Origin: a virus
Direction: 5' to 3' (one strand)
IMG/VR virus record: IMGVR_UViG_3300046691_000402
Span: 1 to 37,636 of that record
DNA: 37,636 nt
Below, one piece after another: positions 1 to 37,636 of the stretch (its first letter is position 1; every line of letters begins with the position of its first letter). A program made the position numbers and the translations under genes. The notes under the pieces were generated by a model, which worked only from the letters and a program-made list of their open reading frames with translations, made no database searches and was not told the DNA's origin.

Positions 1-1035
1 ATGGCAATCTATCTGCGCAACGGAACCTGGCAATGGCGCAAAATGGTCGATGGCGTAATGCTAAACCGTTCGACCAAAACAGCCGACAAGGCACTAGCAA
101 CTAAGATCGCCCGCAAGTGGGACCATGAAGCCGTTCAACAAATCAAGGTCTTGGGCGAACGGCCAGTAACGCTGTATGAAGCAATCGACGGCTTTCTGGA
201 AATCCGCAAGCACACCAAAGGCTATGGCGTCGCGGAACAACAAATGCGGCACTGGAAAAAATTATTGCCAGACGGGCCGATGAAGTCAATCCAAAAGCAC
301 CATGTGCAAGCCGCTGTACATCAAATGAAGACGCTTGGCCGAGCGCCTGCCACCGTGGCGCTTTTCATCAACTACTGGAATGCGCTTGTCAACTACTGCG
401 TGGACAAGCGCCTATCACCCGGCCCTAAGCTTGATCGTATCAAGCCACCCCAAACCCGTTTCCGAGTGATCACACTTGAAGAGGAAGCTGCAATCCTTGC
501 TCAGCTTTCTCCAGACATCAAGTACAACGGCAAGAACGCGAACAAGGATAGATGTCGGCAGGACAACCAAGATCTAATCGTTTGTCTGTCGCACTTAGCT
601 GCGCGCATCACCGAGGCAACCAACTTGCAGTGGTCCGACATCGACTTCGAACGAAATACTTGCTTGGTGCGTCGTCTTAAAAACGGCAACGACACATTGG
701 CCCTGATGTCGAACGCACTGCGGGCAGTCATGGAACGTCGCTACCTGACACGCACGAACAACTTTGTATTCCCGTTCAAATGCGGCGAGAAAAACGGCGT
801 AGCACCGTGGGTGAGAGACGCGGTAAAACGTGCGGGTATAACGGACGAAGGCGGCAAGATCACCAGCCATACGTTCAGGCATACGACCGCTACTCGCCTA
901 TTGCGGGCGGGCATGGACATCACCATGGTGCAGAAGTTTTTAGGCCACAAGCAGATCAGCAGCACGATGGTCTACCTGCACTCGCTGCCTAGCGAGGTCG
1001 CGTCGAAAGCCATGGCCGTGTTCAACGGCGAATAA
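1..1035 (+). CDS. int: Tyrosine-type phage integrase
   Basis: A 344-residue tyrosine recombinase that would catalyse integration and excision of the prophage. The catalytic set is visible: Arg202 (ARITEATNLQW), Lys227, His290-x-x-Arg293 (HTFRHT), His316 (LGHKQ) and the nucleophile Tyr325 (MVYLH). Residues 1-50 look like the small beta-rich arm-type DNA-binding domain (YLRNGTWQWRK), and residues 55-150 like the SAM-like core-binding domain. The length is normal and the gene seems intact. It begins exactly at base 1, so its ribosome site, promoter and the neighbouring attachment site cannot be seen. It reads into the element, as expected for an integrase at the prophage edge. Confidence 0.96.
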   Translation: MAIYLRNGTWQWRKMVDGVMLNRSTKTADKALATKIARKWDHEAVQQIKVLGERPVTLYEAIDGFLEIRKHTKGYGVAEQQMRHWKKLLPDGPMKSIQKHHVQAAVHQMKTLGRAPATVALFINYWNALVNYCVDKRLSPGPKLDRIKPPQTRFRVITLEEEAAILAQLSPDIKYNGKNANKDRCRQDNQDLIVCLSHLAARITEATNLQWSDIDFERNTCLVRRLKNGNDTLALMSNALRAVMERRYLTRTNNFVFPFKCGEKNGVAPWVRDAVKRAGITDEGGKITSHTFRHTTATRLLRAGMDITMVQKFLGHKQISSTMVYLHSLPSEVASKAMAVFNGE

Positions 1036-1153
1036 ATTAGCCCAGACTCTTGGACGTAGGCAAAGCAAACCGGAACCTAGCTTGTTCATTGCGCAAGAGA
1101 CGCGAGACTATCAACGTAACGTCCTCCGAAGCTTAGGGAGCAGTGTTTTTCAG

Positions 1154-1387
1154 TCAGGCTGCCCTACGGCGACGTGTTGCTGCTCGCGCACCTCTGCTCT
1201 TGCGCCTTGATGCAGTACGGCGTGGTGGCTTATGACGATACTTGGTTTCGCCCGATTCGGCGCGCTGCTTGTTCACGATACGGGCCGCAACTTCCTCCTC
1301 GCGTCCAGAATAACGACCTTCCTTCTTGAACTTGCGCTCGAGCATTTTGTACTCTCGCTCGCGCTTCGGGCTGGCTCCTCTTGGCAT
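1154..1387 (-). CDS. Small, very basic conserved protein
   Basis: A protein of about 77 residues beginning MPRGASPKRE. The first part is charged and helical (KMLERKFKKEGRYSGREEEVAA, then RIVNKQRAE), and the last 25 residues are nearly all Arg, Lys and Ala, like a histone-type DNA- or RNA-binding tail. I chose the ATG at 1387 over the one at 1393 because a GGAGG sits six bases before it. The MPRG start and the VNKQRAE segment resemble small proteins widespread in beta- and gammaproteobacteria, often labelled plasmid stabilisation or hypothetical; I cannot assign a function. It converges on the integrase gene. Confidence 0.75.
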   Translation of the reverse strand: MPRGASPKREREYKMLERKFKKEGRYSGREEEVAARIVNKQRAESGETKYRHKPPRRTASRRKSRGARAATRRRRAA

Positions 1388-1548
1388 AACCATCCTCCCC
1401 CGATAGAAGTGATTAAAATTTACTCTCGATTCCGAGGCGACTGTGGATAAAAGATAGCAAATGACTTCTTCGACATTACTCCTCGCCCCTTTGAGTTAGA
1501 TCAATCTTGAGCCAACCCCATGGCCTATACTGAGTTCAGGAGGTTGAC

Positions 1549-1743
1549 ATGAACATGCAAAAAAACGAACCCGTCGCACCCATGCCGACCTGGCTGCTCG
1601 ATCGCTGCATTGCCGTGGCTGCAGAGTTGGAGCGCATGCATGGCGCTGAGTTCGCGGCTGCATTTCTTAATGACATTGGCGCTACGGCACAGTCCCGCAG
1701 CAATAGGCCTATGGTCCAAGAAACTCATCAATGTAAGTCATAG
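1549..1743 (+). CDS. Small helical protein, copy 1 of a local family
   Basis: A 64-residue protein preceded by a perfect AGGAGG five bases before the ATG, which makes it credible despite its size. Residues 13-45 form a likely amphipathic helical segment (WLLDRCIAVAAELERMHG, then AEFAAAFLNDIGA). The pattern of a hydrophobic helix, a turn at HG, and then A-AxFL resembles the proteins at 2300-2482 and 2703-3104, so I regard the three as divergent relatives. No known domain is recognised. The 3' end overlaps the end of the convergent gene ending at 1709 by about 35 bases. Confidence 0.7.
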   Translation: MNMQKNEPVAPMPTWLLDRCIAVAAELERMHGAEFAAAFLNDIGATAQSRSNRPMVQETHQCKS

Positions 1744-1933
1744 CATGCTTGACGGCATTGGCGCGCGCGCCACCCGCACTCCAAGCACTTACGATCAACT
1801 CCAAGTCCGAATATTCCTTGGGACCTAGAGCCGTGATATGGACAACGCACTTCCACTTGATGCTTGCCTTTCCACGTTTAACCCCCTTGACAGAACAATC
1901 GATTTCACACCCTCGATAGCTGTTCGGCCTCAT
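1709..1933 (-). CDS. Small conserved hypothetical protein downstream of DUF3606
   Basis: A 74-residue protein starting MRPNSYRGCEIDCSV, with AAGGAGG six bases before the ATG. The sequence alternates short beta-like stretches (KWKCVVHITAL, DLELIVSAWSAGG) with a C-terminal helix (ANAVKHAMTYIDEFLG), like a compact alpha/beta fold of the kind common in small Burkholderiales hypothetical proteins. It begins 11 bases after the stop of the DUF3606 gene (TAA-GGAGGAACCT-ATG), so the two are almost certainly one operon. Function unknown. Confidence 0.75.
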   Translation of the reverse strand: MRPNSYRGCEIDCSVKGVKRGKASIKWKCVVHITALGPKEYSDLELIVSAWSAGGARANAVKHAMTYIDEFLGP

Positions 1934-1943
1934 AGGTTCCTCC

Positions 1944-2120
1944 TTATCCTCCCAATTTTTTTTTCAAATTGGCGACCAGGGGTCCGACTTCCTTAACCAG
2001 CGCCATCAGCCGGTCCTCTGTTAGCCCTAGGACCCGCGTCCAATACGCGACCTGCCATGCATCATTTGTATTGACCCTAGCCCGGTCCTCGTGACCGCTA
2101 TTCTCCCGATCATCGAACAT
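1944..2120 (-). CDS. DUF3606 small protein
   Basis: A 58-residue protein reading MFDDRENSGHEDRARVNTND and on to LKKKLGG. It carries the DUF3606 signature: an acidic N-terminus, DRxRVN, then a WxVxYWTRxLGLTEDRL core and a closing helix with VKEVGP. The start has a GAGGAGAG ribosome site seven bases upstream. Members are small, function unknown, common in Proteobacteria and often stress-linked. A TACTATATTG stretch at about 2144-2160 on the coding strand could be part of its promoter. It is followed within 11 bases by the gene at 1709-1933. Confidence 0.85.
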   Translation of the reverse strand: MFDDRENSGHEDRARVNTNDAWQVAYWTRVLGLTEDRLMALVKEVGPLVANLKKKLGG

Positions 2121-2299
2121 GACACTCTCCTCACTCTGCCACTATCAATATAGTAAGTAAAGAGAGGGCCATCCGTGCGGTAGCGCACAATTGCCGTTCT
2201 CTTGCGACCGGCGCTCGGACGAGCTAACATTCAAATACAGACCGCTTCTACACCTGAGCGCCTGCAAATCCAAGCTCATTAGTTGGAGGGATGAATGCC

Positions 2300-2482
2300 A
2301 TGTCTCAGCCTTCAATTGCATTAGAAGAAGTGAGAAAAGATGTACGCACTGCAACCATCGTCCAACACGCGATGACACTGATGGCGCTGGCTGGGCTCGC
2401 CGAAGCCGCCAATTACCTTCGCCATCATCAAGTACCACCAGAAGTGAGAGAAAGAGTGCTAACAAGTGGAAGATGTCGATAG
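2300..2482 (+). CDS. Small helical protein, copy 2 of a local family
   Basis: A 60-residue protein beginning MSQPSIALEEVRKDV. GGAGGG lies at 2285-2290, directly against an upstream ATG at 2291 but ten bases before the ATG at 2300, so I prefer 2300. The body reads ATIVQHAMTLMALAGLAEA, then ANYLRHHQVPPEVRERVL, followed by a short tail. The segment A-xYLxxxxVPPxVxxRVLxxG is shared with the product of 2703-3104 (AYLISEEVPPPIIQRLL). No known domain is recognised; all-helical, probably soluble. Confidence 0.65.
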   Translation: MSQPSIALEEVRKDVRTATIVQHAMTLMALAGLAEAANYLRHHQVPPEVRERVLTSGRCR

Positions 2483-2702
2483 CTTTCGCGAAGTCCGCTG
2501 GTATCGATCCCGACTGTGGTGCAGACGGCCTAATTCAACTTGGAAATACGTGGCCGAGGGCAAAGAGCAATAGGTCCATGTCAGCATTGGAAGCCGGGGT
2601 ACGGAAGTAGCGCATAGTACTTCATGATAGCTGTGGCTTGGCGCCAACATTTCCCCCGGTGATTGAAATCCTAAATCGCGAGAGCAAAGCAGGCATGGTA
2701 AG

Positions 2703-3104
2703 GTGGATAGACCACCTAAAACATCGCAGAGCCAACCGCAGCCGCGCGAAGATGGAGACAACGTGCTACCTAATGTTCAGGAACGCCGCATAAGCGTTTG
2801 CCTGGCAGGCGTCATTGATGAGGCGCTTGACCTGGCTGATGAATTTGGATGGCGCTACGCCCTCGCCTATCTCATCAGTGAAGAAGTCCCTCCCCCAATC
2901 ATCCAGCGATTGCTCTTTGGCGGCGGGCGCGTACGGCGAACTTCCAAAATACGCCGTGACAGCTCCCCGGTCTGGACGGGCTCCAACGTTCACGGCATGA
3001 GAAGTCTATTCGATTGGCTACGCCTGCGCCGGTCAGCAGAAACTTGCAAACGCAACGATACGCCGTGCGCTTCGCGCCCGAGCGTGCGTCACGAAATCGA
3101 TTGA
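2703..3104 (+). CDS. Small helical protein, copy 3 of a local family
   Basis: Open frame of 133 codons with a GTG start at 2703 and only a weak AAGG ribosome site, so the exact start is uncertain. Residues 30-75 (ISVCLAGVIDEALDLADEFG, then WRYALAYLISEEVPPPIIQRLLFGG) match the helical core of copy 2 at 2300-2482. The remainder after about residue 80 is basic and Ser-rich without clear fold and could be a degenerate extension. It is on the same strand as copies 1 and 2. Function unknown. Confidence 0.55.
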   Translation: MDRPPKTSQSQPQPREDGDNVLPNVQERRISVCLAGVIDEALDLADEFGWRYALAYLISEEVPPPIIQRLLFGGGRVRRTSKIRRDSSPVWTGSNVHGMRSLFDWLRLRRSAETCKRNDTPCASRPSVRHEID

Positions 3105-3416
3105 CCACTCGAAGGAAGCAAACACCCACTTGCGAGTGAATCCCCTTTGATAGGCTATTAGCTTTGCCAAGCAGAACAGAGCAGAAACTAAATCAGCTTG
3201 CGGGCAGTCCTGCTGCGGTATCAGTCGAATCACGCCTTTTGGCCTATCGCTGTTGATTTGCAGCGAAACCTGACCCATTCACTGGAGTGGTCACACTCAT
3301 CTTTTGAGTCGTCTTCCACCGCAATTCAGGCTAAACTTGTCTCTAGGCTTTGCGAATTTCTTTGTGAAAGCTTGTGAACGTGAAGGGTCACTTTTTCTGC
3401 AAAGGAATTTTCCAGC
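3105..3416. other. Non-coding stretch before the histidine kinase
   Basis: About 310 bases with no supportable gene. A minus-strand open frame at 3033-3278 lacks a ribosome site. The last 70 bases are AT-rich (around 3340-3410) and presumably hold the promoter for the kinase gene, but no clean -35/-10 pair stands out. Confidence 0.5.
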
Positions 3417-4547
3417 ATGAGCCTCTCAGCCTTCATACGCTCCGGTATGCCGGAGATCCTCAGCGAATGGACGACCTTCGCTAAAAAAACAGCTCCACCC
3501 GAAAGGGAGATGTCAAACTTGGCACTTACCGATCATGCCGAGGCCATACTTTGCGCTATTGCTACCGACATTGAGACGTACCAAAGTAGACAACAGCAGT
3601 ACGACAAGTCTCAAGGTGAAAAGGACGATACTCGCGAAAAGGAAAGCGCAGCGGCAACTCATGGCCGACTTCGGCAAGAAAGCGATTTTTCATTGCTCCA
3701 GCTCAGTTCCGAATTTCGCGCCCTTAGGGCGACCGTGTTACGCCTTTGGTTGCCTTCCGTCAATCAAATGTCCGAGACGACGACTTATGAAATGATTCGG
3801 TTTAACGAGGCAATCGATCAGGCACTCGCGGAATCGATAGTGACCTACGCTGCACGAGCGGATCGCACGAGAGATTTGTTTCTCGCGGTGCTGGGGCATG
3901 ATTTGAGAGCCCCACTCGCCAACATTTCGCTGGTCAGCGACCTTCTTATGCATACTGTAGTGTCGCGAGAACAAGTGGCTGCCCTCGCGCAAAAGGCGAA
4001 GCGCAACGCAATACTGATGAGCGCGATGGTGACTGACCTCTTGGGTTTTGCAAGATTGCAACTGGGAGGGGGCATGCCAATCGTGCGAGTCGCCCTAGAT
4101 GCCCAGGAAGTGTGTAGAGCTGCGGTGGCTGATGCGCGGGCCATGTACCCAAACAGCACGATCGTCTTTGAGCCCAGCGGCGACCTTTCAGGGGCATTCG
4201 ATGGTACTCGCCTACGGCAATTGGTGACGAACCTTTTGATCAATGCCGCACAGTATGGCTCCACCGACAAGAACGTGACACTGGACGCAGTTGGGAGCGA
4301 TAACGCTATTATCCTCAAGGTGACTAATTGGGGGTCTGTTATCCCCGAAGAATCGTTCAAAACCATCTTCCAGCCATTAGTTCAATTAGACTCCAAGCCC
4401 GATGAAGAGGGACGGCCGAGAACTAGCTTGGGACTCGGACTGTTTATAGCCCACGAGACAGTAGTCGCCCATAACGGGACGATCAGCGTTACTTCCTCCG
4501 AAGCCGAAGGAACTGTATTCTCGGTCAGATTTCCTCGCGATTGCTAA
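3417..4547 (+). CDS. Orphan sensor histidine kinase with RsbRD-like N-terminus
   Basis: A 376-residue soluble kinase. Residues 1-145 are helical and resemble the RsbRD-type N-terminal sensor domain (FIRSGMPEILSEWTTFAKK; FSLLQLSSEFRALRATVLRLW). The HisKA dimerisation helix has the phospho-acceptor His161 (FLAVLGHDLRAPL). The ATPase domain shows the N box (RQLVTNLLINAAQYG, Asn272 and Asn276), a G1-like VTNWGS in which the usual Asp is Asn304, the F box (FKTIFQPLVQ) and the G2 loop SLGLGLFIA (338-345). No membrane segment is seen, so it is cytoplasmic. AAGGA lies upstream of the ATG. No response regulator is encoded nearby, so its partner must be elsewhere. Confidence 0.92.
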   Translation: MSLSAFIRSGMPEILSEWTTFAKKTAPPEREMSNLALTDHAEAILCAIATDIETYQSRQQQYDKSQGEKDDTREKESAAATHGRLRQESDFSLLQLSSEFRALRATVLRLWLPSVNQMSETTTYEMIRFNEAIDQALAESIVTYAARADRTRDLFLAVLGHDLRAPLANISLVSDLLMHTVVSREQVAALAQKAKRNAILMSAMVTDLLGFARLQLGGGMPIVRVALDAQEVCRAAVADARAMYPNSTIVFEPSGDLSGAFDGTRLRQLVTNLLINAAQYGSTDKNVTLDAVGSDNAIILKVTNWGSVIPEESFKTIFQPLVQLDSKPDEEGRPRTSLGLGLFIAHETVVAHNGTISVTSSEAEGTVFSVRFPRDC

Positions 4548-4575
4548 ATCTGCCATACATAGAACGCGAGCACTC

Positions 4576-4839
4576 TCAACAACAGTCTCGACCGCTGCAA
4601 GAGCGCCACTCGTTCCACTCCAAGTCGTCACTGTCACGCCTTCGCACATAAGTATCGGCATCGGGGCCATTTGGCCCCATGGGTGACCACCTATCAATCG
4701 TCATGGTCTGTAGGATACTGCTCCGATGGACAATGATGACGGAAACACCATCATTGCCCACATACGGGGCTTCACGCAGCGCCTCCATCTCACAACCACC
4801 GCTAGCCATCCAAATTCTGTTTAATTGCGTCTGGTTCAT
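4576..4839 (-). CDS. Small hypothetical protein
   Basis: An 87-residue frame starting MNQTQLNRIWMASGG. The sequence has a plausible beta-rich core (EMEALREAPYVGNDGVSVIIV, HRSSILQTMTIDRW) followed by an acidic, polar tail. Its ribosome site is weak (AGGG nine bases upstream). It is convergent with the histidine kinase gene. I do not recognise a family; the opposite strand offers nothing better. Confidence 0.42.
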   Translation of the reverse strand: MNQTQLNRIWMASGGCEMEALREAPYVGNDGVSVIIVHRSSILQTMTIDRWSPMGPNGPDADTYVRRRDSDDLEWNEWRSCSGRDCC

Positions 4840-4986
4840 AGCGCAACCCTATTAATTTACCCGAATGGATAAAAGTAGCGGCAATAAATCCGCACGATGC
4901 TCCGATCAATGCTACTCCGATTGGTAGGTTCAGGGGTTGTTCTCCAATCGAATCAGTAGGTGGATGTCCTACAGCTAGGCGGGCGA

Positions 4987-5316
4987 ATGCCGCACTTCAA
5001 ATTGAGGTCCAACGCTATACACTTGCAATCTTACGATCCAAAGCAAGAGGGCATTTTGTTAAATCTAACTGAACTAGACCGAAAATTCCTCACAACGGTC
5101 GGCGCATTAGCGTCCGATGCGAGGGGCGACGAGATACTTATCGGACTCACGGCTTCTGAGTCCGATTTCTTCCTCATGTATCAAGGGCGACACGATCGCA
5201 GGGAGCCGGCTTATAAGACCCATCAATACTATCGATTAATGGGACTTCATTTGGATGCACGTAAGCTTATGCTTGAGCCGAGAAATCCTAAGTCACTTGC
5301 GGGCGATCCCTTGTGA
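4987..5316 (+). CDS. Hypothetical protein
   Basis: A 109-residue protein from the ATG at 4987 (MPHFKLRSNAIHL). The frame is open back to a GTG at 4960 directly after a stop, but the ATG is preceded by AGGCGG and looks better. Residues 25-60 (LLNLTELDRKFLTTVGALA) and 60-95 (EILIGLTASESDFFLMYQG, then THQYYRLMGLHLD) have the mix of helix and strand expected of a folded protein. No family is recognised. It faces the frameshifted gene at 5338-5656, and the two 3' ends are about 20 bases apart. Confidence 0.5.
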   Translation: MPHFKLRSNAIHLQSYDPKQEGILLNLTELDRKFLTTVGALASDARGDEILIGLTASESDFFLMYQGRHDRREPAYKTHQYYRLMGLHLDARKLMLEPRNPKSLAGDPL

Positions 5317-5337
5317 AAGTGCATGTCAAATCATGCC

Positions 5338-5656
5338 TCAGCTACTAGGATTCATTCCCCAGGACAGCTTAAAGAATACAGCGTCGTTTGCATTCTTGAG
5401 TGCAACATTAACGCGAACCGCGCGTGCATCCTCGACTTCGACCAAACCTGTCGAGGAACAAGAAAACATCTCATAGCGGCTGATCCGCTCGAAGACTACA
5501 TACGCATCCTCCGAGTTGAACCTTTCATTACACCACTCAGCAGCTTTCATGATGTCAGCATTGGCTCCGTGTTCGTTTATCAGCGCCACTTTAATGTCGA
5601 AATTATAACCCAGCCCTACCGTGCCCCACGTGATAAATACTGCACGGTTTTGTCAT
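5338..5656 (-). pseudogene. Unknown gene apparently broken by a +1 frameshift at codon 3
   Basis: The frame ending at 5338 encodes a good-looking protein: ITWGTVGLGYNFDIKVALI, then ADIMKAAEWCNERF, EDAYVVFERISRYEMF and VRVNVALKNANDAVFF. It has no believable start in its own frame; only a GTG at 5589 without ribosome site. An ATG at 5656 with GGAG eight bases upstream is perfectly placed but enters another frame and stops after about 17 codons. Removing one A from the AAAA run (TTTT at 5648-5651 on the plus strand) would join them as MTNRAVFITWG. So this is a recent frameshift, a sequencing error or a programmed shift. Function unknown. Confidence 0.55.
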
Positions 5657-5675
5657 AGCCGTTTCTCCGTTGTAC

Positions 5676-5711
5676 AAAATCCCCTAACGTTTTACCGCGT
5701 AAGGGGATTTT
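5676..5711 (-). terminator. Rho-independent terminator (bidirectional shape)
   Basis: Ten-base-pair stem AAAATCCCCT / AGGGGATTTT around a 16-base loop, with T-rich sequence on both exits. It begins four bases beyond the stop of the minus-strand gene at 5715-6077 and most simply ends that transcript. Confidence 0.85.
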
Positions 5712-5714
5712 TGT

Positions 5715-6077
5715 TTACTTAAGCGTCGTGTATGCGATTGAGTCAGACAACACCTCGATGAAGTCAGACCACATCAGCTTGAACAAAGCAGCCCATTGAT
5801 CGTCATCGGTGCCAAAATAAAGGTGATGATGATACTCAATAGTATTCCAAGAAGCCCTGCCCTTATCATACGAATAGTCAATGTCGGCCATCAACACGTA
5901 TTGCCATTCATGGTCATCGCCCGGATCATCGTTCCAATTCTCGTAACACCAAGCGACCATTTCTTGCAGCTCCACCGTGTCCCGATGACCTGATTCATCG
6001 AGTGTCCAATTGTGTTTCCAATGTACTCCATCGCCGTGATCTGGTGAAAATTCGTATTGCAGTTTTTTGTTCATCAT
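5715..6077 (-). CDS. Acidic hypothetical protein
   Basis: A 120-residue protein starting MMNKKLQYEFSPD. The start at 6077 (or 6074) is chosen because AGGA lies six bases upstream; a longer frame to 6140 would run through the palindrome at 6114-6136. The protein is rich in Asp, Glu, Trp and Tyr (DTVELQEMVAWCYENWNDD; HHHLYFGTDDDQWAALFKLM), predicted soluble, with no family I recognise. Its acidic composition is compatible with a DNA-mimic or an inhibitor protein, which is only inference. It is followed by a strong terminator and preceded by the AT-rich gene at 6150-7070 on the same strand. Confidence 0.7.
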   Translation of the reverse strand: MMNKKLQYEFSPDHGDGVHWKHNWTLDESGHRDTVELQEMVAWCYENWNDDPGDDHEWQYVLMADIDYSYDKGRASWNTIEYHHHLYFGTDDDQWAALFKLMWSDFIEVLSDSIAYTTLK

Positions 6078-6113
6078 ACCTAATCCTATGGGTAATACTT
6101 GTTTGGACGGCTG

Positions 6114-6136
6114 GATTGTCGGTTCAACCGACAATC
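6114..6136. promoter_or_regulatory. Perfect palindrome, copy 1 of TGTCGGTTNAACCGACA
   Basis: Eleven-base arms with a one-base centre (6125), the longest of four copies in the window. It lies 37 bases before the start of the gene at 5715-6077 and 14 bases after the stop of the gene ending at 6150, a plausible operator position. It could also be a weak terminator hairpin, but there is no T-run. Confidence 0.7.
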
Positions 6137-6149
6137 TCACTCATTGACC

Positions 6150-7070
6150 TTAGACCACCGGTTCTTCTACACTGCCCGAATCTTCGTTGCTCTCATCTTC
6201 AATCTGATCTTCGGGCGGGTATTCATTCAGTTCATAGAAGCACATTTCTCCTTCATGAATTTTCACAACAATCGGCTTCCATTGTTCACCACTTGGCAAA
6301 ATGTCTTTGATCTGGTCAGGAATAGAGTTGACCTCAATTTTGCAAAGCTCAATCCAAAGCTTGGCCTTATGTGTATCCACAATGGAGTCAAGCACACGCT
6401 TGTACAGGACTGTGGAATCAAGTGCTTTCGATTGTTTTTCTTTTGATTCATCCACAGCGATTCCATTTTTAATCTTATTCAATCCGCCGAGCCCTTTAAC
6501 CCATTCTGCAAAATCTTGTTCCGTGCGCTTTGCCTCATGCGCCTGGATAAGAATTTTCGCGTCAGATGATGCTTGTTTACGGTCAGAGTCACGATAAATC
6601 CGTGACAGAAGATGGAATGCCGTTGTGCGTGCCGTTTTCAGCTTAACTTTACTTACTTTGTAAAGCTCATCCATCAAAATCGTAGTAACCCCTGTATCGG
6701 CATTATCAAAATACTTGTGGTACACACCAAGAATTTTAGCCAAGCCACTGACTGCGGTGTTTTCATGTTTAAGTTCAGAATTTTTTTGCTCTACCCGCAG
6801 AGCAGAGCCAGCCATTGAAATTACTTGAATTTCAATTTGAAATTTGTTGAGCAATTTTTTATCTGGATCAACAACATGAGCCGTGAGTTTGTCGAGATCG
6901 ATTGAAGAAGTAAAATTTTCATCAATCGGAACTTCAACCAAGTCAGTAGAGACGTTGTTATCAGGTACATTCGCCACGGTTTCGGGAGCATCTACTTTGG
7001 CGGTAACATTATCCACCACGATTTTCAGGTCTGGTTGCGCGGTTTGTTCTTCAGCGATAGTAGTATTCAT
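6150..7070 (-). CDS. AT-rich unknown protein with acidic ends
   Basis: A 306-residue protein beginning MNTTIAEEQTAQPD. The first 60 residues are acidic and disordered. Residues 65-270 are helical with alternating charge (LLNKFQIEIQVISMAG; MDELYKVSKVKLKTART; AKILIQAHEAKRTEQDFAEW). The last 20 are strongly acidic (EDQIEDESNEDSG). GAAAGATG precedes the ATG. The gene and its upstream 350 bases are clearly more AT-rich than the rest of the window, suggesting separate acquisition. No family recognised; a nucleic-acid-binding or structural phage protein is possible but unsupported. Confidence 0.8.
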   Translation of the reverse strand: MNTTIAEEQTAQPDLKIVVDNVTAKVDAPETVANVPDNNVSTDLVEVPIDENFTSSIDLDKLTAHVVDPDKKLLNKFQIEIQVISMAGSALRVEQKNSELKHENTAVSGLAKILGVYHKYFDNADTGVTTILMDELYKVSKVKLKTARTTAFHLLSRIYRDSDRKQASSDAKILIQAHEAKRTEQDFAEWVKGLGGLNKIKNGIAVDESKEKQSKALDSTVLYKRVLDSIVDTHKAKLWIELCKIEVNSIPDQIKDILPSGEQWKPIVVKIHEGEMCFYELNEYPPEDQIEDESNEDSGSVEEPVV

Positions 7071-7111
7071 TTTTCATCTTTCAATCAAGGGTTCTTTTAA
7101 TTCCAATGGAG

Positions 7112-7125
7112 CGATTGCGCAATCG
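7112..7125. promoter_or_regulatory. Palindrome CGATTGCGCAATCG upstream of the AT-rich gene
   Basis: A perfect 14-base palindrome about 42 bases upstream of the start of the gene at 6150-7070. Its position suits an operator for that gene. No matching regulator is identified. Confidence 0.45.
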
Positions 7126-7463
7126 ATGAAGACATTTTAAAACTCAAAATGAATAACTCAAAATTCACGCCAAGAGTTGATTGGGCCATTTTTGCGATTT
7201 TGGCCGAGAAAATTGAACAATTTGGCTCCCCGGGCTTCAGTTTTTCCATCTTTCTGATTCGCCAAACATCGCGGCGGAAAATTCCGTCCATTAAACTGAA
7301 CTTTCCATTTTTATGATGCAAATCAGATCAACTTTCTATGGTATTGAAACGGCGATTACCAAATAAAATTCCAAAATCGCTTGCAAACTATTGATTACAA
7401 AAGGAAAGTCATCGAAATGGCAGATAGGCGGCACTCAAGCCGAATCAGGCTAACGAAGGGCGA

Positions 7464-7480
7464 TGTCGGTTTAACCGACA
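7464..7480. promoter_or_regulatory. Perfect palindrome, copy 2 of TGTCGGTTNAACCGACA
   Basis: TGTCGGTT and AACCGACA around a central T, in non-coding DNA. It matches the copies at 6114-6136 and 23335-23353 in both arms. Confidence 0.7.
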
Positions 7481-7758
7481 ACTGGGAGCAAACCTGACAA
7501 TCCGGCGGTTTCGTGTGTACTGGTGCAGGAGAGCGATTTCCTCGATGGGAAAGCCAGTGCCTATGCGGGCTCCAGAGCCCAGATGTCAATCTGACAGTCG
7601 TACGTGACCACGGAAATGTGATCTCACTAGCTGCAACTGGATCAGCGAAAGCGATCACACATCAGCCCGTCGACATTTTTGGGCATCCGTCAGGAACAAT
7701 TTGAAATCTGCCACCGCTCGCGTACCATGGATGTGTTCCAGCGTTTAGACGCAGGTTC

Positions 7759-7766
7759 CTAAATAG
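7759..7766 (+). promoter_or_regulatory. CTAAATAG motif, plus strand
   Basis: The only plus-strand exact copy of the octamer that recurs at late-gene junctions; it is followed by ATG as at 23174-23181. It sits about 75 bases before a strong terminator and has no open frame behind it, so it could head a short RNA. Confidence 0.35.
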
Positions 7767-7877
7767 ATGTATAGGCAGCGGACGAGGTTGCGATGGTTAA
7801 GGTTTTCTAGGTGTAGTGAAGTCTCACTGCATAGTACCCAAACCCCACATGCTCGTCCCATGTGGGGTTTTTCTTTT
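7767..7877 (+). ncRNA. Candidate small RNA between a CTAAATAG motif and a terminator
   Basis: About 110 bases bounded on the left by CTAAATAG and on the right by an 11-base-pair terminator stem (AACCCCACATG/CATGTGGGGTT, 7841-7869) followed by TTTCTTTT. There is no open frame with a ribosome site. It does not fold as a tRNA by eye. Existence as a transcript is inference from the motif and terminator. Confidence 0.35.
7841..7877 (+). terminator. Strong rho-independent terminator
   Basis: Eleven perfect base pairs, a seven-base loop and a T-rich tail on the plus strand. There is no plus-strand protein gene upstream for several kb, so it must end a non-coding transcript or be a relic. Confidence 0.85.
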
Positions 7878-8204
7878 ATCACCCAACTTCCCCATTGCCA
7901 ATCGATCACACAACGCTGATCAATACTGTCACACATGAGATAGTAGCCAATGTACGGGAGCAGCCAACTACGGGACTGCCAGACGTACTGAAGTTTTAGT
8001 CACCCAAGGGAAGTCGATGGCTTGGGCAAAGAGGGAGATGAGACCTGAACTCCTAGGACACCACGGACTATCCTAACGTAAAGCCAGAAACTTGGTAGTT
8101 GCAGGTAGAACATCGAACGGGTAACAGCAGGAGCTGACTCGCAGAGGAGGATGTGGTTGGGCAAAACCTTTCGAACAAAACGGGAGGAGGATTAAGGAAT
8201 AATT

Positions 8205-8345
8205 GTGACTGTTGATTTTAGATGTTTTGCAGATGAGTTATGTGAAACAGAGTATGAGTTGAAAAGCGTTGTGCGTGAAACAAACAACGCTGCAACGAGT
8301 ACTCCCCTGATGCAAGCGAAGCACGCAGCAGGTGAGCACTGTTAA
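8205..8345 (+). CDS. 46-residue small protein with GTG start
   Basis: Frame GTG ACT GTT GAT ... TGT TAA with AAGGA six bases before the GTG and an extra GGAGGAGG a little upstream. The product starts MTVDFRCFADELCETEYELK and ends GEHC; it is helical, acidic at the front and contains three Cys. A hairpin AGCGTTGT/ACAACGCT (8265-8291) lies inside the frame. No relative is recognised. Confidence 0.45.
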   Translation: MTVDFRCFADELCETEYELKSVVRETNNAATSTPLMQAKHAAGEHC

Positions 8346-8834
8346 TACCTGACAGCTTGTTATTCCCTATTTCGCTTTTCTTTTAGGTAATTCTATGACT
8401 TCGTCAAAAATTCTTGGCGATTCCTTCGTAATCAAAGTCACCTGACATCTTCGCTATCGCTCAGGCGTCAGGGGACTTCAATGCCGAACTTCGCTGTCGC
8501 TCAGTTACCTGGCATTGAAGTCGCTTTCGCCGAAACCAATTTCCTTTCTTCAAATCCAGAGGTCACTGCGTTCCAGCGGCCTCGTCGCTATCGCTCCCCG
8601 GCCCGCCACCTGGAAGAAAACCAAACACCAACACCCAGAGGTCGCAAGCTCCCAGGCGCTTCGCTGATTGAAACAGAAGTTCGATTGCAAGTAACCGAGA
8701 GTATGAACGCACCACTAGATTGACGGGGTGCAACATGATAGAGTTGTGGTTGACTGTTTGCAGATTTACAAATGAGCATTATTAAGCACTAACAGATACG
8801 CTTATGTCTATCGGCTACTAAATGGAGACTAGAG
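8346..8834. other. Non-coding stretch with hairpin repeats
   Basis: About 490 bases without a supportable gene. The frame at 8481-8723 has no ribosome site and simply crosses the repeats described at 8435-8615. The last 60 bases precede the HEPN-like gene and may hold its promoter. Confidence 0.5.
8435..8615. repeat. Three hairpins with different arms and one shared loop motif
   Basis: Hairpin 1 pairs 8435-8446 with 8467-8478 (AAGTC-A-CCTGAC against GTCAGG-G-GACTT). Hairpin 2 pairs 8474-8485 with 8511-8522 (GACTTCAATGCC, 12 perfect pairs). Hairpin 3 pairs 8571-8576 with 8610-8615 plus GGC/GCC inside. The loops hold CTTCGCTATCGCTCAG (8449-8464), CTTCGCTGTCGCTCAG (8489-8504) and TCGCTATCGCTC (8585-8596). 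Hairpins 1 and 2 share GACTT (8474-8478), so they cannot form fully together. Confidence 0.7.
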
Positions 8835-9587
8835 ATGAAAGAAATTGACTACAGGAAAGATCCGTCCATGGATGACTGGCGCCTCCATGCTGTGACTCGC
8901 TTGGCCAGTGATTGGTTAAATCCATGGAGTGGCCAGGTAGTTCCCGCTGGGGCGCGAATGACCGTTGTGTCAGTTAGCCAGCTCACAAAGAAAACGCAAC
9001 TCACGATTCCACTACCTAACGCGACTGCACTAATGCTCAACTCGGCGGCAAGGGCCTATGCCTCTGCCCAAACCATACGCAATAAAAATGGAATAGACGA
9101 CCCCACGAGAAGTCACGTCTCATTCGAAAACGACGATGAGGCTTTTGATTGCGTTGAGCGAATAATGGAAGCAATAATACTAGCATTCACGGGGCTAGAG
9201 GCCTTTGTAAACGAGGCTCTTCCAAACGACTTGGTTTATTCTTGGGTCAACCGAAAAACAAAATTACTGCAAGAATTGAGCAAAGCAGAGATTGAACGAA
9301 GCCTTGAGATTGACGAGAAGCTAGACAAAGTTCTTCCGCATTTCCTGAAATGTACGACCCCAAAGAAATCGCCATGCTGGACAAAATACAAACAGCTTAA
9401 ATCGGTCAGAAATCGGATCATCCACATGAAGAGCGCTGACAGGCGGTCAACCCTCGCTGACGTTGACACGTTATGGAAACACCTTTTTCTAACGCCTGAT
9501 CCTCATCGGACTGTTAAGGCTGTAATTGATCATTTCATCGGGAAAATGAACGAAAAACCCGGTTGGCATTCAAAGTACCCTTATTGA
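8835..9587 (+). CDS. HEPN-like protein, possible RNase or defence protein
   Basis: A 250-residue soluble protein with GGAG seven bases before the ATG. The C-terminal two thirds have HEPN-fold features: a helix with FTGLEAFVNEAL (118-129), typical of HEPN proteins that dimerise through this face, and the catalytic-type motif R-N-x3-H at Arg192 to His197 (VRNRIIHMK). HEPN proteins are often metal-independent RNases in toxin and abortive-infection systems. There is no obvious antitoxin beside it, which argues for a self-contained or regulated protein. A second protein with the same RN-x3-H motif lies at 35163-35876. Confidence 0.65.
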   Translation: MKEIDYRKDPSMDDWRLHAVTRLASDWLNPWSGQVVPAGARMTVVSVSQLTKKTQLTIPLPNATALMLNSAARAYASAQTIRNKNGIDDPTRSHVSFENDDEAFDCVERIMEAIILAFTGLEAFVNEALPNDLVYSWVNRKTKLLQELSKAEIERSLEIDEKLDKVLPHFLKCTTPKKSPCWTKYKQLKSVRNRIIHMKSADRRSTLADVDTLWKHLFLTPDPHRTVKAVIDHFIGKMNEKPGWHSKYPY

Positions 9588-9699
9588 ACTTATCAGCTAC
9601 GCCAGCTAAACAATCGTTAGGAGCGGTCAGGTATAACCGTTGAAGGTCTGGATTGCGACCGACTACGGTTGTGAAGGCAATAGACCTGGCGGGCCTGAT

Positions 9700-9900
9700 C
9701 TACCTGCCTGTAAGGAATCGAGCACAACGGGATTCACTGAACGGGCGTCCAGTGATCTTCTCGTACAAACCCATCAGATACCAGATTGCCGCAAGTCCAG
9801 CCGTGATCGCTGGTAAGACCTTGATGATTGTAAGCACAGTCACACTCGCTGCGATAACGTCTAGGGTATGTTTAACTGCTGCTATTACTTCGCTGCTCAT
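9700..9900 (-). CDS. Small membrane protein, holin candidate
   Basis: A 66-residue protein with one long or two short membrane segments (VIAASVTVLTIIKVLP and TAGLAAIWYLMGLY) and a charged C-terminus (EKITGRPFSESR). The size, hydrophobicity and place at the 3' end of the late operon fit a holin, which would release the lytic enzyme at the end of infection. The ATG overlaps the stop of the preceding gene as ATGA, so it is translationally coupled to it. Confidence 0.7.
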   Translation of the reverse strand: MSSEVIAAVKHTLDVIAASVTVLTIIKVLPAITAGLAAIWYLMGLYEKITGRPFSESRCARFLTGR

Positions 9901-10124
9901 TGGGGGGCAGGCTCCGTGCTTGCCTTGATCTTCACGCCCGCTGCGCCACCGGCCAATAAGCCGCTGTACGCCATCGCGTAGTTCACCATGTCAAAGCTGC
10001 CTGACCTGTAGATGTCGTAAGCCGATAAGCCAAGGAACGACAGCGCGCCTATGATCCAGAGTACGCGGGCGACATCGACAGTCTGATTGTCGATGCCAGT
10101 TACCATGTGTTTGAAAAAATCCAT
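9897..10124 (-). CDS. Small membrane protein, lysis-region candidate
   Basis: A 75-residue protein (MDFFKHMVTGIDNQTVDVAR) with two likely membrane helices: VLWIIGALSFLGLSAYDIY and MAYSGLLAGGAAGVKI. Such two-helix proteins are common in phage lysis cassettes, as holin or antiholin. It lies between the tail genes and the other membrane protein at 9700-9900, with which it overlaps by four bases. Which of the two is the true holin cannot be told from sequence. Confidence 0.7.
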   Translation of the reverse strand: MDFFKHMVTGIDNQTVDVARVLWIIGALSFLGLSAYDIYRSGSFDMVNYAMAYSGLLAGGAAGVKIKASTEPAPQ

Positions 10125-10137
10125 TGTCGTTTACCTG

Positions 10138-10623
10138 TTAATTGGACCAATCCAAGGCGGCAGTGATGCCCGAGGCTGTCACTACATGACCTGTGTTGTC
10201 AGTCACCACGCATTGAAGCGTAGCAGTCGCACCGCCGAAGGCATTCGTGGTGTAGTTGTGCGAGACGTTGCATGCGGCACTCGTGGATGCACCCAGCCCG
10301 CAGCTATTCGGGTTGCTGGTAAATGACCAGCTGTAGGTGTAGCCGCCGCTACCGTTGGTGACGGAGACGCTTGGATGGCATGTAACGGTGCCGCCAGCGC
10401 CCGAGCTTGCGCTCTGGCTGTCGCTATGACCCGTCACATTCATGGGAATGTAAGAGCTTTTACCGTAGAGGTCTGATAAAGAGATCGGCGACGCGCCCTT
10501 TCCCGCAAGTGCTAGCACATCGGCATCGCCCAAACTAATCGGGTAGGCGCGGCCCGGATTGACTAGGCGGATTTCATTCATCACATCGGTGAGGCTGATG
10601 ACGCCGCTTGCTTGTAGGGTCAT
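10138..10623 (-). CDS. Minor tail protein with Ig-like C-terminal domain
   Basis: A 161-residue protein from MTLQASGVISLTDVMNEI, a start typical of small phage tail-tip proteins (ASGxISLxD, then PISLSDLYG at residues 50-58). Residues 70-155 are Ser/Thr/Gly-rich with GGYTYSWSF and ATLQCVVTD, the usual strands of Ig- or PKD-like domains that bind cell-surface glycans. The start at 10623 overlaps the fibre gene stop as ATGA. Cys residues in the Ig-like part could form disulfides. Confidence 0.75.
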   Translation of the reverse strand: MTLQASGVISLTDVMNEIRLVNPGRAYPISLGDADVLALAGKGASPISLSDLYGKSSYIPMNVTGHSDSQSASSGAGGTVTCHPSVSVTNGSGGYTYSWSFTSNPNSCGLGASTSAACNVSHNYTTNAFGGATATLQCVVTDNTGHVVTASGITAALDWSN

Positions 10624-11927
10624 TTCGTACCCCACAGGCGGCGCAGTGTTGCTTGTTGCATGGCGAAGCACAGCCCGCCGTAGTTGACCGTCAAACTGCC
10701 TTGTTCGTCCTCATGCACCGCTTCCGGCACGATGGCACGAATCTCCTGCGCGGAGCCGCCGACAGACGGACCAGTGCCGTCGATCCAGTCAAAGGTGCCA
10801 GCCAGTTTCATGTCTGCCAACGCGTCCAACTGTGCATCGGTCAGGTGCTTCCAATTCATTTTCTTACGCTCGTCGGAGGTTTGTGTAATCTGGTTCGCAA
10901 CAAACTGCCCGGTATCCGTTAGGTATGCACAAAGCGCTGAGTTTGTTGCGTTGACAAACTCAAGATTATTGCTACCGCCTACTCGGATCTGTTTTATGCC
11001 ACCTGGTGCATAGAGGTAAAGGCCTGTATAACCAGCACCAGCGTATAGATTTGCATTTGATCCGCCGGAACCGTAGGCGGTGTACCCCCCAGCGTATACC
11101 GGACTGTAGCCACCACCCGGCGCCGCAAAGTTCATCGAACCGCACGTCCAAACACCATTTCCAGTACCAGTTGATCCAGGCGTTGGCCCACAGTCAAAAC
11201 GAATGTCGTGGTCGTTGGCGTTTGACGTTCCATGGAAGTCGAAATACCGCCCAACTTCCGCCAAGGCTCCCGGTGCAAATACTGCGGACGGCATCGCACC
11301 CAAGTTGGTGAGGGCGATCCCAGCGACGGACGCGCCAGTGCCACCATTTGCAATCGCTACCGTACCTGTAACGTTCGCGGCAGTGCCTGTGACGTTGCCG
11401 GTCACATTGCCTGTCACGTTGCCATTGACGTTACCCGTCAAAGTTCCGCTTACATTGCCTGTGACGTTGCCGGTCACATTGCCGGTTACGGTGCCAGTCA
11501 GCGGGCCGACAAACGATGCTCCGGTCACTGCGCCAGTTGCAGTTAACGCGCCAGTGACCTTAGTGGGACCGTTGATTTGCAGCTTGTTGGTGCCGTCGTC
11601 CGTTGTGGTGCCAATCAGCACTCGTCCCGCACTGTTGATGCGCAGGTTCTCTACACCTGATGCGACAAGTGCCAGCATTCCAGATGCCGGACGAAAAATG
11701 CCCGACGATGCTTCGCTGTTGAACGCGATGCTTGGCACACTGCTGGTGCCGTCGATGAGCTTGAGCTGACTCGACATTGACGCTTGGCCGTCGCGTGGTA
11801 GCACGTTGTTGAACGTGTTGCCGATGTCTGTCACGAGCGTATTGAACGTGGCAGATTGAATGACAGTGCCTGTTGCTACTGGCTGACCAGCAGGCGGCAC
11901 GTACGTGCCAGAACCGTTGTATGACAT
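10620..11927 (-). CDS. Tail fibre/spike with S74 intramolecular chaperone
   Basis: A 435-residue host-recognition protein. The N-terminal 75 residues (GTVIQSATFNTLVTDIGNTF) are the usual virion-attachment region. Residues 142-188 are a run of the tetrapeptide NVTG and variants. Residues 190-345 are Gly-rich beta sequence and probably the receptor-binding part. The C-terminus has the peptidase S74 chaperone: TSDERKK with the predicted self-cleaving Ser351 and Lys355, then WIDG, IRAIVPEAV and the closing helix. S74 domains drive trimer folding and are then cut off, so the mature fibre should end near residue 350. Confidence 0.88.
   Translation of the reverse strand: MSYNGSGTYVPPAGQPVATGTVIQSATFNTLVTDIGNTFNNVLPRDGQASMSSQLKLIDGTSSVPSIAFNSEASSGIFRPASGMLALVASGVENLRINSAGRVLIGTTTDDGTNKLQINGPTKVTGALTATGAVTGASFVGPLTGTVTGNVTGNVTGNVSGTLTGNVNGNVTGNVTGNVTGTAANVTGTVAIANGGTGASVAGIALTNLGAMPSAVFAPGALAEVGRYFDFHGTSNANDHDIRFDCGPTPGSTGTGNGVWTCGSMNFAAPGGGYSPVYAGGYTAYGSGGSNANLYAGAGYTGLYLYAPGGIKQIRVGGSNNLEFVNATNSALCAYLTDTGQFVANQITQTSDERKKMNWKHLTDAQLDALADMKLAGTFDWIDGTGPSVGGSAQEIRAIVPEAVHEDEQGSLTVNYGGLCFAMQQATLRRLWGTK
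11364..11504 (-). repeat. Tandem 12-base repeats coding for NVTG
   Basis: About eleven consecutive 12-base units in the fibre gene, coding residues 142-188 (GTVTGNVTGNVTGNVSG and so on). The repeats could change number by slipped replication while staying in frame, and so alter fibre length. Confidence 0.85.
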
Positions 11928-11975
11928 GGGGTTGACCCTCTTATTATTCTTTGCGGCTCATGCCGCTATCGTTAT

Positions 11976-14162
11976 TTACTCGCCAAGCGAACCTGCGCTT
12001 CCTGCCGTAGTCGCGCCTAATGCTTTCGCGATCACGCTTGCCAATACAGGATCGAGTGGCTTACCACCCGCACCTGTGAGCATGCGGATCATGGTCGGAT
12101 TCTGCGAAGTTGCGGCCCTGGCCAACAGACTAGATACAAGCTGCTTCGCACCCACGCCCGCGAGCGTTACCGGACTTGGATGCACCAGTACCGCTGCTGT
12201 GTCGAGTCCATTGCCGCCGATGGCTTTACCGATAATCGAACCCAATCCGTGACCGCCTGATGGTCCGTACAGATCGGCTGCGACGCCCGCAAGGTCTTGA
12301 TACGGCGCATCGCCTTTCAGGAATGCATTGCTAAACGAACCTGTCTTTGCTGCTTGCAGCATCTGGCGCGGAGTGACGACACCTGTATCATTGCTGGCCT
12401 TGACCATCTTTTGTACAGCAAGCAGACTGCGATACTGATCGTTCGCGGCCTTGAAAGTGCTTTGCTGTTCAGGCGTCATGTTGCTGGTCAGCGCATTGTT
12501 GATCTTGTCGATGACCTGTCCGGCCAACTGCTTTTCACCATGCGTCGTGCCTTGGCTGTACAGAACGCTTTTCAGCTCACTAGCGAGTCCCTGGACATCA
12601 GCACCAGCAACCGGCGTGCCCGCGTCAATGGCTTTGGTGAGATTTCCGATTGCGGTATGCACGACGTTGTTATTGGCGATGCCTTCAGTCAGCGGATTGG
12701 TGCCTGACTTGACCAGTGCCTGAAGATCGGCCTTCATTGATTGCGGCAACAGGATTTGCACATTCGTGGCGTCGTCCAATGCCTGCTTGATGCCGGGACG
12801 CGCAGCGTTCAACATGTTGGTATCGATTGGCCCCGCATAGTTCTTGAGTCCCATGCCTTCCGCGACCTTGCCCGCGATTGCAGCTTCGCCGTCTGCCTGA
12901 CTGCTGATTACTTTGCCGTTTTGCGGCATCGAATCCGCGATGTTGCGCCAGAACCCATTCGGGCCGTTGACACCCGCGACAGTGGTCGGCAGGCCTTGAG
13001 CTTGTGCGTCAGCGAGTCGAGCAGTAGCGGCAGCATCGCCACCTAGTGCCTTACCAGCGATAGCGGCCAAGCCCTTCCCTGCACCGTAACCAATACCGCC
13101 ACCGACTGCGCCAAGTGCGCCTTCAGTCGCTATGTTCTTCAAAATTTGACCGTCGCCAGTTGTTGGCGTCAGTGCGCCCATGCCAGCACCGGCTGCGCCG
13201 TTTGCAATCAAGGCAGGAATCAAACCTTCGGGAGCAAGCACGCCAGCAGCCACGTATGGCAGCGCCTTGACGCCCACATTACCAATCTGACCGCCTGCTG
13301 TATTGCCGAGTGCCTGACGCATCGGATCGGCTTCAGCCTTAGCCTGTTGTGCTTGTAGCTGCTTAAGCGTGGCATCGTCGCCAGTAACGCGATTTGCCAA
13401 TTGGCGAACACCACCGGCAATGTCAGATACGGCATTGCCTGCGCCTCGCGCAAGGTTCGTCACGAAGCCTTGCTCATTTAACTTCTGGCGAGCTGCTTGG
13501 TATTGCGCCAATGGCGAACCGCCAACCTGCTGCACAATGTCATCGGCTGACATGCCGCTCGATGTCATGTGCTGGATCATAGACGACACGGGCGACTTCG
13601 CAAGCGACTGCACGACTGCTTGCGGCGATGCGCCACTTTGAATCATGCCCACGACTGCACTTTGAGTTGATGCCACTACATCAGGACTAAACGGCTGAAC
13701 TGAAGACGATGTATCCAAATGACCGGCCAGCTTCGCTACATACGCGGATGTCTCTTTCGGCAGGAAGCCGTGATTGGCAAGCGACAGCGCATCAGTGGGA
13801 AGACCCGCACCCGCAGCGGCCTTGATGGCCTTATCCAAGTTACCCGGCCCCCAGTTGTAAGCAGCCCCAGCAAGCAAGGGGTCGCCGTACTTCTTCGATA
13901 AGTCGCCCAGGTAGTCGGCAGCACCACGAGTTGAATCGGCAGTGTCGCGGACATTAACGTTGTACTGCTTTGCAGTGTCGGGCATGAACTGGAATGCACC
14001 CTGCGCGCCCGCGGACGATGTGCGGCCAACCACATCTGGATGACCGCCAGCGGTTTCATTTTTCAGCACACCGGCAAGCAAGCCCGGTCGCAATCCGCGA
14101 TCCTGTTCAAGCCCGCCTGCGAACTGCTGCCAGTTCGGATTGTTGATGAGTAGATCAGCCAT
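11976..14162 (-). CDS. Internal virion protein with lytic transglycosylase domain
   Basis: A 728-residue protein. Residues 20-115 are an SLT-type lytic transglycosylase: catalytic Glu36 in LKNETAGG, GAQGAFQFMPDTA (53-64) and AAYNWGPG (100-107). It would cut peptidoglycan during DNA entry. The rest contains Gly- and Ala-rich hydrophobic stretches (VGGGIGYGAGKGLAAIAG, about 350-370) and long helical regions, as in ejection proteins that form a conduit through the envelope. The ATG overlaps the previous stop as TAATG. No separate endolysin was found, so this may be the only visible cell-wall enzyme of the element. Confidence 0.85.
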   Translation of the reverse strand: MADLLINNPNWQQFAGGLEQDRGLRPGLLAGVLKNETAGGHPDVVGRTSSAGAQGAFQFMPDTAKQYNVNVRDTADSTRGAADYLGDLSKKYGDPLLAGAAYNWGPGNLDKAIKAAAGAGLPTDALSLANHGFLPKETSAYVAKLAGHLDTSSSVQPFSPDVVASTQSAVVGMIQSGASPQAVVQSLAKSPVSSMIQHMTSSGMSADDIVQQVGGSPLAQYQAARQKLNEQGFVTNLARGAGNAVSDIAGGVRQLANRVTGDDATLKQLQAQQAKAEADPMRQALGNTAGGQIGNVGVKALPYVAAGVLAPEGLIPALIANGAAGAGMGALTPTTGDGQILKNIATEGALGAVGGGIGYGAGKGLAAIAGKALGGDAAATARLADAQAQGLPTTVAGVNGPNGFWRNIADSMPQNGKVISSQADGEAAIAGKVAEGMGLKNYAGPIDTNMLNAARPGIKQALDDATNVQILLPQSMKADLQALVKSGTNPLTEGIANNNVVHTAIGNLTKAIDAGTPVAGADVQGLASELKSVLYSQGTTHGEKQLAGQVIDKINNALTSNMTPEQQSTFKAANDQYRSLLAVQKMVKASNDTGVVTPRQMLQAAKTGSFSNAFLKGDAPYQDLAGVAADLYGPSGGHGLGSIIGKAIGGNGLDTAAVLVHPSPVTLAGVGAKQLVSSLLARAATSQNPTMIRMLTGAGGKPLDPVLASVIAKALGATTAGSAGSLGE

Positions 14163-15955
14163 TATTTGAACCCGTATTGTGCGGCGCTAACCTGTTGACC
14201 ACGACTCGGAATAGCAGCCGCACCTGGAGCCGTGGTCTGCAATCTGGCCGCGTGATCCTGCAATGCCTGCTTTTGTCTAAGCAACTGCTCGTTCATGCTG
14301 GCGATAATGTTCTTCGCCGCCTTCGCGTCGGTTGTCTGCTTCAAGCCGCCGTTATCGCGCATGTACTGGAACTCGCTTTGGGCCATACGTGGTGCGCCGC
14401 CAGCCTCACCAGCACCCGCTAGAGCATTACGCGTTTCGGAGAACAAGTCCTGCGCAAGCAATGCGTTCAGCTCTTGACGACCCGGTGTCCAGTTAGGCAG
14501 ATGGCCCGCCACTACGCCTGTTTCGGTCGAGTCGTACAGTTCCTCGATTCGCTTGTTTCGCGCCAAGGCCGTATCAATTGCTGCCAACGCATTTGCGTTC
14601 GACTGGACAGCAGCGCCGATCTTCGCAGTCTGCTCGTCATTGCGGGCAATGACGCTGGAATCAACGACAGGCTTGCCGTTGGCATCGAGCATCGGTGATG
14701 TGCTGCCGTCTTTGTGTTTGTTCAGGCGGTTGCCATGTTCGTCTGTGGTCTCTCCGACAACGAGCTTTTCGCCACCCCCACCAATGCGCTGATGCTGGGT
14801 TGCGCCAGTCGCCGAATCTTCAGTGACTTGAATAAAGCCGCCGTTAACCGGGTCGGCCATGACGGTCGTTTTGAAGCGGCCGTTTTTACTGCCGAACATT
14901 GCATTCATTTGTGCCGTCGCCATTTGCTGCCCCATCGGCCCAGTGCGGGCAATGGCTTGCAGTTGCGCGATCTGTTCAGCTTGTGTCGGCTGTGCATTGG
15001 CGACAGCCTGATCTATCATGGAACGTGGATCACCGATTGGAGCTGTTGGCGCCTGCTGGGGCATTTGCGGTTGCGGTTGCGGTTGCGGCATAGGCGATTG
15101 GCCCTGTTGCGGGATTGGAGGCATCACAGGTGCTGACGGAGTAGGAGCAGTCGCACCAGTGACGCTCTGTGACGCGCCACGCACATTGCCTGTTGGGGCC
15201 GGAGCTGGTGATGGCGAGCCGCCACCGAATAGTTTCGCAGCCGTCGCAATGTCGTCTGGGCTTAGGCCACCACTGGCACCTGTCGGCAGATTAGTCGATG
15301 GGCCAAGCTTGCGCGACAAGCCGCTGCCTGATCCGAAACTTTGCGGTCCACCTGTAACTGCTTGCGATGGCCCTATCGGCGCACTCACGGCGGGAACCAC
15401 CGCGCTAGGCTGCGCGGAACCTGTCTTCGATCCAAGCGCCTTAGCTGCTGCCTTTGCTAATGGAATGATGGCCGTAGTCGGCGTATCGACTGCAAAGGTC
15501 TGCACATCAGGTGATTGATCCGCATTCGGGTCGATACGCTCACCGCCTTGAAGCGTGCGATTCGCTTCGCGTTGAAGCTCTGCATCTGCTTCTTTTTGCA
15601 TCTGTTCGGCGGCAGCACGTTGACCCGCTGGCGAGTTCTTGGGGTCCATCGCCCATGCCAAAGCATCTTGCGAATCCTGCGTGAGTTGTTTTTGCTTGTC
15701 GTCGGCTTCGTCATTTGCCTTCACACTTAGCGCTCCCGCGAGGATACGGGCGAGTGTGGAACCAACCGAATTACCACCCGCGAAGCCCGTAAAGTCGCCG
15801 CTTTTGATGAACTGCCCTTGATTGGACTGCGCGCCCAATGCCTGTAATGCCTGAGCAGCTTGGCGCTGTCGTGCCAGCTTTTGCGCTTCAATGTCGTAAT
15901 TAAACGTACTCGGATCAGATGGCGTAGAGGAACCGCCGAACCAGTTATTTGTCAT
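14162..15955 (-). CDS. Putative internal virion/ejection protein
   Basis: A 597-residue protein with helical N-terminus (QKLARQRQAAQALQALG), a coiled-coil-like segment near residues 85-135 (AAEQMQKEADAELQREANR), then a long Pro/Gln/Ala-rich linker (PQPQPQPQMPQQAP near 290-310) and a folded helical C-terminal third (QSNANALAAIDTALARNKRI). No enzyme motif is seen. It lies between the PP-loop enzyme and the transglycosylase protein in a row of ejection-type genes, which is the main reason for the call. It overlaps the 3' end of the PP-loop gene by 11 bases. Confidence 0.65.
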   Translation of the reverse strand: MTNNWFGGSSTPSDPSTFNYDIEAQKLARQRQAAQALQALGAQSNQGQFIKSGDFTGFAGGNSVGSTLARILAGALSVKANDEADDKQKQLTQDSQDALAWAMDPKNSPAGQRAAAEQMQKEADAELQREANRTLQGGERIDPNADQSPDVQTFAVDTPTTAIIPLAKAAAKALGSKTGSAQPSAVVPAVSAPIGPSQAVTGGPQSFGSGSGLSRKLGPSTNLPTGASGGLSPDDIATAAKLFGGGSPSPAPAPTGNVRGASQSVTGATAPTPSAPVMPPIPQQGQSPMPQPQPQPQMPQQAPTAPIGDPRSMIDQAVANAQPTQAEQIAQLQAIARTGPMGQQMATAQMNAMFGSKNGRFKTTVMADPVNGGFIQVTEDSATGATQHQRIGGGGEKLVVGETTDEHGNRLNKHKDGSTSPMLDANGKPVVDSSVIARNDEQTAKIGAAVQSNANALAAIDTALARNKRIEELYDSTETGVVAGHLPNWTPGRQELNALLAQDLFSETRNALAGAGEAGGAPRMAQSEFQYMRDNGGLKQTTDAKAAKNIIASMNEQLLRQKQALQDHAARLQTTAPGAAAIPSRGQQVSAAQYGFK

Positions 15956-16700
15956 TCAATGTCTCCTGTGCTTCATTGAGACGACGAATAAACGGCTCAA
16001 CGACCACTTTTATTTTTATCAGCCGTGCATTCACTTCGGACGCAACTTCTGGATGGTTCACTACAAGGTATTTATGGGCACCGTGTTCAAGCCATGCAGT
16101 GCAACGCATGCAGTCAGGCGTCGATGTCATACCTGCTGCATAGAACGGCGGCAAAGGAATGCCGTGATCCACTATGCACTTTTCGACATCTTCCGTCGTC
16201 CAATGCGCTATCGGAAATAGCAGTTGAATGCCTTCAATTACCGATCCATTCACGACATGGCTTTTGGTACTGTCTTCGTCTCGCTGCCCGCGCATCAGCA
16301 ACGTGATGCCGTCTGCTTTCATGCGCTCGTGCATGGGAACCATAATCGAGTGGAAGCAGCAGTTGTGGCGGTCGATCAATGGCACGTAGCCGTCGATGTC
16401 TTCGCGGGCAAACTGGAAGCCAGTACCCGGCTGCATGACATCACTAGGCCAGCCCATCTGCTCATGAACCTCGTTAACGCGCCCCATAATTTCAACGAAG
16501 TGCGGCACGACGTTTTTAACCGCGTCGATGAGTGCTTGGGTTTCTGGATACGCGTCGCCGCTGTTCGTGTAGTAGACCGTGATGCGATCCCAATACGGGC
16601 GCAAGGCAAGCAGCAAAGCCAAGCTATCGCGGCCACCGCTGAACTGAACAGCAATGCGCTGATGGGCATCGATCACGGAGTCGAAGTCTACGTTTGCCAT
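15945..16700 (-). CDS. PP-loop ATPase of the PAPS reductase family
   Basis: A 251-residue protein with the PP-loop VQFSGGRDSLALL (Ser21-Gly-Gly-Arg-Asp-Ser26), which binds ATP or an adenylated sulfate donor. RGQRDEDS at 137-144 matches the second nucleotide loop of PAPS/APS reductases. Cys114-Cys115 and Cys197-x-x-Cys200 (DCMRCTAW) could bind a metal or FeS centre. Phage members of this family are usually of unproven role: sulfate assimilation, tRNA thiolation or DNA phosphorothioation (DndC-like) are possible. It sits among virion genes, coupled to both neighbours (TAATG start; 11-base overlap), so it is expressed late. Confidence 0.85.
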   Translation of the reverse strand: MANVDFDSVIDAHQRIAVQFSGGRDSLALLLALRPYWDRITVYYTNSGDAYPETQALIDAVKNVVPHFVEIMGRVNEVHEQMGWPSDVMQPGTGFQFAREDIDGYVPLIDRHNCCFHSIMVPMHERMKADGITLLMRGQRDEDSTKSHVVNGSVIEGIQLLFPIAHWTTEDVEKCIVDHGIPLPPFYAAGMTSTPDCMRCTAWLEHGAHKYLVVNHPEVASEVNARLIKIKVVVEPFIRRLNEAQETLNDK

Positions 16701-17863
16701 TAGAATGCGACCGCCGCCGCCATCGCCAACGCGCCCACGCCACCCATGGTCGAACTCGCATTCGCACTGTTTTGTGCAGCGACACCAGAGTTGTATTGTC
16801 CTGTCGCGCTGGCTGCTCCCGAATAATCCGCACCGGGCGAGTAACCCGACGACGCAAAGCCAGGCATCGTTGGCGCGTTAACCTGCTGTCCAGACATCAC
16901 AGCATTCATGCTGTTCAACGGCTGCAAGTAGTCCTGGTATGCATTTGCGTAAGCAGTTTGGTATTTCTGCATCGCCTGGGAATAAGACTGCTGCTGGGCA
17001 GCATTGCTGATTTGAATAGCTTGCTGGTTTACGCCGTATGTCCCAAGTGCCTGACTGTAGGCTTGACCATTTGCCGCATTAGCTGCATCGAAGCTGCTCA
17101 GTCCTTGCGAGTAGGCTTGATTTTGTGCCGAGTTGCCCGCCTGATAGCCGGCCAGCGCTGACGCGTAATTGTTGTTAGCGAGCTGATTGCCGGTAACGAC
17201 AGCTTGATTCGCCAACTGGTCTTGCTGCTGGCCTTGAACGCGCAACGTGTTCTGCATCGCGTTGTTGTACGCTTCCGTTCCGGGCGTCAGACCCTGCATA
17301 CGCAGTTTGGAATCGAGATTGTTTTGGTCTTGCTGCCATCCATCGGTAAGCAAGCCGGTCGCTGCCTTGTAGGCTGCTTGGGTTCCTGCATCTGCTGTCG
17401 CCTGATCATACTTGGGCGCATTCAGGTTGACGTTGCCAGCACCTGATGTGTACGCGCCCGGATCGGTTTTTACCTGACCAGAAGGCGGATTGAAGTTTTG
17501 GAAATTGCTATTGACTCCACCTACACCACCCAAATAGGAAGACATGTCAGGCGGCTTGTAGCCGTTCGCCATCTGGCTTGCGACTTGTTGCTGCAAATTC
17601 TGGGCAAGCTGCGACTGATTTTGTTGAACCTGCTGCTGCGAATTCAAAGCCGCTTGTTCTTGCGGAGTCAATGATAAGTTTTGCGTCCACTTATCAGTTC
17701 CGTCAGCATTCTTGGTACTTGTCCAGGTAGACGAACCCCAAGGCGTGTATTGGTCGGGACGGTTAGCTGCCGTTTGGGCGTTCAAGTTTTGCAGGTTGCC
17801 TTGTGCGGTTTCCTGCGCTGCGCCCTTGTAGTCGGGTGCTGGTGGTGCTGATCCTTTGGACAT
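16700..17863 (-). CDS. Ala/Gln-rich virion or ejection protein
   Basis: A 387-residue protein starting MSKGSAPPAPDYKGAAQ, a beginning seen in structural proteins of many podoviruses. It is rich in Gln, Asn, Ala and Tyr, with repeated helical units such as AQNQAYSQGLSSFDAANAAN and AQQQSYSQAMQKYQTAYANA. The C-terminus (TMGGVGALAMAAAVAF) is hydrophobic and could touch the membrane. The segment TPWGSSTWT at 40-48 is conserved-looking. Most likely part of the DNA ejection apparatus. A CTAAATAG motif lies about 31 bases before the ATG. Confidence 0.65.
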   Translation of the reverse strand: MSKGSAPPAPDYKGAAQETAQGNLQNLNAQTAANRPDQYTPWGSSTWTSTKNADGTDKWTQNLSLTPQEQAALNSQQQVQQNQSQLAQNLQQQVASQMANGYKPPDMSSYLGGVGGVNSNFQNFNPPSGQVKTDPGAYTSGAGNVNLNAPKYDQATADAGTQAAYKAATGLLTDGWQQDQNNLDSKLRMQGLTPGTEAYNNAMQNTLRVQGQQQDQLANQAVVTGNQLANNNYASALAGYQAGNSAQNQAYSQGLSSFDAANAANGQAYSQALGTYGVNQQAIQISNAAQQQSYSQAMQKYQTAYANAYQDYLQPLNSMNAVMSGQQVNAPTMPGFASSGYSPGADYSGAASATGQYNSGVAAQNSANASSTMGGVGALAMAAAVAF

Positions 17864-17893
17864 CTCTGCGTCCTTCCATAATGTGTTCAGTTG

Positions 17894-17901
17894 CTATTTA
17901 G
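17894..17901 (-). promoter_or_regulatory. CTAAATAG motif before an ejection gene
   Basis: Exact octamer in the 78-base gap upstream of the gene starting at 17863. An imperfect palindrome TGTCG-TTGC-CGACA sits at 17922-17935 in the same gap. The gap is unusually long for this operon, so it may be a secondary promoter or processing site. Confidence 0.35.
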
Positions 17902-17941
17902 TGAGTGGTGACACCCCTTTCTGTCGTTGCCGACAAATGAA

Positions 17942-18178
17942 TTACCGCTGCTGATTTGGATTGAACATCGTGCCGCCTTGCATCGTTTGAATCTGCATGG
18001 CTGGCCGGGCTTGCTGCTGTGATCCGACTGGCATTGCGCCGCCGCCTTTACCCAACTGCGACAAGATCATCGTTATCGCCTTCATTTGGTTGTCGTTCAA
18101 TGCAGACGAATTAGCTGCACCTGTTGCTGGTGCTGCTGGTGCTGCCGGTTCTGGTGGTGTTGATGTGCCTTGGCCCAT
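17942..18178 (-). CDS. Small Pro/Ala/Gln-rich virion-region protein
   Basis: A 78-residue protein, mostly disordered (PPEPAAPAAPATG at the front; GGAMPVGSQQQARPAM at the back) with one helix in the middle (LNDNQMKAITMILSQLGKGG). The ATG at 18178 begins within two bases of the stop of the acetyltransferase gene and shares its GGAAAAATGA leader, so it is translated from the same message. Function unknown; by position a minor head or ejection component. Confidence 0.6.
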   Translation of the reverse strand: MGQGTSTPPEPAAPAAPATGAANSSALNDNQMKAITMILSQLGKGGGAMPVGSQQQARPAMQIQTMQGGTMFNPNQQR

Positions 18179-18179
18179 T

Positions 18180-18662
18180 TCATTTTTCCTGATGTTTTGA
18201 AGGCTTTGACCATGGGCCTGCCAACCATTGTTTTCGCGTCAATCCGTAGATCAACGCATCCTTGTCCTCGCCAAACGCATCTGCCAGACACGCAGCGTAG
18301 ACATGGCCTAGTTTCTCGTGCATGGTGATCGCTGCCGTGTTATCAACCGACACCGTAAAGTTGAAACGGGTCTTGCCTGCATGGCGGAAAACGAAGTCGT
18401 AGACCGTGAAAGCGAAGTCGCGAGTAAGCCAACGACGCGAGCCGTTGCTGGCAATGTTTCCCTCGCATGCGAAAGGACTCCATCGATTGATGGCAACGAC
18501 AGCGAGGATTTCCGGCGCTTGATCCTCGTGCATGACTACATGCGCGATCGTGCGGCACTCGCTCGCATTGAAGTCGCCCACACAGCCAATGCGCTCCTGC
18601 ATCCACTTCAGGAACAGCGGTGCGTGCCGCTGGTCGGTAATGATCACGCGCTTACTTGTCAT
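18180..18662 (-). CDS. GNAT-family N-acetyltransferase
   Basis: A 160-residue protein from MTSKRVIITDQRHAPLFLKW. It fits the GNAT fold: an early helix, central strands (EILAVVAINRW), FAFTVYDFVF, and the C-terminal TVSVDNTAAITMHEKLGH segment, which is the common motif where the acyl-acceptor site and final helix meet. The start at 18662 overlaps the nozzle gene stop as ATGA; the open frame continues upstream but only as antisense-like sequence. GNAT genes are regular passengers in podovirus late operons; the substrate is unknown. Confidence 0.8.
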   Translation of the reverse strand: MTSKRVIITDQRHAPLFLKWMQERIGCVGDFNASECRTIAHVVMHEDQAPEILAVVAINRWSPFACEGNIASNGSRRWLTRDFAFTVYDFVFRHAGKTRFNFTVSVDNTAAITMHEKLGHVYAACLADAFGEDKDALIYGLTRKQWLAGPWSKPSKHQEK

Positions 18663-20308
18663 GCGAATGGCCCGCCCGGCGCAACCAGCAAATCGGTCGC
18701 GCTCCAAAGAGTGTCGGCGGTTGCACTCACGGAAACCGTGACCGCCGCATACGTACCTGGGTACGAAGCGACGCCCGTCCAACGATTCACAGTAGTGAGA
18801 CTGCCTACCCATGTCGTGCTGGGGTCGTCCCATCTTGCGGTATCCCAGACTGCGCCAGTTGCCGGATTGACAGTCGCGCTGCCAATGATCGGAGTCAGGT
18901 TAAAGTCCGTGTTAACGCCCACAAAGACGTTTGGACTTGAGCTGCCAGTGACCAGAAACGGCTTTACCTGCTTGACGTGCTTGACGACGCCACTGCCGAA
19001 GGCTGCATCCATGGAGCTGAACGCGGTCATGGCCGTGGCGATGATGTTGTTGCCCCCTGCCCCATTGATGTCTGCGCCGTCCTGATAGCCGATAAACGCG
19101 AGTGCAACGAAGCCAGTCCCACCGAAGTAGAACGCGTCGTTGAATAGGCCGTAGCACTGTGCAGGCCAGCCGGTAAATTGTGTCCAGCCCTGAGTGATGG
19201 TGTTGAAGCAGAACTGGAAATTGTTCGCTTGCAGACTCTGCGGAATGTTCAGCAGCATGATGTTCTCTCCCGGGTACACCGACGCTTCAAAGCCCGGCGT
19301 ATTGGCAAGCGAAGCAACCAGATTGCTGATGGTCGGAGAGATTTTGTACGTGAGTGCAGATGAGCTTTCGACGCGTGCGCTTTGTAGGTATTTGCTCATC
19401 GGGTTCAAGCCATCTTGAGTCAAGATGAGCAAGTCGCCTTCATACTGCGTGGTGCATCGACGGCCAACTGGCGAACCAATTTTGTATTGGCCGATCATCG
19501 TCCAATCCGTTGCACTGGATGGGTTCGTGCCTTGGAAAACAACGACATCGCCCTTGTCGGAAACGCCGACCAGCATCGCCTGCGTACCACTCGATCCGCC
19601 GCTATCCATCGTCCACGTTGCAAGCTTTTGCAGCTTGCCGCCATTTGGGAAGAACGGGCCGAAATCCAACGGATGCAACGCCCCGCCGACTTGTGCGATG
19701 TCGCAGTAATAGCCGACGGTCGTATTGTTCGCGACAAACCACAAACGCTGCTGGTGCAGCACGACATCAACGAAATTGCTAATGTTCACTGGATTGGAAT
19801 TGGCGTCAGTTGCCGCGAACTGGCCGACGCCCGCAGGGCTTGCGACCTGAGTGCATGTTTGCCACACGGAGCCGTTGTACAGACGCGGCGCATCGGCGCC
19901 ATTTACGGCTACTAGATAGCTCGCTGACGACTGCGTGTACGTCTGCACGACGCTTTGCCAGTAGTTGTTCGTGGCGCTGAGTCCAGACACGACAGGCGCG
20001 CCCACGACGCCGCCGCTGGTCACGTCGTAAATGCCGCTACCACTGCAAGCAAACAATCTGCTGGCACCATTGGAACGTCCGTGATACGTGAGCAAACTAG
20101 TGACCGTTCCCGGTAAACCAGTCGCCCATTTGCGATAGCCAGGTCGTACAGCCAAGCCCTGATTGGTGGCGACGAAGTTCTGGATGCTTAAGCCATAGCT
20201 TGGGTCCATGGACTGCAAAGGATCAAGCGTGTTGATGCCTCGGAATGGCGCGGGCATCTGCACGTTTTGCGCACTGCGCTGTTGCGGCGTGAATGACGTT
20301 TTGCCCAT
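18659..20308 (-). CDS. Tail nozzle/hub protein
   Basis: A 549-residue beta-rich protein starting MGKTSFTPQQRSAQN, then PAPFRGINTLDPLQSMDP, an N-terminal segment typical of phage stabilisation or tail-tube B proteins. Repeated strand pairs (FACSGSGIYDVTSGG; YLVAVNGADAPRLYNG; MLVGVSDKGDVVVFQG) suggest the beta-propeller-like fold of T7 gp12 or P22 gp10. It would form the nozzle below the adaptor. Its ATG overlaps the adaptor gene stop as TAATG, the expected gene order. Confidence 0.8.
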   Translation of the reverse strand: MGKTSFTPQQRSAQNVQMPAPFRGINTLDPLQSMDPSYGLSIQNFVATNQGLAVRPGYRKWATGLPGTVTSLLTYHGRSNGASRLFACSGSGIYDVTSGGVVGAPVVSGLSATNNYWQSVVQTYTQSSASYLVAVNGADAPRLYNGSVWQTCTQVASPAGVGQFAATDANSNPVNISNFVDVVLHQQRLWFVANNTTVGYYCDIAQVGGALHPLDFGPFFPNGGKLQKLATWTMDSGGSSGTQAMLVGVSDKGDVVVFQGTNPSSATDWTMIGQYKIGSPVGRRCTTQYEGDLLILTQDGLNPMSKYLQSARVESSSALTYKISPTISNLVASLANTPGFEASVYPGENIMLLNIPQSLQANNFQFCFNTITQGWTQFTGWPAQCYGLFNDAFYFGGTGFVALAFIGYQDGADINGAGGNNIIATAMTAFSSMDAAFGSGVVKHVKQVKPFLVTGSSSPNVFVGVNTDFNLTPIIGSATVNPATGAVWDTARWDDPSTTWVGSLTTVNRWTGVASYPGTYAAVTVSVSATADTLWSATDLLVAPGGPFA

Positions 20309-21027
20309 TACACGCCACCAAAGCCGGTATCTGGAATGTTGGCAGTCGAGAGCAACGGGATGCCGCCAGTGCGACCGCAGATGTTCAAACTACGTGGCGC
20401 GGTGTCGGTGCTTTTCGCGTATTCCAAAGCACGGGCGTAATCGACCAATGCCGCAGTGGTATCCATGTTCACGCTTGCCAGCCATTTCAGCTTCGCGCCA
20501 TAGGTCACACAACGATGGTCAAGAACGACCTTGTCGCTATCCTGCAGGAACGCGCTTTGAGGAACGCCAGCGCTGCTAGTGCAATACGCATTGCTGATGT
20601 ATTCGTAGACGAATGTGTAGGGCGTCGATCCGGGTACGGGATACAGGAACATCCTGTTGTTCATTATTCGATAGCGAATAAATGGGCTGGATGCCAGTTG
20701 CGATACCTTGACTTGTTCCCACTCAGGCCCGGTCAACGGCCCCATCATCGGCCAGCGATTATTCTGGTCAAAGAACGTACTGCCGATGAAGCGCTCTTCG
20801 TCAGTTGGAAACGGGTAGTTATCAACTCCGGGAGTCGTGGTAAAGGTGTAGCGTGTCTGTAAAACCTGCCAGTCGAACTCGCGAAGTAAGTCGTCGCAAG
20901 TTGCTTGGATCATGCCAAGCAACTTCAAAATGTTGGTATCGGTAGACGACACAACAGTGGTCGGCGCTGGAAATCCAAGCTCAGTGGTGATCGTCTTCGC
21001 GATCTCTAAAAGGGTCTTCTGGACCAT
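20308..21027 (-). CDS. Head-to-tail adaptor (tail tubular protein A-like)
   Basis: A 239-residue protein from MVQKTLLEIAKTITTELG. The open frame extends to 21180, but the ATG at 21027 has GAGG nine bases upstream and gives the usual family length. The sequence is a helical N-terminus, then DDLLREFDWQVLQTRY, then YPFPTDEERFIGSTFFD, as in adaptors that dock on the portal and receive the nozzle. It lies between the 229-residue head gene and the nozzle gene. Confidence in the role comes from fold-like features plus order. Confidence 0.75.
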   Translation of the reverse strand: MVQKTLLEIAKTITTELGFPAPTTVVSSTDTNILKLLGMIQATCDDLLREFDWQVLQTRYTFTTTPGVDNYPFPTDEERFIGSTFFDQNNRWPMMGPLTGPEWEQVKVSQLASSPFIRYRIMNNRMFLYPVPGSTPYTFVYEYISNAYCTSSAGVPQSAFLQDSDKVVLDHRCVTYGAKLKWLASVNMDTTAALVDYARALEYAKSTDTAPRSLNICGRTGGIPLLSTANIPDTGFGGV

Positions 21028-21052
21028 GTTGTTGTGTCGCCTCGTTAAATCC

Positions 21053-21742
21053 TTATTTAGTTGATGCCGTCTTGGATTCCTTCGGAATCGCTTGCGCCAA
21101 CATGGCAGCGAAGCGATCTTCCATCGCCTTGAGTTCGGCCTTGTGACGAGCTTCCTGCTCTTCCATCTGGACGCGGACAATTGCTGTAGCGTTCTTGTCT
21201 TTCGCGTCTTCCAAAAACTGCTTGGCCTTATGCTTCATGGCGTAGAAACCGCGCAGGACGCCGCTTGAACTGTCCGAGAGGTCGGCAAGCTGTTCAACCG
21301 TGCGAATGCCTTGATGCTTCAACTCAGCGATTTGCGCCGGCTGCATAGCGGGCCACAAGTCCAATGGAGTGCCGATCACGACTGCGCTCTGTCCTTGCTT
21401 GAACTGTGCGTACTCCAGAGGAAAACGCCATTCGTAGAAGTCGGTCACTGGCGCATGCACGATCAGATCGCGATTGCCCGGTATCGTGATCGTGATGAAA
21501 TCCATGTCGATGTACTTCGGCACGCCGCCAGCAAAATACGTCTCGCGCTTGGAAAACACCGATTCGACGGTGAATTTGACGTTTAGCCCTGTGTCGTCGC
21601 CGTAGTCTGCGTGCTTCATCATTCGGCCAGTTCGTGGGTCACGAACGCCGCGTGTTTCTTCTTCTGCGAATCGGTTGATGCCACCTTGGTTGGCGATTGC
21701 TACATCAAGGTTGATTTCGTTCAGGTTGGTATCTGTATTCAT
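21053..21742 (-). CDS. Conserved phage protein between capsid and adaptor
   Basis: A 229-residue protein. Residues 30-110 are a beta-rich domain (KYIDMDFITITIPGNRDLIVH). Residues 130-150 read ELKHQGIRTVEQLADLSD, a helix-hairpin-helix-like segment often found in phage proteins of this position. The last 60 residues are a charged coiled coil (EEQEARHKAELKAMEDRF). It may be a head completion or DNA-binding head protein. Its ATG overlaps a 26-codon frame upstream (TAATG), so translation may be coupled to it. Confidence 0.65.
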   Translation of the reverse strand: MNTDTNLNEINLDVAIANQGGINRFAEEETRGVRDPRTGRMMKHADYGDDTGLNVKFTVESVFSKRETYFAGGVPKYIDMDFITITIPGNRDLIVHAPVTDFYEWRFPLEYAQFKQGQSAVVIGTPLDLWPAMQPAQIAELKHQGIRTVEQLADLSDSSSGVLRGFYAMKHKAKQFLEDAKDKNATAIVRVQMEEQEARHKAELKAMEDRFAAMLAQAIPKESKTASTK

Positions 21743-21822
21743 TAATTTCTCCTGCCATGATGGAGCGAGTAACGCTTGTTATCGCGGCTCTCCGATCTGG
21801 TGGCAAACAGCAGTGGCGTCAT
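21742..21822 (-). CDS. 26-residue open frame coupled to the next gene
   Basis: ATG at 21822 with AGGAGAG about seven bases upstream, ending in a TAA that overlaps the next ATG. The product would be MTPLLFATRSESRDNKRYSL plus HHGRRN: basic and without a clear fold. It may be a leader peptide that controls translation of 21053-21742 rather than a functional protein. It starts just beyond the terminator that follows the capsid gene. Confidence 0.4.
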   Translation of the reverse strand: MTPLLFATRSESRDNKRYSLHHGRRN

Positions 21823-21834
21823 TGCTCTGCTCTC

Positions 21835-21841
21835 CTATTTA
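21835..21841 (-). promoter_or_regulatory. TAAATAG motif just after the capsid terminator
   Basis: GTAAATAGG lies about 11 bases beyond the T-run of the terminator and overlaps the ribosome site of the 26-codon frame. If the motif is a promoter, it would restart transcription for the tail genes; if not, it is only a leader feature. Confidence 0.3.
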
Positions 21842-21851
21842 CCCAGCCAAC

Positions 21852-21873
21852 AAAAAGGCTCCCGAAGGAGCCC
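21852..21873 (-). terminator. UUCG-loop terminator after the major capsid gene
   Basis: On the minus strand: GGCTCC, loop TTCG, GGAGCC, then TTTTTG. The UUCG tetraloop gives a very stable stem. It starts about 20 bases after the capsid stop and would lower expression of the tail genes relative to capsid, as in many phages. Confidence 0.85.
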
Positions 21874-21893
21874 TTAAAGGAGATCAAAGCGGA

Positions 21894-22865
21894 TTACGTA
21901 TTGCTGTAGATACCTGAGAACTGCGGACCACTCATGGTCAAGTTACCTGCCCATACCAAGGTCTTGACAGTGCTATCCTGATTGACTGCGTTCTTGTCAT
22001 CCAGAGCGATCATGTTGCGATCCTTGTGGGTGCGCCATTTCATGTAATCGGTGTTCAGGAAGTAAGCAGACTGCGCGCTAATACCAGAGGCGTTCGAGTC
22101 GAAGAAAACTGGGATGTCTTGGAATTGCAACTGGGCGAAACCTGCGTTAGCCATGCCCGCATCTGAAATACGTTGCATGACTTGCAGACCGGAGTTGAAC
22201 AGGGAGTACACAGCTGGTGATGCCAAGATCAGTTTCGGACGATCAGCGCCACGTGACATACTCTGAACGAAAGTGTTCCACTGGCTGATCAACGCAGTAC
22301 CGGTGGCCGCTACACCGCCACCATCAACGGAAGCTTGATACTTCTGATTACGCCAGAAGGTTGACGTAACACGACTGATACCGCCGTAAGTGCCGAGTGT
22401 ATTAGCCAGCGGAATAGCAGCAGCCAAGCCGGTGATGTTCTTGCCGCTGTTGCCCGTACCATCCAGATAGAAGTGTCGGTTCAACAGATTTTGCATCGTT
22501 GCTTCAGCGACCTTGACGCGTGCCTCTACGAGGTCGATCAATGCTTCCTTACCGCTGTTGGTCAGCGTCTCACGACCGGAGAAGGTCACTGGCACCGCGT
22601 ACTGCGCGAAGCCGTATTGGGCTGCTGAGATTACGTCAGCGGCTGCTGTTGGTAGCGTGTCGTAACCACTGTACGAACCACCGTTGCCGTTTTCTGCAAA
22701 CGACAGGTTTTCGTTGATGTAAGTACCACCATCAAAGGTGGCGAAACCACCGCTTTTCTTCATTGCACGAAGTGCGGCGTTATGTTGGGTGACGTTATCG
22801 GCGATGTCCTTCGAACGGTATTCGATGGTGGTTGCCGCGAGGTCACTAAGATTTGGGAATGCCAT
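21894..22865 (-). CDS. Major capsid protein
   Basis: A 323-residue protein of the size and place of an HK97-fold capsid subunit. The N-terminal arm (MAFPNLSDLAATTIEYRSKD) is followed by an E-loop-like stretch and by ISAAQYGFAQYAVPVTFSGRE, then helices such as ALIDLVEARVKVAEATMQNL (the long spine-helix position), and late strands (DRPKLILASPAVYSLF; IPVFFDSNASG). Upstream AAGGACAAT is the ribosome site. The gene follows scaffold and a small protein, and is followed by a strong terminator, both usual for capsid genes. Confidence 0.9.
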   Translation of the reverse strand: MAFPNLSDLAATTIEYRSKDIADNVTQHNAALRAMKKSGGFATFDGGTYINENLSFAENGNGGSYSGYDTLPTAAADVISAAQYGFAQYAVPVTFSGRETLTNSGKEALIDLVEARVKVAEATMQNLLNRHFYLDGTGNSGKNITGLAAAIPLANTLGTYGGISRVTSTFWRNQKYQASVDGGGVAATGTALISQWNTFVQSMSRGADRPKLILASPAVYSLFNSGLQVMQRISDAGMANAGFAQLQFQDIPVFFDSNASGISAQSAYFLNTDYMKWRTHKDRNMIALDDKNAVNQDSTVKTLVWAGNLTMSGPQFSGIYSNT

Positions 22866-22910
22866 TTTTATTGTCCTTAGTAGACGAAGCGACCGTTTCT
22901 AATCGAATCT

Positions 22911-23138
22911 CTACGCATCGCCGCCGGGTGCGGTTGCAACTGTCGCGGCGCTGTCGCTCGTGCTGTCTGGATGCGCATCCAGTGCAGTTGCGTTAGTGCT
23001 TTGATCAGCTTGCTCGGCTGGCCCTTGGCCTTGTGTATCGACACGCGACGAGTACTCGATGTGTGCTGTCAATCTTGGATCGACAACTGGCACTTCGGCA
23101 CCTCGCGCCACAGTCAAAGAAAATAGCGAAACAGTCAT
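22911..23138 (-). CDS. Small protein between scaffold and capsid
   Basis: A 75-residue protein with a strong ribosome site (AAAGGAGAT nine bases before ATG). The first 30 residues are beta-like (MTVSLFSLTVARGAEVPVVD), and the rest is acidic, Ala/Ser/Thr-rich and probably disordered. By position it could be a head decoration or capsid-assembly factor; no family is recognised. A CTAAATAG motif lies 36 bases upstream. Confidence 0.65.
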   Translation of the reverse strand: MTVSLFSLTVARGAEVPVVDPRLTAHIEYSSRVDTQGQGPAEQADQSTNATALDAHPDSTSDSAATVATAPGGDA

Positions 23139-23173
23139 TTGATCAATCTCCTTTGTGTGTTTGTAATTTGCAT

Positions 23174-23181
23174 CTATTTAG
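23174..23181 (-). promoter_or_regulatory. CTAAATAG motif before the small head gene
   Basis: Exact octamer in the gap between scaffold and the small head gene, followed by ATG as in the plus-strand copy at 7759. It sits upstream of the capsid gene, where extra transcription would be useful. Confidence 0.35.
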
Positions 23182-23200
23182 TAAAGATGTTGTCGGCCGT

Positions 23201-24235
23201 TCACTCGCCGGTATGCTTATTCCAGGCCAATTCGACCGCTTCACGCATACTCTTTGGACGTGGTTGTGTTTGACCACCTCGGCCATTGGAAGCTAGCGAA
23301 GGCTTGACGCTTTGAACTGCTTTCGCTTTAACGGTTGTCGGTTGAACCGACAAGTCAGCGGCGCGATTGGCTAAAATCTGCTTTACTTCTGGATGCTGAT
23401 TCGCAGCGAACTCGTATGCATTGCGGAACAATGTCGGGAAGTCGTCGCCTTTTACAAAACCAGCTTCAATCGCCTTGCCCATCAACTCACCCAGGTCATC
23501 GGTGAATTCATAACGGGGATCAGCTTTGAACTGATCAATGGAGGCTTGAATGGCGGCTTGCTGCTGTTCTGCCTCGCGGGCTTGAAGGCGCTGATTAACC
23601 AACTCATCAACACTGGGAGCTGGCTGTGCCGATTGGACCGGCTGGACTTGCCCGCCATTAAACAGATGACTTAAGGTTTGCGCGTCTGGCTGGAACTGCA
23701 CCATCAGTTTGTGAATGATTTGTGCCTTTTGTTGGGCATTGCCAGTGTGCAGTTGGTGAGACATGCTGAACAAGTCCTTTGCGTGTTCAACCGCGCTAAC
23801 GCCATTTTGGCGGAACGTATCTTGATAGGGTTCGGCGGCTTGATGAAAGTCTTTAGCCAGCTTGCGTTGGTCGGCTGTCTCTTGAAGCTTTACCTGCATG
23901 TCGCGTTCGCGGTCAACCCAGAATTTCTGGTATTCACGCGGGACGGTGCCCCACTTCTCACGCAAGGTCGGCGTCATGGTGCTGGGTGCGCGGATCGGTT
24001 CAATCTCGCGACCGCTAATCGGGTCTACTTCTTTCGCGGGTTCTGCGCTTGCGGCTTCCGCCACGATTTCTTTATCTGCGTTTTTTTCAAACGCCTTCAT
24101 TACTGCATCGCGCAGATTTTTCGGCTCAGGCGACTCAACGGCTTCCGGCGCAGCTACTTCGATTGCTGCTACTTCTGGGACGTTGGTCGTGATTCCGTCT
24201 TCCAGCTCTACGCTGTTGATTTTGGAGTCTTCCAT
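23201..24235 (-). CDS. Scaffolding protein
   Basis: A 344-residue, acidic and helical protein. The start at 24235 (MEDSKINSVELEDG) is preferred over a GTG at 24265 because AAGAGAG lies just upstream. It has a disordered acidic N-terminus, helical middle (DRERDMQVKLQETADQRKLA; QRLQAREAEQQQAAIQASID) and a basic C-terminus (GRGGQTQPRPKSMREAVELA), the classic capsid-binding arrangement of scaffolds. It is located directly before the head genes, as expected. One copy of the dispersed palindrome lies inside it and codes for LSVQPTT. Confidence 0.8.
   Translation of the reverse strand: MEDSKINSVELEDGITTNVPEVAAIEVAAPEAVESPEPKNLRDAVMKAFEKNADKEIVAEAASAEPAKEVDPISGREIEPIRAPSTMTPTLREKWGTVPREYQKFWVDRERDMQVKLQETADQRKLAKDFHQAAEPYQDTFRQNGVSAVEHAKDLFSMSHQLHTGNAQQKAQIIHKLMVQFQPDAQTLSHLFNGGQVQPVQSAQPAPSVDELVNQRLQAREAEQQQAAIQASIDQFKADPRYEFTDDLGELMGKAIEAGFVKGDDFPTLFRNAYEFAANQHPEVKQILANRAADLSVQPTTVKAKAVQSVKPSLASNGRGGQTQPRPKSMREAVELAWNKHTGE
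23335..23353. promoter_or_regulatory. Palindrome copy 3, inside the scaffold gene
   Basis: Nine-base perfect arms TTGTCGGTT/AACCGACAA around a single G, coding for LSVQPTT in the scaffold. Its presence within a gene argues against a simple promoter operator and for a dispersed binding site or a mobile repeat. Confidence 0.7.
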
Positions 24236-24278
24236 GGTGTCTCTCTTATTGTTATTTGCCCACACTATGTGGACCGCA

Positions 24279-24285
24279 CTATTTA
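24279..24285 (-). promoter_or_regulatory. TAAATAG at the stop of the zinc-ribbon gene
   Basis: TAAATAG overlaps the TAA stop of the zinc-ribbon gene and is about 45 bases before the scaffold start. The neighbouring CCACA-TAG-TGTGG (about 24260-24272) is a small inverted repeat. Confidence 0.3.
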
Positions 24286-24651
24286 AGGTGCTTGCTGCGT
24301 CACCACTTTGATTACTGCATCACGGCGCTTTTTGTCGTCGGCTGCTGCGATGTTTTTCTTTTGGATTTTGGCTTCCGACTCCGCTTCGTGAGCTGGCATC
24401 TTGTTGTTGTCGCGCAGGTACTTCTTGTAGTCGTTGCCGGATTCAATCCAAGTGCCTTTGCCGCCCTGCTTCCCATCTGGCATGTGAAAGCCCTTGTGAC
24501 CACTGAACGACATCGCGCCAATGGCCGGAGTGGTAAGCCCCATCACAGTTGGGACGCCGCAGCATTCAGGTGTTTGGTGTCGGTCAGCGACCTTGCGAAT
24601 GTAGTCATACGATTCGTCGCATGTATGGCATCGTGATACGTAGGTCGGCAT
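24283..24651 (-). CDS. FmdB-type zinc-ribbon protein
   Basis: A 122-residue protein. Residues 1-45 form the FmdB-like ribbon (MPTYVSRCHTCDESYDYI, with Cys8, Cys11, Cys30 and Cys31 as likely zinc ligands, then PTVMGLTTPAIG). The remainder is charged and helical, with GTWIESGNDYKKYLRDNN. Such proteins are common between portal and scaffold in podoviruses of this type; their role is unproven. The start follows the portal stop by three bases. Confidence 0.8.
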   Translation of the reverse strand: MPTYVSRCHTCDESYDYIRKVADRHQTPECCGVPTVMGLTTPAIGAMSFSGHKGFHMPDGKQGGKGTWIESGNDYKKYLRDNNKMPAHEAESEAKIQKKNIAAADDKKRRDAVIKVVTQQAP

Positions 24652-24654
24652 AGC

Positions 24655-26760
24655 TTATTGGCCTGTAAATGGTGGTTTGGAGTTCATGAGTGCCGCTGAG
24701 TGGGTCAGGATCGTCGCGGCTTGTTCATGAGCGACCTTCGCGGCCAACTCACCTTGGCGAAGCTGCACTTGGGTTTCCCGTAATTGGCTATCGCGCTCGT
24801 TCTGCATCTGCGCCAATTGCATTTCCTGCTGCTTCAGCTGGGCTTGCATCTGCGCGATCTGGATTTTGGTCTGCTCTTGCATCTGCGAGATCTGCAAATC
24901 GATCTGCGCTTTTTGCGTGATCGCTTGTGCCTTGGCATCGTCAGGTGATGGCGGCTTAGGTGCGCCTTGACCTTGAGCGCCTGGAGGTTTAGCCTGCATG
25001 AGCTGCTGTAAGGTCTGATCGATCATGCCTTCGACCGGCTGCGCGCCCTTGAAGCCGCTGACAGCCCACTTGATCATCTCAAGGCCGAACGGTGCGATCT
25101 CAGGCGTATGCTGAACAGCCGGAAGAATCTGACCCAACAGGCCAGTAATCGCCTGAAGGGATGCGCTACGTTCGGCTTTTTCGGTATTCCAGTTATCGAG
25201 CTGTAAGCTGTCCACACTGACACTCAATAGGAAGCTGCTCATCTGCTCATCTTGCAGAAGCTGCAGCGCAGGACCGATGAACTGCTGATCGGCTGGCGAC
25301 AGCGGCATGGCGCGTTTTGCCAATAAGGCTGGATCGTGGAATTTGCACATCAGGTGCGCTTTAAGACGCAACAGCTTCGCCACGTAGGTTGCGACATCGG
25401 CTTGACGGCCAGCGAAGCGACCAAACGACTGCTGGCTTTTTGCCGTGGTTGCTGTCGCGGTTTCATACGGCGTCGCTTGGCCGCGCATGATGTCGCTGAT
25501 GCCTTCCACCTCGTAAATCTGGGCCTTGATCTGCTCGATCTGCTGTGTTGCGATAGCTGACGTACTGGCGATTTGATCTAGCGGTGCAAATTGGATGCTG
25601 CCAGCCAAGCCGCCCTTGTCGCCTGCGAATGACGCCCAGTTCTTGACGCCGATACCGGAGTTCTCCGCAACGCTCGTGTACAGCTCTTTTATTTCGGGGC
25701 TGGCGGCGTCGTACACAAATCGCACGCCAAGGGCTTTCGTCAATGCGGTACTGCGCTGGTTCAATTCATCCAGTTCCGCATACTTGCCTTTGACCAGATG
25801 GTAATCGCTGATCGGAATGGTATTGGATGTGGTGAAGCGGCCAAGTGGCGGCATCGGTGTCGGATAGAATCCTTCAAAGTTGGTCGTGTCTTCCTGCACA
25901 TCCAAAGGCACTGGTGACGACTCGGTAACCCAGAAAATCAACTCGCGCTGCTTGTCCCAGATTTCGTATACATCAGCAGTCGGCTCTGTCTGGTTTTGCG
26001 GATTCAGTTTTGTCTTGCTGGAATCCTGCGATTCCGACTTGGTGCTGTACGCGATCTCCTTCAAAACGGCGCCATCGACCTTATCGCCGAAGCGCGCCTT
26101 GATTGCCTCCTTGGTCATCGGGATACGACGAGCAACCCAACTGCACATGCTCCACACCTTGCAGGGACTCCAGAAGAAGTCATCCCACGCCACGTAATCC
26201 GTACAAGCTTCCTGATGCGTGATCATTGGCGGCTGCGGCATCAACATACCGGTCGTCGGATCGATAACGTCAGCCTGATGCTGCTCTTCCTGCTCCTGGC
26301 GCAGCCAGCTAACGCCAATGCCCGTTACCACGTTATCGAACAGCACTTGTTTGAACGTGTCGTCAAAATTGCAGTTGTCCATTTCGTAGCTGAGATTGCG
26401 CTGCAAGATCAAGGCAGCGACACGCGACACGTCGTCCTGGCTGTCGTCATTGCGGCGCTTGATGTCGGGCTTTGGCGTTTTCGCATACAAGGCGGCAAGT
26501 TTGATGTCCGTGTTCATGAAGTAGATGTTGTACATTTTGGAATTGGCGTAACCATCCTTACGTACATCGCCGTAGCGGTTCAGCGACTTGACTGCTTCCT
26601 CGTTGAAGCTTTTGCGCTCCTTGCGGCATGCCTCTAAACCCTTTTGCCACTTGTCCTGCTCGGCTTCAGTCTGGTATTGCGTAAGGACTGGATCGTGGTC
26701 AAATGGGGCTTCGCTGACCCCGCTGTCCATCCCTTCGTTATCGTTCTTATCGGTGATCAT
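24655..26760 (-). CDS. Portal protein
   Basis: A 701-residue protein of normal length for podovirus portals. Clear portal-like features include the N-terminal NIYFMNTDIKLAALYAKTPK, then VTGIGVSWLRQ, DFFWSPCKVWSMCSWVARR and VEGISDIMRGQATPYETATA, near the wing-to-stem change. The C-terminal 120 residues are a Gln-rich coiled coil (QMQEQTKIQIAQMQAQLKQ), the barrel helix. It forms the dodecameric vertex through which DNA is packaged and ejected. Directly preceded by the large terminase gene. Confidence 0.92.
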   Translation of the reverse strand: MITDKNDNEGMDSGVSEAPFDHDPVLTQYQTEAEQDKWQKGLEACRKERKSFNEEAVKSLNRYGDVRKDGYANSKMYNIYFMNTDIKLAALYAKTPKPDIKRRNDDSQDDVSRVAALILQRNLSYEMDNCNFDDTFKQVLFDNVVTGIGVSWLRQEQEEQHQADVIDPTTGMLMPQPPMITHQEACTDYVAWDDFFWSPCKVWSMCSWVARRIPMTKEAIKARFGDKVDGAVLKEIAYSTKSESQDSSKTKLNPQNQTEPTADVYEIWDKQRELIFWVTESSPVPLDVQEDTTNFEGFYPTPMPPLGRFTTSNTIPISDYHLVKGKYAELDELNQRSTALTKALGVRFVYDAASPEIKELYTSVAENSGIGVKNWASFAGDKGGLAGSIQFAPLDQIASTSAIATQQIEQIKAQIYEVEGISDIMRGQATPYETATATTAKSQQSFGRFAGRQADVATYVAKLLRLKAHLMCKFHDPALLAKRAMPLSPADQQFIGPALQLLQDEQMSSFLLSVSVDSLQLDNWNTEKAERSASLQAITGLLGQILPAVQHTPEIAPFGLEMIKWAVSGFKGAQPVEGMIDQTLQQLMQAKPPGAQGQGAPKPPSPDDAKAQAITQKAQIDLQISQMQEQTKIQIAQMQAQLKQQEMQLAQMQNERDSQLRETQVQLRQGELAAKVAHEQAATILTHSAALMNSKPPFTGQ

Positions 26761-26794
26761 CTGGTCTCCGTGCGTCTTGCGCGCACTTAATGTC

Positions 26795-28255
26795 TTAGTC
26801 GTATGCTCGACTTAAATTGCTTGATCGGGCTGCAAGCTGGCGGTCACGCGCAGCTAACGCCTCGTCAAAGGTCATGCGTCTGGTATTTACCTGATTGGGA
26901 TTGTCGATGCGGTATTGGCGATCACGCGCCCGCTCGATTGAACGGCCAATGTCGTCATCGCTGATAGACAGCACTGCATAGCGGAATGCATCGGCACCAT
27001 GTGACCACTCGTTGTGGTCGGCATCGCTGCCGAACGTGTTGGAAGTACGGTTGAATTTTCTTGAGTAGTTTTTCAACGCCTCGATGCCGCGATGGCACCT
27101 GTCGGAATCGATGGCGAAGTTACCGAGTCGCAGGAATTTTCGTACCGCGTCGATGCCATGCATGATGCGGCGGCCCGCGTCTGGGTCTGGTGCAATGCGT
27201 GCTGGCAGGTCATGCGCCATGAAGGTGTCGATGACAGACTGCTTGGTCTGAAACGTACGGTGCTTGGCATCATGCGGAAGCCAGACAGCTTCATAGGTGT
27301 ACGGTTTCAGCGCAAGCATGTCGCATACCTCTTCGGCATCGAACCCGCTTTGCTCCCAGTAGTCGAAGAAACGGACTTCACCATTGATCACTTGCCAGAA
27401 CCAGATTACGGCCGCATCGGCGCGGCCCAAGTCCATCGCAAGTGATACAGGCTCACCAACCACATACCCGTATGGGCATTGCTTATCGATCAGACTGCGA
27501 AACCTGTTCTGTGATTGAGCAACTGCAATGTGCTTGCCGTAGAACGAACCACGGAACGCGGCATCGAACGAACACTCAAGCTCCTGCTCCCACTCCTCTA
27601 CTTCCATCTCAGACTTCATGTCTTCGATTTCGCGAGGGTCCAGAATGCCGCTGTCGCTGGCCTTTAGGCAGATGGAAAAGTATTCGTTGGGCTTTTGCTG
27701 GGCGAGCTGCCAGCGCTTGTAGAAGTCGTTCTTGCCCTTTGGCGTGCCCATGAACACAACCCAACCTAATCGGTCAGAAAGGGCCGGACGAATGACAGTG
27801 CTATAGACCTCTGGTTTCATGTCGCCGTATTCATCAAGCACGACGCCATCGAAGTACAGACCACGCAGGTTGTCTGGGTTGTCAGCGCCGGCGAGGAAGA
27901 TGCGGGCCTTGTCGCCGGTTACTGTCGGGATTTCGATCCATAGTTCGGTCTCGTTCTTCTTGATGCCGGGGATTGCCTTCGTGAATTCGATCAGGTATTC
28001 CCAAGCAACCTTCTTCGCCTGCCCCTTGTATGGACACAAGTAGGCAAAGATGGGCTTGCCGAACAACTTGCCCGTCTTGCCATTCTTCTTCTGGAAGTTG
28101 AGCGCACGAGCAACCAAGTCCTGAATAACGCTGTACGTCTTACCGGCGCGGCGATGGGCGACGATTACCGTCTTGCGCTTGTTGCGATTATGGAAAGGTA
28201 GGAATGCCGGGCGGGGAACGTAAGGAAGATGGACGGTTTGAACTCCGTTACTCAT
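26795..28255 (-). CDS. terL: Terminase large subunit
   Basis: A 486-residue DNA-packaging motor. ATPase motifs: Walker A AHRRAGKT (33-40) and Walker B VVLDEYGDM (Asp141-Glu142), then the coupling motif FMGTPKGKND (168-177). The nuclease domain shows SLAMDLGRADAAVI with Asp275 and Asp280, and a late acidic NEWSHGADAFRYA. I start at MSNGVQ (28255), overlapping terS by eight bases (ATGAGTAA); the longer frame from 28285 lacks a ribosome site. All catalytic residues look intact. Confidence 0.95.
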   Translation of the reverse strand: MSNGVQTVHLPYVPRPAFLPFHNRNKRKTVIVAHRRAGKTYSVIQDLVARALNFQKKNGKTGKLFGKPIFAYLCPYKGQAKKVAWEYLIEFTKAIPGIKKNETELWIEIPTVTGDKARIFLAGADNPDNLRGLYFDGVVLDEYGDMKPEVYSTVIRPALSDRLGWVVFMGTPKGKNDFYKRWQLAQQKPNEYFSICLKASDSGILDPREIEDMKSEMEVEEWEQELECSFDAAFRGSFYGKHIAVAQSQNRFRSLIDKQCPYGYVVGEPVSLAMDLGRADAAVIWFWQVINGEVRFFDYWEQSGFDAEEVCDMLALKPYTYEAVWLPHDAKHRTFQTKQSVIDTFMAHDLPARIAPDPDAGRRIMHGIDAVRKFLRLGNFAIDSDRCHRGIEALKNYSRKFNRTSNTFGSDADHNEWSHGADAFRYAVLSISDDDIGRSIERARDRQYRIDNPNQVNTRRMTFDEALAARDRQLAARSSNLSRAYD

Positions 28256-28649
28256 CTTCGTCATCGTCCATGTCAACCACATCACCCATGTCTAGCGCGG
28301 AAGCGGGCACGTTGTGGAATACCTGCACGACTGCCGGACCTGACTCTTTCTTCTCGGCTTCTGGTAATAGGCGTGCGTAAAGCTTGTAGAACTCGCCCGG
28401 ATTTTCATGTCCATACTGGGCAAGTCGCGGGATGCCACCAATCAGATCAAATGCGACATTGAGTGCGTCAGCGACAAATTGGCGATCCCGGTTCTTGAAC
28501 ACGTAATCTTGGGGAATGGCTGGCAAGTGCTGTTCGAAGATGTCGATCAATCCGCTCTGGCGAATGTCCTCTTCTCGGCTTGCTAACTTGGTCAGCGTTT
28601 CGGCGCTGATCTCCGCGACCGCCTTGGTCGGTTTATTGCTGTCTTCCAC
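28248..28649 (-). CDS. terS: Terminase small subunit
   Basis: A 133-residue protein with a GTG start and GAGG seven bases upstream. The family-like core reads ADALNVAFDLIGGIPRLAQY then NPGEFYKLYARLLP (about residues 60-95), typical of podovirus small terminases that recognise the packaging site. The C-terminal acidic tail (MDDDEDE) would contact the large subunit. It is the first gene of the long minus-strand late operon. Confidence 0.82.
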   Translation of the reverse strand: MEDSNKPTKAVAEISAETLTKLASREEDIRQSGLIDIFEQHLPAIPQDYVFKNRDRQFVADALNVAFDLIGGIPRLAQYGHENPGEFYKLYARLLPEAEKKESGPAVVQVFHNVPASALDMGDVVDMDDDEDE

Positions 28650-28683
28650 GTAAATACCTCATCGGCTCACCTGGAGCCACGAG

Positions 28684-28691
28684 CTATTTAG
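28684..28691 (-). promoter_or_regulatory. CTAAATAG in the divergent promoter gap
   Basis: Exact octamer in the 51-base gap between the late operon and the plus-strand operon, 35 bases upstream of terS. On the plus strand the same bases overlap the AGGAGG of the gene at 28701, so the match could partly be a by-product of that ribosome site. Confidence 0.35.
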
Positions 28692-28700
28692 GAGGAACCT

Positions 28701-29126
28701 ATGAAGGAAGGCGACAGACGCGCATTGCGCAGCGTGCGGATGCAGAACATGAAGCGGTTACGTGACCTGGGACTGCCAACTGACTTGTTCAGTGAAGGCT
28801 TCTGGGAACGAGAACAGGAGGCGAGACAACAGGAATTGGTGCTACTGGCGATGTTTGAAGCAGCTTGGAAATCTGGCTATTGGGATCAACTCAACATGCC
28901 ATTTCAGGACATCATCAACCGCTGGAAAGCAGAGATAGCCAGTCCCATGCATTTTGCGAGTGTTGGCCCTAGTCCCAGATGGATGCCAATGCTGAACCGC
29001 ACCGAACGTGAATGGAAACGTCGCAATGATGGGCGGATGGGGCAAAGTTGGAAGGCTTACAAGCGTAAGATGTTGATCAAGAATCGTGCAGCAGCAGGCA
29101 AACCACCACCTAAGTTTAGAACCTGA
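28701..29126 (+). CDS. Hypothetical basic phage protein
   Basis: A 141-residue protein with AGGAGG before the ATG, starting MKEGDRRALRSVRMQNMKRL. It is helical and basic, with Trp-rich stretches (MFEAAWKSGYWDQLNMPF; SWKAYKRKMLIKNR). No known domain is recognised. It is the first gene of the plus-strand block that diverges from the terminase operon and is followed by the H-NS-like gene. Possibly DNA-binding from its charge, but this is inference. Confidence 0.7.
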   Translation: MKEGDRRALRSVRMQNMKRLRDLGLPTDLFSEGFWEREQEARQQELVLLAMFEAAWKSGYWDQLNMPFQDIINRWKAEIASPMHFASVGPSPRWMPMLNRTEREWKRRNDGRMGQSWKAYKRKMLIKNRAAAGKPPPKFRT

Positions 29127-29192
29127 CGTTTCTTTGTAAGTCGCAGCCAATGTGTGCCATCATTACGGCTAATTTCACTCGGAGGATTGCAA

Positions 29193-29513
29193 ATGGATTT
29201 GTCGAAAATGAGCTTGGCCGAACTGCGGGATTTGTCTGTAAGGGTAACGGCGGAAGAAAAGAAGCGGGCGAAGGAAGAAGTTGAAGCAGCCCGCAATGAA
29301 ATCTACGCAATCGCTCATCGACTCGGTATGCCACTCAAAGACCTGATCGGTAATGGCAGTGTCGTTCGCAAGCAGACTGGCAAAGTCGCCATGCAGTACC
29401 GCAACCCACATGATAGCTCGCAGGAATGGAGTGGCCGTGGTCGCCAGCCGAGATGGGTGAAAGAGCTGATCGCATCTGGTGCAGACTTGCAAACGGCAAA
29501 AGTTAAGGCCTGA
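29193..29513 (+). CDS. H-NS family DNA-binding protein
   Basis: A 106-residue protein from MDLSKMSLAELRDLSVRVTA. The N-terminal 45 residues are the coiled-coil oligomerisation domain. The C-terminal domain shows GKVAMQYRNP and EWSGRGRQPRWVKELIASG, the minor-groove-binding loop of betaproteobacterial H-NS proteins. The start at 29193 has GGAGG seven bases upstream. A phage H-NS could silence the element's AT-rich genes or interfere with host H-NS. It belongs to the plus-strand operon 28701-29797. Confidence 0.9.
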   Translation: MDLSKMSLAELRDLSVRVTAEEKKRAKEEVEAARNEIYAIAHRLGMPLKDLIGNGSVVRKQTGKVAMQYRNPHDSSQEWSGRGRQPRWVKELIASGADLQTAKVKA

Positions 29514-29515
29514 AG

Positions 29516-29797
29516 ATGTCCTTGAATACGATTTTTATCTCCGTCCTTAGTGCTGCATTGCTAACCGGCTGCGCAAGCACTGGCGTCATCCCCATCGATC
29601 AGGACACATACATGATTGGTAAGAAGGATGGTTCCCCGGGCCTCGGAGTTTCGCTATCCAACAAAGCTGAGGTCTACACAGAAGCAAACACTTTCTGCCG
29701 CGCTAAGGGACGTGAGGTTCAGACATTGAATGTAATTACTACTCCAGCAGCGATCGGGAAACTTGGCTCAACTGAGTTGCAGTTCAAATGCGTTTAG
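29516..29797 (+). CDS. Small lipoprotein
   Basis: A 93-residue protein with a lipoprotein signal: IFISVLSAALLTGC, lipobox LLTGC, lipidated Cys19. The mature part (IPIDQDTYMIGKKDGSPGLG, then KAEVYTEANTFCRAKGREVQ) has a small alpha/beta look and two further Cys that could form a disulfide. It would sit in the envelope. It begins two bases after the H-NS-like gene, so it is co-transcribed. It might help exclude other phages, but there is no direct evidence. Confidence 0.85.
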   Translation: MSLNTIFISVLSAALLTGCASTGVIPIDQDTYMIGKKDGSPGLGVSLSNKAEVYTEANTFCRAKGREVQTLNVITTPAAIGKLGSTELQFKCV

Positions 29798-29830
29798 CTA
29801 GGCACGGATACCACAACATTAATTACAAAA

Positions 29831-30139
29831 ATGAAAAAATTTATCATCATTGCATTTTCAATCGTCGCAGTATTCCTGTCCGGCTGTGCGACGCAGCTTG
29901 ATAGCAGTGCTGAAAAGGTACGTCTTGTTACCGCTACTCAAAAGGAGTCTTGTGAGTCTCTGGGTATCATCAGCACTGACCAGCAACTGGGTTTGAATAA
30001 AGCCTCTAACGCGATGAATAAGGCAATCAATGAGGTTGCGCGTCGTGGTGGCAATGCAGTCTTCGTATTATCAACAGGAACAAGCGGACTGGACGGAGCT
30101 GCAGTCACTGCTGAAGCACTGCGGTGTAAAGTCGGCTAA
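29831..30139 (+). CDS. DUF4156-like small lipoprotein
   Basis: A 102-residue protein with signal peptide and lipobox FLSGC (Cys19). The mature sequence EKVRLVTATQKESCESLG, then NKASNAMNKAINEVARRGGN and TAEALRC resembles the DUF4156 group of outer-membrane lipoproteins. It follows the other lipoprotein by 33 bases and is followed by a terminator. Envelope location is certain enough; function is not known. Confidence 0.85.
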   Translation: MKKFIIIAFSIVAVFLSGCATQLDSSAEKVRLVTATQKESCESLGIISTDQQLGLNKASNAMNKAINEVARRGGNAVFVLSTGTSGLDGAAVTAEALRCKVG

Positions 30140-30150
30140 CGTTCCTGTAA

Positions 30151-30182
30151 AAAAGCCTGTTTGCATGGCGAACGGGCTTTTC
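30151..30182 (+). terminator. Terminator of the H-NS/lipoprotein operon
   Basis: Fourteen-pair stem with two G-T pairs (AAAAGCCTGTTTGC against GCGAACGGGCTTTT) around ATG, starting 11 bases after the lipoprotein stop. Confidence 0.8.
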
Positions 30183-30260
30183 GTACAAAACCAGAACTGC
30201 GAGGGTGGACTCGACCCAAACTAGATTACCCAATGTCGATAGGAACGGAGAAAATCTTCC

Positions 30261-30605
30261 ATGAGTAAGTTTTCAATGAGCCTAGTTCTTCTAGCATTAC
30301 ATTGTTTATCGAGTTCCGCATGGTCAGCGGATGACGTGAAAGAGATGCCTAAGGATAAACGATGTATCTTCATAGCGCATTCCTATAACAATGCAATTAC
30401 AGCTCGTAACGCTGGTCTTCCGCCAGAGAATGCCTTGGCGATGGTGAATTTTGATGAACTCCCTTTGGAGTTGAGGAAGAACATTGTAAATCAAGTGTAT
30501 TTTGATAAAAATCTCAAGAACGCGGTCAGCAGCAACGATCTCGTTTATGAACTGATTCAGTTGTGCCTCCACGGTTCTCCAAAGCCTTTCGAGCCGTTAA
30601 AGTAA
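30261..30605 (+). CDS. Small exported protein
   Basis: A 114-residue protein with a cleavable signal peptide (SLVLLALHCLSSSAWSA, cut near residue 23). The mature part (DKRCIFIAHSYNNAITARNA, then AMVNFDELPLELRKNIVNQV) is helical with a pair of Cys (RCIFI and QLCLH) that could join. GGAG lies upstream of the ATG. Periplasmic, unknown role. It stands alone after the terminator at 30151-30182. Confidence 0.75.
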   Translation: MSKFSMSLVLLALHCLSSSAWSADDVKEMPKDKRCIFIAHSYNNAITARNAGLPPENALAMVNFDELPLELRKNIVNQVYFDKNLKNAVSSNDLVYELIQLCLHGSPKPFEPLK

Positions 30606-30897
30606 TGCGAAAGTACAATGTAAGTCGAATTTTTGGTTGATGCCGCCTACCACCTAGCAGCTAAGCAGTGCAGCATGTCATTTTCGGGATCAAGGTATGG
30701 GGAGTTATTCACAGGCTGGTCTAAAATTGTGAATAAGTGCAGGAACATCATAGGAAACATGAGCTTACGCGACTCAGCTGCGTCCTGCACCTGACCTGCG
30801 CAATAAACATAGTATTACTGACCTCGCCAGAATGCCTTTTGTATCAAGCACTTACATGGCAATCGCACGTCGTGTGCAAATAATGCACAAAAGGACT

Positions 30898-30914
30898 TGT
30901 CGGTTTGACCGACA
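30898..30914. promoter_or_regulatory. Palindrome copy 4, one arm mismatch
   Basis: TGTCGGTT-T-GACCGACA: seven of eight base pairs match the consensus TGTCGGTTNAACCGACA. Confidence 0.65.
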
Positions 30915-30962
30915 TTACAGCATGCCCTGATAGCCTACGACAGGGTTAGCTGGCTCGCAACA

Positions 30963-30999
30963 CGTCATACGGCGTCACCAGGCGTCACTGGCTGCGTCA
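30963..30999. repeat. Four CGTCA repeats at about 10-base spacing
   Basis: CGTCA at 30963, 30973, 30983 and 30995, in the same orientation. The 10, 10 and 12-base spacing places them on nearly one face of the helix, as in protein-binding arrays. Confidence 0.6.
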
Positions 31000-31180
31000 A
31001 ACGCCATGATTCGACACAGGGTAGCTGAACGTTGCTCGACACGTTTGGTGACTGTTGCACAGCAGCAACGTGGGTCGCGTAGCCTCATTGGTGAGTGAAT
31101 GGCCCGCCCTCTGCATTTCGGTTAGTTACTTGATAGGGGATAGATAGCCGCTTCTGCTTTCGCAATTTAACTAGCAGTGG

Positions 31181-31876
31181 TTACGCGCTGTATGCCTTCG
31201 ATGCGCAAACCTTCAAAGTAACTTGGCTGCCGTAAGCATCACTTTCAATTGCGATTTCGCCACCAACCAACTTTGCCCGTTCGAAAAAGCCGTACAAGCC
31301 CCAATGGTTTTTACGTCCGCCCGCAGCGATTATTTCACTCGGCATACCCTTGCCGTCATTAATAACCCGCATAGTGAACTGATCCTTACCATAACTGAGT
31401 ACTATTTGAATAGTTCTCGACTTGGCATGATGAAATGCATTCTTGACTGCTTCTAGTCCGATGAAATAGGCTTGACGGTGAACTTGAGGAAATAGCGCTC
31501 TTGTCTTATCGCTGCTATCGCAGCACAATTTAAAGCGAATGTCACAGTCTTCCAGCAACAAGACACCCATTTTATTAAGCGCATAGCCAAGATCAACCTC
31601 ACTCGATTCCATCGAACGAAGTTCTGCTATCTCATCACGCCCCTCCTGCACCAATTGCTCTGCGAATAGTAGCGTGCTCTCGAGTTTTGCTCGGCCAGGA
31701 GATTCGACAGGCATCTCCGATAGCAATGAATCGAATTTCAATACCATGGCATGAATGCCTTGTAAAAAAGTATCATGCAATACCCGCGCAATTCGTTCGC
31801 GTTCAGCCTTCCGAATGAGGTAATCACGCTTCGCGTGGCGTCTTTGCAAAAAATTGAATAAGTGAAGCGTCAACAT
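31181..31876 (-). CDS. Sensorless histidine kinase (HisKA_3 type)
   Basis: A 231-residue kinase core. The start at 31876 (MLTLHLFNFLQRRH) has GGGGG upstream. The HisKA_3 helix reads ERERIARVLHDTFLQGIHAM with phospho-acceptor His34. The ATPase part has Asn146 (LEAVKNAFHHAK), the G1 box INDGKGMP (172-179) and the final HWGLYGFFERAKLVGG. The large sensor part found in relatives of this NarX-like type, including the membrane helix, is absent, so it is either a truncated remnant or a cytoplasmic kinase fed by another protein. No response regulator is nearby. Confidence 0.88.
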   Translation of the reverse strand: MLTLHLFNFLQRRHAKRDYLIRKAERERIARVLHDTFLQGIHAMVLKFDSLLSEMPVESPGRAKLESTLLFAEQLVQEGRDEIAELRSMESSEVDLGYALNKMGVLLLEDCDIRFKLCCDSSDKTRALFPQVHRQAYFIGLEAVKNAFHHAKSRTIQIVLSYGKDQFTMRVINDGKGMPSEIIAAGGRKNHWGLYGFFERAKLVGGEIAIESDAYGSQVTLKVCASKAYSA

Positions 31877-32252
31877 AAGGCCCCCACGCACTAAAAGTTT
31901 TACAACCGATTCAATTCACCGAACGAGTTTCAAACCTGCCAGAGTCGCTTGGGATGGACTCACGTTAGGTTTAGGAATCTCTAAAAATACAATTCGCCAA
32001 CAGAAGTTTTTGCTTCAAAATGTGCACTTATGAATGAGTGCCAAGCTAATGTTTTCTGTTTCCAACGACCATCTTAGAGCACTTATTCCTCAGCCAATAG
32101 TCATAAAAAATCAAAACTCTTTTGCCCTCCAGTCAACAATCGATTTCGTTGCGGAAAGAGCTCACGTCTGTCATCCGCGCCACTCCTCCTTTCCTAGCAT
32201 TGTGCTCTTTCGTACAATGACTTTTAGTAGTTGATTAATGTGATCCATTCGT
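31877..32252. other. Non-coding stretch upstream of the kinase
   Basis: About 375 bases, somewhat AT-rich. An open frame at 32034-32234 on the plus strand has no ribosome site. Presumably holds the kinase promoter; no motif stands out. Confidence 0.45.
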
Positions 32253-32276
32253 AAAAAAGTCCACATGCATGTGGAC
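32253..32276 (-). terminator. Terminator with an 18-base perfect palindrome
   Basis: GTCCACATGCATGTGGAC (32259-32276), followed on the minus strand by TTTTTT. It ends the small membrane-protein transcript from 32301-32510. Confidence 0.8.
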
Positions 32277-32300
32277 CTTGGTACGCTGGAACTGTCATGC

Positions 32301-32510
32301 TTACTTGCCTCGTATTGCTGCTCCCAGTTGCCTTACCATGATCAGCAGTAGCTTCCATGCTAAGTAGCTGCCGACTACGCAGAACCAGATGAACAGACAA
32401 TAACCCGTAATGTTTATTGAGTCTTGGTTTGCCTGAGTAGATGGTAGCAAACTTAAACGGATGAGGATGACAACCAGCACTACGAATGTCGTTGATGCGA
32501 TTTTAATCAT
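32301..32510 (-). CDS. Small two-helix membrane protein
   Basis: A 69-residue protein from MIKIASTTFVVLVVILIRLS, with GGGAGGG just before the ATG at 32510. The second membrane helix is ITGYCLFIWFCVVGSYLAW, followed by a basic end (VRQLGAAIRGK). Resembles phage superinfection-exclusion or lysis-associated small membrane proteins in size, but without recognisable family. It has its own terminator. Confidence 0.65.
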   Translation of the reverse strand: MIKIASTTFVVLVVILIRLSLLPSTQANQDSINITGYCLFIWFCVVGSYLAWKLLLIMVRQLGAAIRGK

Positions 32511-32598
32511 TTGACCCTCCCTATTAGTTGTCTGGAGTGTGCTGCCGTGGCATCTAGAAATCAATAACCGTATCAAGATACAACGAAAGCCCACTTAT

Positions 32599-33006
32599 TC
32601 ATTTCATGTGCTGCGGATTCTCACCAAGTATCTGCAATCGCTCAGGTGTAGTGAAAGCCATTGCGCCATAGCCCAATGCGATTGCTGCTTTGACTTTGGC
32701 AGGCACTACATCCCAAGTGCAGGCGGTACTGACCAACAAAAGTCTTTCGTCTAACTGCTGGACAGTATGGCAGGTCACAAATGCTCGTGCTTGATCACGC
32801 ATACGCTCATCTGCCACGTAGGTGAAGTTACCGGTCAGGGCATTCTTTTTACCTGGGACCAGAAGGATAAAAAAACCCAGATCGGTTGGCTTGAATGGCA
32901 AGGCCTTTAGATCGTCGTCATTGCATAACATTGGAGTTTGCGGAGGATTACTGATTAGTAGATCACGGATTTTTTGTGCTTCTTCGAATACGCTGAAATG
33001 GAGCAT
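32599..33006 (-). CDS. Hypothetical protein
   Basis: A 135-residue protein starting MLHFSVFEEAQKIRDLL with GAGG eight bases upstream. The middle has a strand-rich look (LGFFILLVPGKKNALTGNF; RAFVTCHTVQQLDERLLLV) and the C-terminus is helical. No family recognised. It lies between the membrane protein and the gene at 33133-33675 on the same strand. Confidence 0.65.
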   Translation of the reverse strand: MLHFSVFEEAQKIRDLLISNPPQTPMLCNDDDLKALPFKPTDLGFFILLVPGKKNALTGNFTYVADERMRDQARAFVTCHTVQQLDERLLLVSTACTWDVVPAKVKAAIALGYGAMAFTTPERLQILGENPQHMK

Positions 33007-33080
33007 GGCAGTGGCCTCGTGAGTGTGGGGTCGCGAGTTTAATGCCGTGCGGGCCGGTTATCAAACATAACGTGACGTGT

Positions 33081-33109
33081 AAAAAATGCCCGGGAGTGCC
33101 GGGCATTTT
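33081..33109 (-). terminator. Terminator after the 33133-33675 gene
   Basis: Eleven-pair stem AAAATGCCCGG/CCGGGCATTTT with a five-base loop, and TTTTTT on the minus-strand exit. Confidence 0.88.
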
Positions 33110-33132
33110 CAGGTTTTGGGGAGACTACGGAG

Positions 33133-33675
33133 TTATTTTTTGGTGTCGATCTTGATTGTGTCGAACGTCAGTGCAAACATCGTTGCATCGGTTTCGTTCT
33201 TGAATGCGCGTGGATACTGGGCATCAAACTGCCAGACATCGCAATGTGGCAGCGTAGGTGAGTCGCAATGCTGGTGGCACCATTCTTCGTGCATCTGGTA
33301 TTCATTGCTGCTGGCAGCCCGGAAATACAAATAGCCTTGCTCTTGAAGCTTGGGCATGATCTTTTCCTTGTAGCTGGCGAATCGATCAGGCAGTTCGTGT
33401 AGTAATCCTTGATAGACGGGAGTATAGGTATTTTGCAGCGCTTGATGGTACTGCCGCAATGCGTTGGCGTAGGCAAGTTGATGGTGCGTTGCGGCTGCGG
33501 CCTGTACCAAGTGACCGGATTTCGCTTGTGCGGTTGCACTAGCTATTGCGCTGTTAGCTGATGGCGCATCCGCTTCAGTGATTTCTAACGGATTTGTCTT
33601 TCGGACCAAGCGACCTGGCACCAATTTGCCGTTGAGCCAGTTTTTGAGTTGCTTGATAAGGGTGATGGTTGTCAT
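33133..33675 (-). CDS. Hypothetical protein with Cys/His-rich C-terminal half
   Basis: A 180-residue protein (MTTITLIKQLKNWLNGKLVP) with AGGAG before the ATG. The middle is helical with many Gln and His (AATHHQLAYANALRQYHQAL). Residues 129-145 hold EEWCHQHCDSPTLPHCD, a Cys/His cluster that might bind zinc. AATAAATAC about 22 bases upstream resembles the T4-late-promoter core TATAAATA. No family recognised. Confidence 0.65.
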   Translation of the reverse strand: MTTITLIKQLKNWLNGKLVPGRLVRKTNPLEITEADAPSANSAIASATAQAKSGHLVQAAAATHHQLAYANALRQYHQALQNTYTPVYQGLLHELPDRFASYKEKIMPKLQEQGYLYFRAASSNEYQMHEEWCHQHCDSPTLPHCDVWQFDAQYPRAFKNETDATMFALTFDTIKIDTKK

Positions 33676-33735
33676 AAGGACTCCTGTTGTCTCAGGTATT
33701 TATTCTCAGCTCCCTATCAGGTAGCGATAGTCATG

Positions 33736-33773
33736 AAAAAGGGCACTAGAGGAATCCCTTTCTCTAGTGCCCT
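33736..33773 (-). terminator. Terminator after the 33800-34021 gene
   Basis: Twelve-pair stem AGGGCACTAGAG/CTCTAGTGCCCT followed by TTTTT on the minus strand. Confidence 0.85.
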
Positions 33774-33795
33774 ACACAACAGTAAACTGCCAAGT

Positions 33796-33803
33796 CTATT
33801 TAG
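33796..33803 (-). promoter_or_regulatory. CTAAATAG at a gene end
   Basis: Exact octamer overlapping the TAA stop of the gene at 33800-34021 (TAC TAA ATAG), just ahead of a terminator. A promoter here makes little sense, so this copy favours an mRNA-end or processing role, or coincidence. Confidence 0.3.
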
Positions 33804-34021
33804 TAATAGCTGTCCGAACATCCGCATGGGTTATGCAAACCTTCGCGCAGCAATGCGTCGTATAGGTCGCCACAAGTCAGTCCATTGGTAGTCGCAACTT
33901 GCATTAACGCTTCGGCTTCTGTCGCGCCTACGTCAATGTAATCCATGTATTCAATAAAGAACGCTTTGTCGATTTGCGCTTGGTCCATTTTGCTGTTCCC
34001 GGTTGGTTTAACTGCTGCCAT
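33800..34021 (-). CDS. Small acidic hypothetical protein
   Basis: A 73-residue protein. The helical acidic middle (DKAFFIEYMDYIDVGATEAE) is followed by ALMQVATTNGLTCGDLYDAL and a CGCSDSYY tail. The start is uncertain: ATG 34021 has no clear ribosome site, while the internal ATG of MDQAQ is preceded by GGGA. It is bounded by terminators on both sides, so it is transcribed alone. Function unknown. Confidence 0.6.
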   Translation of the reverse strand: MAAVKPTGNSKMDQAQIDKAFFIEYMDYIDVGATEAEALMQVATTNGLTCGDLYDALLREGLHNPCGCSDSYY

Positions 34022-34090
34022 ACCACATTGGAACGCCAGGTTGACAAGCCATCAACAGAAGAGTGACTTCAGGTGTCATTCTGCTGGCCA

Positions 34091-34118
34091 AACGAAAACA
34101 GCGGCTTTCGCCGCTGTT
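34091..34118 (-). terminator. Terminator after the 34138-34599 gene
   Basis: Nine-pair stem AACAGCGGC/GCCGCTGTT with a four-base loop (GAAA on the minus-strand RNA, a stable GNRA loop), followed by TTTTCG. Confidence 0.85.
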
Positions 34119-34137
34119 CAGTTAATCGATTGGTCGT

Positions 34138-34599
34138 TTAGGCTGCTGGTGCAGCTTCAGCTTTCGGTTTCTTTGGCTCCCGCGCGCTATCTCGGAAGGC
34201 CTTATCCAACTCGCCGGTTTCACTTGCTGCTTTGGCTGCTTCAATCAGGTTGATGGCCGCGACTGCATTTGGCACTTTGAAGTAAGCAGCACCATTCAAT
34301 TCCATGGAGCGGTTGCCGTTGCGGAAATTGATCAGGTAGCCGTCTGGAAGCTTGCGGAAGAACTTGGCAGTGTCCGCAGAAGCTTTGATCAACTTGATTG
34401 CTTCATCGCAGTTTGCAGCAAACTTAGTACGCGCACCCAGGAGCGGGTCTTTTTTAGCTGCAACTTCCGAGAGATCAGTAATCGGGGTTGCAAGTGTGGT
34501 CAGTTGGTCGAGGAAGCTCAGAACCGCTTGCTCTACAACTGGCGCAGCCTGTTCGTTGATTGGGGTAGCTGGAATGCTGGTTGCGCTTTTGGTTGCCAT
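34138..34599 (-). CDS. Hypothetical Ala/Lys-rich protein
   Basis: A 153-residue protein from MATKSATSIPATPINEQ (GGAG nine bases upstream; a second ATG at 34605 is too close). The core has helices (EQAVLSFLDQLTTLA; NCDEAIKLIKASADTAKFFR) and a short strand pair (GYLINFRNGNRSMEL). The C-terminus is lysine/alanine-rich and disordered. No family recognised. It looks like a single-gene unit with its own terminator. Confidence 0.65.
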   Translation of the reverse strand: MATKSATSIPATPINEQAAPVVEQAVLSFLDQLTTLATPITDLSEVAAKKDPLLGARTKFAANCDEAIKLIKASADTAKFFRKLPDGYLINFRNGNRSMELNGAAYFKVPNAVAAINLIEAAKAASETGELDKAFRDSAREPKKPKAEAAPAA

Positions 34600-34805
34600 T
34601 TTCATGTTCTCCGTTAAGTTGCTGCGTCATCGCAGTAACGCTATTAGGCATTCAGGTTCATGGCCCATCAAGCGAAGATTGACAAAGTGCCAACACACAA
34701 CGAACCAGATCGACAGTTTTGACGCGCTATTTCATCAAAATCGACGGTTTCCGTTAAATAACCATGTACGCGAGACATGTAGCTCGTTTAACTGGAGAAA
34801 GGAAA

Positions 34806-35156
34806 ATGAAGACTGAACTGAAAGCACGCAATCTGGACATCGTGATCACCAAGATCACTAACAAGACGGTTTACTATGACCTGGCAGGAAATGGTCAATC
34901 TGAGAAGTGGAAGATACCAGCGGAGAGCAAATTCGACAAGACTGTGCTTGTCGTGGGTCAACGCTATCATGTAATGACACGCGTAATCCGCAGCTTACAG
35001 TGGGATTACATCGCCAAGAAGAAAGTCTACGAGGATCGTTATGATTGGCAGTACGTGGAATGTCGTGCAGCGACTGCCAAGGTCACGGCAAAGGCGAAGC
35101 GAGACACCAGCAATGATCTGCTACTTGCAGACGATGGTTCGCTGTTCAGCTGGTAA
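34806..35156 (+). CDS. Small basic hypothetical protein
   Basis: A 116-residue protein from MKTELKARNLDIVITKITN. The start at 34806 is preferred because GGAGAAAGG lies just before it; the longer frame to 34764 has no ribosome site. The sequence is beta-rich (TVYYDLAGNGQSEKWKIP; VLVVGQRYHVMTRVIRSL) like an OB- or SH3-type fold, with a basic tail. TTAAATAA lies about 45 bases upstream. Function unknown. Confidence 0.65.
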   Translation: MKTELKARNLDIVITKITNKTVYYDLAGNGQSEKWKIPAESKFDKTVLVVGQRYHVMTRVIRSLQWDYIAKKKVYEDRYDWQYVECRAATAKVTAKAKRDTSNDLLLADDGSLFSW

Positions 35157-35162
35157 TCGGTT

Positions 35163-35876
35163 CTAATACACAGAAGGCTTAACTGAATTGCACGGGGCCA
35201 ACACTTCGCGAAGCCTCGTCATTGCAGAACTGTGGGCGGCCACAGCCCATTCAGGCTCGTAGTTCACTGCTAGGGCCATCGCCTTGACATTGTCCGGCAT
35301 GGCGTGCGACTGCTCGATGCCCTCTCGGTACTCGGCAGCTGCAACCTCTGGATCTATGGTGGCTTCAAAAATGCCTGCGCCGTTCAAGCAATCAAGCATC
35401 ACCGAGCCAACCACTGATTCGCACTTTGCAATTACATCCAGCAAGTATTTGTCAAAGGCCACGAATGTATTGTTCCCGGACCGGTCTTTAATTTTCGGTT
35501 TCGCTAGAAACATTGGGAAGTTGCCGTCGATGTGTGCATCAGACGTGATGTCCAATCCGCGATGAACCACCGCATTGCGCAGTTCGCGAATGTAAGAGTA
35601 GTTTGCTTTCCCGTCCTCGAATCCATCAAACACAAGTCGCGAATACAACTGCGCTTCAAAGTCCTTTGACTTCAGCGTAGTCGTTTCACGAAAGAGTTCG
35701 GTCGCTGCCAGAAGATTCAAAAAGTAACCAGAGTAGTGAACTCTTATGTCCGTCTGATCGGTAGCCGAAAGTTGAGTGCGGAACGAGAGCGCAGCGCGTA
35801 ACGCAGTCTGCCTAGCAGACATGTACCAAGATAGCGAATACAGCATGTCTCGGTTGGTGATGCTCAAGGTCGTCAT
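35163..35876 (-). CDS. HEPN-like protein, second copy of the RN-x3-H type
   Basis: A 237-residue soluble protein (MTTLSITNRDMLYSLSWYMS) with AGGG upstream. A helix pair with YFLNLLAATELFRE (51-64) and the motif IRELRNAVVHRGLD, with Arg100, Asn101 and His105, match the HEPN catalytic-type arrangement RN-x3-H, as in the protein at 8835-9587, although the two are otherwise unlike. This favours an RNase or abortive-infection role. The gene converges on 34806-35156 with only six bases between their ends. Confidence 0.65.
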   Translation of the reverse strand: MTTLSITNRDMLYSLSWYMSARQTALRAALSFRTQLSATDQTDIRVHYSGYFLNLLAATELFRETTTLKSKDFEAQLYSRLVFDGFEDGKANYSYIRELRNAVVHRGLDITSDAHIDGNFPMFLAKPKIKDRSGNNTFVAFDKYLLDVIAKCESVVGSVMLDCLNGAGIFEATIDPEVAAAEYREGIEQSHAMPDNVKAMALAVNYEPEWAVAAHSSAMTRLREVLAPCNSVKPSVY

Positions 35877-35967
35877 TGGCTTTCCCTTCGGAGCGAGAAA
35901 TTGAATAATTTTACGTCTTTCAACTTATTTTTAACCTAGGCTACCTTCAGCTCCTAGCCGGTAGCAA

Positions 35968-35981
35968 ACTGCATTTGCAGT
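35968..35981. promoter_or_regulatory. Palindrome ACTGCATTTGCAGT
   Basis: Six-base perfect arms with a TT centre, about 92 bases upstream of the HEPN-like gene start at 35876. It could be an operator; no partner site is seen. Confidence 0.35.
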
Positions 35982-36048
35982 ACTCTACACTAATTGACAC
36001 GAATTATCAGATCTCCTCGAATTCCTACAGGTAAATCGTATCAAACGC

Positions 36049-36084
36049 AAAAGCCCCAAGCATTGAAAAGACTTGGGGCTTTTT
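36049..36084 (-). terminator. Terminator after the LRAT-type gene
   Basis: Twelve-pair stem AAAAGCCCCAAG/CTTGGGGCTTTT with an 11-base loop. T-rich on the plus exit too, so it may act in both directions. It begins just beyond the stop of the gene at 36106. Confidence 0.88.
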
Positions 36085-36105
36085 AATGAGGAAGCGCAGA
36101 GTCGG

Positions 36106-36540
36106 CTACTTTGAGTTCTTTATTACATAGTACATACCAGCCAAAGCCACCATGCCCAAAACAGTGTTGACTACTTGCGAGCTGCTCGAATCGCCATGCG
36201 TTACCCGATTTACGAAACTCTCGCAGTTGTTGATTATAAGATCGTAGGCCATCCCGCCTTGTCTTAGTTCGTCAATTGCGCGTTGGACGACCTGTGCATC
36301 GCTGTCGGGTCCGGGGTTCCGAAAAAGGTGTATTTGCCCATTAGCTGCGTATCGGCGATAGAAGTCTTTGTAGGTAGCAATTTGGTATCCATAAGCCATC
36401 AGTTCTGCGATGTAGATTTCACCGTCGACAGCACCTTTGCCCAGGACAAGTGCGTGATGTTTCGGGCCATCCATCCCAAGCAAAGGCGTAGTGGCACCAA
36501 CTAAGCGGCATCCTGATACGTCAATTTGTAGTAGCTGCAT
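36106..36540 (-). CDS. LRAT-type (permuted papain-fold) protein with C-terminal membrane helix
   Basis: A 144-residue protein. LRAT/NlpC-like motifs are visible: HHALVLG (28-34, catalytic-type His) and INNCESFVNRVTHG (103-116), where NCE-x-F is the classic LRAT active-site signature with nucleophile Cys106. The segment VVNTVLGMVALAGMYYVI (123-140) is a membrane anchor. LRAT enzymes transfer or remove acyl groups from phospholipids or proteins. The gene sits at the very edge of the element, a typical place for lysogenic-conversion genes, and has its own terminator. Confidence 0.8.
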   Translation of the reverse strand: MQLLQIDVSGCRLVGATTPLLGMDGPKHHALVLGKGAVDGEIYIAELMAYGYQIATYKDFYRRYAANGQIHLFRNPGPDSDAQVVQRAIDELRQGGMAYDLIINNCESFVNRVTHGDSSSSQVVNTVLGMVALAGMYYVIKNSK

Positions 36541-36727
36541 GATCTGTATTGTTAGATTGTGAAATTTACGCGCTCAGAATTCATACTTTTTTGTACGTTT
36601 TTCGCACATGCGATACTTAATGACGGGAAAGCCTGATGGCAGCAGACTTTCCGCTGAGCAACTTGCTACCCATAGTTTTCCTTTGCAAAGTTTTGCCATG
36701 ATACGCCGCCATCAGCGGCGCGCCAAG
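36541..36727. other. Likely prophage-chromosome junction zone
   Basis: AT-rich on the left (36550-36610) and GC-rich on the right; the base composition changes over this gap. A hairpin CGCCGC/GCGGCG at about 36706-36722 may end the LysR transcript. No attachment repeat can be shown, because the left junction is outside the window. Confidence 0.45.
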
Positions 36728-37636
36728 CTAGCCCAGCCTGCAATCGGGCTCCTGGCGGAACAGCTCCGTGACCCAGTCGGCAAATACGCGAACCTTGGGC
36801 GTGGCCATGCGGCCTTGCGGGTAGACCAGCGAAATCGGCATCGGCGTCGGCGGATAAGCATTCAACACTTCCACCAGCTCGCCGGACTTCAGATAGTCGC
36901 GCACCTGGTAGGCGGCTGACTGCACCAGCCCCAGTCCCTGCAAGGCGCAGCTGACGTAGGCGTCCGCGTCGTTGACCGCGATGCTGCCGTTCAACTCGGC
37001 CTTCACCACCTTGCCGTCGACCAGGAAATCCCAGTCGAAGGCGCGTCCGGTGCGGCCGGAAAAATGAACGACGCAGCGGTGCTGGCCAAAGTCTTCCAGG
37101 CTGCGCGGCGTGCCGTACTTTTCAAGGTAGGCAGGCGCGGCGCAGGTGACGAAGCGCATGCTGCCGATCTGGCGGCCGATCAGCGACGAGTCCTGCAACT
37201 GGCCGACGCGCAAGGCGCAATCGATGCCCTCCTGTACCACGTCGACCAGGCGGTCGGTGAGGCTGAGCATCATCTCCACGTCCGGGTAAGCGCGCGCGAA
37301 GCTGGCCACATGCGGCATGATCAGCCGCCGGCCCACGGCACCGGGCAAGTCGATGCGCAATTTGCCCTTGGGGCGGGAAGCACTGGCGCCGCGGAACGCG
37401 CTCTCGGCTGTCTCGACGGCGCCCAGGATGTCCAGGCACTGGCGGAAATATTCCGCGCCGTCGGCTGTAAGCGACAGACGGCGCGTGGTCCGTTGCAGCA
37501 GCTTGGTTCCGAGAAAAGCCTCGAGGTTCTGCATGGTGGCTGTCAGCGAGGCGCGCGGCAGCTGCAGGGTTTCCGCCGCCTTCGAGAAGCTGTTGGCCTC
37601 GACGATACGGACGAACGTTTGCATCGCTTTCAGCCT
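36728..37636 (-). CDS. LysR-family transcriptional regulator (5' end cut by window)
   Basis: At least 302 residues; the frame stays open to the window edge (RLKA before MQTFVRIVEANSFSKAA), so the true start is outside. The winged HTH spans the first 60 residues (SFSKAAETLQLPRASLTATM, then LGTKLLQRTTRRLSLTADG). The effector domain follows, with GKLRIDLPGAVGRRLIMPHV and a CALRVG motif. The gene is GC-rich, unlike the prophage, and is almost certainly host chromosome. It probably regulates a neighbour beyond the window. Confidence 0.93.
   Translation of the reverse strand, partial: RLKAMQTFVRIVEANSFSKAAETLQLPRASLTATMQNLEAFLGTKLLQRTTRRLSLTADGAEYFRQCLDILGAVETAESAFRGASASRPKGKLRIDLPGAVGRRLIMPHVASFARAYPDVEMMLSLTDRLVDVVQEGIDCALRVGQLQDSSLIGRQIGSMRFVTCAAPAYLEKYGTPRSLEDFGQHRCVVHFSGRTGRAFDWDFLVDGKVVKAELNGSIAVNDADAYVSCALQGLGLVQSAAYQVRDYLKSGELVEVLNAYPPTPMPISLVYPQGRMATPKVRVFADWVTELFRQEPDCRLG

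Follow-up and report, generated by a model that had tools for sequence, protein, structure and literature searches.

Two and probably three small proteins beside a phage integrase belong to a multi-copy chromosomal family of Burkholderiales

The window, i.e. the whole stretch of DNA that was analysed, is a virus record of 37,636 bases. An integrase occupies its left edge, a late gene cluster lies on the minus strand, and an accessory stretch of small genes separates the two. The terminase of the window is 39% identical to the terminase of Rhodoferax phage P26218. The left part contains the following features, including three small proteins termed P1, P2 and P3:

1 to 1035, plus strand: tyrosine integrase (Pfam Phage_integrase, 9.7e-29; PHROG integrase, 4.2e-49)
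1491 to 1504, plus strand: FNR/ANR-like box TTGAGTTAGATCAA, one mismatch to TTGAT-N4-ATCAA
1526 to 1531, plus strand: -10-like hexamer TATACT of the predicted P1 promoter
1549 to 1743, plus strand: P1, 64 aa, a probable diverged family member that lacks the RVL..RR end
1709 to 1933, minus strand: 74-aa protein of the accessory stretch, with homologues in chromosomal islands of the genomes G795, G846 and G907
1944 to 2120, minus strand: DUF3606 protein, 58 aa (Pfam DUF3606, 1e-15)
2300 to 2482, plus strand: P2, 60 aa, a clear family member (HMM E value 6.7e-18)
2763 to 3104, plus strand: P3, 113 aa, a clear member with a conserved C-terminal extension (HMM E value 1.5e-17)
3417 to 4547, plus strand: cytosolic sensor histidine kinase (RsbRD_N, HisKA, HATPase_c), a cargo gene 3' of P3

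P1 is separated from P2 by the two minus-strand genes for the 74-aa protein and the DUF3606 protein. The kinase shares 52% identity with a plasmid-borne kinase of Caballeronia and 55% with one in the locus L168.

The three plus-strand ORFs that an earlier note on this DNA had listed, each with a ribosome site of its own, all exist, with revised starts for P2 and P3. P1 has AGGAGG immediately 5' of its ATG. For P2, the ATG at 2300 is better placed relative to the GGAGG at 2285-2289 than the one at 2291 further upstream. No good ribosome site precedes the GTG at 2703, which had been proposed earlier as the start of P3; the GTG at 2763, which stands five bases after GGAG (2754-2757) and roughly matches the start of the chromosomal orthologues, is more likely to be used. 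Comparison with the syntenic viral record L002 yielded dN/dS ratios of 0.32 for P1 and 0.43 for P2, next to 0.18 for the integrase and 0.16 for the kinase. P3 differs from its L002 counterpart by five synonymous and 14 other changes (dN/dS 0.92), and the ratio is 0.25 against the viral record L003 and 0.41 against the chromosomal region L127, with which P3 shares 76% DNA identity across 180 bases. Judged from these ratios, P1, P2 and P3 are genes. Identity to L002 is 93-96% in bases 2701-3100, compared with mostly 78-92% for P1, P2 and the kinase, and dS against L002 is 0.06 for P3 versus 0.24-0.48 for P1, P2, the integrase and the kinase. P3 has thus probably been exchanged recently between the phage of the window and that of L002, the low divergence reflecting either such an exchange or an extra constraint.

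The three ORFs had been described as repeated, divergent copies of one small protein, and P2 and P3 indeed turned out to be true homologues that belong to one small-protein family. When all ORFs of six viral records were searched with an HMM made from 131 chromosomal members only, i.e. without P2 and P3, the E values were 6.7e-18 for P2 and 1.5e-17 for P3, and all seven ORFs of the P2/P3 type in the six records scored at most 2.2e-15. Compared directly, P2 and P3 of the window give a weak match (E about 0.02-0.03 in the ORF set), while the L002 copy of P2 matches P3 of the window with 34% over 41 aa (E 2e-7 in a single comparison). The motif given earlier as A-xYL/AxFL is shared, although its spacing has to be corrected to AxxYL/AxxFL (AAAFL in P1, AANYL in P2, ALAYL in P3), and the turn VPPx[VI]xxR[LV]L, which had been ascribed to two of the proteins, was found in P2 and P3. 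P2 has RERVL and a short tail ending in R, and P3 has IQRLL plus RVRR, so that the helix-3 arginine (profile position 41) and the basic tail (positions 49-50) are present in P2 and P3; P1 is devoid of both.

The shared core of about 50 residues reads R-x-D...(I/V)V..A/G(I)...G...AxxYL....VP..VI.RVL..P..RR. In 130 distinct chromosomal rows, which were found with the profile and are hence somewhat biased toward it, the consensus consists of R1, D3, V10, A/G13, A25, Y/F28, L29, V/I34, R41, V42, L43, P46, R49 and R50, and conservation amounts to 100% for R1 and R41, 97% for R50, 94% for A25 and L43, 85% for R49 and 77% for P46. The core is predicted to form three helices. AlphaFold2 models computed from phage sequences only, with shallow alignments (seven and four rows), place the helices of P2 at residues 4-31, 33-42 and 47-56 (pLDDT 83.9, pTM 0.65) and those of P1 at residues 14-31, 33-43 and 47-51 (pLDDT 73.6, pTM 0.51); the boundaries coincide, in line with the shared helical fold that structure prediction had been expected to reveal. 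Structure searches with the P2 model yielded generic helical chains and no significant match to a solved fold (best Foldseek E value 1.6, best VIA Z score 5.4). In a PDB sequence search designed TPR and PPR repeats came first, and none of the matched stretches was significant by itself. Scans of Pfam-A, NCBIfam and PHROGs with P1-P3 and 23 members gave no match over or near the curated cut-offs, the best sub-threshold E values being 0.0088, 0.045 and 0.079, respectively, and no description of this small-protein family was found in those parts of the literature that were accessible to the search. A small three-helix domain also occurs as the repeat of RecX (Pfam RecX_HTH1), but the matches are weak (two of the 23 members, best 0.013) and the majority of the family members have none. 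A gene for a DUF3606 protein lies within the same accessory stretch as P1-P3, whereas the Pfam scans of P1-P3 and the 23 members show no match to DUF3606.

P1 probably is the third member of the family, though a strongly diverged one. It scores 0.22 with the 131-member HMM, and its homologues score 0.0036 (L007), 0.05 and 0.23, among which two unrelated ORFs also fall (0.047 for 36109-36540 of the window and 0.15 for one in the viral record L009). This value of P1 alone and the missing RVL..RR end would fit the view that P1 is unrelated and resembles the family only as a helical hairpin of comparable length, and so would the outcome of a P1-profile search of 195 genomes, in which 12 genomes had a match at E values up to 0.01, two of them P1-like by eye and the others mostly unrelated larger proteins. 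Nevertheless, this view is rather unlikely to be correct. The helices of P1 are co-linear with those of the family, and a glycine occupies the same place. The real scores of the four P1 sequences were reached by 2, 3, 0 and 0 of 2000 shuffles each (two for the P1 of the window). Profile-profile comparison of P1 with the family gave P = 0.0028, or 0.0012 with a larger profile, and upon addition of two chromosomal P1-like proteins, L203 and L206, which were themselves chosen using the P1 profile, the probability was 86.5% and P = 4.6e-6, with none of 200 column-shuffled controls. These two short proteins score 4e-4 and 9e-4, respectively, with a profile free of P1 sequences.

The home of the family is the host chromosome, and within a lineage of the Burkholderiales it occurs in multiple copies that are distributed among many paralogous lineages. 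The host-type genomes were reached via an E. coli type strain, with the 16S of Cupriavidus as a yardstick, and a sample of 349 genomes of the order, which was assigned via a 16S match of 90% to Cupriavidus. A narrow profile (A1) matched 19 of these 349 genomes, about nine of which were judged by the motif to be real, the remaining matches being stretches of larger or antisense ORFs; in 274 genomes sampled from the gammaproteobacterial class it gave two weak matches. The 23-row profile A3, counted at a cut-off of E up to 0.001, matched 165 of 294 genomes of the Burkholderiales family that includes genome G548 and none of the 274 gammaproteobacterial genomes. Ten genomes searched in depth contained 118 domains at E values up to 0.01, i.e. 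five to 18 per genome. Of these domains, 34 lie less than 10 kb from another one (random placement: mean 4.9, maximum 20 in 2000 placements), and 30 of the 34 belong to G795, G846 and G907, which have islands of about 50 kb with many members, two-domain proteins among them. The islands also hold homologues of P2, P3 and the 74-aa protein of the window (about 30-37% identity for the latter), and that of G846 in addition a kinase 37% identical to the kinase of the window. Therefore, the accessory stretch of the window looks like a piece of such a host-type gene stock.

Members with two domains were found at L120:7513-7995, L121:3399-3902, L122:6901-7344, L126:495-998 and L127:16422-16925, some of them directly 3' of a kinase. 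Lone members elsewhere have conserved contexts, for example a UvrD-type helicase, a response-regulator gene or a tryptophan 2,3-dioxygenase operon (60 regions). Searches of other collections were unproductive: 72,556 plasmids were searched by tblastn with four members, two from phages and two chromosomal, which yielded chance-level matches or none, as did P3 against phage records, a scan of genome contigs gave one spurious match in Chloroflexi, a degenerate DNA pattern returned from the viral contigs only one already known record, and this same record was the one near relative obtained in an integrase scan.

The proximity to the integrase, on which the earlier note had laid weight, is real for the phages: in all five viral records with both an integrase and a member (the window, L002, L003, L007 and L009), a member lies within about 1.2 kb of the end of the integrase gene. 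Two further records, L004 and L008, begin inside P3 or P1 at the contig edge. On the chromosomes the expectation that homologues would occur beside integrases was not borne out: in 164 chromosomal loci a profile of five integrases detected three ORFs only, one of which is a false family match inside an integrase while the other two represent the same place. Thus, association with integrases is restricted to the viral records and is not a property of the whole family.

It had also been suggested that the proteins form a locally expanding family. A tree of 101 rows and 53 columns, from which P1 was left out and in which many forks stay open, places P3 in a six-row clade (support 99/95) with chromosomal rows of G795, G846 and G907 and the phage L003. 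P2 and two phage orthologues group together (100/99) inside a ten-row group (92/90) with chromosomal rows of G795, G907, G846 and G335. P2 and P3 thus fall into separate lineages, each together with chromosomal proteins, which speaks against the suggested expansion; for these two proteins, local duplication in the phage is excluded by their placement in the tree. On this evidence P2 and P3 are of separate origins and were not recently made from one another.

The upstream regions give hints to regulation. In front of P1, TTGAGTTAGATCAA (1491-1504) stands 21 bases before TATACT (1526-1531). In L007 and L009, TTGACGTAGATCAA and the 21-base spacing to the -10 hexamer are kept in spite of an otherwise different upstream sequence, and the box of L002 has one further mismatch, so that the position of the box before the -10 hexamer is conserved in three of the four P1 genes. 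The box has one mismatch to TTGAT-N4-ATCAA in the window, L007 and L009 and resembles the consensus of FNR/ANR-type regulators. It is centred about 41 bases before the start, which is the position of class II activation. Boxes with at most one mismatch occur in 13 of 136 upstream regions (132 members plus the four P1 genes), compared with a mean of 0.7 in shuffles and with eight of 345 control windows. Perfect boxes were found six times in 802 kb, and four of the six are located no more than 330 bases upstream of a member. Of these four, three belong to one orthologous group and are placed 3' of another conserved promoter element, and therefore they may act in repression. This strongly conserved element, TGACATTGACTTTG, occurs before many chromosomal members, in 37 of the 136 upstream regions and mostly in one clade (shuffles 0.17; control windows 4 of 345), and stands about 17-20 bases before GGATACTC or CATACTC (e.g. 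in L156, L160 and L175). Scans for consensus promoters and terminators gave nothing above shuffles.

Because members of the family lie in the accessory stretch beside the integrase in the five viral records holding both, they are best read as cargo. Carriage in such a stretch is supported, as is the status of P1 as a diverged member on sequence grounds; that P2, P3 and probably P1 are moron-type prophage cargo from the chromosomal three-helix family and act as autonomous regulatory adaptors is, taken as a whole, a reasonably probable explanation. Features of cargo genes are present in the ribosome sites of their own, the location in the accessory stretch and the relatives on host-type chromosomes. 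Prophage morons and the cargo of lysogenic conversion are the general kind of genes that can be used for comparison. Similar to these, the window has small independent genes and a host-type kinase in the interval from the integrase to the end of the late operon, and the relatives of P1-P3 sit on host-type chromosomes. The difference is that the products encoded here come from a family that is multi-copy on chromosomes and matches no curated model.

Other readings have to be weighed against cargo carriage. The proximity to the integrase in five of five viral records, the small size, the helical nature and the conserved arginines would suit phage regulators of a lysogeny or excision module, i.e. 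DNA-binding proteins similar to Xis, Cro or Cox. No such family was matched in Pfam, PHROGs or NCBIfam, however, and most relatives are chromosomal and away from integrases, as the three integrase-profile ORFs in 164 loci illustrate, which makes this reading quite improbable. The designation as anti-host factors, which had been offered as one option, is very improbable also in the form of counter-defence proteins. Small, diverse and phage-encoded proteins next to an integrase might invite it, but most members are ordinary host chromosomal genes with conserved local contexts across many genomes, and the only PADLOC signal, 0.032 for one of 23 members, does not exceed noise.

A partnership with sensor histidine kinases, in which the small proteins and the kinase at 3417-4547 would travel as one signalling cassette, is suggested by several loci. 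P3 ends 312 bases 5' of the kinase of the window on the same strand, in L122 and L128 a kinase ORF is followed at a distance of 57-171 bases by a member in the same orientation, L122 has two different members after kinase ORFs with orthologues in L120 and L119 arranged likewise, and in L003 an ORF recognised by eye as receiver-domain-like lies between two members. The de-duplicated neighbour surveys, in which genes were called by a simple longest-ORF rule, did not support such a partnership: HATPase_c was found in three of 121 neighbours versus four of 120 in the background, and Response_reg in four of 121 versus three of 120. The conserved contexts are for the most part unrelated, e.g. tryptophan dioxygenase or a helicase of the UvrD type, and this reading is unlikely, too.

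As to the function of the presumed cargo proteins, the best guess is that they are small arginine-rich regulatory adaptors that are partly oxygen-responsive. We infer the adaptor role from the small size, the conserved arginines, the copy number, the separate promoters and the lack of a fixed partner gene. Docking onto a partner would be the task of the helical body, and nucleic acid or the acidic surface of a protein would be contacted by the conserved arginines, of which one stands at the beginning of the core, one in helix 3 and two in the tail. The paralogues would differ in the promoters that switch them on, some of these being FNR-like and active at low oxygen, and the host would obtain a few additional switches of this kind from the prophage. 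A more far-reaching proposal, that the proteins constitute an undescribed class of small three-helix regulators with up to 18 paralogues per genome in one Burkholderiales lineage and promoters of their own, several under oxygen control of the FNR type, which temperate phages collect, keep next to their integrases and pass between hosts, must be regarded as speculative and has a rather small chance of being right.

With the phage, a lysogen acquires two or three additional proteins of this kind. If they are regulators, they would represent a lineage-specific layer of control that is traded by phages, and the conserved promoters make this idea directly testable. Over half of the genomes sampled from a large bacterial family carry these proteins, often in several copies, and the libraries searched contain no curated model for them; this amounts to an annotation gap, which can be closed now using the profile found here.

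Several minor observations were made along the way. In L139, L142, L145 and L146, from four genomes, a member adjoins genes for tryptophan 2,3-dioxygenase and kynurenine-pathway-like genes, and a gene of the violacein pathway (VioE) occurs among the background set of genes. L002 has about 509 additional bases directly before P1 (at about 1490 of the window). The minus strand of the window encodes a lysine/arginine-rich ORF of 79 aa at 1154-1393, which is without Pfam match and is embedded in a stretch 95-98% identical to L002 at the DNA level, a PAPS-reductase-family protein within the late gene cluster (15945-16700), a second histidine kinase (31181-31891; HisKA_3, HATPase_c) and, near the right end, an LRAT-family protein (36106-36540).
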